This document shows positions 1-64,000 of a DNA stretch of 64,000 nt, one piece after another; position 1 is the first letter of the stretch, and each line of letters starts with the position of its first letter. The position numbers and the translations under genes were made by a program. Under the pieces are notes generated by a model. That model did not search any database and was not told where the DNA came from. It worked only from the letters and a program-made list of their open reading frames with translations. Origin of the DNA: Methylobacter sp. (GTDB lineage Bacteria; Pseudomonadota; Gammaproteobacteria; Methylococcales; Methylomonadaceae); the NCBI GenBank assembly GCA_004299305.1, contig SCPZ01000097.1:150457-214456 (forward strand), read 5' to 3'.

Positions 1-978
1 TATATAGTGGATACCGGATTAAACTGGGCTAATTCTAACGTGGTAGGCCAGTTTGTCACGGGGCAGTTTGGTTTTCCTAATACCGGCTCACGACTTCAAT
101 ATGCCTATGATGTTAACTACCCAAATCAAGCACCTTTTGCTCCTGGCGTCGCCCTTACTACAACCAATACGGCATCAGTTCCAAACTTTGCGCGTGATTG
201 TGTTGGACATGGAACCAGTGTTGCGAGCGCAGCAGCTGGAATTAGTGTTGGCATGGCAAAAACTGCAAATGTAAAGATTGTGAAAGTAGCTTCTGGTTGC
301 ACTACAGACCCAGTACTTTCACTTACAAATTTAGCATCGGCAATTAATTGGGTTGCTACACATGCCCCAAAAGGGGCGATACTTAATCTTAGTTCTGGAA
401 TGCAGGCACCAAAAGATGTAAATGACAATTACATTTGTGCTTCGGCCATAAATACTCCATATACAACTACAAGTCCGGGGGTAGACGCTGCCGTGCAGGC
501 AGCATATAACAATGGTGTTGCTGTAATCGTAGCTGCGGGCAACGATAATTGCAATGCCGCTTTTTATTCTCCAGCAAAAGTGACTGATGCTTTTGTTGTG
601 GGTGCAACTACGTATTCTTTACTTAATGGGAAAGATGCAAAAGCAAGTTTTTCACGATATGGCACAACCATAGATGCGTTTGCCCCTGGTGAATCTGTAG
701 TTGTGATGCATTCTGACGGTTCTTTTGTTTATCAAAGCGGCACCTCTTTTTCAGCGCCTTATGTTGCTGGTATTCTCGCTAATGCGTGTGGTGATTATGA
801 TAGCATTGTTGGTCCTGTTCTCCCCGCTTGTAAACGGCTCGTGTCCAATGCTGCCGGAACATTTACTTATGTCATGAATCCTCGAATTACAAGTGGTACA
901 GTTACAAATACGGATGGCACTGTAATGACTAATTCGCCGTCTAAGTTCGTAAACAACTCCTACAGTCCGTTTTTTTAA
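1..978 (+). CDS. S8 (subtilisin-like) serine peptidase, 5'-truncated by window edge
   Basis: Frame is open to the window start (Y-I-V-D-T-G). Catalytic triad motifs present: DTG, GHGTSVASAAAG and GTSFSAPYVAG. Confidence 0.92.
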   Translation, partial: YIVDTGLNWANSNVVGQFVTGQFGFPNTGSRLQYAYDVNYPNQAPFAPGVALTTTNTASVPNFARDCVGHGTSVASAAAGISVGMAKTANVKIVKVASGCTTDPVLSLTNLASAINWVATHAPKGAILNLSSGMQAPKDVNDNYICASAINTPYTTTSPGVDAAVQAAYNNGVAVIVAAGNDNCNAAFYSPAKVTDAFVVGATTYSLLNGKDAKASFSRYGTTIDAFAPGESVVVMHSDGSFVYQSGTSFSAPYVAGILANACGDYDSIVGPVLPACKRLVSNAAGTFTYVMNPRITSGTVTNTDGTVMTNSPSKFVNNSYSPFF

Positions 979-1158
979 GCTAAATTAACATGAACATAAG
1001 ATTTAATTGTTTACTCAACTTCAATAATATTGAAGGAGTGAATGGTTAGGTCATTTATATGTATACTTCGTGTGGTCGCGTTTACGGATTTTCCCAAATA
1101 AAAAGAGTTAAGTTTTCGTGGTGTATAATGATCTTTTTTATGTTAAATAGGATTAACA

Positions 1159-1491
1159 ATGGAAGCTTACCCCGAAAAAACCTGTTCGATAGACCGTCTG
1201 GTCACTCATGCCAAATTGGTAGAGGCGACAAAAGCCGGAATGAAAACACAGCAGCGTCGTAATGGCATATATGGCTTGCCTGGCGAAACCTTCGACCTGG
1301 ACGGAATGACTTTTGTTGTTACCGATTTAAAGCGTCAACGTTTAGGCGATATGACCGATGCCGACGCTAAGGCGGAGGGCTATCCAAGCCTTGATATGTA
1401 CCGGGACATTATCTTAAAAATGCATGCAGGGATGACTTGGGAAGAAGACAGTCTGGTTTGGGTGCATAGTTTTGCAGCTAAGGTGGATTAA
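1159..1491 (+). CDS. ASCH/PUA-like domain small protein
   Basis: 110 aa ORF. The segment VTDLKRQRLGDMTDADAKAEGYPSLDMYRDIIL...WVHSF resembles the ASCH-type pattern (r.lgdit..dA..EG..sl..f). Confidence 0.6.
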   Translation: MEAYPEKTCSIDRLVTHAKLVEATKAGMKTQQRRNGIYGLPGETFDLDGMTFVVTDLKRQRLGDMTDADAKAEGYPSLDMYRDIILKMHAGMTWEEDSLVWVHSFAAKVD

Positions 1492-1495
1492 ACAA

Positions 1496-1527
1496 CTAGT
1501 TCCCTCTCCAACAGGAGAGGGAACTAG
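1496..1527. terminator. Strong hairpin between convergent genes (ctagttccctctcc..ggagagggaactag)
   Basis: Perfect 14-bp inverted repeat with a short loop between two convergent CDSs. May also belong to a dispersed repeat family. Confidence 0.6.
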
Positions 1528-1620
1528 GCCGGACTAGGTCAACTTATAACATATTGTATTTACAGCATAAAATACATACAGATACCTGTATGTCGTGAGA
1601 TGAAACATAAGTAGACAGCC

Positions 1621-2520
1621 TCAGTACCCAAGGGCCGACGCTTTGCTAAGCAGATTGTTAAGAGTTCCAATCGACTTTAAGGTATTTCCAAGCGCTGAAC
1701 CCCAATAGACCTTTCCATTTGCAGCAGCGATATATCGCTGGGTTTTCGCATAATAGCGATAATAATAGCCGGAACCGGTTGTCGACTTACTGTTCGGCCC
1801 CACGGAATTAGCCGGGGAGAATCTTTCCGGATACAGGCTTTCAAGATAGGCGAAAACTCTATCCGCAGCTCTGGTTTTAGCGGGAACAAGCACGGAAACA
1901 CGTTCTACTATGACCATATTCGATTTTTGCACGGTATTGTTTGTTATTGGCGCCAAATATGGCAGTGTTTCAAAGGGGGTATTTTTGCCTGCGTTGACTC
2001 TAGGCAATGCCGCAATGGCATCAACCACGCCCATGCCTGCGTTTAACACTTGCCCAAACACCGTAAACCCGCCATTTTGTAAGTCCAGATTCGCAGAATT
2101 ATCGGCTAGATTGAAAAACCACTGATTAGTGGCGCTATTGGGGTCACTGCCTTGCTTGGCCATGGCGATAGTGCCGCGCAAGTTAGAACGATCAGCGCTA
2201 TATTCGTTCATTACAGGCGGATTTGTGGCAACATAACTCAGCTGATTAGTTGTGTCATTCCATGCGAACCCACCACCTTGAATAATAAATCCCGGCACAC
2301 TACGATGAATAATTGAATTGGCATAGGCGCCGCTCTTGGCATAACTGAGAAAATTCGCCACAGTCAACGGCGCCTTAGTATCGTACAATTGAACATCAAT
2401 AATGCCGAGTGAGGTTTGCATTCTGGCTACCACGGCCGCCGAGCAGACAGTCGGCACTGCAAGCGTAAAAATCACCGTCAGTTTGACGAGCCACTGCCAT
2501 TTAAAACGAATTGAAAACAT
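1621..2520 (-). CDS. Secreted cyclophilin-type peptidyl-prolyl isomerase with C-terminal extra domain
   Basis: Signal peptide. Cyclophilin motifs: LGIIDVQLYDTKAPLTVANFLSYAKSGAYANSIIHRSVPGFIIQGGG, AMAKQGSDPNSATNQWFFNL, FTVFGQVLNAGMGVVDAIAAL. Confidence 0.92.
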   Translation of the reverse strand: MFSIRFKWQWLVKLTVIFTLAVPTVCSAAVVARMQTSLGIIDVQLYDTKAPLTVANFLSYAKSGAYANSIIHRSVPGFIIQGGGFAWNDTTNQLSYVATNPPVMNEYSADRSNLRGTIAMAKQGSDPNSATNQWFFNLADNSANLDLQNGGFTVFGQVLNAGMGVVDAIAALPRVNAGKNTPFETLPYLAPITNNTVQKSNMVIVERVSVLVPAKTRAADRVFAYLESLYPERFSPANSVGPNSKSTTGSGYYYRYYAKTQRYIAAANGKVYWGSALGNTLKSIGTLNNLLSKASALGY

Positions 2521-2638
2521 GATATTTCTCTAAAATGTGTTTACGTTGTATGAAATCCATTTCCCTTCCCTTTATTGCAACAAATCATCGCCGCAATTTA
2601 TATCGATAAAATTATGCAAAGCAACAGCAGACTTCACA

Positions 2639-3895
2639 TTATTGACTTTTTCTAGTCTGACCTGTCATTTTCGTTGGGGTATCAGCTTGTTCTTGGTAAG
2701 CCCGATAACTCACTATTCCGACATCGACGGTGACGTTTTCTGAATTAACCGTACCCAACGCGGCTTCAGCAATATCGGAAATCGTGCGGCTTTTGCTGGC
2801 AGCATAACCGCGCACCACAAAACCGGGATAGCTTATTTTTTCCAGCAACACGCCTGCTTTCAAGCTATTGGACATTGAAGTGGCCGTTCTTTGAAAGGGC
2901 AACTCAAGATACCGATACGAAATCATTGCGAATACAAAAACAGCGGCGATGTAAACAAAGGTTATCTCGCCAAGATAATTCCCGGTCACTAATTCCTGCC
3001 ACAAATACACTGTGTAAGATATTTTGCCTAAATAGCATAGCTGTCTGTTTTTAAAAATAACCGCAATCGATTTAAGCTGTGTGGGCGTACCTAACACCAT
3101 CAGCAGAATCAGCACAGGGTAACAGATCACCTTAACCTGTTTTTCGATGCCGACCGGCAAATAGCCTATACCGATAAGCAGCAGGGCGATAACACTTAAC
3201 CAGGCTGCAAGATGCATCCGGCGAATGCGGCTCATGATATTTTCAGGCAACAGTGCGGAACAACAACCGGTAAGCAGAAAAATAAAGTACATGAAATATT
3301 CGCCAAGAAGCAGATGGCCGGTTCTGAACAATAAAACCGAGCCGATGATTAGGCCGCCTATTGCAAAACTAAAACGCAAGCTGTTATTAATCAGCGGTAC
3401 GAACAGGATCAGCAGAGGAAAAAGCAGATAGAACTGCTCTTCATAAGCCAGCGTCCAGGTGTGTCCTGCAAACCACGAACACCCCTCGGGAAACGGCATA
3501 TTGCACAAAAATGAAGCCGAAGTGAGCGCTTGTTGCGGCGAAATTTCAATAATACCTGCGGCATTCAATATTAGAAGGCCGGATAGATACAGCCAAAGCG
3601 GCGGAATAATCCGATAAAACCGGCGCACATAAAATGCGGGTAAACAAATCGTACCGGTTTTGTTCTTCTCGGCAACAAGGCCGGAACAGATTACAAAACC
3701 GCTGATCACAAAAAAGACCAAAACTCCCAGTTCGCCCAGCCGATCCAGCTGGTCTAAATAAGGCGCTAGGGATGTTATTTTTAAGCCGCTATAAACAAAG
3801 ATATGCGACTGAATGACCATGACAACGGCCAGGAACCGCCAAGCATCAATATAGTCAATTCTTGTTGGGGCAACTTCTTTAGTGGTGTTACACAA
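2639..3895 (-). CDS. Acyltransferase family 3 (OafA/YrhL-like) membrane protein
   Basis: Polytopic. N-terminal RIDYIDAWRFLAVVMVIQSH, VFFVISGFVICSGL, and RFYRIIPPLWLYL. Confidence 0.9.
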   Translation of the reverse strand: MCNTTKEVAPTRIDYIDAWRFLAVVMVIQSHIFVYSGLKITSLAPYLDQLDRLGELGVLVFFVISGFVICSGLVAEKNKTGTICLPAFYVRRFYRIIPPLWLYLSGLLILNAAGIIEISPQQALTSASFLCNMPFPEGCSWFAGHTWTLAYEEQFYLLFPLLILFVPLINNSLRFSFAIGGLIIGSVLLFRTGHLLLGEYFMYFIFLLTGCCSALLPENIMSRIRRMHLAAWLSVIALLLIGIGYLPVGIEKQVKVICYPVLILLMVLGTPTQLKSIAVIFKNRQLCYLGKISYTVYLWQELVTGNYLGEITFVYIAAVFVFAMISYRYLELPFQRTATSMSNSLKAGVLLEKISYPGFVVRGYAASKSRTISDIAEAALGTVNSENVTVDVGIVSYRAYQEQADTPTKMTGQTRKSQ

Positions 3896-4069
3896 GGTTA
3901 CTTATCCTGCTTTAGGAAATGGCGGGGCGTACAAGCAGCCCCGATTTTACGCGGGGTTGGATTTTTGATTGTATTTGAAAAAATACGGTTGAATAGCTTA
4001 TGAACAGTGTAATCGTGGCGATGAAATGTTTCAGGGGAATCATTGTACAATCCGTGAACGGTACGCCCC

Positions 4070-4091
4070 TTGCCTACATCCCTGTAGGCAA
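4070..4091. repeat. Short palindrome TTGCCTACATCCCTGTAGGCAA
   Basis: 9-bp perfect arms with a 4-nt loop, located 3' of the HupE-like gene. A similar motif occurs at about 27338 and 59729. Confidence 0.6.
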
Positions 4092-4117
4092 CAAAACACC
4101 AGCTGAGTAGTTGAAAA

Positions 4118-4684
4118 TTAACCGGCGGCTAGATAATACAAGCCGCTGCTTAAGCACATCAAAGAAAACAGGTAATTCATACGTTTTCCTGTCATTAGCC
4201 CAATTACGCATCCACCAACGCAAATAGCCAGACTCATCAACATTAACGCAGAGAAATACTGTACGGCGCCGACATCAGCCGGAATTTCCGCAGCATGGGC
4301 ATAGCCGTGAAATACGGCAAAAAATGATACGCCCAGAAAAAATATTTTAGCGCGTTGTTTTTGGTTGATACTGACCAGCAAGCCAAACGCCACCAATGAT
4401 AGGGCGATGAAGGACTCAACAAACGGTATTTGAATGCCATAGGCATTAATCAAAGCTCCGACGGCCATTAGCGCCAGAAAAACAGCTGGAAATGCAAACA
4501 ATGCTTTACCGCCTTGCTTGACCGCAATTAGGCCTACCGCCATTAACACCAGCAAATGATCGATGCCGGTTAAAGGATGCAATAAACCGCTGATTAAGCT
4601 GTGGTCAATATGTCCCCCGGTATGTGCATAGAGTGAGGGTGATACGAGAAGTAAGGCGGTAATCAACCAGTTTTTAATACGCAT
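4118..4684 (-). CDS. HupE/UreJ family membrane protein
   Basis: Signal peptide plus HTGGHIDHSLISGLLHPLTGIDHLLVLMAVGLIA, and FHGYAHAAEIP. Confidence 0.92.
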   Translation of the reverse strand: MRIKNWLITALLLVSPSLYAHTGGHIDHSLISGLLHPLTGIDHLLVLMAVGLIAVKQGGKALFAFPAVFLALMAVGALINAYGIQIPFVESFIALSLVAFGLLVSINQKQRAKIFFLGVSFFAVFHGYAHAAEIPADVGAVQYFSALMLMSLAICVGGCVIGLMTGKRMNYLFSLMCLSSGLYYLAAG

Positions 4685-4880
4685 AAGTGAGTCCTCTTAA
4701 GTTGTTAGCGGGTAAACAATATTCAGCAGGATTGCTGCCTATCATGGTTATAAAAAAGCAGCCTCAGTCTATTAACTGGCCTGAGCTCTGTCAACGCTTT
4801 ATCAGCGATAACTGTGATTAAAAGTGTCATACACGTTACTTAACATAGGTGCGCGCCTCACCCGGCAGTCAACGTTTATA

Positions 4881-5789
4881 TCAATCCAGTGCTTTAATCG
4901 CATCTGCAAGCAACGCATCCAGCCTGATACAGGAGCTCGAATGGTCAATGCTGTCGGTCGCCCAAATATTTTTGACGCCGGCTTTAAGGATATGCGCGTA
5001 AGCATCGCCGCAAAACAAGGCGTGCGTAACGACGGCATGGATGTCTTTACAGCCCGCGGCTTGCAGCAGTCCGGCGGCTTTGGCGAGAGTTCTGCCGGTG
5101 CTGGCCATATCGTCTATGATGACTACCGGTTGCTTGCCAAAATCGCTATCCGGCAAGCTCATTTCAACCTGTTTGTCGCCGAGCCGGTTTTTATCGGCAA
5201 TCGCGTAATCGAAACCGATGTTATCTGCGATAGCTCCAACCCATTGTTTCGATTCGCTGTCCGGCCCCAACAGTACGGCATGTTTGAATTTTTCTTTTAA
5301 AAACAGCCCGATTTCATTCGCAGCGGTAAGGGTGACGGCGTTTTTTATCGGAATCGCCTGAGTTAATGACGAAATACGGTGTAGATGCGGGTCGACGGTC
5401 AGCACATCGTCAAACAGCTCTGCAAGCAGTTTACCTATGATGCGCTGACTGACCGCCTCGCCGGGTTGGTTGGCGATGTCCTGGCGCATATAGCTTAAGT
5501 AAGGCGCGACCAAAGTGAGACGTTGACCGCCTAATTCCCGAGCAGTGGTGGCGCACAATAACAATTCGATCAGTTTGTCGTTGGGCTGGTTTAGACTGCG
5601 GCAGACAATAAGGTGCTCAGGCAGTACCGGAGGCAGGCGGATCAAACTTTCGCCGTCAGGAAAATGATGTACGACAACCTCGGCCAGCGGTACATCAAGA
5701 CGCGCAGCCAAACGCTGTGCCTGGCTTAAGTAGTCGGGGAAGGCAAGTATCATCATCATGAGTTGAGATTGTTCCTGATTAAAAGGCAA
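4881..5789 (-). CDS. Ribose-phosphate pyrophosphokinase-like protein (Prs family)
   Basis: [23 protein letters not shown], and PRPP-binding motif [18 protein letters not shown]. Non-ATG start overlaps the end of the upstream phosphorylase. Confidence 0.9.
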
Positions 5790-7314
5790 TCAACGACTTA
5801 ATAATTTGTTCGTCGCTACCTAGGGTGTAGCCGTTGTTTTGGCAGGATAAATCCTGAGCGAATTTGAAATCGGCAGGAAATTCGGCATAAATGCGATACA
5901 AAACATCGCCTTCTTTTACCGGGCTGCCCAGTTTTTTTAATAAATCGACACCTGCTTTTTTCATCACCGGAGCACCGGCAAGCCGGGCAATTTTTGCCAT
6001 TTGAAAGTTGTCGATACTGGTGACTACTCCGCTGCAACCGGCCACAACCTCATGACAAAGACTGCCGGGGCGAAGATCAATCGGTTTCGGACCTTGTGCC
6101 TGAATGAACGCATTCATTTTGGCTCCGGCCCGGCCTGATTCGAGTATGTCACGGGCAATGGCATAGCCTTGCCCGCCACGCACATCGGGATCGAATTCAA
6201 TAATCCTGCCTGCCAGCTGCAAAGACTTTTGCCGCAAATCGAACGGCGCATCGGGATCATTTTGCAATACCTGCATAATGTCCCGCGCTTCCAGTATCGG
6301 GCCTATGCCCCGTCCTATCGGTTGGCGGCCATCGGTAATCATCACTTCCAGATGAATGTTGAGCCGGTCGCCGACAAATTCAAACAATTTACGCAAGGCC
6401 AGAGCCTGATTCATGTGTCGCACTTTAGCGGTGGGGCCGACCGGAATATCAATAAGCAGGTGAGTGGAACCGGCGGCCAGTTTTTTGGACAGGATCGATG
6501 CCACCATTTGCCCTTGAGAATCGATGCCCAACGGACGCTCAACAGAAATCAGCATGTCATCGACCGGCGCGAGTTTGGCCGTGCCGCCCCAAGCCAGACA
6601 GCCGCGTTCTTGGCGCACGATGTCGTGCAGTTGGTCCGGGGTCAGGTTGACTTCGGCCAGCACTTCCATGGTATCGGCCGTGCCTGCCGGCGAGGTGATC
6701 GCGCGGCTGGAGGTTTTCGGTATCAACATGCCGTGCGCGGCAACGATAGGCACGACCAGCATCGAAGTGCGGTTGCCGGGAATGCCGCCGATGCAATGCT
6801 TATCGGCGACCAGCGATTCATGCCAATTCATCGTGTCGCCGGATTGCAGCATGGCGCGGGTAAGAAAAAACAGTTCGTCGCGATCAAGATTGTTTTGTCC
6901 GGTCGCAACCAGGAACGCAGCCATTTCCATTTTTGAATAGCGGGTTTCAACAATGTCATTGGTTATATTGTTAAAGTCGTCCTGGTCGAGACGTTCGCCG
7001 TTGATTTTGCGGCGTACCGCATCCATGGACTTTGGGGGTTCCGCATGATTGACGGTGACCAGGCAATCTTCAGGGACATTGAGCTGTTTGAAGGCCTGCT
7101 CGGACAGGCCCAGCTCTCCCGGTTGAACAATCGAGCTGTCATCAACGACGTTAAGAACAGCAAGCACTTTGGAACCGTTGCTGCTAACTTGGATTTTGGA
7201 CAGCGCCTGGAAGCCTTCGGCCCGGTAAATACCGCACTCGCGGTTTAAATAAGCGACGTTTTCGTGATAGGTATCGATAGCGATACGGCGAAGTTTTAGG
7301 GTGTCATTACTCAT
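5779..7314 (-). CDS. Thymidine/AMP phosphorylase family protein (DeoA-like, long form)
   Basis: [46 protein letters not shown] and [13 protein letters not shown]. Start placed at [14 protein letters not shown]. Confidence 0.9.
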
Positions 7315-7407
7315 GAGTGGGCTGATTAGCGGATAATATGGATTGATGATGCGGTTTGAAGCACATATTGTCAATAATACAGACACAACCAGAATTCAGG
7401 AACAGCA

Positions 7408-7980
7408 ATGAAAAAATGTACATGGGCGCTGTCCAGCCCGAATGAAGAGCAATATCACGATCATGAATGGGGCGTACCTGTACATGACGACCGGCTGCTG
7501 TTTGAGTTCCTGATTCTTGAAGGCGCTCAGGCGGGTTTAAGCTGGTCTACCATTTTGAACAAGCGCGATGGTTACAAAAACGCTTTCGATAATTTTGATG
7601 CTGAAAAGATTGCGCGCTACGATGACCAAAAAACCAAGGCATTGTTAGCTAACCCGGATATAGTAAGAAACAGGCTAAAGGTTAATGCGGCTGTTATCAA
7701 CGCCCAGGCTTTTTTAAATGTTCAGCAGGCTTTTGGCAGTTTTGATGAATACATCTGGCAATTTGTCGATAACAAACCACGGCACAATGCCTGGAAAAAT
7801 GCCGCCGAGGTTCCGGCTTTTACGCGAACATCCGAATTAATGAGCAAGGATCTTAAAAAGCGCGGCTTTAAGTTTGTCGGCAACACCATTTGTTATGCTT
7901 ATATGCAGGCGACCGGCATGGTCAATGATCACACCATTGATTGTTACAGACATGCTGAAATAAAACGAAACTATCCGTAA
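7408..7980 (+). CDS. tag: DNA-3-methyladenine glycosylase I
   Basis: [54 protein letters not shown]-terminal [13 protein letters not shown]. Confidence 0.95.
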
Positions 7981-7991
7981 GGAATAACACT

Positions 7992-8432
7992 ATGCGTTAT
8001 CTACACACTATGGTTCGGGTTCATGACCTGAATGAATCCCTGAATTTTTATTGCAACAAACTGGGGCTAATCGAATGCAACAGAATGGACAGCGAAGCAG
8101 GCCGTTTTACGCTGGTTTATTTACATGCACCGCAAGATTCCGATCAGGCGGCAAAGATGCACGCACCGTTTCTGGAGCTGACTTATAACTGGGATACCGA
8201 AAATTATCAGGGCGGCCGTAACTTTGGGCACCTGGCTTTTGAGGTCGATAATATTTACGAAACCTGCCAGAAACTGATGGATGCCGGTGTCCTCATCAAC
8301 CGTCCGCCGCGTGACGGGCGGATGGCCTTCATACGCTCACCGGATAATATTTCTATCGAGTTGTTGCAAAAAGATGCGCCGCTGGCGCCTGCGGAACCGT
8401 GGCTTTCCATGCAAAACACGGGAACTTGGTAA
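7992..8432 (+). CDS. VOC family / lactoylglutathione lyase-like protein
   Basis: [26 protein letters not shown] and [21 protein letters not shown]. Confidence 0.9.
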
Positions 8433-8459
8433 GAACACAGATAGCATTTAGAAATGACG

Positions 8460-8521
8460 GCTACTCACTTAAGGCGGGACATAAGCTAGGCTTAACCTAT
8501 CCTGTCTTAAGTGAATAGCCG
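8460..8521. repeat. Imperfect inverted repeat (ggctactcacttaag ... cttaagtgaatagcc)
   Basis: 15-nt arms with one mismatch and about 32 nt between, located between convergent genes. Confidence 0.6.
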
Positions 8522-8657
8522 AAGTTACCCATTGCCGAGCGGCTGAAATTGTGGATTTAAATGCCCAATGTGGGCCATGAAGCCATCAATAAATGTAGCG
8601 ATGACGTCGCTAGAAAAAGCAAAGTCATACACATTGAAAATGTGGACGGTTTATCGC

Positions 8658-9170
8658 TCAGATGGGAGTAATGGAATCTGCCTGTTTTAGCCAAAAATCA
8701 AGATCAGCATTGCTTAATAAATCCCCGGCAAACCGACATGCTTGCGTTAAATTATTTTCTGCGTTGGCGCTTAAACCCTCTCCCAATTCTAATTTCTCGG
8801 CTTTAATGCTCAGCAAAAAACACGGCGGCGGTGTTTGCTTTTTTATCGATTGATACACGTCTAAAACCGCCGCAGGACTCATCGCATGTGTTGTGTAGCT
8901 TTTGTCCCTGGCGGGTTTTAATACGGTAAAATCAAACGCATTGTCGCAGGCTACGGACGCATCGACAAACAACACCAAACGCCTGTTTTCCAGATCCAAC
9001 GCATGTTCAATTTGTAATTGGAAATCGGACAGTATTTCAACTTTATCCATGTCGCAATGCGCTTCGGCATATTCTAGTAGCAGCGGCCCCAGCGCATCGT
9101 CGCCGCGACTGAGGTTGCCATAACCGAACAGCAAAACCGGATTAGGCATTATCCCGCTCAATTTGGCCAT
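8658..9170 (-). CDS. hoxW: Hydrogenase maturation protease (HoxW/HyaD-like)
   Basis: VLLFGYGNLSRGDDALGPLLLEYAE, typical of the [NiFe] hydrogenase endopeptidase family. Overlaps hoxH. Confidence 0.88.
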   Translation of the reverse strand: MAKLSGIMPNPVLLFGYGNLSRGDDALGPLLLEYAEAHCDMDKVEILSDFQLQIEHALDLENRRLVLFVDASVACDNAFDFTVLKPARDKSYTTHAMSPAAVLDVYQSIKKQTPPPCFLLSIKAEKLELGEGLSANAENNLTQACRFAGDLLSNADLDFWLKQADSITPI

Positions 9171-10641
9171 CGCTGTGTTTGATTAGTTTATCAATCAGTT
9201 TACCCTCTGCATCGACCAGCTCAAGTTGCAGCGGCATTTTGCCAACGGCATGAGTCGCGCAGGACAAACAGGGGTCGTAAGCGCGAATCGCCACTTCCAG
9301 GTTATTCAATAACGGTTCGGTCAGCTCCCGACCGGACAAATATTCCGCCGCCACTTGCCGCACCGATTCATTCATCGCCATGTTATTGCTGGTGGTTGAA
9401 ACGATTAGGTTGGCTTTGGTGACGATGTCGTTTTCATCGACTTGATAGTGATGGAACAGGGTGCCACGCGGCGCTTCAATCACACCTACGCCTTCATATC
9501 GTTTTTCGCCTTGCGCCACCAGATCAGACCCCATGATGTCCGGGTCACCCAGCAACTGTTTAATGCTTTCGGCACAATGCAAGGCTTCAATCAAGCGCGT
9601 CCAGTGGAATGCCAGGGTGCTATGCACCATTGCTTCGCCGCTGTGCGCTTTAAACTCGACGCGAGCAGCTTCCGCCAATGGTGTGTCGATGTAGTCGCAG
9701 TTATTGACCCGCGCCAAAGGTCCAACCCGATACCAGCCCTTCTCTTGTCCCAGCGACAGTAGATATGGAAATTTCATGTAGCTCCATGAGCGGACTTCTT
9801 CATGGATATAATCGTTATATTTGCAATAATCGATATGATCGATAATGGTTTCTCCGTGCTCATTTTTAGCGCGGATACCGCCGTGATAAAGCTCCAGTGC
9901 GCCGTCAGGCTTGGTTAGCCCGAGGTAATTGGTGCGCAGGGTGGCAAACTCATCGTAAAAAGGCAGATTCGAGCAATGCACTTTTTTGATCAACGCAACG
10001 GAACCTTCCGCCCAGGCTATCATTTGGTCTATATCTTCCAGCAGATAGTCGCGTTCGGCTTTGGTCAATGATTTATTCATGCCGCCTGCGATCGCGCCGG
10101 TGCCGTGAACGCGTTTGCCGGACACCATGCGTATGACTTCCTGACCGTATTTGCGCAGCTTTACGCCCTGTACGCCGATGTCGGGGTACTCGGCCAATAC
10201 CGCAATAACCGAACGCTTGCTAATGTCGCTTTCAAAGCCAAACAGTAAATCCGGGCTGGATAAATGGAAGAAATGCAATGCATGAGATTGCAACACTTGC
10301 CCGAAATGCAGCAGACGTCTTAATTTGTCTGCTGAGACGGGCAAGTTTTCAGGATCGATGCCAACCAGTTGGTCTATGGCTTTGGCGGCGGCTAAATGAT
10401 GGCTTACCGGGCAGATGCCGCATAAACGTTGCACCAAAACCGGTAATTCCCAGTACGGCCGACCTTGAATGAATCGCTCAAAGCCGCGGAATTCGACGAT
10501 ATGTAATCGGGCTTGTTGGACTTTATTATCACCATCCAGCAATAAAGTGACTTTGCCATGCCCTTCAACGCGCGAGACAGGATCGACGACAACACGTTTT
10601 AAACTGTCCCGGTTTTCAGCTGTTTCTAAATGTTCGTACAT
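9142..10641 (-). CDS. hoxH: NAD-reducing [NiFe] hydrogenase large subunit
   Basis: RVEGHGKVTL, RLCGICPVSHHLAAAKAID and DPCLSCATHAVG. Start at MYEHLETAENRDS. Confidence 0.95.
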   Translation of the reverse strand: MYEHLETAENRDSLKRVVVDPVSRVEGHGKVTLLLDGDNKVQQARLHIVEFRGFERFIQGRPYWELPVLVQRLCGICPVSHHLAAAKAIDQLVGIDPENLPVSADKLRRLLHFGQVLQSHALHFFHLSSPDLLFGFESDISKRSVIAVLAEYPDIGVQGVKLRKYGQEVIRMVSGKRVHGTGAIAGGMNKSLTKAERDYLLEDIDQMIAWAEGSVALIKKVHCSNLPFYDEFATLRTNYLGLTKPDGALELYHGGIRAKNEHGETIIDHIDYCKYNDYIHEEVRSWSYMKFPYLLSLGQEKGWYRVGPLARVNNCDYIDTPLAEAARVEFKAHSGEAMVHSTLAFHWTRLIEALHCAESIKQLLGDPDIMGSDLVAQGEKRYEGVGVIEAPRGTLFHHYQVDENDIVTKANLIVSTTSNNMAMNESVRQVAAEYLSGRELTEPLLNNLEVAIRAYDPCLSCATHAVGKMPLQLELVDAEGKLIDKLIKHSDGQIERDNA

Positions 10642-10661
10642 GATTTTTCTCGTATTTGTAG

Positions 10662-10687
10662 GTCGGGTTAGCGGTAGCATAATCCGA
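10662..10687. repeat. Palindrome 1 in the hoxY-hoxH junction (gtcgggtta...taatccgac)
   Basis: Near-perfect inverted repeat just upstream of the hoxH start. Confidence 0.65.
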
Positions 10688-10705
10688 CAATTGCCGCTTT
10701 GATAT

Positions 10706-10731
10706 GTTGGGTTACGCTACGCCAACCCAAC
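10706..10731. repeat. Palindrome 2 in the hoxY-hoxH junction (gttgggttacgctacgccaacccaac)
   Basis: 8-bp perfect arms. From memory it resembles a widespread 'gggttacgctacgc..aaccc' dispersed repeat. Confidence 0.7.
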
Positions 10732-10755
10732 TTGCTCGCCTGCTGTTGAGGCCGC

Positions 10756-11295
10756 TCAATCGTAATGAACCAGCTCATAAGGTAATGAAGGTTCACGGCC
10801 TTCAATTAAATCGGTCAGGAATTTCCAGAATACATCCGCTGACGGTGGGCAACCAGGCAGGTAATAATCTATTTTGACGATTTCATGTATCGGATGCACC
10901 TGATTCAACAGCAAGGGTAATTCTATGTCGTTAGGAATCTGAGGGTTTTCCACGCCAATGCCATCCAAATAAGCCTCGTTCAGGCATTCTTCGAGCGGGA
11001 CATGATTACGCATTGCAGGCAGTCCGCCGTTAATCGCGCAGGCCCCGACCGCCACTAGGATTTTGCAGTTGTTACGAAACTCCCGCAATACGTGTACGTT
11101 TTCAGAATTGCACACGCCACCTTCAATCAGGCCTATATCGCAGTTGGTGCAGTGTTCTATGTCGGTAATCGGCGAGCGATCAAACTCGACGACTTCGGCC
11201 AGTTGCAGCATCCGTTCGTCTATATCTAAAAACGACATGTGACAGCCAAAGCAGCCTGCCAGTGATGTTGTTGCCACTCTAATTTTATTTGCCAT
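10756..11295 (-). CDS. hoxY: NAD-reducing hydrogenase small subunit
   Basis: SLAGCFGCHMSFLDIDERM, LIEGGVCNSENVHVLREFR and LPGCPPSADVFWKFL. Confidence 0.95.
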   Translation of the reverse strand: MANKIRVATTSLAGCFGCHMSFLDIDERMLQLAEVVEFDRSPITDIEHCTNCDIGLIEGGVCNSENVHVLREFRNNCKILVAVGACAINGGLPAMRNHVPLEECLNEAYLDGIGVENPQIPNDIELPLLLNQVHPIHEIVKIDYYLPGCPPSADVFWKFLTDLIEGREPSLPYELVHYD

Positions 11296-12061
11296 TTTTA
11301 ATATTCTCCGTGCCGACTGCCATGGATGGCGGAAGTGCCGAGACCGGTCGGGAACCGGATGCGGCCAGACTCACTTGATCGATTTGTTCGTGATCGTAAA
11401 TACGCTGACCAATCGGTACTTGATAGCCGGTACGCTTAATTAAAATAGCGCCGGTAGGGCAGATGTGCGCTGCCTGATCCGTTGCGGCCATATCGGTGTC
11501 TTTCAATAATCCGCTTTCAGCATTAACAATCAAATGCTTGTGGATGCCGCGGCCACTGATGGCAAATACGTCTTTGCCGTCCTTTTCGTGGCTGGCGCGG
11601 ACGCATAGTGTACAAAAAATGCAGCGGTTATGGTCTATCATCACGTCAGGGTGAGAGGCGTCCACATCCCGCTCCGGGTAAAACAACGGGAAATGGTTGT
11701 CGAGCATGTTCAAGTGATAGGCGACGGCTTGCAGCTGGCAATTGCCGGTTTTTTCGCAGGATGGGCAAAAATGATTGCCTTCCACAAACAGCATCTGGGT
11801 GATTTTCTTTCTATCGTTAATCAGCTCTTCGGTATCATTCAGTACCTCCTGCCCGCTTATTGCAGGATAAGTACAGGCGGAACAATTACGTCCGTTGACT
11901 TTTACTGTGCATAATTTGCAACTGCCGTGTGGGGTAAATTCCGGTTGATGGCACAGGTGCGGAATATAGACGCCTGCAGCCATCGCGGCGTCCATAATGG
12001 TTTGTCCTTCTTCGAAAGGGATGGTTTTGCCATCAATGGTGATTGTTTTACTCATGTTCAT
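11285..12061 (-). CDS. hoxU: NAD-reducing hydrogenase diaphorase moiety small subunit
   Basis: N-terminal 2Fe-2S domain HLCHQPEFTPHGSCKLCTVKVNG; NHFCPSCEKTGNCQLQ; DHNRCIFCTLCVRAS. Confidence 0.95.
   Translation of the reverse strand: MNMSKTITIDGKTIPFEEGQTIMDAAMAAGVYIPHLCHQPEFTPHGSCKLCTVKVNGRNCSACTYPAISGQEVLNDTEELINDRKKITQMLFVEGNHFCPSCEKTGNCQLQAVAYHLNMLDNHFPLFYPERDVDASHPDVMIDHNRCIFCTLCVRASHEKDGKDVFAISGRGIHKHLIVNAESGLLKDTDMAATDQAAHICPTGAILIKRTGYQVPIGQRIYDHEQIDQVSLAASGSRPVSALPPSMAVGTENIKNGK
11312..11364 (-). repeat. Gene-end repeat copy A, translated in frame at the HoxU C-terminus (...ALPPSMAVG)
   Basis: ccgactgccatggatggcggaagtgccgagacc...gatgcggc aligns with the copies at 12065 and 24706. 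Confidence 0.85.
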
Positions 12062-13875
12062 TCTCCGACTGCCAGGGATGGTGGAAGTGTCGCAACCGAT
12101 GCGACCGTCTGAGTCAAATGCGCACCGGCATCATCCCGATTCGCCATGCGCCGTGCTGTTTCCAGCGCGCCATCCAAATCGAATCCCGGTTCATAACTGA
12201 TTTCTTTTAATCGGCTTTGATATAAATCGGGATAGCGCTCCAGCGTGGTTAATATAGGATTAGCAGCCGTTTGCCCGAGACCGCAGTGGCTATAGTTTTT
12301 AACCAGCTGGCAAAGTTCTTCGAGTGCAACAACATCTCCCGCCGAACCGTGACCTTCGACAATTTTATCGATCTGCTTTTGCAGTAACGATGTGCCTACC
12401 CGGCATGGCGTACAAAATCCGCAGCTTTCATGAGCGAAAAAATGCGTGAAGTTATGAACCATGTCGAGAATGTTACGATTAGCGTTGAAAACAATAAATG
12501 ATCCACCGGTGGCTAAGTCTTCAAAAGCCAACTTACGGTCAAATTCCTGATTGGTAATAAAGGTCCCCGACGGCCCGCCAACCTGAACCCCCAATACATC
12601 GACTGCCCCGCAGTCGTTTAGAATAGCCTGAATAGTGCTGCCAAAGGGGTATTCGTAGATACCAGGACGCGCACAATCGCCGCTGATGCTGAGTATTTTG
12701 GTGCCCTTCGATTTTTCAGTGCCTATGCTTGCAAACCATTCGCAGCCATTGACCGCAATCCCCGCTGCCGCCAGAAATGTTTCTACATTATTGACGACGG
12801 TAGGTTTACCTAAATAACCTTGAGTAACAGGGTAGGGCGGGCGGTTGCGGGGGATGCCGGCTTTGCCTTCCAGGGACTCGATCAGGGCTGATTCTTCGCC
12901 GCAAATATAAGCGCCTGCGCCTAGGCAGATTTCAATATCGAAATCCAAGCCTGCGTCCAGAATATTGCTGCCTAGTAAACCGCTTTGACGCCGCTGCTCC
13001 AAGATATGTTGAAGTTTATCGTATAGATGCAAATACTCGCCGCGCAAATATAAAAAGCCCTGCTTGGCCCCTATAATTGCCGCACACACTGTCATGCCTT
13101 CAAAAACCTGGTCTGCATAAGAATTCAACAGCACTCTGTCCTTAAAGGTGCCAGGCTCGCCTTCGTCGGCATTGCAAACTACATAGCGCTCACTCTCCCG
13201 CTCATCAGAGCAGAATTGCCATTTTGTCGCTGTTTTAAATCCGGCTCCGCCCCGCCCTCGCAGCCCCGATTTATCGATTTCAGCCAGCGTTTCCTTGATG
13301 CCTCGTTTGAAGGCCGATTTGAGAGCCGCACCTTGTTCAATCTGTTGACCCAGCAACAAGCCTGATTTGTAAATATTGTCGTCTACCTGAAATAACTCGC
13401 AGGGCCATTCGTCCAGCGGTATTTGTTGATTAACCAGCTCTGTAATTTTATCAATTGTGGGATGATCCAGCCGGGTCAATGCGTAGCCGTTAATCAAGCC
13501 GGCGGGGCCTTGATCGCACATGCCGGTACATGATGTATTATCCAGACTAACTAGGCCATCCTCTCTAACCTTTCCAATTGCAACGCCCAATTTCTTTACC
13601 AGATAGTCGAGCAAATTTTCCTTACCTAACATATGGTCGGTTATGGAATCGCTAATTAGCAGCTCATATTGCCCTTTGGGGGTTAAATGGAAAAAACTGT
13701 AGAATTCAACGACGCTGATAATTTGCGTCCGGGAGATGTTTAGTAAGCCGGATAGCTCCTCTATTGCTGCCTCCGGGATATAATGATAACGGGATTGGAT
13801 CTGTCTTAGAATTTGCAACAAATGTGTTGCCTGATAATGGTTGCTTTCTGCGATACCTCGAATAAACTGTCTCAC
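12058..13875 (-). CDS. hoxF: NAD-reducing hydrogenase diaphorase large subunit (HoxE-like N-terminus fused to HoxF)
   Basis: N-terminal thioredoxin-like 2Fe-2S domain (CTGMCDQGPAGLING) followed by GLRGRGGAGFKTATKWQFC, ICGEESALIESLEGK and SCGFCTPCRVGT. Confidence 0.95.
   Translation of the reverse strand: MRQFIRGIAESNHYQATHLLQILRQIQSRYHYIPEAAIEELSGLLNISRTQIISVVEFYSFFHLTPKGQYELLISDSITDHMLGKENLLDYLVKKLGVAIGKVREDGLVSLDNTSCTGMCDQGPAGLINGYALTRLDHPTIDKITELVNQQIPLDEWPCELFQVDDNIYKSGLLLGQQIEQGAALKSAFKRGIKETLAEIDKSGLRGRGGAGFKTATKWQFCSDERESERYVVCNADEGEPGTFKDRVLLNSYADQVFEGMTVCAAIIGAKQGFLYLRGEYLHLYDKLQHILEQRRQSGLLGSNILDAGLDFDIEICLGAGAYICGEESALIESLEGKAGIPRNRPPYPVTQGYLGKPTVVNNVETFLAAAGIAVNGCEWFASIGTEKSKGTKILSISGDCARPGIYEYPFGSTIQAILNDCGAVDVLGVQVGGPSGTFITNQEFDRKLAFEDLATGGSFIVFNANRNILDMVHNFTHFFAHESCGFCTPCRVGTSLLQKQIDKIVEGHGSAGDVVALEELCQLVKNYSHCGLGQTAANPILTTLERYPDLYQSRLKEISYEPGFDLDGALETARRMANRDDAGAHLTQTVASVATLPPSLAVGE
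12065..12105 (-). repeat. Gene-end repeat copy B, translated in frame at the HoxF C-terminus (...TLPPSLAVGE)
   Basis: ccgactgccagggatggtggaagtgtcgcaaccgatgcgac; contains a gtcgc/gcgac stem. Confidence 0.85.
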
Positions 13876-14040
13876 TTTATCTCCCTGGTCTTATCTTTCT
13901 AGATGATTGTGGATATGATACTAGCGGATTGTTACATTAACGCGACTTATTCCCTTACATAAACTAACTATATCCCACTATCTGAAATAAACCAATAACC
14001 CAGTGAAGACTTTTCGATGCCGATGGGCTGATAAATAATC

Positions 14041-14538
14041 ATGACAAAAAAAACAACTTCTTTTAAAACGGCATTGTCATTCCCAAGCCGTATTATCGCT
14101 CACTTTTACAGCCAAATTGAGCAGCAAAAGCAGGTTTTGCAGCGGATTCATGATGTGTTACCGGCAGCGATAGCTAAGCATGTACAGCATTGTGTTATTA
14201 ACGGTAAGAAGTTGCTGGTTTATACCGATACGGCCGCCTGGGCGTCACAATTGCGCTTTTATAACGGCTCGATTCTTACGGCTATCGCCCCGGTAACCAG
14301 GGAGTCCGTCTCGATTATGCAGATTAAGATTATAGTAGATATGTCGCCAACGGGACGTAGGCGAGAAGCGGAAGCTTTGCAGGCAATGCCTCACGGTAGA
14401 AAGCCGATTATTCCTTCGGCAGAAAAGATAGAGCTCATCCATAACCATAGCTTAACTGTTTCGGATGAGCAATTGAAGCGATCGCTACTGAAGTTAAGTG
14501 CAACGCTGGCAAAGCTATCGGGACATAAAACTCCCTAG
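14041..14538 (+). CDS. DUF721 / DciA-like protein
   Basis: IEQQKQVLQRIHDVLPAAIAKHVQHCVINGKKLLVYTDTAAWASQLRFYNGSIL is typical of the DUF721 pattern. Confidence 0.75.
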   Translation: MTKKTTSFKTALSFPSRIIAHFYSQIEQQKQVLQRIHDVLPAAIAKHVQHCVINGKKLLVYTDTAAWASQLRFYNGSILTAIAPVTRESVSIMQIKIIVDMSPTGRRREAEALQAMPHGRKPIIPSAEKIELIHNHSLTVSDEQLKRSLLKLSATLAKLSGHKTP

Positions 14539-14672
14539 CACTCAGTCAATCTTATTTTGATAGGTAAACCTTGTTTAACTGCACCGAATTAGCTATAAGC
14601 AAGCTATACGGCAATTGACAAATAAAGTTGACTAACTAATAAACCAAGCAAGAGCTTGGCTCTGTAGCGACT

Positions 14673-15596
14673 TTATACTGCGGATCTGGGTGACTCCGCA
14701 GAACGCATAAAAGAAATCGGGGCGTCTTCTTCAGCGCCAAAAGTAACCATTTCCCAGGCATCTTTATCATTTAATAAAGCGCGAAGTAATTTATTGTTCA
14801 AGCCGTGTCCCGATTTATAACCGGTAAACTCGCCAATCAAGCTATGTCCTAGAAGATATAAGTCACCTATAGCGTCAAGAATTTTATGCTTAACAAACTC
14901 ATCCGCATAGCGCAGACCGTCTTCGTTGATGATTTTATCATCATCAACCACAATGGCATTATCAAGACTTCCACCTAATGCCAGATTATTTTGTCGTAAC
15001 ATTTCAATATCTTTCATGAAGCCAAAAGTCCTGGCTCGACTCACTTCCTTGACAAAGGTAGTCGATGAAAAGTCCATCGTGGCGGTTTTTACATGTTCTT
15101 CGAAAGCCGGATGCTCAAAATCGATCGTAAAAGTAACCTTAAATCCCTCAAATGGGTCAAAAGCTGCCCATTTATCGCCGTCCTCAACTCTTATGCTGCG
15201 CTTTATGCGCATATACTGTTTTGGACTATCCTGTTCTTCCACTCCTGCTGACTGAAGCAAAAATACAAAAGGTCCTGCACTGCCATCCATAATCGGAACC
15301 TCGGCGGCACTGACGTCGATAACCGCATTGTCTATGCCTAATCCGGCAAAAGCCGAAAGCAAATGCTCTATTGTTGATATTTTTACATCCCCTGCAACCA
15401 AGGTTGTCGATAACATGGTTTCGCCAACATTTTCCGGTGTCGCTTCAATGGTTACTGGATTATCCAAGTCGACTCTGCGAAACCTGATACCCGTATTCGC
15501 TTCAGCGGGGCGTAAAGTTAAATAAACTTTATCCCCAGTGTGTAACCCTACACCTGTTGCCCTGATTGTGTTTTTTAAAGTTCGCTGTTTAATCAT
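14673..15596 (-). CDS. lpxC: UDP-3-O-acyl-N-acetylglucosamine deacetylase
   Basis: [41 protein letters not shown] and [15 protein letters not shown]. Confidence 0.97.
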
Positions 15597-15803
15597 AAAA
15601 TAAATAACGTCAAGTGAAGAGGGCAAAAAGCGCTAATTCTATCACAATTAGGCCTAAAAACGGAGATCAAAATCCATTGCTACCCGCACTCAGTAGGAGC
15701 CTGCTGGACTTAATTACTAAGCTATTAATTATAAATAATATTAATGCATACTCAAAAATAGCTATCTTAAGCAAGATGCAGGGAAGACAGGATGCACAAT
15801 CAC

Positions 15804-16973
15804 CTAATCAGCTTGACGTCTTAAAAAAGCTGGAATATCCAAATAATCTAAATCCATATCTTTTTTAGGCTGAGCTCCAAAACGTGTTTCTCTGTTTTCG
15901 GTTTTGTTTTGACGCATGACTGTAGGTTTATCCAATCCTTCGTAACTGACTTCACCAGCCACATTTTGATTAACGTAGCCAGCTGTCGCTTTAGGGGCGA
16001 GTTTAACCACTCGTGACGGCAATCCCATTCCTGTAGCGACCACAGTCACTTTAATGTCATCACCTAACTCGGGATTAATAGACATACCGATTTTGATAAC
16101 TGCATCTTCTGAGGCAAATTCGTGAACAATATTACCGACCTCATCGAACTCCGCAATGCCCATATCAGCAGCAGAAATATTAACCAAAATACCGCGTGCC
16201 CCTTGCAAATTAATATCTTCCAACAATGGACAGGCAATGGCTTTTTCAGCCGCTTCCCGCGCTCGATATTCGCCTTTTGCCGAACCTGTACCCATAATCG
16301 CAGCACCCATACCGGACATTACTGTTCTGACATCTGCAAAATCGACGTTAATCATGCCGGGATGAACGATAAGTTCGGTAATGCCTTGTACTGCATCTAA
16401 TAACACATCATTAGCCGCTTTAAATGCATTCACCAAAGACACATCATTACCTAGTACCGGCAATAATTTTTGATTTGGAATAATAATTAAAGAATCGACA
16501 AATTTTTCGAGCTCCGCTATACCTTGCTCCGCAGTTGCCAGCTTCTTTTTACCTTCAAATGAAAACGGTTTGGTCACTACTGCAACCGTTAGAATACCCA
16601 TACTTCTGGCAATTTCAGCAATAACAGGAATCGCACCGGTACCGGTTCCACCGCCCATGCCTGCGGTCAGGAAAACCATGTCGGCCCCTTGCAATACCTC
16701 CCTGATACGCTCCTTGTTTTCGTCTGCCGCCATGCGTCCAACTTCAGGATTTGTTCCCGCACCCAAGCCCTTAGTTAACTCGACACCTAACTGGATAATC
16801 GTGCCAATGTTTAACTTTCTTAACGCCTGTGCATCGGTATTTGCACAGATAAATTCAACTCCCTCCACAAGACTGCCAACCATGTGACTAACCGCATTAC
16901 CTCCACCGCCACCAATACCGATGACTTTGATGACTGCATGCTCATTACTCATATCCATTAATTCATATTTCAT
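15804..16973 (-). CDS. ftsZ: Cell division protein FtsZ
   Basis: VIGIGGGGGNAVSHM, GGGTGTGAIPVIAE and C-terminal LDYLDIPAFLRRQAD. Confidence 0.98.
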   Translation of the reverse strand: MKYELMDMSNEHAVIKVIGIGGGGGNAVSHMVGSLVEGVEFICANTDAQALRKLNIGTIIQLGVELTKGLGAGTNPEVGRMAADENKERIREVLQGADMVFLTAGMGGGTGTGAIPVIAEIARSMGILTVAVVTKPFSFEGKKKLATAEQGIAELEKFVDSLIIIPNQKLLPVLGNDVSLVNAFKAANDVLLDAVQGITELIVHPGMINVDFADVRTVMSGMGAAIMGTGSAKGEYRAREAAEKAIACPLLEDINLQGARGILVNISAADMGIAEFDEVGNIVHEFASEDAVIKIGMSINPELGDDIKVTVVATGMGLPSRVVKLAPKATAGYVNQNVAGEVSYEGLDKPTVMRQNKTENRETRFGAQPKKDMDLDYLDIPAFLRRQAD

Positions 16974-17010
16974 TACCGTTACCTCTGCCCCTAGTTGTCA
17001 TTCAAAATCA

Positions 17011-18237
17011 TTAAAAATTACCCTGAAACCAATTCTTCATTCTTGAGAACACGCCTGGTCCATCAGAATCAATACCTCTGCCAACCCCTTGGTGTTCTTT
17101 GCCATACATTAATAATCCGACCCCTGTAGAGTGGATCGGATTTTTTACCACTTCCGTTAGTCCTGTCACATTCTGCGGTCCGCCCATGCGCACCGGCATG
17201 TGAAAAATCTCTTCCGCTAAATCGATTAAGCCCATTACTTTTGAACTGCCGCCCGTCAACACGATGCCTGCGGCAATTAGTTCTTCAAAGCCGCTACGCC
17301 TTAGTTCCGATTGAACCAGCAGCATAAGCTCTTCATAGCGTGGCTCAATAATTTCGGCCAGGTTTTGCGTTGAAATCTTACGTGGAGCTCTATCGCCGAT
17401 ACTGGGCACCTCAATAACCTCATCGACATTCGCCAACTGCGTTAAAGCGCAGGCATATTTTCGCTTAATATCCTCAGCATTGAGCGTTGGCGTACGTAAC
17501 GCGACAGCAATATCATTGGTCACCTGATCACCCGCGATGGGGATTACTGCCGTGTGCTTTATAGCGCCTTCTACAAAAATCGCAATATCTGTGGTTCCGC
17601 CGCCAATATCAATCAGGCAAACCCCCAATTCTTTTTCATCATCGGTGAGCACCGAATTGCAGGACGCCAATTGCTCCAGCACAATATCATCGACTTCCAA
17701 ACCACAGCGCCGAATACATTTGACGATATTTTGCGAGGCGCTGACACTGCCTGTGACCATATGAACCTTGGCCTCCAGTCGAATACCCGACATCCCGATA
17801 GGCTCCTTGATGCCTTCCTGAAGATCAATTACAAACTCCTGGGGTAGAATGTGTAAAATTTTTTGATCGGCTGGAATTGCCACGGCGCGAGCGGAGTCTA
17901 TTACCCTGTCTATATCGTATTGGGTGACTTCTTTGTCCTTAATAGCCACGATGCCGTGAGAATTAAGGCTTCTTATATGGCTGCCCGCAATGCCGGCATA
18001 AACCGACCTGATCTGGCATCCGGCCATTAATTCAGCTTCTTCGATAGCCCTCTGTATCGATTGCACGGTAGATTCCAGATTCACCACAACACCTTTTTTC
18101 AGACCGCGCGATGGTGTGGATCCAATGCCTATGATTTCTATATTACCATCACTGGTGATCTCACCAACAATAGCCGCGACCTTCGACGTACCGATGTCCA
18201 GTCCGACTATTAAATTACGCTCTGTTTTTTTAGCCAT
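17011..18237 (-). CDS. ftsA: Cell division protein FtsA
   Basis: NLIVGLDIGTSKVAAIVGE, LIDIGGGTTDIAIF and GIVLTGGSSKVMG. Confidence 0.98.
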   Translation of the reverse strand: MAKKTERNLIVGLDIGTSKVAAIVGEITSDGNIEIIGIGSTPSRGLKKGVVVNLESTVQSIQRAIEEAELMAGCQIRSVYAGIAGSHIRSLNSHGIVAIKDKEVTQYDIDRVIDSARAVAIPADQKILHILPQEFVIDLQEGIKEPIGMSGIRLEAKVHMVTGSVSASQNIVKCIRRCGLEVDDIVLEQLASCNSVLTDDEKELGVCLIDIGGGTTDIAIFVEGAIKHTAVIPIAGDQVTNDIAVALRTPTLNAEDIKRKYACALTQLANVDEVIEVPSIGDRAPRKISTQNLAEIIEPRYEELMLLVQSELRRSGFEELIAAGIVLTGGSSKVMGLIDLAEEIFHMPVRMGGPQNVTGLTEVVKNPIHSTGVGLLMYGKEHQGVGRGIDSDGPGVFSRMKNWFQGNF

Positions 18238-18265
18238 TTCGTTTACTCTGTATCACCTTTTAAGA

Positions 18266-18994
18266 TTAGCCATCTATTTCATGCTGCGGATTGGCAATTT
18301 TCTTCCAGTCAATTTCTTCAGTTTCAGGCTTCCATGAAACTGCATATCCATTAGGATATCTCAAATCGACTATTGCTATTTTCTCAACCTGTTCTTGTCC
18401 TAGTGCGTCCAACGTTTTCAAAAAACGCTGCAATTTCTTTAACTGTTCGTTTCGTCCCAACAATATTTCCAAGCCTGTTGTTAATTTAATCTTCCATGCC
18501 CATCGATCATTAATAGTAAATTCCGCCATTTTCATGGACTGATCCGCTAATGCCGTATTTACACCTTTCATTATTTCCAGCGTTTTAGCCTGTTGTTGTT
18601 TAGGTCCTTGCAATATAGGCAAGGTCTTAAATGGGTCTATATTTTTCGGTGTAATTATCTCACCTCGCGCACTAATCAGGCTTTGTTGCCCCCAGCGCAC
18701 ATAAGGCTTCTTTTCGCGTATCTTGATATCAATCGCATCGGGCCAGACTCGTTTAACTGTAACAGTATCCACCCAAGTCAATTCCGAAACAGCCTGATGA
18801 ATGGCCTGCATATCGGCATCAAAAAAACCAGTCATTACCAAGGGTTGCAAAGCCGTCTTTATCTCGTCCTTGCTGAGGTATTGAAAAACCCCTTCGGTAC
18901 GCACATATTTAATGGGGATGCTTTTAATCCCATAACCAACTGCCCAGACCAACCCAGCCAGCAATACGGTGATCATAGTTTTTACAACGGTCAT
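18266..18994 (-). CDS. ftsQ: Cell division protein FtsQ
   Basis: N-terminal TM helix; POTRA-like VQ-type region (ELTWVDTVTVKRVWPDAIDIKIREKKPYVRW); position between ftsA and ddl. Confidence 0.95.
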   Translation of the reverse strand: MTVVKTMITVLLAGLVWAVGYGIKSIPIKYVRTEGVFQYLSKDEIKTALQPLVMTGFFDADMQAIHQAVSELTWVDTVTVKRVWPDAIDIKIREKKPYVRWGQQSLISARGEIITPKNIDPFKTLPILQGPKQQQAKTLEIMKGVNTALADQSMKMAEFTINDRWAWKIKLTTGLEILLGRNEQLKKLQRFLKTLDALGQEQVEKIAIVDLRYPNGYAVSWKPETEEIDWKKIANPQHEIDG

Positions 18995-19047
18995 CGTAAC
19001 TGTTCAGCCGCAAATTGACAGATAGACTGGAATATAGAGCCCATACG

Positions 19048-19093
19048 TTTTTTGTAAATGAACCAAGGTCTTAAGCGGTTCATTTACAAAAAA
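19048..19093. repeat. Perfect inverted repeat between ddl and ftsQ
   Basis: ttttttgtaaatgaacc - aaggtcttaagc - ggttcatttacaaaaaa: 17-bp perfect arms with a 12-nt loop. Confidence 0.9.
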
Positions 19094-19156
19094 CAGCGAA
19101 AGCAATCCGTTTAATCCGTGTTGATCTGTGGCTGGACAGTTAGCGGTCATACACCA

Positions 19157-20089
19157 TTACCCGCAACTGGTTTCCAGAATACGCCAAACCAATTCTTCAA
19201 AATCCATACCCGCCTGTCTGGCAGCCATCGGCACTAAACTGTGGTCGGTCATGCCGGGGACGGTATTAACCTCAATCAACTGGTACTGCCCCACGTTATC
19301 GATAAATACATCCACTCTTCCCCAACCTTTAACGCCAACCACCTTGCAAGCCGTTACCGCCAAATCCTTTAAAAACTGTTCCTGAGCTTGATCCAGGCCA
19401 CAAGGACAATGATATTGCGTCGTCGTTGCCTGGTATTTTGCTTCGTAATCATAAAATGTATTGGGAGTTTCCAGGCAAATAACCGGTAACGCCTCACCAT
19501 CTAACACTGCAACGGTATACTCCTTACCGGTAACCCAAGCCTCCGCATAGACATCGCAACGATATTGTGCTGCGGTAGTCAGGGCTTTTAACAGCTCGTC
19601 CCGATTGATTGCCTTGCTCATGCCTATGCTAGAGCCTTCCTGAGCTGGCTTGACGATAACCGGGAATCCCAGCTTTTCAATACAAGCATCCAAGTCGGCC
19701 TCATCTTTTAATAAATGCCATTTGGGTGTAACTAAGCCGTAACCTTGCCAGCACAGCTTGGTTCTAAGTTTATCCATAGTCAATGCCGACGCCATAACGC
19801 CACTGCCGGTATACGGAATTCCCAGCACTTCCAGAACGCCTTGCAGTACGCCATCTTCGCCGCCGCGTCCGTGGATAATGTTAAATACCCGGTCAAACTT
19901 CTGTCCTGCCAACGCTTCGATCGGACTGCCGGTTACATCAATGGCAACCGCGTCTATACCTTTGTTTTTTAAAGCCTCATAAACGGCTGCGCCGCTTCTT
20001 AACGAAACGTCCCTTTCCGCCGCCGATCCGCCCATCATTACCGCGACACGCCCAAACTGTTCTGGCTTATTTAGCGCCAATGTTTTCAT
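19157..20089 (-). CDS. ddl: D-alanine--D-alanine ligase
   Basis: VAVMMGGSAAERDVSLRSG, IHGRGGEDGVLQGVLEVLGIPYTGSGV and EVNTVPGMTDHSLVP. Confidence 0.97.
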   Translation of the reverse strand: MKTLALNKPEQFGRVAVMMGGSAAERDVSLRSGAAVYEALKNKGIDAVAIDVTGSPIEALAGQKFDRVFNIIHGRGGEDGVLQGVLEVLGIPYTGSGVMASALTMDKLRTKLCWQGYGLVTPKWHLLKDEADLDACIEKLGFPVIVKPAQEGSSIGMSKAINRDELLKALTTAAQYRCDVYAEAWVTGKEYTVAVLDGEALPVICLETPNTFYDYEAKYQATTTQYHCPCGLDQAQEQFLKDLAVTACKVVGVKGWGRVDVFIDNVGQYQLIEVNTVPGMTDHSLVPMAARQAGMDFEELVWRILETSCG

Positions 20090-20958
20090 ATTGCCACACC
20101 TATCATACAAACCTCAGTCTGCAAAACGATCCCCTGCTGTTGTTTAACTTTTTCCTCGACATAATAAATGAGGGCTTCGATATCCGTTGCCGTTGCATTG
20201 CCGGTATTGACGATAAAATTCGCATGTTTTTCCGACACACAAGCACCGCCAATTGCATGGCCTTTTAAACCGGTTTGTTCTATCAACCTTGCCGCATAAT
20301 CGCCTTCCGGGTTTTTAAATACCGACCCGCAGCTGGGCTGATTGGTCGGCTGCGTCGCTCCTCGTTTTTCCAATAATCCTTTGATTTTCTGTTGGCTTGC
20401 TACAGTATCGCCTTGCTGTAAAGTCAACAGGCAAGCCAAAAACCACTCGTTTTCAAAACCCTTTACCGAGCGGTAAGCTACCTTAAAATCTTGCGACTTT
20501 CTATGCGTTACATTACCCGATGCATCCAGCATATCCACACCGTTAACGATGGCCCAAGTTTCTCCGCCAAAGGCTCCGGCATTCATTTTTAAGGCCCCGC
20601 CCATGGTTCCGGGTATGCCGGCCAGAAACTCTGCCCCGATTAAACCGCGTTCTGCACAAAAACGCGCCACATGCGCGCAGGGGACGCCCGCTTCAACATA
20701 AACCGAGCCGTCACCTGTCAAACTCATCTCTTTTAACCGTCCCTTGGTATTAATCACCGTGCCGCGGATGCCGCCATCCCTAACTAATAAATTACTGCCC
20801 AGTCCCATCCAGAACACCGGCTCGGATTCAGGCAGCGTTTTGATAAATTCGATCAGGTCCTGCCGGTCTTGCGGGATATACAGCTGATCCGCAGGGCCGC
20901 CAACGCGCCAACTGGTATACTTCGCCAGTTTTTCATGTTTTAGCAGTTGACCTTTCAC
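20086..20958 (-). CDS. murB: UDP-N-acetylenolpyruvoylglucosamine reductase
   Basis: [40 protein letters not shown] and [26 protein letters not shown]. Confidence 0.97.
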
Positions 20959-22415
20959 TGATCATTTCCAGTTGAGACCCTGCCTTGCAAGGTTTCTGCC
21001 AATAACTGCGGTAACTGTGCGGCAATCTGTCCGACATTGCCTGCACCCATGGTTAATATCACATCCCCGGCTAAGACGATGCCCGCCAATATTTGCGGTA
21101 ATTCCTCCCAGTTTTCTACAAATACCGGATCCACTTGCCCGCGTATACGGATTGCCCTGCTTAATGCCCTGCCGTCCGCGCCGGGAATTACCGTTTCACC
21201 TGCCGCATAAACATCCAGCAAGATCAGTACATCAACGGTTGACAGCACTTGTACGAAATCCTCAAATAAGTCTCGGGTGCGGGTATATCGGTGAGGTTGG
21301 AAAACAACTATTGAGCGCCGATCAGGCCAAGCCTGATGCAAAGCCTCAAGAGTCGCGGCAATCTCACGCGGGTGATGCCCATAATCATCAACTAGTGTCA
21401 ATTTGCCTTCGGCCATCGACAAGTCGCCGTTAATTTGAAATCGCCTGCCTATGCCTTTAAATGCCCCCAAGCTTTTAATAATGGCATCATCATCGACCGC
21501 CAACTTGGTTGCAACGCTAATAGCCGCAAGGGCATTGAGCATATTATGCCAACCGGGCAGATTCAAGGTAACTTGCAACGGAGGATGACCGCCTCTTCGT
21601 ATGACTTCAAAGGAGGTATGCATACCCTGTTGTTTAATATTTACTGCACGCACATCGGCATTTTCATGGACACCGTAAGTTGTTACCGGCTTGGATATTT
21701 TAGGCAGAATTGCTCTGACTCCTTCATCATCCAAACACATCACCGCCAGTCCGTAAAAAGGCAGATGATGCAGAAACTCAGCAAATGTATCTTTTAGACG
21801 CTGAAAACTGCCTTCATAAGTAGCCATATGGTCTTGGTCAATATTGGTGACTATGGCCATCATCGGCTGTAAATATAAAAATGAGGCGTCACTTTCATCG
21901 GCTTCGGCAACCAGATATTGCCCTAAACCTAATTTGGCATTGCTGCCTGCGCTATTTAAGCGCCCTCCGATAACAAAGGTAGGATCAAGTCCGCCTTCGG
22001 CCAGAATACTTGCGGTCAAACTGGTGGTTGTAGTTTTGCCGTGAGTTCCGGCAACGGCAATGCCAAACCTGAAACGCATCAATTCAGCCAGCATTTCCGC
22101 GCGCGGAATGACCGGTATTCTTTGAATATAAGCTTCGTCAACTTCTTCATTGCTGCGATCTATAGCACTGGAGGCTACTACCACATCGACCTGAGCTATA
22201 TTTTCCCGTTTGTGTCCAATGTTGATGGTTACACCCAAGCGCGCCAGTCTTTCTGTCACCGCACTTTCTTTGATGTCAGAACCTGAAACGTGATAACCCA
22301 GGTTCGACAGCACTTCGGCAATGCCACTCATACCGGTTCCACCTACACCGACAAAATGTATTCGGTCAATACCGCCTAATGCCTGAGTTGGTATTTGACT
22401 ATTAGGAAAATTCAT
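20955..22415 (-). CDS. murC: UDP-N-acetylmuramate--L-alanine ligase
   Basis: [32 protein letters not shown] and [15 protein letters not shown]. Confidence 0.98.
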
Positions 22416-22469
22416 CGCGACCTTCCTCTCGGCAGCTACGCCGTAAAAATCCGCTTTTCTGTCGGTTTG

Positions 22470-23549
22470 TCATAACTCCACCTCAGCGATGCAAGCACTA
22501 GCAACGGTTTCTGTCGCATCCAGCCGCGCGTATTCTTTTGCGGTTTTACTCATTACATCCAGGTGCTTAAGTGCCTTTGCTATATGATCTACCAAGGTTG
22601 TTGCATCCAAGTCTTTTTGCATCAATGTCAAGCTGGCGCCTGCATCAGTTAAATATCTGGCATTGGCTGTTTGATGATCGTCAATCGCATTTGGCAAGGG
22701 TATAAATATGGCAGGAACTCCGGCTGCCGCCACTTCGCTGACAGTCATGGCACCGGATCTGCAAATCACTAGGTCAGCCCATTGATAGGTAGCCCCCATG
22801 TCTTCAATAAATGCACTAACTTCCGCTTTTACGCCTAATGCTTTATATCGGCTCCCGACTTGTTCTTGCATGGCCGTACCGGTTTGGTGTTTTATTTGTA
22901 TTGCATTCCCATGCACTACATCGGAAGACAAGACCGCAAGAGCATCAGGCACAATTTCATTCAATGCTTGAGCTCCCTGACTGCCGCCAACGACTAATAT
23001 GTTAATCTCCCCTAGCTCCTCTTTTTTAAAGAGGGGAGCTAGGGGAATTACAAACTGCTTTCTTAACGGGTTTCCAGTAAATTTAGCATTAACTGGTTTA
23101 TTAAAACTGCCTGGAAACGCTTCCAATACCTGATTGGCAATGCGCGCCAACAACCGATTAGTGGTGCCGGGCACCCGGTTTTGTTCGTGAATGACCAGGG
23201 GGATGCCTAACAACTTTGCCATTAGTCCGCCAGGCCCCGCTACAAAACCGCCCATACCCAACACCACATCCGGCTTGCGCGTTTGCAATATTTTTAATGC
23301 TTGTACGCAGGCCTTTATCAATAACAATACCGCCGTTATTTTTGCCAGCCATCCTTTGCCCCGGACACCGGCAACCGATAACCAGTCAATATCTATACCC
23401 TGCTCAGGAATTACCCGGCTTTCCAAGCCCTTTTGTGTCCCCAGCCAACTGACCTGCCAACCTTTTTCTATCAGCAGTTGAGCTACCGCCAGCGCAGGAA
23501 ACACATGCCCCCCGGTTCCTCCTGCCATAATAACGATGCGATTAGCCAT
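22470..23549 (-). CDS. murG: UDP-GlcNAc:undecaprenyl-PP-MurNAc-pentapeptide transferase
   Basis: MANRIVIMAGGTGGHVFPALAVA, GMGGFVAGPGGLMAKLLGIPLVIHEQN and CRSGAMTVSEVAAAGVPAIFIPLP. Confidence 0.97.
   Translation of the reverse strand: MANRIVIMAGGTGGHVFPALAVAQLLIEKGWQVSWLGTQKGLESRVIPEQGIDIDWLSVAGVRGKGWLAKITAVLLLIKACVQALKILQTRKPDVVLGMGGFVAGPGGLMAKLLGIPLVIHEQNRVPGTTNRLLARIANQVLEAFPGSFNKPVNAKFTGNPLRKQFVIPLAPLFKKEELGEINILVVGGSQGAQALNEIVPDALAVLSSDVVHGNAIQIKHQTGTAMQEQVGSRYKALGVKAEVSAFIEDMGATYQWADLVICRSGAMTVSEVAAAGVPAIFIPLPNAIDDHQTANARYLTDAGASLTLMQKDLDATTLVDHIAKALKHLDVMSKTAKEYARLDATETVASACIAEVEL
23009..23045. repeat. Palindromic element inside the murG coding sequence
   Basis: cccctagctcctcttttttaaagaggggagctagggg: 16 paired bp (10 + 6, with a 2-nt bulge), translated as PLAPLFKKEELGE. 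Confidence 0.9.
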
Positions 23550-24702
23550 GTCGGCTTCTCTTTGGCGTACCGGCATTTATTTCGGCAACTTCACTTTGCA
23601 CACGAAATAACAAGGCAACCGCACAGCACATGATCATCATGCTGCCGCCGCCATAACTCATCAACGGCAAGGTCAGACCTTTGGTTGGCAAGATGCCCAT
23701 ATTGACGCCCATATTGACGAATGACTGAAAGCCGAACCAAATCCCCAAGCCGTAGGCAATAAATGCGGAAAACCGTTGGCCTGCCTGTTCGGCAGCGACG
23801 GCTATTGCAAAAGTACGCCATACCAATAACGAAAATAAACCAATAACAGTAACCACGCCCAACAAGCCTAACTCCTCCGCTATCACTGAGAACAAAAAAT
23901 CTGTGTGAGCTTCAGGTAAATAAAATAATTTCTGTATACCACTGCCCAAGCCCACGCCTAACCATTCCCCGCGTCCAAACGAAATAAGCGCCTGGACTAA
24001 TTGAAAGCCGGTCTTCAAAGGGTCAGCCCAAGGATCCATAAAACTGGTAACCCGAACCAGACGGTAAGGCGAAAAATAAACCAATAACATTGCCAGTACG
24101 CCAATGATCAATAGCAGCATTATAAATTGCGATAATCTCGCTCCTGCTAAAAACATAACACCCATGGCTATCATCATAATGACCACCGCAGAACCAAAAT
24201 CCGGTTCCAACAACAACAACAGGCTGGCCACTGAAAATAACCCCAGCGGTTTGAGCAAGCCAAAAGCCGCATTTTGCACTGACTCCTGATATCGTGTCAC
24301 GTAGCCGGCCATGTAGATAACGGAAAAAAACTTAACTACTTCTGATACTTGTATTCTTACGCCGGCTAACGACAACCAGCGCACACTACCGTTAACCTTT
24401 ACGCCGAGTCCGGGGATTAACACAATAATCAGTAACAGCAACCCGGCTAGAAACAACCGGGGGCCATTTTCTTCCCAGACCCGCATCGGAATTGCCGCCA
24501 CGCCCCCACCGAAGACCAACCCCAAACCTATATGCATCAACTGCCTGACAGGATAATACAAGCCATTGCCGGTCATTTTTATGCCCAAATGCAATGATGC
24601 GGATGCCACCATCACATAGCCGATCAACAACAAACTGATACTCACAGCAAGCAACACCGGGTCAAAATGAAATCGACCGCCCCGCGCCCGCAACGCTTTC
24701 AT
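23542..24702 (-). CDS. ftsW: Peptidoglycan polymerase FtsW
   Basis: SEDS family: GLGSGIQKLFYLPEAHTDFLFSVIAEELGLLG, GILPTKGLTLPLMSYGGGSMMIM. Confidence 0.97.
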   Translation of the reverse strand: MKALRARGGRFHFDPVLLAVSISLLLIGYVMVASASLHLGIKMTGNGLYYPVRQLMHIGLGLVFGGGVAAIPMRVWEENGPRLFLAGLLLLIIVLIPGLGVKVNGSVRWLSLAGVRIQVSEVVKFFSVIYMAGYVTRYQESVQNAAFGLLKPLGLFSVASLLLLLEPDFGSAVVIMMIAMGVMFLAGARLSQFIMLLLIIGVLAMLLVYFSPYRLVRVTSFMDPWADPLKTGFQLVQALISFGRGEWLGVGLGSGIQKLFYLPEAHTDFLFSVIAEELGLLGVVTVIGLFSLLVWRTFAIAVAAEQAGQRFSAFIAYGLGIWFGFQSFVNMGVNMGILPTKGLTLPLMSYGGGSMMIMCCAVALLFRVQSEVAEINAGTPKRSRHG

Positions 24703-24705
24703 TTA

Positions 24706-24759
24706 CGACTACCAAGGATGGTGGAAGTGTCGCGATCTGTAAGGAACAGATGATGCGAC
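24706..24759 (-). repeat. Gene-end repeat copy C in the murD-ftsW junction
   Basis: cgactaccaaggatggtggaagtgtcgcgatctgtaaggaacagatgatgcgac aligns with copies A and B; carries gtcgc/gcgac and atctgt/acagat stems. Confidence 0.85.
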
Positions 24760-24775
24760 CGGCAGGACACCACGT

Positions 24776-26233
24776 TCATATAACCGCCACGGACGGCGGA
24801 ACCAAAGTAGAAGTTTTTGGCGCTGCCGCACGGTCAACTAACGCCAACACAGCTTTGGTAAATTTTTCGCCCCGATCCTGGTAATTTTTATATTGATCAA
24901 GACTGGCGCATGCAGGTGAGAGCAAAACGCTATCGCCTGCATCGGCAAGGCCCGCTGCAATCTGTACAGCCTGAGCCATATTGTCGGCCGAATAAACAGG
25001 GACACAACCATTCAGTGCCTGTTTGATTAGGCCTGCATCCTTACCGATCAGCACCACGCTTTTTGCTTTCTCCTTGATTGCAGGCGTCAATTCGTTCATG
25101 TCTGCACCTTTCGCGTCGCCACCGGCAATAAGAATTACCTTGCGCGTATAACCTTGCAAAGCTGCAATACAGGCGCCGATATTGGTTGCTTTTGAATCAT
25201 TAACCCAAGTAACGCCGCGTATTTCTGCAACACGCTGCATTCGGTGGCTTAGCCCTTTAAATTTTCGCAAGGCGTTGCACATGACCTGTGCATCCAATCC
25301 CACGGACACGCCTAAAGCCAATGCCGCCAAGGCATTAGCCGCGTTATGCCTACCTTCAAGCGGCAATTCAGCCAACGGCATCAGGCATGATTCGTTATGC
25401 ATCAGATATTCTGTGCCGTCTTTATAGGCAAGGTGAAAATCGGCATTTTTGTTGATCGAGAAGGTAAATGTCTTCCTGCTATTATCCTGCATGGCATAAA
25501 CAACTGGATCATCGGCATTGATAACCATAACGCCGTCGCCTCTAAAAATTCTTTGTTTTTCGCTTGCGTATTCGGCTATACCGACATGCCTATCCAGATG
25601 ATCGGCGCTGACATTGAGTACTGTCGCTGTAGCTGCATTCAATGCCGACGTTCGTTCCAATTGAAAGCTGGACAGTTCAAGCACGTAGAGTTGTGCATTT
25701 AATGCGAGTAAATCCAAGGCCGGTGTTCCCAGGTTTCCACCTACGCCAACTTGAATGCAGGCTGCTTTTGCCATTTCACCCAGCATGGTGGTCACCGTAC
25801 TTTTACCATTGGAGCCGCTAATAGCAACAATCGGTGCATCGACAGAACAGGCAAACAAGTCTATATCACTGACTATTTTCGAGCCGTTGGCTATGGCTTT
25901 AATAATGGCCTGTTCATTCAGTGATACACCGGGACTTACCACCAGATGCGTTGCCACTTTAAACGCGGCTTCATCAAAACCTCCGGTAAACACTGGTGTA
26001 TCAGGCATTTGTTGAAAAAACTCATCCATCATCGGCGGCTTAGCGCGACTATCAATAATGGCGAACTTAAAGTTTAAGCCTTGCAAATAATGCGCAACAG
26101 AAATTCCCGTGTTGCCAAGTCCCACAACCAAAACCTTGGCCGTTTGCGGATCCAAAGCAAAATTCTTTTTTAACAATGCGGTAATCGCGGCATTGTCTAC
26201 AGGATGTAGGTAAGGAGCGGAAGCTTTATCCAT
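24776..26233 (-). CDS. murD: UDP-N-acetylmuramoylalanine--D-glutamate ligase
   Basis: VVGLGNTGISVAHYL, AISGSNGKSTVTTMLGEM and WVNDSKATNIGACIAAL. Confidence 0.97.
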   Translation of the reverse strand: MDKASAPYLHPVDNAAITALLKKNFALDPQTAKVLVVGLGNTGISVAHYLQGLNFKFAIIDSRAKPPMMDEFFQQMPDTPVFTGGFDEAAFKVATHLVVSPGVSLNEQAIIKAIANGSKIVSDIDLFACSVDAPIVAISGSNGKSTVTTMLGEMAKAACIQVGVGGNLGTPALDLLALNAQLYVLELSSFQLERTSALNAATATVLNVSADHLDRHVGIAEYASEKQRIFRGDGVMVINADDPVVYAMQDNSRKTFTFSINKNADFHLAYKDGTEYLMHNESCLMPLAELPLEGRHNAANALAALALGVSVGLDAQVMCNALRKFKGLSHRMQRVAEIRGVTWVNDSKATNIGACIAALQGYTRKVILIAGGDAKGADMNELTPAIKEKAKSVVLIGKDAGLIKQALNGCVPVYSADNMAQAVQIAAGLADAGDSVLLSPACASLDQYKNYQDRGEKFTKAVLALVDRAAAPKTSTLVPPSVAVI

Positions 26234-26236
26234 TTC

Positions 26237-27319
26237 TTATCTCAGTTTCAAGGTAGCCAAGCCAACCAACACTAAAATGACGGTAATAATCCAGAATCGC
26301 ACGATAACGCGAGGTTCCGGCCAGCCTTTCAATTCAAAATGATGATGTATCGGCGCCATACGAAAAACGCGTTTACCGGTTATTTTAAAAGACGCCACCT
26401 GGATAATCACCGATACCGTTTCCATGACAAATACACCGCCCATAATCATCAATACGATTTCCTGTCTGACTAATACTGCCAGCACACCTAAAGCTGCGCC
26501 CAGAGCCAGCGCACCGACATCACCCATGAACACCATAGCGGGATAGGCGTTAAACCATAAAAAGCCCAATCCGGCGCCGACCAAAGCGGCGCAAAATACG
26601 ATGAGCTCTCCTGCATTAGGCAAATAAGGTATTGCCAGATATTGTGAAAAAGTCACATGTCCTGAGAGATACGCAAAAATTCCCAAGCCGGCAGCAACCA
26701 TCACGGTAGGCATAATCGCCAGCCCGTCCAGCCCATCGGTCAAGTTGACAGCGTTACTGGTTCCAACGATCACAAAATAAGTCAGAACCATATACATCCA
26801 GCCCATATCCAGCATGAAGTCTTTAAAAAATGGGACAATCAATTGTGTTTCTGCCGGCAGTATTGCGGTTTTATATAAAAAAACCGCCGCCATTAAACCG
26901 ATGACGGATTGCCAGGAATACTTGGCTTTAGCCGATAAACCGTCACTGTTACCTTTAATGACTTTCCTGTAATCATCGATAAAACCGATGATGCCGTAAC
27001 CCAAGGTCACCAACAAAATAACCCATATATAACGGTTGCCCAAATCCGCCCACAATAGAGTGCTGAATGCAATGGCGACCAATATTAATGTTCCCCCCAT
27101 GGTAGGCGTGCCCGCCTTTTCGTAATGCGATTGAGGCCCCAGCTCGCGAATACTTTGTCCAATCTTGTTGCGGCTCAATTTCCTAATCATTACCGGTCCG
27201 ATAATAAAAGAAATGACCAGTGAGGTTAAGGCGCCAAGAATGGCGCGAAAAGTCAGGTAATGAAATACTCTGAAACCGCCATCGAAGGTCATTAAATAAT
27301 CTGCAAAATAAAGTAACAT
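26237..27319 (-). CDS. mraY: Phospho-MurNAc-pentapeptide transferase
   Basis: [29 protein letters not shown] and [23 protein letters not shown]. Confidence 0.98.
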
Positions 27320-28776
27320 TATTTATATCCTGAAGTTTTGCCTACATCCCTGTGGTTCGAGCGTGAGTCCGTCACCATGGGCGCAGGAGGTAGAACTACG
27401 CCGGGAGCAGTCGCCGAGGAGCGGAAGTCTTCAACCAATGCGGCCGCTACATTCTCCATGCGTTGAGCCCTTGACCCTTTGATCAAAATAACTTCATCGC
27501 CTTTGAGTTCTTGCTTTAACGCCTCAATCAAATCATTTTTAGTGTCAAAAAAAGTAGCTGCTTTACCAAAAGTTTTTACTGTATTTCGGGCGTCCGAACC
27601 TGTAGCAAAAAGACGCACAACGCCACTTGATTTAATGAGCTCCCCCATTTTTTCATGTATTTTTGCGCTCTCAGGACCCAACTCGCCAAAAGCGCCTAAA
27701 ACTAACCAACGCTTACCGGTACAGTTAGCCAATACATCCAGTCCGGCTTTTAGTGAAGCTGAATTGGCGTTGTAAGTATCATCTATAACAATATTGCCTA
27801 AACGACTTACCAGCGGTTGTAATCGTCCTGTGACTGGCTTTACGCTTTCCAGCCCCTGTTTAATTTGTTGCGGATCAATGCCTAGCGCCAAACATGCCGT
27901 TGTTGCGGCCAATGCGTTTACGACATTATGCTGGCCTGCCAGTTTTAGTTTTATCGTCAACTCGCCTGCTCTGGTCACTAATGCAAAGATCGTGACGAAG
28001 GCATGGTCAATAATTTCTGTTTTGACGGAATGGGCTGTCACATCTGCCCGCTCATCCATCCCAAACGATATGACTTTCTTTGTGTCGGCTACCGATTTCC
28101 AGTAGTCGAAATAGGCATCATCGCGGTTAAGAACTGCCACGCCGTCTTGTTTAAGCGTCTGGATTATTTCCCCTTTCGCTTCGGCGACACCGTCAATACT
28201 GCCGAAACCCTCTATATGTGCGGCTCCCACGTTGGTAATGATAGCAACATCCGCCTGTGCATATTGACTAGTATATTTAATTTCGTCCGGATGGTTTGCG
28301 CCCATCTCAATGACTGCGTACCGATGTTGTTCGTTCAAACGCAACAAGGTTAAGGGTACGCCGATGTCATTATTCAGATTGCCTTGAGTAAACAGCGTAT
28401 TACCGTTGAGGCTCAATATGGCCGCCACCATTTCCTTGGCGGTGGTTTTTCCGTTACTGCCGGTAATGCCTACTACCGATACTGACGCTTTTTTTCTCCA
28501 AGTTCCTGCCAACTTAGCCAAGGCTAAACGCGTATCGTCAACAACAATATGCGGTATCGCTGTAGTAATGCCTTGATGCACAATTGCTGCGGCAGCTCCA
28601 GCTTGCGCTGCCTCAGTCACAAAGTCATTGCCGTCAAAGTTATAGCCTTTTATTGCAACATAAAGCTGTCCCGGCTTTATCGCCCTGGTATCTATGCTGA
28701 CCGATGAGATGATTCTATCGTCCCCAATCAACCGTCCCTGTACACTCGCTGCAATCTCACTTAACAGCATATTCAT
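27319..28776 (-). CDS. murF: UDP-MurNAc-tripeptide--D-alanyl-D-Ala ligase
   Basis: [36 protein letters not shown] and [18 protein letters not shown]. Confidence 0.97.
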
Positions 28777-30308
28777 TCGCTTCGTTCACAATGAATCTTG
28801 CGCCTGTCCAATGCATCCATCACAATCTGCCTGTCGCTGAAAGGTATGCATACGCCATTGCTTTCCTGATATTGCTCATGGCCTTTACCTGCAATCACTA
28901 TGCAATCATTTTTAGCTGCATTTGTTACCACTTTTTGTATCGCCTGCTCTCTGTTTTGAATAACTTCAACCTTGGCGGATCTGCATCCGGCCAAAATATC
29001 GTTAACTATATCCAGTCCATTTTCGTAACGGGGGTTGTCATCGGTAATAACCACATGATCAGCCCAATGTTCAGCAATTTCTCCCATTTGCGAACGTTTA
29101 CCTGTATCCCTATTTCCGCCACAACCGAAAACTACCCATAAGGCCTGTTTACAATGCTTGCGCACGCTGGATAAAACTTTGTCCAAGGCATCAGGCGTGT
29201 GGGCGTAATCAACAAAAATCATTGGATCGGTCTCCGCTCCAAATCGCTCCATTCGACCATCAACCTGCTTTATAGCGGTAAGTTTTTTAGTTGCCTCATC
29301 CAGCGAAACTTTCATAGCCAACATTACGGTCAAAACGGCCAGGACATTTTCTATATTAAAATCACCGAACAGCGGTACTTTCAACTGCTGAAGCTCATCC
29401 CGCCAACGCACATCAAATTCGATGCCATCCGTTTTATGTTGTATGTTTTCCGCGATAACGGACTCGCCTGAATCCGCGATTTTTCCCTTAACGCTAAATT
29501 GCCATAGTTGCACCGATTTAGGGCAAGCGGCAATAATCCGCTCGCTGTAACCGTCATCCAAGTTTACTGCGGCGAAAACCAAGCCCGGCGTTGTCAATAG
29601 CGCCAGTTTAGCCTGTACATAAGCGTCCATCGTGCCGTGATAATCCAGATGGTCACGGCTGATGTTAGTAAATACCGCGCCCTTAAACATCACACCGTTG
29701 ACTCTGCCTTGCTCCAGGCCATGTGAGGAGACTTCCATCGCTACCGCACGCTTTTTATTCTTTAACAATTCCGCCAGTATTTTCTGAATCGCCAGTGCGT
29801 CGGGCGTAGTATTCAGCGTCTTGTTGAGTTTGCCCCATTCACCCCAGCCGAGTGTCCCGATAATCCCGCAATCGTCTAACATCTGACTCAAAAACTGACT
29901 GCAAGACGTTTTGCCATTCGTCCCGGTGATGCCGATAACTGTCATAAATCGGGATGGATCGCCATAAAAACGTGCGGCCAGCTCCCCCAGCTTTAAACCC
30001 AGTGCTTCTACGGCAATCATCGGTATATGCATAGTGATGCTGTTCTGCAAATCCTCCGCCAGCTGCTGACCATTGCCGACGGGATCAAAAAGCACTACGC
30101 ATGCTCCGTTATTAATAGCCTGCTCAACATGCACTAAACCATGCTGTTTGGCGCCGGACAACGCAACAAATGCATCGCCGCAAACCACCTCACGGCTATC
30201 CAAAGCCAAGCCGACAATCGGCATATCGTCGTGCTCTGGAACTGAAACCAGTCCATTTAATAAATATTTCAGCTGCGGCACACCACTACACAGCCCCTGC
30301 CTCTGCAT
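28773..30308 (-). CDS. murE: UDP-MurNAc-L-Ala-D-Glu--meso-DAP ligase
   Basis: GITGTNGKTSCSQFLSQML, EVSSHGLEQGRVNGV and DDNPRYENGLDIVNDI. Start at MQRQGLCSG. Confidence 0.96.
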   Translation of the reverse strand: MQRQGLCSGVPQLKYLLNGLVSVPEHDDMPIVGLALDSREVVCGDAFVALSGAKQHGLVHVEQAINNGACVVLFDPVGNGQQLAEDLQNSITMHIPMIAVEALGLKLGELAARFYGDPSRFMTVIGITGTNGKTSCSQFLSQMLDDCGIIGTLGWGEWGKLNKTLNTTPDALAIQKILAELLKNKKRAVAMEVSSHGLEQGRVNGVMFKGAVFTNISRDHLDYHGTMDAYVQAKLALLTTPGLVFAAVNLDDGYSERIIAACPKSVQLWQFSVKGKIADSGESVIAENIQHKTDGIEFDVRWRDELQQLKVPLFGDFNIENVLAVLTVMLAMKVSLDEATKKLTAIKQVDGRMERFGAETDPMIFVDYAHTPDALDKVLSSVRKHCKQALWVVFGCGGNRDTGKRSQMGEIAEHWADHVVITDDNPRYENGLDIVNDILAGCRSAKVEVIQNREQAIQKVVTNAAKNDCIVIAGKGHEQYQESNGVCIPFSDRQIVMDALDRRKIHCERSE

Positions 30309-30359
30309 TACTTTATTTCCTTCATAATCCACACGGGGGCGGAAAAACAAGTCGCCATG

Positions 30360-32087
30360 TTATGAACCTTGTCGTGTCAACAGGATCGGCATATTATCCT
30401 GTTGATCTGGAGCAATTCCCAACACCCTTAAAGCCCCCGCCATCACCTTGGAAAATACCGGAGCCGAGACTATTCCACCGTAATATTGTCCCGCAGAGGG
30501 TTCGTCAATCATGACCACGATAATCAATCGTGGATTCTTTGCTGGCGCCATGCCTGCAAAAACAGAAAAATAGCTTTTCTCAACATACCCGCCCGCACCG
30601 GACTTTTTTACCGTCCCTGTTTTACCGGCGGCGCTGTATCCATCGACTCTAGCCTCATAGGCGGTGCCGTCTTTCATAAGCACGGTTTCCAGCATGGCTC
30701 TGACTCTCTTTGCTGTCTTGGCTGAAAACACCCGTTGCTCGTCAACATCGTCATCTCGTCTTAACAAGCTAACCGAGTGCAAAATGCCGTTATCCGCTAA
30801 TGCTGTATAAGCTCTTGCCAGCTGCAATGCTGAAGTACTTACACCATAGCCAAATGATAAAGTTGCTCTATCAAATTCATGCCAACTTTGATAATCAAGC
30901 AAACTGCCACTTGCTTCTCCAGGGAAGCCAGAGCCAGCAGCAACGCCAAAGCCCAGCTTATTGTAAATTCCCCAAAAATATTCCGGCGGCATTCTTAATG
31001 CCATCAGGCTCACCCCAACATTGCTGGATTTCTTCAGTACTCCTGTTAAATCCAGCGTTCCATAATTATGCACATCCTTAACCACATGATTCCCAACCTG
31101 ATAAACCCCGTGGGTTTCAAAAAACTCATCAGGCTTGACATATCCACCGTCCAAGGCGGCGGCAACAACAAACGGCTTGACCGTTGATCCCGGCTCAAAT
31201 ACATCGGTTAAGGATCTATTCCTGTATAAACTTTCCTTTAAACTCTTTCTGGTATTCGGGTTAAATGACGGTTGATTCACTGCCGCCAAAATTTCACCGC
31301 TCTTTGCATCCAATACCACTAGTGCGGCTGACTTTGCCTTGTGCTGGTTAACTGCCAACTGTAGTTCTCGATACGCTAGATACTGGATGCGCTGATCAAT
31401 GCTTAACTCCAGATTCTTACCGGCAACCGGTTCTTTTATATTTTCTACATCTTCAATAATTCGGCGCTGCCCATCCCTGATAACTCGTTTGCTGCCTGGA
31501 ATGCCTTTTAATAATTTTTCATATCCTGATTCAAGCCCCGCCTGACCAATATCGTCAATATCGGTAAAACCGACTAAATGCGCAGAAACCTCTCCAGCCG
31601 GATAAAAACGCTTGAACTCTCGTTCGAAATAAATGCCTGCAAGCTTCAATGCTTTTACTTGGTCGGCAACCACCGGGCTAATCTGTCGAGCAATATAAAC
31701 AAACTGCCTGTGCGCATCTCCCTTAATCAGATCGCTGACTTTTCCCTTCGGCAAATTTAACAACTTTTCTATTTGCCTAATTTCGCTTTCTTTTGCCGGT
31801 TCAATTTCTTGCGGATTCATCCAAATGGACTCGACAGGCGTACTGATTGCAAGCGGTGCGCCATTCCTGTCTTTGATCATGCCTCTGTATGCCTCTACCT
31901 CCACGTCACTGACATGGCGCATATCGCCCTGATCCTTAAGAAACTGCTTGTTCAGTACCTGTAAATCGACGGCTCGACCAACCAAAATCGCCATGCAAGT
32001 CATTATAAAAATGACTACCAGTCTCCTACGTCCTGAAAAATTGTCGGCTGGCTTGCTTACCCTATTCCTGCCTTGAAAATGCATCAT
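30360..32087 (-). CDS. ftsI: Penicillin-binding protein 3 (FtsI)
   Basis: FEPGSTVKPFVVAAAL, KSSNVGVSLMAL and AAGKTGTVKKSGAGGY. Confidence 0.97.
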   Translation of the reverse strand: MMHFQGRNRVSKPADNFSGRRRLVVIFIMTCMAILVGRAVDLQVLNKQFLKDQGDMRHVSDVEVEAYRGMIKDRNGAPLAISTPVESIWMNPQEIEPAKESEIRQIEKLLNLPKGKVSDLIKGDAHRQFVYIARQISPVVADQVKALKLAGIYFEREFKRFYPAGEVSAHLVGFTDIDDIGQAGLESGYEKLLKGIPGSKRVIRDGQRRIIEDVENIKEPVAGKNLELSIDQRIQYLAYRELQLAVNQHKAKSAALVVLDAKSGEILAAVNQPSFNPNTRKSLKESLYRNRSLTDVFEPGSTVKPFVVAAALDGGYVKPDEFFETHGVYQVGNHVVKDVHNYGTLDLTGVLKKSSNVGVSLMALRMPPEYFWGIYNKLGFGVAAGSGFPGEASGSLLDYQSWHEFDRATLSFGYGVSTSALQLARAYTALADNGILHSVSLLRRDDDVDEQRVFSAKTAKRVRAMLETVLMKDGTAYEARVDGYSAAGKTGTVKKSGAGGYVEKSYFSVFAGMAPAKNPRLIIVVMIDEPSAGQYYGGIVSAPVFSKVMAGALRVLGIAPDQQDNMPILLTRQGS

Positions 32088-32360
32088 TTACGGTTTTATA
32101 TAAATAATTTTTTCTCGCAACGGCATAACCAACTTCAATTGTTCCCGCGCCACTTGTTCTACCCGGTTTTGCTCTGCTAAGGTTGTCAATTCCAATTGTA
32201 GTTGCCCCCATTCCACTTCATATTGGTCCAACGCTCTTTCCTGCTTTTGAATTTCAATAAAAATCAACCGCGAGTGATATTTACTGTAAATTACGACCAA
32301 AGCAGATATCAATAACACCAATATCAGTCCGACTACACCTAAATAGCGACTTGTTGTCAT
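32088..32360 (-). CDS. ftsL: Cell division protein FtsL
   Basis: 90 aa, single TM plus coiled-coil; position between rsmH and ftsI. Confidence 0.93.
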   Translation of the reverse strand: MTTSRYLGVVGLILVLLISALVVIYSKYHSRLIFIEIQKQERALDQYEVEWGQLQLELTTLAEQNRVEQVAREQLKLVMPLREKIIYIKP

Positions 32361-33341
32361 TTATAACTGCATGGATACAGGAGGCAAAGTAATGCATGAC
32401 GTGCTTGCCGAAACCTTCTCGGCAACTCGCATAACTGCGCTTCGCGCTCTTGGGTTTTGAGCAACTTCCTGTGGCCCAGCCTTAAGTGCTTTACCTATTT
32501 TCTTCAAGGCGCCCTTAGCTATATCAATTTCTTTTATAGGTAATTTGCCCGGATTGTATTTGGCTCCAGACTCAGACCTGATAAAGCGTTTGACGATTCG
32601 GTCTTCCAATGAATGGAAGGAAATAACCACCAATCGCCCGTCAGGCTTCAAAATTCGTGCAGACTGCTGTAAAACAGCCCTTAATTCATCCAACTCACTA
32701 TTGATTTCTATGCGAATTGCTTGAAAACTGCGCGTTGCCGGATGCTTGTGTTTCTCTCTTATCGGCACGACGTCTTCGATAAGATTTGCCAGCTCTCTAG
32801 TTGTCGTAATAGGTGATTCAACTCGTTTTTCAATAATCGCATGAGCTATGCGTCTTGCAAACCGTTCCTCACCGTATTCAAATAAAACCTTAACCAGCTC
32901 TTTTTCATCAACGCCAGCCAGCCATTGTTCAGCCGTAACGCCAGCATTACCATCCATCCGCATATCCAACGGCCCGTCGCGTAAAAAGCTAAAGCCTCTT
33001 TCTGGATTGTCCAATTGCGGCGATGATACTCCCAAGTCCATTAAAATACCGTCGACCTTTCCAGCTAAGCCTTCACTTGCAACTATATTCTCCACCTCAG
33101 AAAAACAGTTATGTTTTAGCTTAAACCGTTTATCTTCAAGCATGGATTGGGCATAACCCGAGTTAACTGCATCCAGATCTCGGTCAAAAGCCAACAGCCG
33201 CCCGGCTGGATCCAGTAAATTTAAAATCCCCTGACTATGTCCACCCCGACCAAAAGTACAATCCAGATAAATACCGTCTTTTTTGATAGCCAACTGCTGC
33301 AAAGCTTCTGCAAACATAACGGGCAAATGTTTCACTAACAA
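32361..33341 (-). CDS. rsmH: 16S rRNA m4C1402 methyltransferase
   Basis: KHLPVMFAEALQQL, YLDCTFGRGGHSQGIL and SFHSLEDRIVKRF. Confidence 0.97.
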   Translation of the reverse strand: MLVKHLPVMFAEALQQLAIKKDGIYLDCTFGRGGHSQGILNLLDPAGRLLAFDRDLDAVNSGYAQSMLEDKRFKLKHNCFSEVENIVASEGLAGKVDGILMDLGVSSPQLDNPERGFSFLRDGPLDMRMDGNAGVTAEQWLAGVDEKELVKVLFEYGEERFARRIAHAIIEKRVESPITTTRELANLIEDVVPIREKHKHPATRSFQAIRIEINSELDELRAVLQQSARILKPDGRLVVISFHSLEDRIVKRFIRSESGAKYNPGKLPIKEIDIAKGALKKIGKALKAGPQEVAQNPRARSAVMRVAEKVSASTSCITLPPVSMQL

Positions 33342-33351
33342 ATCTCCCGTA

Positions 33352-33819
33352 TTAAAAAGATAAAGAGCCTAACTCTTCCAAGCCTTCATTATCATCGCCA
33401 TTCAGCCATTCGCTTTCTTTTGCTCCCCAAGCGTCCTCACTCCAGAGTTCAAATTTATTGAGTTGGCCAATTAGGACAACTTTTTTATCCATATGTGCAA
33501 ATGTTCTCAATTTTTCCGGCAGTAACAAACGACCTTGACTATCCATTTCACATTCGGATGCATTACCGATAACAAACCGTCTTAACTTGCCAGCCATTTT
33601 ATTCAACGTAGGTAATTTACTAATTGTTTGTTCAAGCTTTTCCCACTCAGGCATCGGATAAAGCCACAAACAACCATTCTCTCCAACACATCGTTCATTT
33701 ACAGCGACCGTCACAACCATCTGGCATTCACAACAATCCTGTAACTCCTCCCGATAACGGGTAGGAATTGCAAGACGCCCTTTGCCATCTAAATTGATTG
33801 AACTAATGCCTCGAAACAA
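33352..33819 (-). CDS. mraZ: Transcriptional regulator MraZ
   Basis: MFRGISSINLDGKGRLAIPTRYREEL and CEMDSQGRLLLPEKLR. Confidence 0.97.
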   Translation of the reverse strand: MFRGISSINLDGKGRLAIPTRYREELQDCCECQMVVTVAVNERCVGENGCLWLYPMPEWEKLEQTISKLPTLNKMAGKLRRFVIGNASECEMDSQGRLLLPEKLRTFAHMDKKVVLIGQLNKFELWSEDAWGAKESEWLNGDDNEGLEELGSLSF

Positions 33820-34239
33820 GATCTACCTCGGATCCCCAAAAAACCCTTTTTCCCCACTTTCCTCCACTTACGTCCACTATAGATTTCAAATAACACCTAG
33901 TCAAGGATGATTTTATTTAGATAGATTCTTTCTTTTTTGACAATGACTTATATCTCAAGCGTGATGGAATAAACTCATACAAGGTATGACAAAATAATTC
34001 GCATTTTTTATCAAGCGGTTAATTAATAGTAATGACAAAACACTTTAAGTGTAAGGCTGTCAAAATTTTCTCATTTTTTTGGTAAAAAGAAAGATCAAGT
34101 CAAAGATACTGCCGCAATACTTACCAAGTAGTTTTGTGCTTTATTTTAACGGCACAGCGAAACGGCATGGAGGTAGGGCTGCAAAAGTAGGTGATGTAGG
34201 GGCGGCGGTTGGCGGGCGCACAGCGCCGCGAGAAATAGA

Positions 34240-34610
34240 AAGAGTCGGCCTATAAGCCGGGTTCTGTCGAGAACAGTCATTCATCTAGGCTGCAGATCAC
34301 TCAGCAGCTCAAGCAATCTACCCAGGAACCGCGCGGGCCACGCGTCTGTCCCTCTATTTGATCTTGCTCCGGGTGGGGTTTACCATGCCACTCCTGTTAC
34401 CAGTTGCGCGGTGCGCTCTTACCGCACCTTTTCACCCTTACCGATCATAAATACTCACATGGAGCACTAGTGACAGGCGGTATATTTTCTGCGGCACTTT
34501 CCGTAGGCTCACGCCTCCCAGGCGTTACCTGGCACCCTGCCCAGTGGAGCCCGGACTTTCCTCCATCTTATCTTGCGATAAAACAGCGACTGCTCAGCCA
34601 ACTCTTTCAA
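34240..34610 (-). ncRNA. rnpB: RNase P RNA (bacterial type A)
   Basis: Complement reads ggctgagcagtcgctg...ggaggaaagtccgggctccactgggcagggtgccaggtaacgcctgggag...acagaacccggcttataggccgactc, the class A hallmarks. Ends approximate. Confidence 0.95.
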
Positions 34611-35030
34611 GGTCCAGTGTATCACACATCCACATTAGTATGATACAAGTCGACTTTCCGATCAGGCCTGACGAATCCTTCGTCTTCTAAAACTTATCGA
34701 ATACAAAGTGATTCTCCTGCGAAATTCTTATTGCGACAGTATTTTTTTAACCCCGCAGGCGATACGGAAAACATGGAGTGGTTTATATAAGAGCGAAACG
34801 CACTTGCTTGGCGAGGGGCTAAAATATCGGGGATACCAAAAAACTATTCGAGCTGTCATTGAAATGACTAGGAGCTTGTTGGTATTATGAGTTAATTAAA
34901 AACAATGAGTTAGCGAAAGATAAATTTAATTTCGTTAATACTAACATTAGAAATGTGTAACTGGCATGAAATCCGATAGCTGTTAAAAATAAAATAATTT
35001 TATTTATATGGTTATAAGTCCGACAGGCTT

Positions 35031-36980
35031 CTAGTCCTTTTGATGCATAGGTAATTTCAACGTAAAGTTGCTGCCTTCTCCAAGTACACTGCTGACACTG
35101 ATGCTGCCTTTATGTCTTTTCATGATGCCGTAGGCGATAGAAAGACCAAGACCAGTTCCAGAACCAATGGCTTTAGTGGTGAAGAAGGGATCGAAGATTT
35201 TTTGTAAGATGTCATCACTCATGCCATGACCGTTATCCTTAATCTCAACAATGGCCGTATCATCTTCTTGTCGGGTGATCACGCTGATGATGCCTTGATC
35301 TTTGATCGCATATTCAGCGTTTATAATCAGATTTACAAAAACTTGGTTGATTAACCCGGCATAACAACTAACAGGCTTGTTAAGCCGATAATCCTTTATC
35401 ACTTCAATGCGCGCTTTGAAGCCGTGCTGCAAAAAAGATAACGCATTGTTTAAGCCCTCTTCCAGCAACACATCTTTGATTTCAGCCTCGTCCAGTCGGG
35501 AAAAATTACGCAAAGAAAGTACGATCTCTCTAACCCGAGCAGCAGCATTGCTAACGCCGGCTATGAGTAACTGTGCATCCTCTTTGATGAAATCAAACTC
35601 AATTTCTTCGAGCATTTTTTCCAGGCTCTGGGCGCCCAATTCGCTCAAATCCGCACGCTTTAATTGGTCGATAACCGAAATTGTTTGAGCGATATATTCG
35701 CCTAAGATCGGCATATTGGCATTAATTGAGCCAATCGGCGTGTTTAACTCATGCGCTACACCGGCAACCAATTGACCCAGCGAGGCCATCTTTTCCGATT
35801 GTACCAATTGGCTTTGCGCCATTTTGAGTCGATACATAGCCTGTGTAAGTTCTTCGTTAGCTTGTTTATATTGCTCGGTTCTCTGTTCGACCTTTCTTTC
35901 CAATGTTCTATTAAATTCTTCCAATTCTTCCAGGGTATTTTTAAGCTTAGATGTCATCGCATTAAAATTTTCTGCAAAAAGTCCCAACTCATCTCGTTGT
36001 TTAACAGGAATCAATTGGTCAAATTGCCCGGCCGAAATTCTTTGCGTGGCTTCCGATAACAAGCGCACCGGTTGAGTAATTCTTCTGGCGATTAAAATAC
36101 CACCGAGCAAGGTTGCGACCAAACCCAAACCTAACAGGCCCAGCGCTGCATATAACAAAATCAGATAAGGATGCACCGCCTTAGCTAAATCGATTTGAAG
36201 AAACGCTAATATCAACTGATCGGTGCGCGCAGTCGGCAATTGTTGGGATTTGGTCAAAAATACATTCATACCCAATTCCACAAGCTTAGAATCTTGAGTC
36301 ATCGGTATTTTATCTTGAGAAATTCGTTCGCTTAATGCCTGTTTTTGAACGTCCGGTAGCGAGCTGGCAAGAATCCGATTACCTATAACCGAACGTTCGA
36401 CAATGGAAATTTCAAGTGCAGTTGAAGATAAACTTTTGAAATGTTCAATCAAATTTCTGTCTACCGCCACCGCAATCGCAACCCAACCGATTGGAACCGG
36501 AGCCAGTACAGGCACAACGGCCAATTCAAACAGCTCACCTTCAATTAAACCAAAGGCCACTGCTTGTCCGTCTTTTTCGGCTATGTGAATGGCATCCAGA
36601 AAAAGAAAAGGATTTCCCTCAAAATGTCCTGCGGTATCGGCGACAACTTTCTTGTCTAAGCCTATATAAAAACCGCGTTGCCCTTGGATGCGAAGAGTTA
36701 GGTTTTCTACTGCGGAGCGAACCGTTTCTCTGTCATTGCTGTTTACTGCGGCTAAAAAACCGAAATCAGCCGCGAGAATTCGCGTCTCACTGGCCATTTG
36801 TTTGCCGCGTTCGGTAATTAATCTATTAAATATATGCTCAGCATAAACCAGGTTTTGGCCAAGTTGCCTAAGCACGTTGTCTTTAGAAACCCAATAGACG
36901 GAGATAAACGTCAGCACTTGGCCGCCGATAAAAAGAATCGAAAAAAATAAAACGATACGGGCTTGAAGGCTACGGTTCAC
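35031..36980 (-). CDS. Membrane sensor histidine kinase (HAMP, HisKA/HATPase)
   Basis: [29 protein letters not shown] (HAMP), [24 protein letters not shown] (H-box), DNGHGM and [20 protein letters not shown]. No response regulator adjacent. Confidence 0.93.
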
Positions 36981-37629
36981 TCTGATAACCCTGTTCCTGA
37001 AGCGTGCTGGGAGGTTTACCGCTGCGTCGATTGGGCTTCAGACTGACTGTGTCATTAATCACGCTGTTACCTTCAATTACTTTAATGATTTTGCTGACCG
37101 ATGCATCAGGTTCGTCTAAATTCTCATGCCATAAAGTAAGCTTATATTCATTTACCGGCAGTTCTATCGACCAATGACCTGAAGCATCGGTTTTTGCAAA
37201 ATAAGGGGTATCTGTTACAACAATATAGCCCACCATCCAGTCATGAATATTGCAACCTAAAACAACGACGCCGGGGGTATTAAAGGTAATAGGTTCAGAA
37301 GGAACGCCACTATAAAGCTTGATCTCAAAACGATGCGCCGGGGAAAAAGAATAAACATGATGTTTAGTCTTGTCGTTGTTTGGAAAAATCACCGACTCGC
37401 CGGTGCGAATCACCAGCACATGTGAAACAAATTCACGATTGATCTGATCCAAGGATTTCGGTTGTTGCGGGCTTAGCGACGGTAGTCCGCCCTGAGTTGG
37501 AGTGGCGGTTATGACTGCGTCACTAACCGCCGCTCCGGCGCTATCTTTTAACTCACCGCTCAATGTCGCTGAATAAGCGCTATTTGTCACTAGTAACAGC
37601 AGCAGGAATCCTGAAATTATGCGATTCAT
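36970..37629 (-). CDS. Secreted cupredoxin/plastocyanin-like protein (methylamine-utilization-protein-like)
   Basis: Signal peptide; HHVYSFSPAHRFEIKLYSG...VVLGCNIHDWMVGYIVV (possible copper-ligand set); Ig-like carboxypeptidase regulatory region. Confidence 0.78.
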   Translation of the reverse strand: MNRIISGFLLLLLVTNSAYSATLSGELKDSAGAAVSDAVITATPTQGGLPSLSPQQPKSLDQINREFVSHVLVIRTGESVIFPNNDKTKHHVYSFSPAHRFEIKLYSGVPSEPITFNTPGVVVLGCNIHDWMVGYIVVTDTPYFAKTDASGHWSIELPVNEYKLTLWHENLDEPDASVSKIIKVIEGNSVINDTVSLKPNRRSGKPPSTLQEQGYQSEP

Positions 37630-38918
37630 CAAAAAATCAAACGATAAGATAATTGCCAAAGCGTCTCCCTTTGTCCTGTCGCCTCATCCAAAAGCAAGCG
37701 AGCTTTACGATCGCTATAAATAGTTGAAACTTCGAAGTTTAACTGGTGGTGTTCAACCAACGTAACATTATAATTTAAGGTCCAGGCATGACCTTGTTCA
37801 ATATTGGCCGCCCCCGCATATTCCGGTTCAATATTGACAGGCCGCACCGATAAGTCATGTTCAGTGGTGCCGAAACGGTCATGTCGAACACTGAGCCGAT
37901 GCGAACCTATTGCTTTGCTTAAAAGAATGGATTCCGCCCAAAATCCGCTATCAACCGGAAATAATCCCCTGGTCTGCCTACCCATCTGAGTTCGCCCAAA
38001 CATTCCCTGTCCGATTAAAGTCGTCTGCCAAGGCAAGTCCATTTTTGCCCCTAAGCTCCAAAAGCGCGTATGCCAGCCATATTGGCCATGATCAATGGCA
38101 TTTGTACGAGCGCGATTATCATAATAAAGCGCTCTAAACTTGACCAATTCCGGGCGTTCCAAGCTAATGCCCGCATAATAGCCCGGACGGCTATCAACTT
38201 CGATAAAGGGTTGAGTCTGCAATGCTTGTCGGGGGAATAATTGGAAAATATTAGCGCGAGTTGTTAAGGGCAAGCGATCATTCACCGTCGCTACATAATC
38301 ATGCATACTCCAACCGCGCCAGGCCAGCAAAGTTCCGGCGGTATCGTTATTGCCAAACCCCGCGCCAAACAGATTAACTTTATCGCCGCTTGCGAACTGA
38401 TAGCTGAGTTGCGCTTCTCCGCCAAAGGTTTTTAACTCCTCCCCCACCCAAGAATTAATCGCAGAATTAGTCAGTGTATACGGGCTGCTCCAGGCGGTCC
38501 CGCTATTTTCCAGGGAGATCGGCGGCATAAAAGCGCCCAATCGGGCATTCAATCGCCAAGCCGATGTGCTCACCGGGCGAAACAATAATACGGCTTCGCT
38601 TATATCGACAGGATTTTTCTGGCGGTTGCTGTATTTAGCCGTAACCATGCCGGTCCAGTTCCAGTTCAGTCGAGCTTGCATGACTAAGGCCGCTTTATCC
38701 ACTCGAAATAAATCATTGCCATTATTGGCACCGGCATAGCGAAACTTGCCAAGACCCTGATCTATCCAGCTTTGACGACTATCTGCATGAAGATAGCGAA
38801 AATCAGCGAGCCCATGAGCTTCGAAATCATAAGGAATTGTAGTGACTAGACCCGCCGCCTTTACCGAGCAAGGCACAACGATTCCTGCAATGATTACGAT
38901 AAAGCGAAGTGATGACAT
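37629..38918 (-). CDS. Putative outer-membrane beta-barrel / porin-like protein
   Basis: Signal peptide (MSSLRFIVIIAGIVVPCSVKA), alternating aromatic/polar strands, C-terminal LSYRLIF. Confidence 0.6.
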   Translation of the reverse strand: MSSLRFIVIIAGIVVPCSVKAAGLVTTIPYDFEAHGLADFRYLHADSRQSWIDQGLGKFRYAGANNGNDLFRVDKAALVMQARLNWNWTGMVTAKYSNRQKNPVDISEAVLLFRPVSTSAWRLNARLGAFMPPISLENSGTAWSSPYTLTNSAINSWVGEELKTFGGEAQLSYQFASGDKVNLFGAGFGNNDTAGTLLAWRGWSMHDYVATVNDRLPLTTRANIFQLFPRQALQTQPFIEVDSRPGYYAGISLERPELVKFRALYYDNRARTNAIDHGQYGWHTRFWSLGAKMDLPWQTTLIGQGMFGRTQMGRQTRGLFPVDSGFWAESILLSKAIGSHRLSVRHDRFGTTEHDLSVRPVNIEPEYAGAANIEQGHAWTLNYNVTLVEHHQLNFEVSTIYSDRKARLLLDEATGQRETLWQLSYRLIF

Positions 38919-39047
38919 GGAGTTTAAATAATTTATAGCATGATGAAGAAAGTCTATCATATTAGGCGATTGTCAAGAATAAATCGCCACAGATTCACAG
39001 GATTGCCGATTATAAGTTAAGTTTAATTCGTGAGTCTGCGGCGACTG

Positions 39048-40856
39048 TTATTCAATTTCCGCCTGTTCCGGCAAGAAACCGCCCACCTGCATAGTCCACA
39101 AGCGATAATAAACGCCCTGCTGAGCCAGGAGCTGCTCATGTCCGCCATCTTCGACGATGCGCCCCTGATCGAACACTAAAATCCGATCCAAATGCGCAAT
39201 CGTAGATAAGCGGTGCGCAACAGCAATGACCGTCTTACAACCCATGGCGCGATCCAGGTTTTCCTGAATCGTCTTCTCGGTTACCGAATCCAAACTGGCC
39301 GTGGCTTCATCCAAAATCAAAATCGGCGCATCTTTCAACATCACCCGCGCAATCGCAATTCGCTGACGTTGACCGCCGGATAATTTCACTCCGCGCTCAC
39401 CGACCAAGGAATTATAACCGTCAGGCATTACCCGAATAAATTCATCGGCATGAGCCAAGCGGGCCGCCGCCTGAATAGCTGCGTCATCCGCAGTCAAGCG
39501 ACCATAGCCGATGTTTTCTTTTAGACTGCGATGAAACAAGCAGGGGTCTTGCGGTATCAAGCCAACCTGTTCGTGTAGCGAATCCAGCAAGACCTGCTGA
39601 ATATCCATGCCGTCAATCAGGATTTGCCCGCTTTGGGGTTGGTAACTACGCAGCATCAGCCCAACGAACGTCGATTTGCCTGAGCCGGAAAAACCGACCA
39701 GACCGACCCGCTGCCCCGGTTCAATAACTACATTTAAGCCGTCGAACACCGGTTGCTTAGCGTCATAAGCAAAACACACATTACGAAATTCAATCCGGCC
39801 TTGGCTAACGTTTAGCGGTAACGCATCCGGTGTATCGATAATTTCATGCGGCTGAACGATGCTCTCCACGCCGTTTGCAACATTACCTACATATTCGAAA
39901 AGCTCCAGAAAGCGCCGGGTCAGGTTACGCGCATCGTTGATAATCAGTAATGCCAACCCGATGCTCATAGTAAAATCGCCGACACCGATTAAACCGCTGT
40001 CCCATAAAGTCAGTGCATAATATACCGTGCCGACTTTAAGTGCGGCAGCGGCAATAAACTGAAACCAGCGTACCCGCTCCATATACCAAAAGGAGCGACG
40101 CGCAGCTTGGGCTTCCGTTTCCAAAAAACCGTCCAGGTATTCCCGTTCAAAATGCAGTCGTGCAAACAACTTGGCATTCATGATGTTGGTTACCGCATCG
40201 ACAATCTTGCCGTTCACCAGACTGCGCGTCGCCGCGTAGCTCTGCGAATAAGGTTGGCAGCGCGTTGCCAACCAATATGAGAAACCCACATAGACTAACA
40301 CCCAGCCTGCAACCATCAGCCCCAAGCCTTGATGTACATTAAATAACAGGGCGATAGAAACGGCGAAAGCTATAAAAATGGGCCAGAAATCGCACAGTAC
40401 CGCCCATATTGTGAAATTGACGCTCACCGCTGTTTCACTGATGCGATGCGCTAAAGCACCGGCAAAGTGACTACCGAAAAAACGCGGTGCATGATATTGC
40501 AAATAGGCATACAAAACTTTGGCCGTGCGTTTGCGCATACGAGGCCCAATAGTAATCAATACCGCACCGCTCGCCCTGCTAAACACGATTTCCGCCACAT
40601 TCAAGCCCGCCAAAAGCAATAACGGCCCGCTTAAACTTTCCAGCACGGATGTGCCCGACAAATGAGCTACGCCGTCCATAATGGCTTTAATCGCATAAGG
40701 CACTAGAATGCCTCCTGCTGCTTGCCCGGTTTCCAGAATCAACATCAAAATAAGCCAAGCCCGAAAACCGGCAACACAATACAAAATAAATTTAACAGTT
40801 CCGGTGGGCAAGGGCGGAGCGTCTGCGGCTCGTTGAAAGGGCTCTTTTTTGGACAT
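39048..40856 (-). CDS. ABC transporter, fused permease and ATP-binding protein
   Basis: VGLVGFSGSGKSTFVGLML (Walker A), VKLSGGQRQRIAIARVMLKDAPILILDEATASLD, and N-terminal TM region. Confidence 0.95.
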   Translation of the reverse strand: MSKKEPFQRAADAPPLPTGTVKFILYCVAGFRAWLILMLILETGQAAGGILVPYAIKAIMDGVAHLSGTSVLESLSGPLLLLAGLNVAEIVFSRASGAVLITIGPRMRKRTAKVLYAYLQYHAPRFFGSHFAGALAHRISETAVSVNFTIWAVLCDFWPIFIAFAVSIALLFNVHQGLGLMVAGWVLVYVGFSYWLATRCQPYSQSYAATRSLVNGKIVDAVTNIMNAKLFARLHFEREYLDGFLETEAQAARRSFWYMERVRWFQFIAAAALKVGTVYYALTLWDSGLIGVGDFTMSIGLALLIINDARNLTRRFLELFEYVGNVANGVESIVQPHEIIDTPDALPLNVSQGRIEFRNVCFAYDAKQPVFDGLNVVIEPGQRVGLVGFSGSGKSTFVGLMLRSYQPQSGQILIDGMDIQQVLLDSLHEQVGLIPQDPCLFHRSLKENIGYGRLTADDAAIQAAARLAHADEFIRVMPDGYNSLVGERGVKLSGGQRQRIAIARVMLKDAPILILDEATASLDSVTEKTIQENLDRAMGCKTVIAVAHRLSTIAHLDRILVFDQGRIVEDGGHEQLLAQQGVYYRLWTMQVGGFLPEQAEIE

Positions 40857-41043
40857 AGCTCAAGAAATAGCTGGTAAATAATCTGCATTATACTGTAAAG
40901 CATGGTAAGTCAGAGATTGTTGCCAATTCGGCTTTACAATTTAAGATCGGTGTTATTCTGCGGTGTATGATTTTTCCATATCCGGTTGATTGTATAAGTT
41001 ACCGGCTTTTTATCCCTAAGCTCAGCAAGCCATACCTTGTTGT

Positions 41044-41652
41044 TTATTGTTGCTGATTTTTAGGAAGTAACGAATCTATCCAGCCGACAATAAAGTTTTT
41101 CACCAATAATACAACGATGCTCTCCACATCGTTAATGCCTGTAGCATCCAGCCGGTCGGTTAGGGACAAGGCGCAAATTCCATGCACACCGCTCCATAGC
41201 GCTCGCGCCGCCTGTTTGCTTTGTTGTGCCGAACAGGTTGGTGCAATTTGTGTAAACCGTGTTTCTACCTGATTAAAAATCAGGTTGATTTTTTCTTGAT
41301 ACCATTCAGGGGACTCGATATCCTGTGCAAAAACCATACTCCAACGATTAAAATTTTGGTTGGCAAACTTCAAATAAGTCTTGGCCAACTCTGCGATATA
41401 TTGTTCATGGGCGCAATCAGGCACTTGTTGTAACTGCTTGTTAAGATCATCTACTGTATTTGCCTTGATATGCATGATCAAATCGGCCATGCTGGAAAAT
41501 ACCATATAAATACTGCCGACCGTATAACCCATTTCCATGGCAATTTTGCGCACGGTCAATGCCGAATAGCCTTCATTGATAATTATGGTTTCCGCTGCAT
41601 CTAGCACCATTGCTTTTATTTCTTCCAGACTATGTTCGTTTCGTCTTGCCAT
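41044..41652 (-). CDS. TetR/AcrR family regulator
   Basis: N-terminal HTH: ETIIINEGYSALTVRKIAMEMGYTVGSIYMVFSSMADLIMHI. Confidence 0.92.
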   Translation of the reverse strand: MARRNEHSLEEIKAMVLDAAETIIINEGYSALTVRKIAMEMGYTVGSIYMVFSSMADLIMHIKANTVDDLNKQLQQVPDCAHEQYIAELAKTYLKFANQNFNRWSMVFAQDIESPEWYQEKINLIFNQVETRFTQIAPTCSAQQSKQAARALWSGVHGICALSLTDRLDATGINDVESIVVLLVKNFIVGWIDSLLPKNQQQ

Positions 41653-42051
41653 ATTTGAGTGCCTTTAGATAAATATCGGGGGATTTGATGAGTGTTTATG
41701 GCAATCGCTATCCCTCCATTGGAAATGCGGCGTAAGAATGATATCGCTATCGAACCGATTGCAGGGAAATCGTTTAGTACGGAGGATTTGCCGGGTTTGA
41801 AACCGCCTGGGCTATTGGCGATACGTACAGTCAATGGCTTGTAATGCCGCTTTTGTTTGTCTTTAATGGAGAGCATGAAGAATTTACTCTGCGACATCGA
41901 AGCCATTTTACTGTTGGGAGTTTTATGTCGGCTAAAGATGGGGTGGGGGTATTTCCTGTTGCTGCGTTCAACATCTTCCGAGGGATTTGCCCTGAAAATC
42001 AGGGCTAGGTTAAGAGCATACCCATTGCCCCCCGGTTAAACGTCGTCTGCA

Positions 42052-42510
42052 TTATTCCAAGGAAAGGATAAACTCCCACTGATCTTTGCTTACCGGCATT
42101 ATGGACAAGCGGTTGCCGCGTTTTACCAGGGCCAATTCCGCCAGCTCTTTTTGGGTTTTTAATTCTTTGAGGGGAATGGTGCGCGACAGGGCTCTGACGT
42201 ATTTAACGTCAACCATCATCCAGCGGGGGTGCTCAGGGTCGCTTTTGGGGTCGAAATGCGGGTCATTCGGATCGAAAGCAAGAAAATCGGGATAGCCTTC
42301 TTTAACGATTTCCATAATGCCGACAATGCCCGGTACATCGCAGTTGGAATGATAAAAGAAAACTTGGTCACCCAGTTTCATCTCGTCCCTCATTATGTTC
42401 CTGGCCTGATAATTACGCACACCATCCCAATGTTCGGTCTGGTTGGGTTTGTTGTATAGAGCATTAATTCCGAATGTATCGGGTTCGGATTTCATTAGCC
42501 AGTAGTTCAT
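42052..42510 (-). CDS. EVE domain-containing protein
   Basis: MNYWLMKSEPDTFGINAL...HWDGVRNYQARNIMRDEMKLGDQVFFYHSNCDVPGIVGI is characteristic. Start corrected from the longer ORF, which runs through 6S RNA. Confidence 0.93.
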   Translation of the reverse strand: MNYWLMKSEPDTFGINALYNKPNQTEHWDGVRNYQARNIMRDEMKLGDQVFFYHSNCDVPGIVGIMEIVKEGYPDFLAFDPNDPHFDPKSDPEHPRWMMVDVKYVRALSRTIPLKELKTQKELAELALVKRGNRLSIMPVSKDQWEFILSLE

Positions 42511-42580
42511 GAGGATTTTCTTTAAATGGTGACTTGCATGGATATGGGAGGTAAGGCAATTGTCGAGCCGCGTTAACCAA

Positions 42581-42770
42581 GGCGCATCTCCCGCCTGCGC
42601 CGTAATGTGCTTTCGTCCTTGAACCGGAGGTTCAAGTGGGGACATAACCGGTAAATTAGGCTTCCCGTATAAAACGGGCATGCACACCATTACTGGTATC
42701 TGCCCCCGGGGTAAAAACAGGTTCAGGAAACACCCAGCACACTCTCGAATGCTGCAGGAGATGCGAGACA
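42581..42770 (-). ncRNA. ssrS: 6S RNA
   Basis: Directly downstream of zapA. Terminal stem gcatctcctgc / gcgggagatgc, and conserved cttgaacctccggttcaagg, similar to E. coli 6S cttgaaccaagggttcaagg. Ends approximate. Confidence 0.85.
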
Positions 42771-42784
42771 ATAGTTTAGCGTGT

Positions 42785-43084
42785 TTACTGATTTTCTAAA
42801 ACGTTTTCTATTTTGTGAGTCATTTTTGCCAGGCATTCACTCAAGGTTTGGTTGAGCAGAGCGTTTTGATTTTTCATCAACTGCAACTCATGGGCCAGAT
42901 TAAGCGCCGCCATAACCGCAATTCTATCGGCGCCGGTCACTTTGCCGGAATCTCTCATGTGGCGCATTTGAGTATCGAGTTGTACTGCCGACTGGATCAG
43001 GTCGTTTTGTTCATCAGGTACACAGGCAATTTTGTATTCTTTGCCCATAATCATCAGGGACACAGGCTGAGGGGTGTTTTTCAT
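42785..43084 (-). CDS. zapA: Cell division protein ZapA
   Basis: PVSLMIMGKEYKIACVPDEQNDLIQSAVQLDTQMRHMRDSGKVTGADRIAVMAALNLAHEL. Confidence 0.93.
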   Translation of the reverse strand: MKNTPQPVSLMIMGKEYKIACVPDEQNDLIQSAVQLDTQMRHMRDSGKVTGADRIAVMAALNLAHELQLMKNQNALLNQTLSECLAKMTHKIENVLENQ

Positions 43085-43302
43085 GAGCCGTTCTCCATTG
43101 CTTTTAGGCGAGTAATCATGGCTTCAACTCGAGTTCTGGCGAGAGTGGTTTTTTCCAACAGCTTGGCTTTTTCCCGAACTAATGAATCTTGCTTGGTTCT
43201 TAGCGAGCTGTTCTCGCTTTTTATATGGGTATATTGCTCGATGAGCTGATCCAGCTTGTTTTCAAGATCTTTTAACTCTAAAAATTGATTTGATTGTGTC
43301 AT
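43081..43302 (-). CDS. Small coiled-coil protein (TIGR02449 / ZapB-like)
   Basis: 73 aa coiled-coil overlapping the zapA start. Confidence 0.8.
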   Translation of the reverse strand: MTQSNQFLELKDLENKLDQLIEQYTHIKSENSSLRTKQDSLVREKAKLLEKTTLARTRVEAMITRLKAMENGS

Positions 43303-43452
43303 GGTGGTAACTAGGTTATTGCAAAGTTAATACACAAAATATTGCATATTTACCGGGCGGTTCAAGATTAACAAATATTAGCTAAGTTAATAATCAGTGG
43401 TAGCATAAGCGATATTTTTAGTCCGCGATAGTGAAATTATTATGTGGAATTT

Positions 43453-43986
43453 ATGACTTACTCGATAATTAATACGATAGTTGTACAAGGTGATGCCGAA
43501 CTTTCGGCGGCACATGCTCACGGCATGGCGACAGGCATGTTATGCGCTAATGAACAGGCTCAAAGCGCCGAGTGGCTAACCGAGCTGTTTTTACATGCAA
43601 CACCGGTAGCAGATAAAGATAGAGCGACATTGGCGTATTTGTTCGAAGAGACGCAAAACTTATTGGTGAGCGATGAATTTGAATTCGACTTGCTTTTGCC
43701 TGGTGACGAGGCTTTGCTGAGCGAGCAGGTTGAGGCATTGACTCATTGGTGCCAAGGCTTTCTATTGGGCGTGGGCTTTACTCACACCGCCTCCGAGCAG
43801 TCCAGGGAAGTGACCGAAATACTCAAAGATATTGTCGAATTCACCAAGTTGGACACAGAGGCCGAAGGCGAAGAAGACGAAAGTGATTTTATGGAAATTA
43901 CCGAATACATGCGATCGGCTGTTTTATTATTACGTAGTGAGTTAAACAACAGAGGTTCAAGAGAAAAGGCGAAAGGTTCAAGGTAA
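43453..43986 (+). CDS. UPF0149 (YgfB-like) family protein
   Basis: AAHAHGMATGMLCA, WCQGFLLGVGF and EGEEDESDFMEITEYMRSAVLLL. Conserved position before pepP. Confidence 0.9.
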   Translation: MTYSIINTIVVQGDAELSAAHAHGMATGMLCANEQAQSAEWLTELFLHATPVADKDRATLAYLFEETQNLLVSDEFEFDLLLPGDEALLSEQVEALTHWCQGFLLGVGFTHTASEQSREVTEILKDIVEFTKLDTEAEGEEDESDFMEITEYMRSAVLLLRSELNNRGSREKAKGSR

Positions 43987-44022
43987 AGCGCTCTTCACTT
44001 TCCGTCTTTTACCTTGAACCTT
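43973..44022. repeat. Inverted repeat spanning the ygfB-like stop codon and the pepP leader
   Basis: aaggttcaaggtaaa ... tttaccttgaacctt: 15-bp perfect arms. The left arm encodes the last residues (KGSR) and stop. Confidence 0.85.
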
Positions 44023-44044
44023 GGACCTTCCACCTGATTTTAAT

Positions 44045-45355
44045 ATGAAACAAAGTGAATTTAAAAAACGCCGCAAGCAATTAATGCAGCGCATCGGCGC
44101 CGGCAATATTGCGATTATAGGTAGCGCAGCAATCCGAACGCGTAACAGGGATGTGAATTATCCATTTCGACAGGATAGTGATTTTTATTATTTAACCGGT
44201 TTTAATGAGCCGGATTCCCTAGCCGTTTTTATCCCTGGCCGTAAACAAGGCGAATATATTTTATTTTGCCGCGAATTCGATGAAAAAAAGGCCCTATGGG
44301 AGGGTGCTCATGCCGGTCTTGAAGGCGCTACCAAACATTACAAGGCTGATGATTCTTTTCCAATCGATGATCTGGATGATATTTTGCCGGGCATGCTGGA
44401 AGACAAGGGCAAGGTTTATTATCCGATAGGCAGGGATTCCGATCTTGATCACAACCTACTGGTCTGGATAAATCATATCCGCAGCCAGTCCAGAAGCGGT
44501 GTTACTGCGCCGGGCGAGCTGGTTTCGTTGGAACATATCCTGCATGAAATGCGCCTGTTCAAAAGCGCTGAAGAGCTAAAACTGATGCGGCGCGCCGCAG
44601 AGGTATCTGCTAACGCCCATGTTAAAGCCATGCAAAAATGCAAACCCGGGCTTTATGAGTACCAGATGGAAGCGGAAATTATTTATAACTTTATCCAGGA
44701 CGGCTTACGTGCAGTTGCTTACCCTTCGATTGTCGCCGGCGGAAAAAATGCCTGCGTATTGCACTACACAGAAAATGCCGATAAATTAAAAAGTGGCGAT
44801 TTACTGCTGATTGATGCCGGTGCGGAATGCGACCATTACGCCGCAGATATTACTCGCACTTTTCCGGTTTCCGGGCGTTTTAGTGAGCCGCAAAAACAGC
44901 TTTATCAACTGGTTTTAGATGCCCAGACGGCAGCCATCGCACAAATCAAGCCGGGCTTACCGTGGCATTTGGCGCATGATGCGTCGGTTGAGACGCTCAC
45001 CAAAGGCTTAGTTTCACTGGGACTGCTCAAAGGCCGGGTGCCCAAGCTGATCAAGGATGAAAAATATAAACAGTTTTACATGCACAGGATTGGGCACTGG
45101 TTAGGCATGGATGTGCATGATGTCGGCGACTATAAAGTGGATAAGGAATGGCGCTTGCTGGAACCCGGTATGGTGCTGACCATAGAACCGGGCTTGTATA
45201 TCCCGGCGGATTGCCTAACTGTTGACGAGAAATGGCGTGGCATAGGCATACGTATTGAAGATGATGTTCTGGTAACTCCTGTGGGGCATGAGATTTTGAC
45301 CGGCGGCGTGCCAAAAACTATTGCAGAAATTGAAAGCTTAATGCAGGCGGTCTGA
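44045..45355 (+). CDS. pepP: Xaa-Pro aminopeptidase
   Basis: MKQSEFKKRRKQLMQRIG, LLIDAGAECDHYAADITRTFPVSG and HRIGHWLGMDVHDVG. Confidence 0.96.
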   Translation: MKQSEFKKRRKQLMQRIGAGNIAIIGSAAIRTRNRDVNYPFRQDSDFYYLTGFNEPDSLAVFIPGRKQGEYILFCREFDEKKALWEGAHAGLEGATKHYKADDSFPIDDLDDILPGMLEDKGKVYYPIGRDSDLDHNLLVWINHIRSQSRSGVTAPGELVSLEHILHEMRLFKSAEELKLMRRAAEVSANAHVKAMQKCKPGLYEYQMEAEIIYNFIQDGLRAVAYPSIVAGGKNACVLHYTENADKLKSGDLLLIDAGAECDHYAADITRTFPVSGRFSEPQKQLYQLVLDAQTAAIAQIKPGLPWHLAHDASVETLTKGLVSLGLLKGRVPKLIKDEKYKQFYMHRIGHWLGMDVHDVGDYKVDKEWRLLEPGMVLTIEPGLYIPADCLTVDEKWRGIGIRIEDDVLVTPVGHEILTGGVPKTIAEIESLMQAV

Positions 45356-46566
45356 TGCAACATGATTATGACTTAGTGATTGTCGGCGGCGGCTTGGCAG
45401 GTAACTGCTTGGCGCTGGCGTTAAAGGACACGGGACTGAAAATTGCAATAATTGAAGCAAACACCCGCGAACAATTGCATGATTCTCCGGCCGGTGACCG
45501 GGCCTTGGCCTTGGCCGCAGGTACCGTGAAGATGCTTGAGGCGCTGAGTATCTGGCAAGGTATCAGTCAAGCCGCCACTGCGATCAAAAACATCCATATT
45601 TCCGACCAAGGTCATTTTGGTAAAGTAAGGCTTTCTGCGCAAAAAGAAAATGTGGCCGCTCTGGGCTATGTCATTATTGCTAGGGACATTGAAGCGCATG
45701 TCGCCAAGCTGGTAGCCAATACCGATATAGAACTGATTTGCCCGGCTAGGCTGGTTGGTTTGATGGCCGGTCATGATGCGATCAATATCGGCTTGAAACG
45801 CGGCGATGAACCGTTAAACGTATCCGCCAAATTGCTGGTCGGTGCGGACGGCGGCAACTCCTCGGTGCGCAAGTTGCTGGAAATAGCCCAGCGCAGCACC
45901 GAGTACGGACAGACTGCACTGGTTACTACGGTTAAAGCATCCTTGCCCCATAAAAACGTCGCATTCGAGCGGTTTACTTCTTCGGGGCCGCTAGCCTTGT
46001 TGCCTGTCGACAGCGATCATTGCGCCGTGGTTTGGACGCGCAGCAGCGAAGATGCCGAGACCTTGATGTCCGGCGGCGAAGCGGACTTTTTGGCCGAGCT
46101 ACAGCAGTGTTTTGGTTATAGGCTGGGCAAGCTTAGTTTGGCGGCTCCTCGAAGGGAGTTCCCGTTGTCATTGATACGAGCCGAAAAAATGATCGCCGAC
46201 CGGATCGTGATTATCGGCAATGCGGTCCATCAGCTGCATCCGGTTGCGGGACAGGGGTTTAACTTAGGTCTTCGCGACGTTGTGCAGCTGGCCGAAATGC
46301 TCATCAAGCAGCATGAGGCAGGCCTGGATATAGGCGCTGCCGATTTTTTAACGGCCTATGCCGAATCCAGGCAAAAAGATCATGACCGAACTATCGACTT
46401 TACCGATACGGTGGTGCGGATTTTTTCTAACGACTGGCTGGCCTTGGCGGCGGCCAGGAATATCGGTCTGGCGATACTGGATCATATCCCCGCCGCAAAA
46501 GCATTACTGACACGCCATGCGATGGGGTTGGCCGAGCGCTTGCCCCGCTTAGGCAGTAGGAGATAG
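45355..46566 (+). CDS. ubiH: 2-octaprenyl-6-methoxyphenol hydroxylase
   Basis: DLVIVGGGLAGNCLALAL, VGADGGNSSVRKLL and GNAVHQLHPVAGQGFNLGLRDV; position after pepP. Confidence 0.92.
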   Translation: MQHDYDLVIVGGGLAGNCLALALKDTGLKIAIIEANTREQLHDSPAGDRALALAAGTVKMLEALSIWQGISQAATAIKNIHISDQGHFGKVRLSAQKENVAALGYVIIARDIEAHVAKLVANTDIELICPARLVGLMAGHDAINIGLKRGDEPLNVSAKLLVGADGGNSSVRKLLEIAQRSTEYGQTALVTTVKASLPHKNVAFERFTSSGPLALLPVDSDHCAVVWTRSSEDAETLMSGGEADFLAELQQCFGYRLGKLSLAAPRREFPLSLIRAEKMIADRIVIIGNAVHQLHPVAGQGFNLGLRDVVQLAEMLIKQHEAGLDIGAADFLTAYAESRQKDHDRTIDFTDTVVRIFSNDWLALAAARNIGLAILDHIPAAKALLTRHAMGLAERLPRLGSRR

Positions 46567-46570
46567 GACA

Positions 46571-47791
46571 ATGACAGATCGTTATGAAGTCATCGTATGC
46601 GGCGGTGGAATGGTGGGAGCGGCAACGGCTTGCGCTTTGGCGCATGGCGGTATCAAGGTTGCGTTACTGGAACGATTTAACCCGGAAAGACAGTGGCCGC
46701 CGGAACCTATTGATATTCGCGTTTCCGCGCTAACCAAAGCCTCCCAGAACATATTGGAAATGCTGGGCGCTTGGCCGGGCATGGTGCAACGCGGTGTTTG
46801 CGCTTACCGGGATATGCGGGTATGGGATGCCCGTGCTGACGGGGAATTGCATTTCGATTGCGCCGACACTGCTTTCTCGGAGCTGGGGCATTTGGTCGAA
46901 AACAGGGTCACCGTTGCGGCTCTGTGGGATGTGTTGGACGGCATCCCCTCCGCCACTTGTATTACCCCGGCAAAAGTTGTCGATATGCAACTTAACGAAA
47001 GCGGTAGGCAATTGCACCTGGAAGACGGTCGAATCCTTGAGGCCGATCTGGTGATTGCCGCCGACGGGCGCGACTCTGCATTAAGAAAAATGGCGGGCAT
47101 TGAGGTGACTGGCTGGGATTATCATCAGGATGGACTGGTCGCTACGGTAAGCACTGAAAATAGCCATCAGTTCACCGCATGGCAACGGTTTTTGGATGAA
47201 GGACCGTTGGCTTTTTTGCCGTTGAAAAACGGACAGTGTTCAATTGTTTGGACCTTGAGTTCAGAAACGTCAAAAAGCTACTTGGCGCTTGCCGATAACG
47301 ACTTTTTGCAGGTGCTTGAGCAAGCCTCGGGCGGTATTCTGGGCAAAATGTTGGACGTGGGACCGCGTGCGGCCTTCCCGTTGCGCTTTCAATACGCAAA
47401 CCGCTATGTCGACCAGAGGCTCGCTTTATGCGGCGATGCCGCTCATGCGATGCATCCTTTGGCGGGCCAAGGCGTGAATGCCGGGTTACTGGATGCAGCA
47501 GCGATTGCGGAGTTGGTTATCCGAACCCGGCAGGAACAAAGGCCTTTATCCAGTTTGCGCTTCCTGCGTCGTTATGAACGCTGGCGCAAAGGCGATAATC
47601 TAATGATGATGTCGAGCATGGATGTACTGAACAAAACCTATAGCGTGGCCGCTCAGCCATTGGCCGACTTGCGCTCAGCGGGAATGAACCGGGTTAATAA
47701 CTCGGCTCTGGTCAAGGCTTATCTTAATCGCTACGCGATGGGTTTGCGTGACGATTTGCCTAAACTGGCAAAAGGACAGATATGCTGGTAA
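46571..47791 (+). CDS. ubiI: UbiH/UbiI family FAD-dependent hydroxylase
   Basis: EVIVCGGGMVGAATACAL, IAADGRDSALRKMAG and CGDAAHAMHPLAGQGVNAGLLD. Confidence 0.88.
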   Translation: MTDRYEVIVCGGGMVGAATACALAHGGIKVALLERFNPERQWPPEPIDIRVSALTKASQNILEMLGAWPGMVQRGVCAYRDMRVWDARADGELHFDCADTAFSELGHLVENRVTVAALWDVLDGIPSATCITPAKVVDMQLNESGRQLHLEDGRILEADLVIAADGRDSALRKMAGIEVTGWDYHQDGLVATVSTENSHQFTAWQRFLDEGPLAFLPLKNGQCSIVWTLSSETSKSYLALADNDFLQVLEQASGGILGKMLDVGPRAAFPLRFQYANRYVDQRLALCGDAAHAMHPLAGQGVNAGLLDAAAIAELVIRTRQEQRPLSSLRFLRRYERWRKGDNLMMMSSMDVLNKTYSVAAQPLADLRSAGMNRVNNSALVKAYLNRYAMGLRDDLPKLAKGQICW

Positions 47792-48015
47792 ACGCCAAGC
47801 TTCAGTCCTAAGTATCGGGCAAATTTACGGTTTTTTCGAATTAGAGTTTTCCCTGTACCTTTGCTTCTGGTATATTCCAGTACTAGCGATACGGTTTGCC
47901 TTTATTCATGTATGTAAGGGGGAGCAAAACGAGTTTTGTTCCTGCATTTGCCTGTGGACCGGCGACGCTTTCAAAGTAATGCTGAATTATAATTTTAAAG
48001 AGGTGGAGAGCCATT

Positions 48016-48552
48016 ATGACTGAAGGGTTGTTTATATTAACTACTATTTTTGTTGCCTATGTTGTTTATGCGATCATAGGCGAACAGAAAACAACTGCTA
48101 AATCCAAAACGCCGACGGCAAAGCCTGAAGTACAGGCTGCTGTGGAACAACCGAAGTCTCAGGTTGCTGTCACAAAAGAAGAGCCGGTCGCAATTAAGCC
48201 GACTCCGGCTAAAGCCGTTGCACCCAAAGTAGCTACGACCAAAGCGGCTGCTACTAAGCCCGCTACAACTGCGCCTGCAGCAAGCAAGGCAACTACAGTG
48301 AAAAAACCGGCAGCCGCTAAAAAAGCCGCAGCTGTTGTAGCAAAGCGCACCGGATTAAAAGATCCGAAAACAGGGGATGTTGTCACAGCTTATAGTAATT
48401 ACCGATTTACTAAGCGCTGGATAAAAGATGCATTGGTTGCAGAAGGGTTGCTGGAAAAAGTTTATTCAGGTAAAGAATTGAATGCAGAGGCCGAAGCAAA
48501 AATAAAAGAGGCTATAGGGAAGTTGGAATCGATGGATAAATATAAAGCATAG
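48016..48552 (+). CDS. Membrane-anchored protein with A/K/P-rich linker and small C-terminal domain
   Basis: N-terminal TM (LFILTTIFVAYVVYAII), histone-H1-like low-complexity linker (PATTAPAASKATTVKKPAAAKKAAAV), globular C-terminus. Confidence 0.75.
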   Translation: MTEGLFILTTIFVAYVVYAIIGEQKTTAKSKTPTAKPEVQAAVEQPKSQVAVTKEEPVAIKPTPAKAVAPKVATTKAAATKPATTAPAASKATTVKKPAAAKKAAAVVAKRTGLKDPKTGDVVTAYSNYRFTKRWIKDALVAEGLLEKVYSGKELNAEAEAKIKEAIGKLESMDKYKA

Positions 48553-48699
48553 TATTGAGCCGGGCTCTTTAAATTAATAGCCCTAAAACGTAACGTAGAT
48601 ATTCAGCCCCTTAGCGCCATACGGTTGGCTTAACCATTAAACGGTTCGTTTAGAATTTTATGGCTAAATCATTCTATTGAAAAATATATTGTTACGCCA

Positions 48700-48732
48700 A
48701 GACCTTCCAGGTTTTAAAAACCTGGAAGGTCT
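48700..48732. repeat. Perfect palindrome agaccttccaggtttt-a-aaaacctggaaggtct
   Basis: 16-bp perfect arms with a 1-nt centre, in non-coding sequence. Confidence 0.9.
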
Positions 48733-48761
48733 AAATACGGTCAGGATCTGAATAGTTACAA

Positions 48762-48868
48762 CGTAACTACTCAACAGCAACAATAAAACGCCATTCTATA
48801 ATCTACGAACCCGGTCTGGGTAAAACCCGAAGAATCCATGGCAACAAACACCTGTTGAGTAGTTATAC
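48762..48868. repeat. Inverted repeat taactactcaacag ... ctgttgagtagtta enclosing about 75 bp
   Basis: About 14-bp arms in opposite orientation; no coding signal between them. Confidence 0.6.
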
Positions 48869-49398
48869 TGCGAGCAGTCACAATTTGCGCTTTTTGAATC
48901 CCCTCGGCAACTGCTCTCTGCGTCACCTAAAGCGCCTACTGTTGGTGCTCTACCTCCTGCATCCTTGTCGTCACCCCATCCCTCTCCCGAAGGGCATAAG
49001 TATCTACACATCTTTGGCTAATGCTTGTAAAACAATTAGTTAGTATACTTGATAAAAAACAGCAATTTTATGAAAAATCAATTGGTTGCAAAAGTTGTGT
49101 GGATACTTGTGCTTAAGCGGGGGAGCTTCATAGTAGGGCTATCGCTCTTCGTTCTCACTGTTGTCGCCTATCTTCACAATGCCTTGCTATTTTTCAGTTG
49201 TATAGACTTTCAGATAAATAATTTTCATCTTCGATGATATGGGTAACATCTCTCTGAGGGATGTTATCCTTGCAATTACTAAAATTTGGAAATTTAATTT
49301 CTGAAAATCTATAGGTAATAACTCTGAAACCTGCATAAACATCGGTCAAAAAATAATTGTACAATTTTTAGTCAATTCATATAATATGTACATCACGG

Positions 49399-49790
49399 GG
49401 GGGCGACATGGCTTCGACGTGGGTAGCGAAACCTTAAGCGCATGCCGAGGACAGTACACCTCGTAAAATCTACTGAAACTAAAGTATTCGCAAATGACGA
49501 AAACTACTCAATGGCTTTAGCTGCTTAAAACCAGCACCATTCCTTTGACCATCTGTGCTTATGCGGGTGGAGTTTTTAGTACCTTTTAGGTATGAGAGGC
49601 GCTCAGAGGTCATCTACATAAGATCGCGCTGAAATCTGTCCGGTGTGGATGCGCTAAAACCTTACGGAATCGCTGGTGATTTTCTTGGCCCGACGGGTAG
49701 TCACTAGCTAAATCAAAAGAGCGGGATAAGCATGTAGACCTTGTGGCGGAGTACTTGCGGACGCGGGTTCAATTCCCGCCGCCTCCACCA
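49399..49790 (+). ncRNA. ssrA: tmRNA
   Basis: 5' gggggcgacatggcttcgacg and 3' gcgggttcaattcccgccgcctccacca. Tag reading frame GCA AAT GAC GAA AAC TAC TCA ATG GCT TTA GCT GCT TAA = ANDENYSMALAA*. Confidence 0.97.
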
Positions 49791-49811
49791 AACAACGATT
49801 CAACAAAGTAC

Positions 49812-49848
49812 AAAAAACCCGCAAGTCATAAGGCTTAGCGGGTTTTTT
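49812..49848 (+). terminator. Rho-independent terminator of ssrA
   Basis: aaaaaacccgc ... gcgggtttttt hairpin with T-run. Confidence 0.85.
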
Positions 49849-50136
49849 ATTATTCATTAGAATACGGTTGAATGTAATGCAACCTACCGTCAAATGATGG
49901 TAAATATGTTGGTAGACGGTTTGCCCGTAATGCATTGTGCGGGGCTAAAACACTGAATAAGCTATCATCGCTTGTCATCAAAGTGGGGTGGAAGCTACGA
50001 AGGAAGAGGCTATGGTAATGAAATCCCTCGTAGGAATCGTTGCCGGTTTCTAAAATATTGCAATGATGAGTAAATACGGGGCTTTATAAGATATATTAAG
50101 TCCTTTAAAGTGTACTTAAAGTTATGGAATGGTTTT

Positions 50137-50673
50137 ATGAAATCGAGAGATAGGCGACGAGGGCTGGTTTTAGTCAATACTGGCTCAGGTAAGGGGAAAT
50201 CTTCCAGTGCTTTGGGCATGGTTTTTCGTGCTGCTGGTTGGAATATGAAGATCTGTGTCATTCAATATATAAAAGGCCAGTGGCAAACCGGAGAACAAAA
50301 AGCAGCCGAACGTTTTGATAATATTGAATGGCATGCGTTGGGTGACGGTTTTACCTGGGATACTAAAAACCCAGAACAGGATATTAAAACCAGTCGGGAG
50401 ATTTGGGAGTTTAGTAAAGCTAAGATTTTGTCTGGACAATTCGATATGGTGTTGCTGGATGAAATCAATTACTGCTGCGGCTATAACTGGATTTCCGGTC
50501 AGGAAATAGCCGATTTCATCCGTAACGAAAAACCGCCTTGGATGCATTTAATTTTGACTGGTCGCAATGCTGCGCTCGAGGTCATCAATTGTGCCGATAC
50601 AGTAACTGAAATGGCTAAAATAAAACATGCTTATGAGCAGGGGATCAAGGCTGAGCAGGGGGTTGAATTTTGA
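50137..50673 (+). CDS. cobO: Cob(I)yrinic acid a,c-diamide adenosyltransferase
   Basis: GLVLVNTGSGKGKSSSALGMVFRAAGWNMKICVIQYIKG and MVLLDEINYCCGYNWI...LILTGRNA. Confidence 0.93.
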   Translation: MKSRDRRRGLVLVNTGSGKGKSSSALGMVFRAAGWNMKICVIQYIKGQWQTGEQKAAERFDNIEWHALGDGFTWDTKNPEQDIKTSREIWEFSKAKILSGQFDMVLLDEINYCCGYNWISGQEIADFIRNEKPPWMHLILTGRNAALEVINCADTVTEMAKIKHAYEQGIKAEQGVEF

Positions 50674-50850
50674 ATAATGTTGCATTTAACGGATTCTTTA
50701 TAAGAATTATCGGCTTAATGTAGTAAAGGCAGGATTGTAAACCGGTACAACATAAATTATTGACAATAGGCGCTATATGTAGAATCTTAAGGCAGGTATG
50801 CGGTGCAACCTGTAAAATGGTTGGCGATTGTCACAATGAGGAGAAGAAAA

Positions 50851-51222
50851 ATGTCTGAAGTACAGAAAATCATGATAGCGGTTGCAGCGGTTTTTGTAAT
50901 GGGCTTTGTGTTGGTAGGGCTAAGTAAAGAAGAGCAGACGGCTGAGCAAATGGAAGCCGCAGCGAAGATTAGAGGCATGGTTGCAATGCAAATGATGGCA
51001 AATGAAAAATGTCCTCAGAAAATCAAGGAGATAACGGGAGAGCAGGTATTTACCACCTCGGAAACTGAGAGCGATAAGGAGACTTATCTTACTTTGAAGT
51101 GGGTGGGTGAAAACGCTAATAACGGCGGGTTCAAAAACGCATCATGCACATTGCACGCGTCTTTGGGTGGAATTTCAGAATTGATTATTGATGATAAAGT
51201 CATCATAAAGAAAAAAATCTAG
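50851..51222 (+). CDS. Hypothetical protein with N-terminal TM/signal anchor
   Basis: MSEVQKIMIAVAAVFVMGFVLVG; rbs-like gaggagaag upstream. Confidence 0.6.
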   Translation: MSEVQKIMIAVAAVFVMGFVLVGLSKEEQTAEQMEAAAKIRGMVAMQMMANEKCPQKIKEITGEQVFTTSETESDKETYLTLKWVGENANNGGFKNASCTLHASLGGISELIIDDKVIIKKKI

Positions 51223-51231
51223 GTTACATGA

Positions 51232-51275
51232 AATCCTGATTGAATTTATGTGCTTACATAGATTTAATCAGGATT
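51232..51275 (+). terminator. Hairpin downstream of the hypothetical CDS
   Basis: aatcctgatt ... aatcaggatt, 10-bp arms, just after the stop codon. Confidence 0.45.
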
Positions 51276-51459
51276 ATCTGTTTTGTAGGCCATAAGATTG
51301 ATTTGCTACACAATAGCTCAATATTTTTTATCGTTATTCTGAAATTGCCTTGTTTATCCGGCTTGAAAGACGGTTGTAAAACTTAGGTGTTACAAGGCTG
51401 ATGCCCCTTGATCTGCATGTATGTAGATAATAAGGCTAAAACAACAAAAAGAAATTTTT

Positions 51460-51792
51460 ATGACAAAAACAATGATTAAGGGAGTTTTAAAAACATGGAA
51501 AGAAGATCGGGGATTTGGCTTTATTAGCCCTGATGATGGGGGAAAAGATATTTTTATGCATATTTCGGCGCTCAAGGGGGCGAGTCGTCGTCCAGTGGCT
51601 GGCGATGTTATTTATTACCAGATTGCAAGAGATAATCGGGGTAAGTACAAAGCGATTAATGCGTATATAGAAGGGTTGGAGCTTCTGGAAGGTAATCCAG
51701 TCGGCTCTTTTGATGCCAATAAGGGCGCTCTTTTGATGGCGCTGGCCTTGCTGGTTATTGCAGCGGTTGCGGCGGTTATTTACGCGATTTAA
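51460..51792 (+). CDS. Cold-shock-domain protein with C-terminal transmembrane helix
   Basis: IKGVLKTWKEDRGFGFISPDDGGKDIFMHISAL (CSD, RNP motif) followed by ALLMALALLVIAAVAAVIYAI. Confidence 0.88.
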   Translation: MTKTMIKGVLKTWKEDRGFGFISPDDGGKDIFMHISALKGASRRPVAGDVIYYQIARDNRGKYKAINAYIEGLELLEGNPVGSFDANKGALLMALALLVIAAVAAVIYAI

Positions 51793-51898
51793 TTGTCGCG
51801 ATAAGGGGGGGCTTTGTCGGCTTCCAATCTGGATTGGGGGGGGGCAAGAGCTCGAAAGCGTCGGCAATATACAGGTGCATTAAACGGGAGGATATTAA

Positions 51899-52114
51899 AT
51901 GAATAACGAAAGCATGAAGCCCACAAACAATTTCAGATGGATTCATCGGCACATGGGGGAGCTTAAGGATTTTCATCCGTCAGCGATCCAGATTGGAGAT
52001 TCCAATTATTGTCAGATTCTTCAGCAACGATGGGAAAGTGAGGATGAAGGTACGCTTGCTGAGTGGCGAGATGTACCGGTACATACGGATTTAACCGAAG
52101 AATATCAGAATTAG
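51899..52114 (+). CDS. Small hypothetical protein (71 aa)
   Basis: ATG ORF preceded by gggaggatatta; acidic C-terminus; no family recognised. Confidence 0.45.
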   Translation: MNNESMKPTNNFRWIHRHMGELKDFHPSAIQIGDSNYCQILQQRWESEDEGTLAEWRDVPVHTDLTEEYQN

Positions 52115-52838
52115 GCATTGTTGTGTGTTATCAATGTCCTCGTTTTCTGTTTCTAAAAGAGGATTACGCTTCGTATACGCTACTGTCAAATCACCGTCCA
52201 TTGCAATATAAAATAACCGTATTTTAAATGCATCATTTTATGATTTAATTTGTCAGGGTCATTTTATGGGTTTTATATTTGATTTTAATATACTTCGCGC
52301 GGTCACAGTTGCGAATTTCAAAAATGCTGTAACCTAAACTTATAGCGGGTTACTTAGGTATCTACTTTTCGCAAACGTGAGTGCGTGAGGTATGGCGTCA
52401 ATGGTGTTGCTATTTGCCGTGAGTGAATTGTATTCTTCTTGAGTTTAGCTGCGGTGTTTTCCATGTTTTTTTGCCGTATCATCAAAGTGGAGGTGGATAT
52501 GGTAGGATGCACTTGATTTATCTGTGAGGTGAATGATGTCGTGATGTCATCTGTATGTCCCCTGAGAATCGCAGTTTATCTACGAAAGACACGAAATAAA
52601 TCAGTCAGTATGTTGTGTTGATTTGGCTGTTCTCCCTTGGGTGGTAGTCAGTAGCTTGGTGTTTTTTTGTGGGCGAAATGATTTTTTTAGAATGGCAGAG
52701 GAGCGAGGCTATTTTGGTTTATTCCAAGCAGGAAGTGCTATAAATCTTCACTCTTTAGGGTAAGGGGTGTCAATCTTCCTTGATTTAATGAAGGTCGCTA
52801 GATATAATCCCCTGCGTTGTATATGGAGTTTGGCTGTG

Positions 52839-53192
52839 ATGGATAGAAAGCGCTCTACGGTCAGTAAAATTATAAGTTATCAAGTCTTAATTATAATGAT
52901 AATGACGGCAGGATTCGCCTTGATGGGGGGGATGTATGCTCTATCAGCGGTTTTAGGTGGGGTAGCGGCACTTGTTCCAAATTTGTATTTTGCATTGCGG
53001 GTACATAAATCTGCAGGGCAGGAGGCCAGGAAGATTGTAAGATCTTTTTATGCTGGGGAATCGGGCAAGTTATTGTTAACTGGTGCGTTGTTCTTCATGA
53101 TTTTTCAGCTTCCAAACATAGAAATATTACCGCTGCTCGCAGTATATGTAGCAGCTCTATCGGTTTTTTGGTTTGCGCTGTTGATGCGCTGA
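52839..53192 (+). CDS. atpI: ATP synthase protein I
   Basis: Four hydrophobic segments, MYALSAVLGGVAALVPNLYFALRV, immediately upstream of atpB. Confidence 0.9.
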   Translation: MDRKRSTVSKIISYQVLIIMIMTAGFALMGGMYALSAVLGGVAALVPNLYFALRVHKSAGQEARKIVRSFYAGESGKLLLTGALFFMIFQLPNIEILPLLAVYVAALSVFWFALLMR

Positions 53193-53209
53193 CATTATTT
53201 ATATTTTAG

Positions 53210-53992
<783 letters not shown>

Positions 53993-53995
53993 TGA

Positions 53996-54322
<327 letters not shown>

Positions 54323-54362
54323 TTAGGTCGTTTAACTTTAATAGCAACAAGAGGGACGCATC

Positions 54363-54836
54363 GTGAGTATCAATGCTACTCTGATTGGGCAAATGATTAC
54401 CTTTGCACTTCTGGTATGGTTTACCATGAAGTACATTTGGCCGCCTTTATTTGACTCTTTAGAAGAACGTAAAAAGAAAATTGCTGACGGTTTGGCTGCG
54501 GCTGAAAAGGGTCAGGAAGAAATGCACTTGGCAGAGAAAAAAGCCAAAGGTGTTTTAAAAGAAGCCAAAGAACAATCTTCAGAGATTGTTAATCTAGCTC
54601 AAAAACGTGCCAATGAACTTGTCGAAGCATCAAAAGACACCGCGAAGAAAGAAGGTGAACGTTTGATTCTTGTGGCAAAGGCTCAAATTGAGCAGGAAAA
54701 ACAACAGGCTAAAGAAAGTTTGCGTAAAGAAGTGTCAGCCTTGGCTTTGCGTGCAGCAGAACAGATTCTGAGTGCAGAGATTGATAAAACCAAGCACCAA
54801 GACATCCTGAGCAAAATCTCTAATCAATTGGGTTAA
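54363..54836 (+). CDS. atpF: F0F1 ATP synthase subunit B
   Basis: [53 protein letters not shown] start. Confidence 0.97.
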
Positions 54837-54841
54837 GCATA

Positions 54842-55372
54842 ATGAGCGAACTGGCAACATTGGCAAGGCCTTATGCAGCAGCGGTGTTCAAACGATCCAA
54901 AGAAACAGGCACTACGGAAACGTGGTCGAAGAGTTTGGCGTTTATGTCGGCTGTCCTGGGTGATAATGAAATTTTTGCTTTGGTAGCTAATCCAAAAGTA
55001 AGCAAGGATAGGCTGTCGGTGTTGATGCTTGATATTTGTCAGGGGCAAATAGATGAAGAAGGTGCAAATTTTCTGAAATTATTGGTTCAAAACAACCGTC
55101 TAACATTGGCGTCGACTATTGCGGAGCTATTCGAGGCGTATAAGGCGGAAAGCGAAGGTTATATCGATGTCGAGGTATCTACTGCTTATGCCTTTTCCAA
55201 GGAAGAAAAGCAAAGTTTCAATTTAACGCTGGAAAAAACGCTAAGTAAAAAAGTCCATATGAATGTGACCGTGGATAAATCATTAATCGGTGGCGTATTG
55301 GTACGTGCAGGCGATAGAGTGATAGACGGTTCCATTAGGGGCCAGCTTCAACAACTAGCAAAACGACTCTAA
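54842..55372 (+). CDS. atpH: F0F1 ATP synthase subunit delta
   Basis: [18 protein letters not shown] and [24 protein letters not shown]. Confidence 0.97.
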
Positions 55373-55391
55373 ACTAGAGCGAGAAAAGAAC

Positions 55392-56933
55392 ATGCAATTA
55401 AACCCATCTGAAATAAGTGATCTGATTAAAAAGAAGATCGAAAACTTCGATTTGAGCGCTGAGTCTCATACAGAAGGTACCGTAGTCAGTGTGACCGACG
55501 GTATTGTACGCGTGCATGGTCTTTCGGAAGCGATGCAAGGCGAGATGCTGGAATTTCCCGGCAATACCTTTGGTATGGCGCTTAACCTCGAAAGAGATTC
55601 CGTGGGTGTGGTGGTATTAGGTTCATACCAACATATCTCTGAAGGCGACACCGTAAAATGCACCGGAAAAATTCTTGAAGTACCTGTTGGAGAAGCGTTG
55701 CTGGGTCGTGTCGTTGATGCGCTGGGTAATCCTATCGACGGCAAGGGCGCTATCGAAACAACCGACACTTCGCCGATTGAAAAAATTGCACCCGGTGTAA
55801 TTGCCCGCCAATCAGTTGAGCAGCCCGTACAATTGGGTTTGAAATCTATTGATGCTATGATTCCTGTTGGCCGTGGTCAACGAGAGTTGATTATTGGCGA
55901 TAGACAAACCGGTAAAACAGCTATTGCGATTGATGCAATTATCAATCAAAAAGGTACCGGTATTAAATGTATCTATGTGGCTATCGGGCAAAAACGCGCA
56001 TCGATTGCCAACGTAGTTCGGAAGCTAGAAGAACATGGCGCAATGGCTCACACGATTGTGGTCTCTGCATCGGCATCTGAATCAGCTGCGTTGCAATTTA
56101 TCGCGCCGTATACCGGCTGTTCAATGGGCGAGTTTTTCAGGGACCGCGGCGAAGATGCACTGATCATTTATGATGATTTAACTAAGCAAGCGTGGGCTTA
56201 TCGCCAGATTTCCTTGTTGCTGCGTCGTCCGCCAGGTCGTGAAGCGTATCCTGGAGACGTGTTCTATTTGCATTCCCGTTTACTGGAAAGAGCGTCACGC
56301 ATTAATGCGGCTGAAGTTGAGAAGTTGACCGGCGGCAAGGTAAAAGGCAAAACCGGTTCATTGACTGCATTGCCTATTATTGAAACCCAAGGCGGCGATG
56401 TATCGGCTTTCGTACCGACTAATGTAATCTCTATTACCGATGGTCAGATATTCCTGGAAAGTAACTTGTTTAACTCCGGCATACGCCCGGCGGTGAATGC
56501 AGGTTTATCGGTATCGCGTGTAGGCGGTGCGGCTCAAACCAAGATCATCAAGAAATTGGGCGGCGGTACGCGTCTTGATTTGGCGCAATACCGCGAGTTG
56601 GCGGCTTTCGCACAGTTTGCATCCGACTTGGATGAAAACACCCGCAAGCAGATTGAACGTGGTCAACGAGTGACTGAGCTGATGAAGCAGAATCAATATT
56701 CGCCGATGTCGGTCGCGCAAATGGCGATTTCGTTGTTTGCTGCGAATGAAGGATTCCTTGATAGCTTGGAAGTTAACAAGGTGCTTGCTTTTGAAGCTGC
56801 CTTACAGTCGTACATGACGTCAGAGCATTCTGAATTAATGAACAACATTAATGCAACTGGCGATTTTAATGACGACATAAGAACGGGTATGCTGACTGCA
56901 ATCCAGACTTTCGTCAAAACTCATAGCTGGTAA
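55392..56933 (+). CDS. atpA: F0F1 ATP synthase subunit alpha
   Basis: [18 protein letters not shown] and [21 protein letters not shown]. Confidence 0.99.
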
Positions 56934-56945
56934 AAGGGTCTTAAG

Positions 56946-57809
56946 ATGGCTGTTGGTAAAGAAATACGCAGCAAAATCGGGAGTATTAAAAATACTCAAA
57001 AGATTACCCGGGCAATGGAGATGGTTGCCGCGAGTAAAATGCGTAAAACAAAAGACAGAATGTTGGCAACACGTCCATACTCCAAAAAAATCGGCCAGAT
57101 TATCAAACATCTGGCCCAGGCCAATCCTGAATATAAACACTCTTTTCTGGTTGAACGCCAGGTTAAGCGAGTTGGGATCATTGTTATTAGTTCTGATAGG
57201 GGCTTGTGCGGCGGACTGAATTCAAATTTATTCAGGAGAACGCTGACCCAAATAATGCAATGGGAAAAAGCCAATGTTGAAGTGGATATTTGTACGATAG
57301 GCACTAAGGCTTTTGGTTTTTTTGGTAACTTGAAAGCGAATCTGGTCGGGCATGTTTCTAAATTGGGCGACACTCCGCATCAGCATGACATTATTGGCAT
57401 CATTAAAATCATGTTGGATGCCTATGAGCAAGGTAGAATTGACGAATTGCATGTAATAAGCAACGAATTCGTTAATACCATGACCCAGAAGCCTACTAGC
57501 GAAAAATTACTACCTGTCGTAGCCGGTGAGCTTGATGAAAACCTAAGCGGTCATTGGGATTACATTTATGAACCTGATGCCAAGGAAGTTTTAGATCACC
57601 TCCTAACCCGATATATCGAGTCTATCGTCTATCAGGGTCTGGTTGAGAATAATGCTTGCGAACAGGCGGCCAGAATGGTGGCGATGAAGAGTGCTTCGGA
57701 TAATGCCGGAAATATTATCAGCGAGTTACAGCTGGTCTATAACAAAGCCCGGCAAGCAGCCATCACTCAGGAAATTTCAGAAATTGTTGCCGGTGCCGCA
57801 GCTGTTTAA
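56946..57809 (+). CDS. atpG: F0F1 ATP synthase subunit gamma
   Basis: [31 protein letters not shown] and [23 protein letters not shown]. Confidence 0.98.
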
Positions 57810-57820
57810 GGCGCTCCTGA

Positions 57821-59248
<1,428 letters not shown>

Positions 59249-59273
59249 GTTATACAACGAGTAGGTATCAATC

Positions 59274-59696
59274 ATGACCATGACCGTACATGTAGACATC
59301 GTTAGCGCAGAGAAGGAAATATTTTCCGGATTGGCGGAAATGGTATTTGCTCCTGCTGAACTTGGCGAAGTGGGTATTTCGCCTCGTCATGCGCCATTAA
59401 TATCAAGACTTAAGCCCGGTGAAGTCAGGGTGAAAGTCAGCGATAATGAAGTTTATCCGTTTTATGTGTCAGGCGGTATGCTGGAGATACAACCTAATCT
59501 GGTTACCATACTGGCTGACACAGCGATAAGGGCTAAAGATATTGATGAGGCGGCGGCGCTTGAAGCCAAATCCAGGGCCGAAGAAGCATTAGAAGATAAA
59601 TCAGGGAAAATAGATTTTGCAATGGCTCAGGCGCAATTGACGGATGCCGTCATGCAATTAAGAACGTTGGATAGACTTAGAAAACGCGGCGGGTAG
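59274..59696 (+). CDS. atpC: F0F1 ATP synthase subunit epsilon
   Basis: VHVDIVSAEKEIFSGLAEMVFAPAELGEVGISPRHAPLIS. Confidence 0.97.
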   Translation: MTMTVHVDIVSAEKEIFSGLAEMVFAPAELGEVGISPRHAPLISRLKPGEVRVKVSDNEVYPFYVSGGMLEIQPNLVTILADTAIRAKDIDEAAALEAKSRAEEALEDKSGKIDFAMAQAQLTDAVMQLRTLDRLRKRGG

Positions 59697-59769
59697 TAGT
59701 TGGGGGATATTGCACGGTAGGTTCACGCCCATTGCCTGCATCCATGTGGGCAACATCTCTACCCTTTTT

Positions 59770-59809
59770 AAAAGCCCGGTAACGTGTTAAAGCGCTATCG
59801 GGCTTTTTT
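59770..59809 (+). terminator. Rho-independent terminator of the atp operon
   Basis: aaaagcccg ... cgggctttttt hairpin plus T-run. Confidence 0.8.
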
Positions 59810-59827
59810 GTTTAAACGGGATATCAT

Positions 59828-61225
59828 ATGAAAATAATGACTATTATTCTGGCGGCCGGCAAGGGAACGCGGATGCGTTCGGAACTGCCCAAAGTTTTGC
59901 ATCAAATAGCCAATAGACCATTGCTACAGCATGTTTATGATACAGCTAAGCAGTTGGAAAACAATACCGTCAAGATCGTAGTAGGACACGGCGCTGAGTT
60001 GGTCACTGAAGCGTTAAAGGGTTTGGATGCCGAGTGGGTAGAACAAAAGCAACAGCTAGGCACCGGACATGCCGTTCAGCAGGTCAGCGACCTCCATTCG
60101 ACAAGCTCGGGGCAAACGGGAATTGAAGATAGCGATACTGTCTTAATTTTATATGGTGACGTGCCTTTACTGAAATTAGCAACAGTCAAATTACTGATAT
60201 CAAATGTCGATGATCAGTCTCTGGCTTTACTCACGGTGAATCTTGCTAACCCGGCGGGTTACGGCAGAATAGTTCGCAATCCTGCTGGGCAAGTCGCAAA
60301 AATTGTCGAGGAAAAAGATGCGACAGTCAGCGAAAAACAGATCAACGAAGTCAATACCGGTATCATGGCGGTACAGGGTAAGCAATTAAAAAAATGGCTG
60401 AGCCGGTTAAATAACAGCAATGTTCAGGGCGAATATTATTTAACCGATGTGATTGAAATGGCGGTTGCCGATCGAATTAATGTTGTGACTAGCCAGCCTG
60501 AAACTGAAGACGAGGTGTTGGGTGTAAATAATCGAATACAACTAAGCCACCTTGAGCGGGTTTATCAGCAAGAACAGGCTAATTGTTTGATGGAGCAGGG
60601 CGTTACTCTTAAAGACCCGGCACGTTTTGATCAAAGAGGCACAATAGAAAGCCTGGGGCAAGACATAGAAATCGATATTAATGTGATCTTAGAGGGAAAA
60701 AACAGCATCGGCAGCAATGTTAAAATAGGCGCGAATACCCAGATAAAGAATTCCATTATTGGTGACCATGTAGAAATCCTGGCAAACTGTGTCATAGAAG
60801 ATGCGGTCATAGGGCAAGGCAGTCGGATCGGACCTTACGCAAGATTAAGGCCGGACAGTGTCCTGGGGCAGGATGTCCATATCGGTAATTTTGTAGAGAT
60901 AAAAAAATCATCGGTAGCCGCGGGCAGTAAAATAAACCACTTAAGTTATATCGGCGATACGACTGTGGGCAGTAAAGTCAACATCGGCGCAGGAACCATT
61001 ACTTGTAATTATGATGGCGTTAATAAGTTCAGAACCGTTATTGAAGACGGCGCATTTATAGGCTCGGATAGCCAGTTAATTGCCCCGGTGACGATAGGCA
61101 AAAATGCCACGATAGGTGCCGGATCAACTATCACCAAAGACAGTCCGGAAAATCAGCTGACTTTAAGCAGGGCCAAACAGGTGTCCCTTGCCGGATGGCA
61201 ACGACCAGTAAAAAAGGAGAGCTAA
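59828..61225 (+). CDS. glmU: Bifunctional UDP-GlcNAc pyrophosphorylase / GlcN-1-P acetyltransferase
   Basis: [28 protein letters not shown], left-handed beta-helix hexapeptides and [16 protein letters not shown]. Confidence 0.97.
60093..60120. repeat. Dispersed-repeat-like segment inside glmU (tccattcgacaagctcggggcaaacggg)
   Basis: Resembles from memory the widespread 'TTCGACAAGCTCAGG.C.AACGG' intergenic repeat; coincides with extra residues in GlmU. Confidence 0.6.
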
Positions 61226-61226
61226 C

Positions 61227-63065
61227 ATGTGTGGAATTGTAGGCGGTATCGCACAACGAAATGTAGTGCCGATTTTATTGGAGGGTTTGAAACGTTTGGA
61301 ATATCGCGGTTATGATTCGGCAGGCCTTGCAGTTATAAACAATCAGCAAATCTACCGGAAACGGGCGCTGGGCAAAGTTAAAGGACTTGAAACATTGTTG
61401 GAGGCCGAACCCATTTCAGGCTATATCGGCATAGCGCATACCCGTTGGGCTACTCACGGCAAACCCAGTATGGCTAATGCGCATCCGCATATTTGTCGGA
61501 ACAATGTGGCCGTCGTTCATAACGGTATTATTGAAAACCACGAGCATTTAAGGGAGATTCAGCAACAACAGGGTTACGAGTTTACTTCGGAAACAGATAC
61601 CGAAGTTATCGTGCATGAAGTCTATCACGCCATGCAGACCGGACAGACTACTGACGGCTTGCTGAACGCCGTTAAAAAGACCGTTAAAAAACTGGATGGC
61701 GCTTATGCCTTGGGCATAATGAGTCTTGATAATCCCGATACCCTGATAGCATGTAGAAAAGGCAGTCCGCTGGTCATCGGCGTCGGGATAGGCGAGTATT
61801 TTATTGCCTCGGACGTGGCTGCCTTACTCCCTGTTACGCAACGTTTTATTTTTCTGGAAGACGGCGACATTGCGGCTATCACTATAGGCGGGGCGGTTAT
61901 TTATGACCTGAATGATCAGCTTGTCAATCGTTCGATCATAGAAAGCCAGTTGACAGCGGATGCCGTCGATAAAGGCGAGTATCGCCATTATATGTTGAAA
62001 GAGATTTATGAGCAGCCGTTTGCCATATCACAAGCGCTGGAAGGCAGGTTCATCAACAACCGCCTGCAAGAAAACGCATTCGGGCATAACGCCGCCGAAG
62101 TGTTCGATAACATCAAAGCCATCCAGATTTTAGCCTGCGGCACCAGTTACCATGCCGGTTTGGTGGCACGTTACTGGTTTGAAGAGCTGGCCCGCGTCCC
62201 ATGCAGCATCGAAGTGGCTAGTGAGTTTCGCTACAGAAGTCCGGTATTAGCGCCGGATACCTTGATTGTCACCATCTCGCAATCCGGCGAAACCGCCGAT
62301 ACACTGGCGGCGTTGCTGGAAGCCAAGAAACTGGGCGCAAGCTATTCATTAGCCATCTGCAACGTACCGGAAAGTTCGTTGGTTAGGGAATCCGATCTGG
62401 TATTAATGACCCGCGCAGGGCCTGAAATCGGTGTTGCATCAACCAAGGCATTTACCACGCAACTGGTCACATTAATGTTGTTAGTTATTGCGATAGGCAG
62501 GCGCTTTCAGCTGACTGAAATAGTAGAGCAAAAAATCACCTCGGAATTATTCAGTTTGCCGAGAAAAGTTGAAAAAGTATTACAGCTGGACGATGAAATT
62601 AATGCCTTGGCCGAGCAGTTCGCCGAAAAACATCATGCCTTGTTTCTAGGTAGGGGCGCCCATTATCCGATAGCGATGGAAGGCGCGTTAAAATTAAAGG
62701 AAATTTCCTATATTCATGCCGAGGCTTATCCGGCAGGCGAGCTAAAACACGGCCCCTTGGCGTTAATCGATGCCGACATGCCGGTTGTAACCGTAGCGCC
62801 AAACAATAGCCTGCTGGAGAAGCTCAAATCGAATATGCAGGAAGTCAGCGCTAGAGGAGGGCAGCTGATTGTTTTTATGGATGAGACATTAGCTGCGGCA
62901 AATGACGAAAATGTACAAATTGTAAAAATACCCCAAGTAGGTAATGAGATTTCACCGATTGTATACACCATCCCCTTGCAGCTGTTGGCTTATCACGTTG
63001 CTGTTTTAAAGGGTACGGATGTTGATCAGCCCAGAAATCTCGCCAAATCGGTTACGGTGGAATAG
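61227..63065 (+). CDS. glmS: Glutamine--fructose-6-phosphate aminotransferase
   Basis: [33 protein letters not shown] and C-terminal [15 protein letters not shown]. Confidence 0.98.
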
Positions 63066-63068
63066 ACA

Positions 63069-63614
63069 ATGGCAAAACTATCACTGCAAGAACAATTATT
63101 AAAATCCGGCTTAGTAAGTGCGGTTAAAGCTAAAAGCGTTAAATCCGATAAACGCAAGCAAACCCAGCAGCAGCGCAAGAATAAAGTCGAAGTCGTTGAT
63201 GAGGCCAAAGAGCTGGCTCAAAAAGCACAAGCTGAAAAAGTCGAAAAGGATAGGGAGCTTAACCAGTTACGCCAGCAGCAGGAAGAGCAAAAACAGTTGG
63301 CGGCTCAAATAAAACAGATTATTGAGTTAAACCGGCTGCCTAGGGATGCTGAAGGCCAAGCCTATAATTTTACCGACAATAATAAGGTTAAGCGGCTGTA
63401 TGTCTCGGAGACGATGCGCGATCAAATAGCCGAAGGACGGCTGGCTATTGTAAAGCTAGGGACAAACTATGAAGTGGTTGCCGCCGATACGGCAATAAAA
63501 ATACAGCAGCGCGATGCCGCCAGCGTGATTGTTTTTAATGAGCGAAATAAGATTGCCGATGTGGTCGACGATCCTTATGCGGCGTATCAGGTTCCCGACG
63601 ATTTGATCTGGTAG
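63069..63614 (+). CDS. DUF2058 (YaiL-like) family protein
   Basis: KLSLQEQLLKSGLVSAVKAKSVKSDKRKQTQQQRK...NNKVKRLYVSETMRDQIAEGRLAIVK. Confidence 0.9.
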   Translation: MAKLSLQEQLLKSGLVSAVKAKSVKSDKRKQTQQQRKNKVEVVDEAKELAQKAQAEKVEKDRELNQLRQQQEEQKQLAAQIKQIIELNRLPRDAEGQAYNFTDNNKVKRLYVSETMRDQIAEGRLAIVKLGTNYEVVAADTAIKIQQRDAASVIVFNERNKIADVVDDPYAAYQVPDDLIW

Positions 63615-63637
63615 ATAATCCTAGAAAAATCATTTCG

Positions 63638-63772
63638 TCCACGAAAAGAACGAAAAGCACGAAAAATTTTAAAAGGTGATCAAACCGTAGGTCGTTGCCC
63701 GAAGGGTGGGTTACTAAATTAATACAACATATTGTTTTATTTAGTGTCTTTCGTGATTTTCGTGGATAAACT
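63638..63772. repeat. Imperfect terminal inverted repeats (tccacgaaaagaacgaaaagcacgaaa / tttcgtgattttcgtgga)
   Basis: About 26-nt related arms in opposite orientation flanking about 80 bp without coding signal. Confidence 0.55.
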
Positions 63773-63803
63773 GCTTACCACCTATCACTTTGTTTAAATA
63801 GCA

Positions 63804-63834
63804 CGTCATACCGGCATGGACTGCCGGTATCCAG
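63804..63834. repeat. Hairpin repeat ataccggcatggactgccggtat
   Basis: ataccggca ... tgccggtat palindrome in the terminal intergenic region. Confidence 0.65.
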
Positions 63835-64000
63835 AACACATGGATGTGATCTAAGCCTTGCCATCCCTGGCTTTTGGATTCCGGCAATCCCTTATATCTT
63901 GATTCTGTTCTCTCAAAGAGCCAGAATCCCCGACTGATCATCGGGAGGGCAGCGAGGAAGTCGAGCCATCCCTGAGGCTTAAAGCCTGTCCGGCAGATTG

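Follow-up and report, generated by a model that had tools for sequence, protein, structure and literature searches.

The question raised by this locus is what a long palindrome lying within the reading frame of murG is, and how it came to be there. The window, by which we mean the whole 64-kb stretch of DNA analysed (contig C118, 150457-214456), has its nearest named relatives in Methylobacter. Its murG ORF (22470-23576, minus strand) encodes 368 amino acids, the true start probably being MANRIVIM at about 23549; it is the one murG copy in the genome and is intact, with a TIGR01133 score of 352.8 bits (cut-off 250). The palindrome lies at 23008-23046, where the plus strand reads TCCCCTAGCTCC TCTTT-TTT-AAAGA GG GGAGCTAGGGGA. 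The left arm (23008-23024) pairs with the right arm (23028-23046) over 12 bp and, past a 2-nt bulge (GG, 23033-23034), over 5 bp more, leaving a loop of 3 nt. A palindrome inside murG had been pointed out in the earlier note, and it is present where that note put it; the long stem stands as well, but its length is 17 bp, plus the bulge, and not 16 bp. On the murG-sense strand the hairpin folds with -29.1 kcal/mol as compared with -13.8 +/- 2.7 kcal/mol for dinucleotide shuffles (z = -5.7), and none of the 200 shuffles folded as well. Hairpins of this class (arms of at least 15 bp with at most one mismatch) number three in the window, including that of murG, against a mean of 0.03 per window in 60 dinucleotide-shuffled windows. 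The shuffle folding and the hairpin counts together rule out a chance origin. An intrinsic terminator was also considered and rejected, as the sense strand goes on GAUUAACAU without a U-run and the terminator scan lists none there. The Rfam search returned no match at threshold for the hairpin, the best being a chance match of 20.1 bits (cut-off 83). Elsewhere in the window, we observed a perfect 18-bp inverted repeat with a 12-nt spacer at 19047-19094 (GTTTTTTGTAAATGAACC), a perfect 16-bp inverted repeat with a 1-nt spacer at 48700-48732 (AGACCTTCCAGGTTTT), and a perfect 14-bp hairpin at 1494-1537 (CTAGTTCCCTCTCC-AACA-GGAGAGGGAACTAG), the last belonging to a repeat family (family D) with partial copies at several other sites of the genome sample.

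The homologous unit of the murG element is slightly larger than the stem, extending over about 23004-23049 (minus strand), and its in-frame reading is VIPLAPLFKKEELGEI, flanked by GNPLRKQF and ILVVGGSQGA, in agreement with the translation within murG proposed earlier. Going by the reading frame, the element encodes a segment of the hinge that joins the two halves of MurG. In the AF2 model of MurG (mean pLDDT 71.6), the residues of the element form a coil with pLDDT below 50; as nearly all of residues 133-188 are of low confidence, this disorder is not specific to the insert. The modelled coil is weakly consistent with a tolerated flexible segment.

We then asked what the element is related to. 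It shows both the sequence pattern (AATCCCC..TAGC..CCCCTTTnnnAAAGGGG..GCTAGGGGGATT) and the hairpin of a dispersed repeat, here called family A, the members of which are about 36-75 bp in size; the long form (e.g., L073, L118) consists of two hairpins in inverted orientation and has long terminal inverted repeats, and the window copy is of the short form. Closely similar copies sharing the common ends AATCCCC...GGGGATT occur in unrelated genes and in intergenic DNA. The murG element is about 80% identical to family A over 44-46 nt of C/T-rich sequence; its homology rests on that identity, and it is, as far as the alignment tells, a drifted copy. Its score against one family copy (L191) was equalled by 1 of 20,000 random palindromes of the same composition, and its best score over six family copies by 2 of 20,000 composition-matched ones. 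In our reading of the alignment, murG has T-A pairs at two stem positions where other copies have C-G, which is indicative that the stem was kept through the change. The earlier note had suggested a search for intergenic copies of the palindrome; genome searches found no second exact or near-exact copy, and what they did find was diverged members, some of them intergenic and others lying in frame within six or more further genes. A query with the element of L073 likewise recovered family A copies elsewhere in the window genome (copy counts come from sequence searches and a 416-kb sample). Our sample of the order Methylococcales comprised 132 good-quality genomes and 44 genera, and family A DNA is present in 54 and 21 of these, respectively. 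The PLSDB plasmids yielded no family A, and 22 stretches of IMG/VR viral contigs (L256-L277) match the strict pattern, so that contigs of phages or proviruses may carry the family or serve as its vehicle.

Judging from the copies that can still be recognised, most family A elements of the window genome appear to lie translated in frame in core genes. In-frame copies were found as a double hairpin in pgeF (contig C136), directly after the start codon in trpG (C41), in holB (C42), in a linker of sucB (C135), in the C-terminal tail of accD (C104), and in the N-terminal part of cbtB (C30; the CbtB match is just below its cut-off, 62.2 vs 64.4 bits). Other copies are intergenic or at an ORF end (C118:59728 and C50:25703), and one, of ambiguous context, sits where a PilP gene begins (C66). 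Comparison with relatives reveals empty and filled states of the same sites, which are clear for trpG and pgeF. In trpG, 9 of 13 genomes in the comparison have the empty site MSAVK|VVM; the window genome has MSAVK-IPPSPPFTKEGI-KVVM, a net gain of 39 nt that would fit an insert of 36 nt together with a duplicated AAA (3 nt), and G021, G019, and G001 carry inserts of +39 to +48 nt after MSAVK. In pgeF, the empty site is ATGCAA-CAGAGC-GATTTT (...ATGCAACAGAGCGATTTTCTGG...) and the filled one ATGCAA-ATCCCC...GGGGGG-GATTTT (...ATGCAAATCCCC...GGGGGGATTTTCTGG...), which means that six native bases were replaced. An empty/filled pattern is likewise found in accD, holB, and sucB in several species. Family A inserts of relatives lie in polA (N-terminus), bioH, hisC, coaBC, dapC, a ketoacyl-ACP synthase gene, narG and nuoM (both C-terminus), and pglX, and in another genus one lies within an ORF of 942 amino acids (L250). 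Element-like peptides occur in long ORFs throughout the genus. In two species (L228 and L236), the insert directly follows the start of polA, the gene for DNA polymerase I.

We compared the murG linker itself in some 60 orthologues (Methylobacter, Methylovulum, Crenothrix, and other families), in which the usual core, from F to GGSQGA, is 54-69 nt long and non-palindromic. The residues encoded by the palindrome are lineage-specific in this alignment, other orthologues having unrelated linkers at that spot, and the PLAPLFKKEELGE peptide was not found with non-palindromic codons in relatives, a result that the earlier note had named as contrary to its reading. The exception to the unrelated linkers is a Methylobacter clade in which several species carry other palindromic inserts of different sizes; in all, inserts of several kinds occur in about a dozen species of one group (support 100/95), and close relatives of these species have an ordinary linker without the hairpin. 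The inserts include the 46-nt single hairpin of the window, long double hairpins (L035, L078, and L073, the last being a 73-nt element, PPSPPFSKGGLASPFEKGGSRGI, folding with -53.7 kcal/mol), longer inserts readable as three units (L081, L082), a repeat of another family (family B) nested within a family A element (L038), a hybrid stem (L069), and a third, unrelated palindrome (L042). Such palindromes have apparently decayed in L039 and L014, leaving remnants. Between the sister species of L040 and L069, the inner and outer parts of the stem are swapped. Insert-bearing and insert-free sequences are interleaved within one clade of the murG tree, requiring at least six changes of state, a number which covers gain, loss, or allele recombination alike on a partly resolved tree. 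By these comparisons, the linker site is an insertion hotspot, and the event in the window looks like an element taking the place of the old linker rather than a simple addition.

A comparable situation is found at a second gene of the window, murF (27319-28776, minus strand). Compared with the shortest relatives, its C-terminal tail has 32 additional residues, and within it, at the 3' end of the gene (27319-27420), lies an in-frame family B repeat (27376-27418, minus strand). Five relatives (L278, L281-L283, L285) end in ENFRI* or ENFRK*, and six others (L279, L280, L284, L286, L288, L289) have other repeat-derived tails at exactly the same point. In the 416-kb sample, family B numbers about a dozen copies; the family, here in murF, contains GTAG beside a GCAAC/GTTGC stem and may be a true GTAG REP. 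Another family B-like copy, apparently outside long ORFs, lies at 48903-48960.

Taken together, we consider it highly probable that the murG palindrome comes from a dispersed Methylococcales family of non-autonomous, most likely mobile, palindromes, as a short (single-hairpin) and diverged copy translated in the interdomain linker. What the comparisons establish, at the level of sequence, is that the element belongs to the family, is read in frame, and occupies the site in a lineage-specific manner, and that linkers and tails, this one included, are filled repeatedly; the steps that follow concern how this state would have come about. Copies of family A would arise through mobilisation in trans or through template-switch copying, and insertions into core genes would be seen only where the frame is kept, in a flexible, non-catalytic linker or a terminal tail, at which the encoded Pro/Gly/Lys-rich peptide (of the IPP.PPFSKGG..RGI type) would be tolerated. 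Imperfect palindromes would be re-perfected by hairpin-templated (quasipalindrome) correction, such that stems stay intact as the sequence drifts, and old copies would decay to ordinary linker. A benefit to the host is unnecessary for this explanation. The window genome has six Y1_Tnp (RAYT-like) genes; their examined flanks contain no family A, with weak matches to families B and D near one of them (L222) only. No parental IS was found for family A in this search of the Y1_Tnp genes, nor any consistent target-site duplication.

Alternatively, a short native quasi-palindrome of the murG linker could have been lengthened in place by template switching during replication, without any mobile element. 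Three observations speak for such growth: native bases are missing at the murG and pgeF sites, which makes these replacements and not clean additions or textbook insertions with target duplications; the swapped stem parts of L040 and L069 are probably the result of hairpin-templated rewriting; and the holB palindrome of G019 (L161) has perfect 27-bp inverted arms reaching into the native flanks, which transposition leaves unexplained and hairpin-templated correction would explain. However, the murG sequence matches a dispersed family, like elements of which, with common ends, lie in unrelated genes and intergenic DNA, and growth in place cannot yield the same sequence at many loci; we therefore hold it very unlikely as the origin of the palindrome. 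Selection of the hairpin as an mRNA device, for example a ribosome pause between the coding halves for the two Rossmann domains that aids folding, or a stability element, would fit the strength of the stem (-29.1 kcal/mol) at a domain boundary and its retention through paired changes (the two C-G to T-A replacements of our alignment reading). It is very improbable nonetheless, since the hairpin is absent there in close relatives and decayed in L039 and L014, the element is not confined to domain boundaries but is also found at protein ends, N-terminal in trpG and polA and C-terminal in narG and accD, and the murG hairpin is neither a terminator nor a member of an Rfam family at threshold.

The remaining alternative is a variant of the preferred explanation, as it concerns the history of the murG site and not the identity of the element: a single ancestral insertion, later spread or erased by homologous recombination of alleles between species, might account for most of the pattern. 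All murG inserts do fall in the one supported clade (100/95), most of them with a family A outer stem, and the pgeF insert is nearly the same (long) in G019 and G015, the site being empty in G007, the sister of G015 by murG. Against this, the insert types differ in kind (the palindrome of L042 is unrelated), the nested repeat of L038 requires a further insertion, and yet other repeats occupy murF tails at one identical site, so that the single insertion is possible but on the doubtful side. On the preferred reading of a dispersed family, it is also conceivable, if rather unlikely, that translated palindromic repeats constitute an exchangeable supply of linkers and tails, with a few tolerant sites of essential genes (the MurG hinge, the MurF tail, the PgeF loop, the SucB linker, the AccD tail, and the N-termini of TrpG and PolA) being emptied and refilled time and again across species, each time by other element families, and some of the fillings having turned into functional protein parts.

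The resemblance to the protein-coding palindromes of Rickettsia suggested in the earlier note is borne out as a likeness of kind, with in-frame copies in unrelated genes, and not as membership of the same family. RPEs (Ogata et al., 2000, 2002) are palindromic, fall into several families, and lie in frame in unrelated core genes, according to PMC10969869. As characterised there, they are, like family A, selfish palindromes tolerated in frame within ORFs of known function, with members elsewhere in the genome. The two are likened by description and differ in size, RPEs being about 150 bp in that source and family A about 36-75 bp (46 nt in the window, 73 nt in L073), in the host, here free-living gammaproteobacterial methanotrophs, and in the nested and alternative elements found here at one linker. 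Intragenic GTAG/CGTC REPs of other bacteria, which as single or dimer palindromes encode about 20-30 residues within ORFs, including that of DNA polymerase I, are a further parallel, and flexible linkers or loops were suggested by those authors as neutral sites for REPs (PMC3733652). The stems of family A are longer, neither GTAG nor CGTC occurs on either strand of 23004-23049, and whereas GTAG REPs flank a RAYT gene, family A had no match in the six Y1_Tnp flanks examined. Bacterial MITEs (PMC10969869) are likewise short and non-autonomous and share terminal inverted repeats with the long form of family A. For family A, the Y1_Tnp genes searched yielded no parental IS, and target-site duplication is not consistent: trpG could carry one of 3 nt (AAA), and pgeF and murG show replacement. 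The coding palindromes of nematomorph mitochondria (PMC6649704) are also inverted repeats in protein-coding DNA; they belong to animal mitochondrial genes, reach 284 bp, and form no bacterial dispersed family.

In-frame coding palindromes are best known from Rickettsia, which is obligately intracellular, along with scattered intragenic REPs. Our literature search found no paper on palindromic repeats in Methylobacter, and intragenic inserts of the REP/RPE type are apparently unreported in methanotrophs. The present cases come from free-living methanotrophs and affect essential single-copy genes, and empty, filled, nested, and decayed sites are all seen among close relatives. Such sites make it testable how selfish DNA turns into protein sequence, how it is moved, and whether the inserts are neutral. 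The observation also calls for caution in annotation, as repeat-derived segments of the PPFSKGG type in methanotroph enzymes are not family-specific domains. In essence, selfish DNA would appear, from the genomes compared, to supply spare protein linkers in many core genes of Methylobacter or its close kin.
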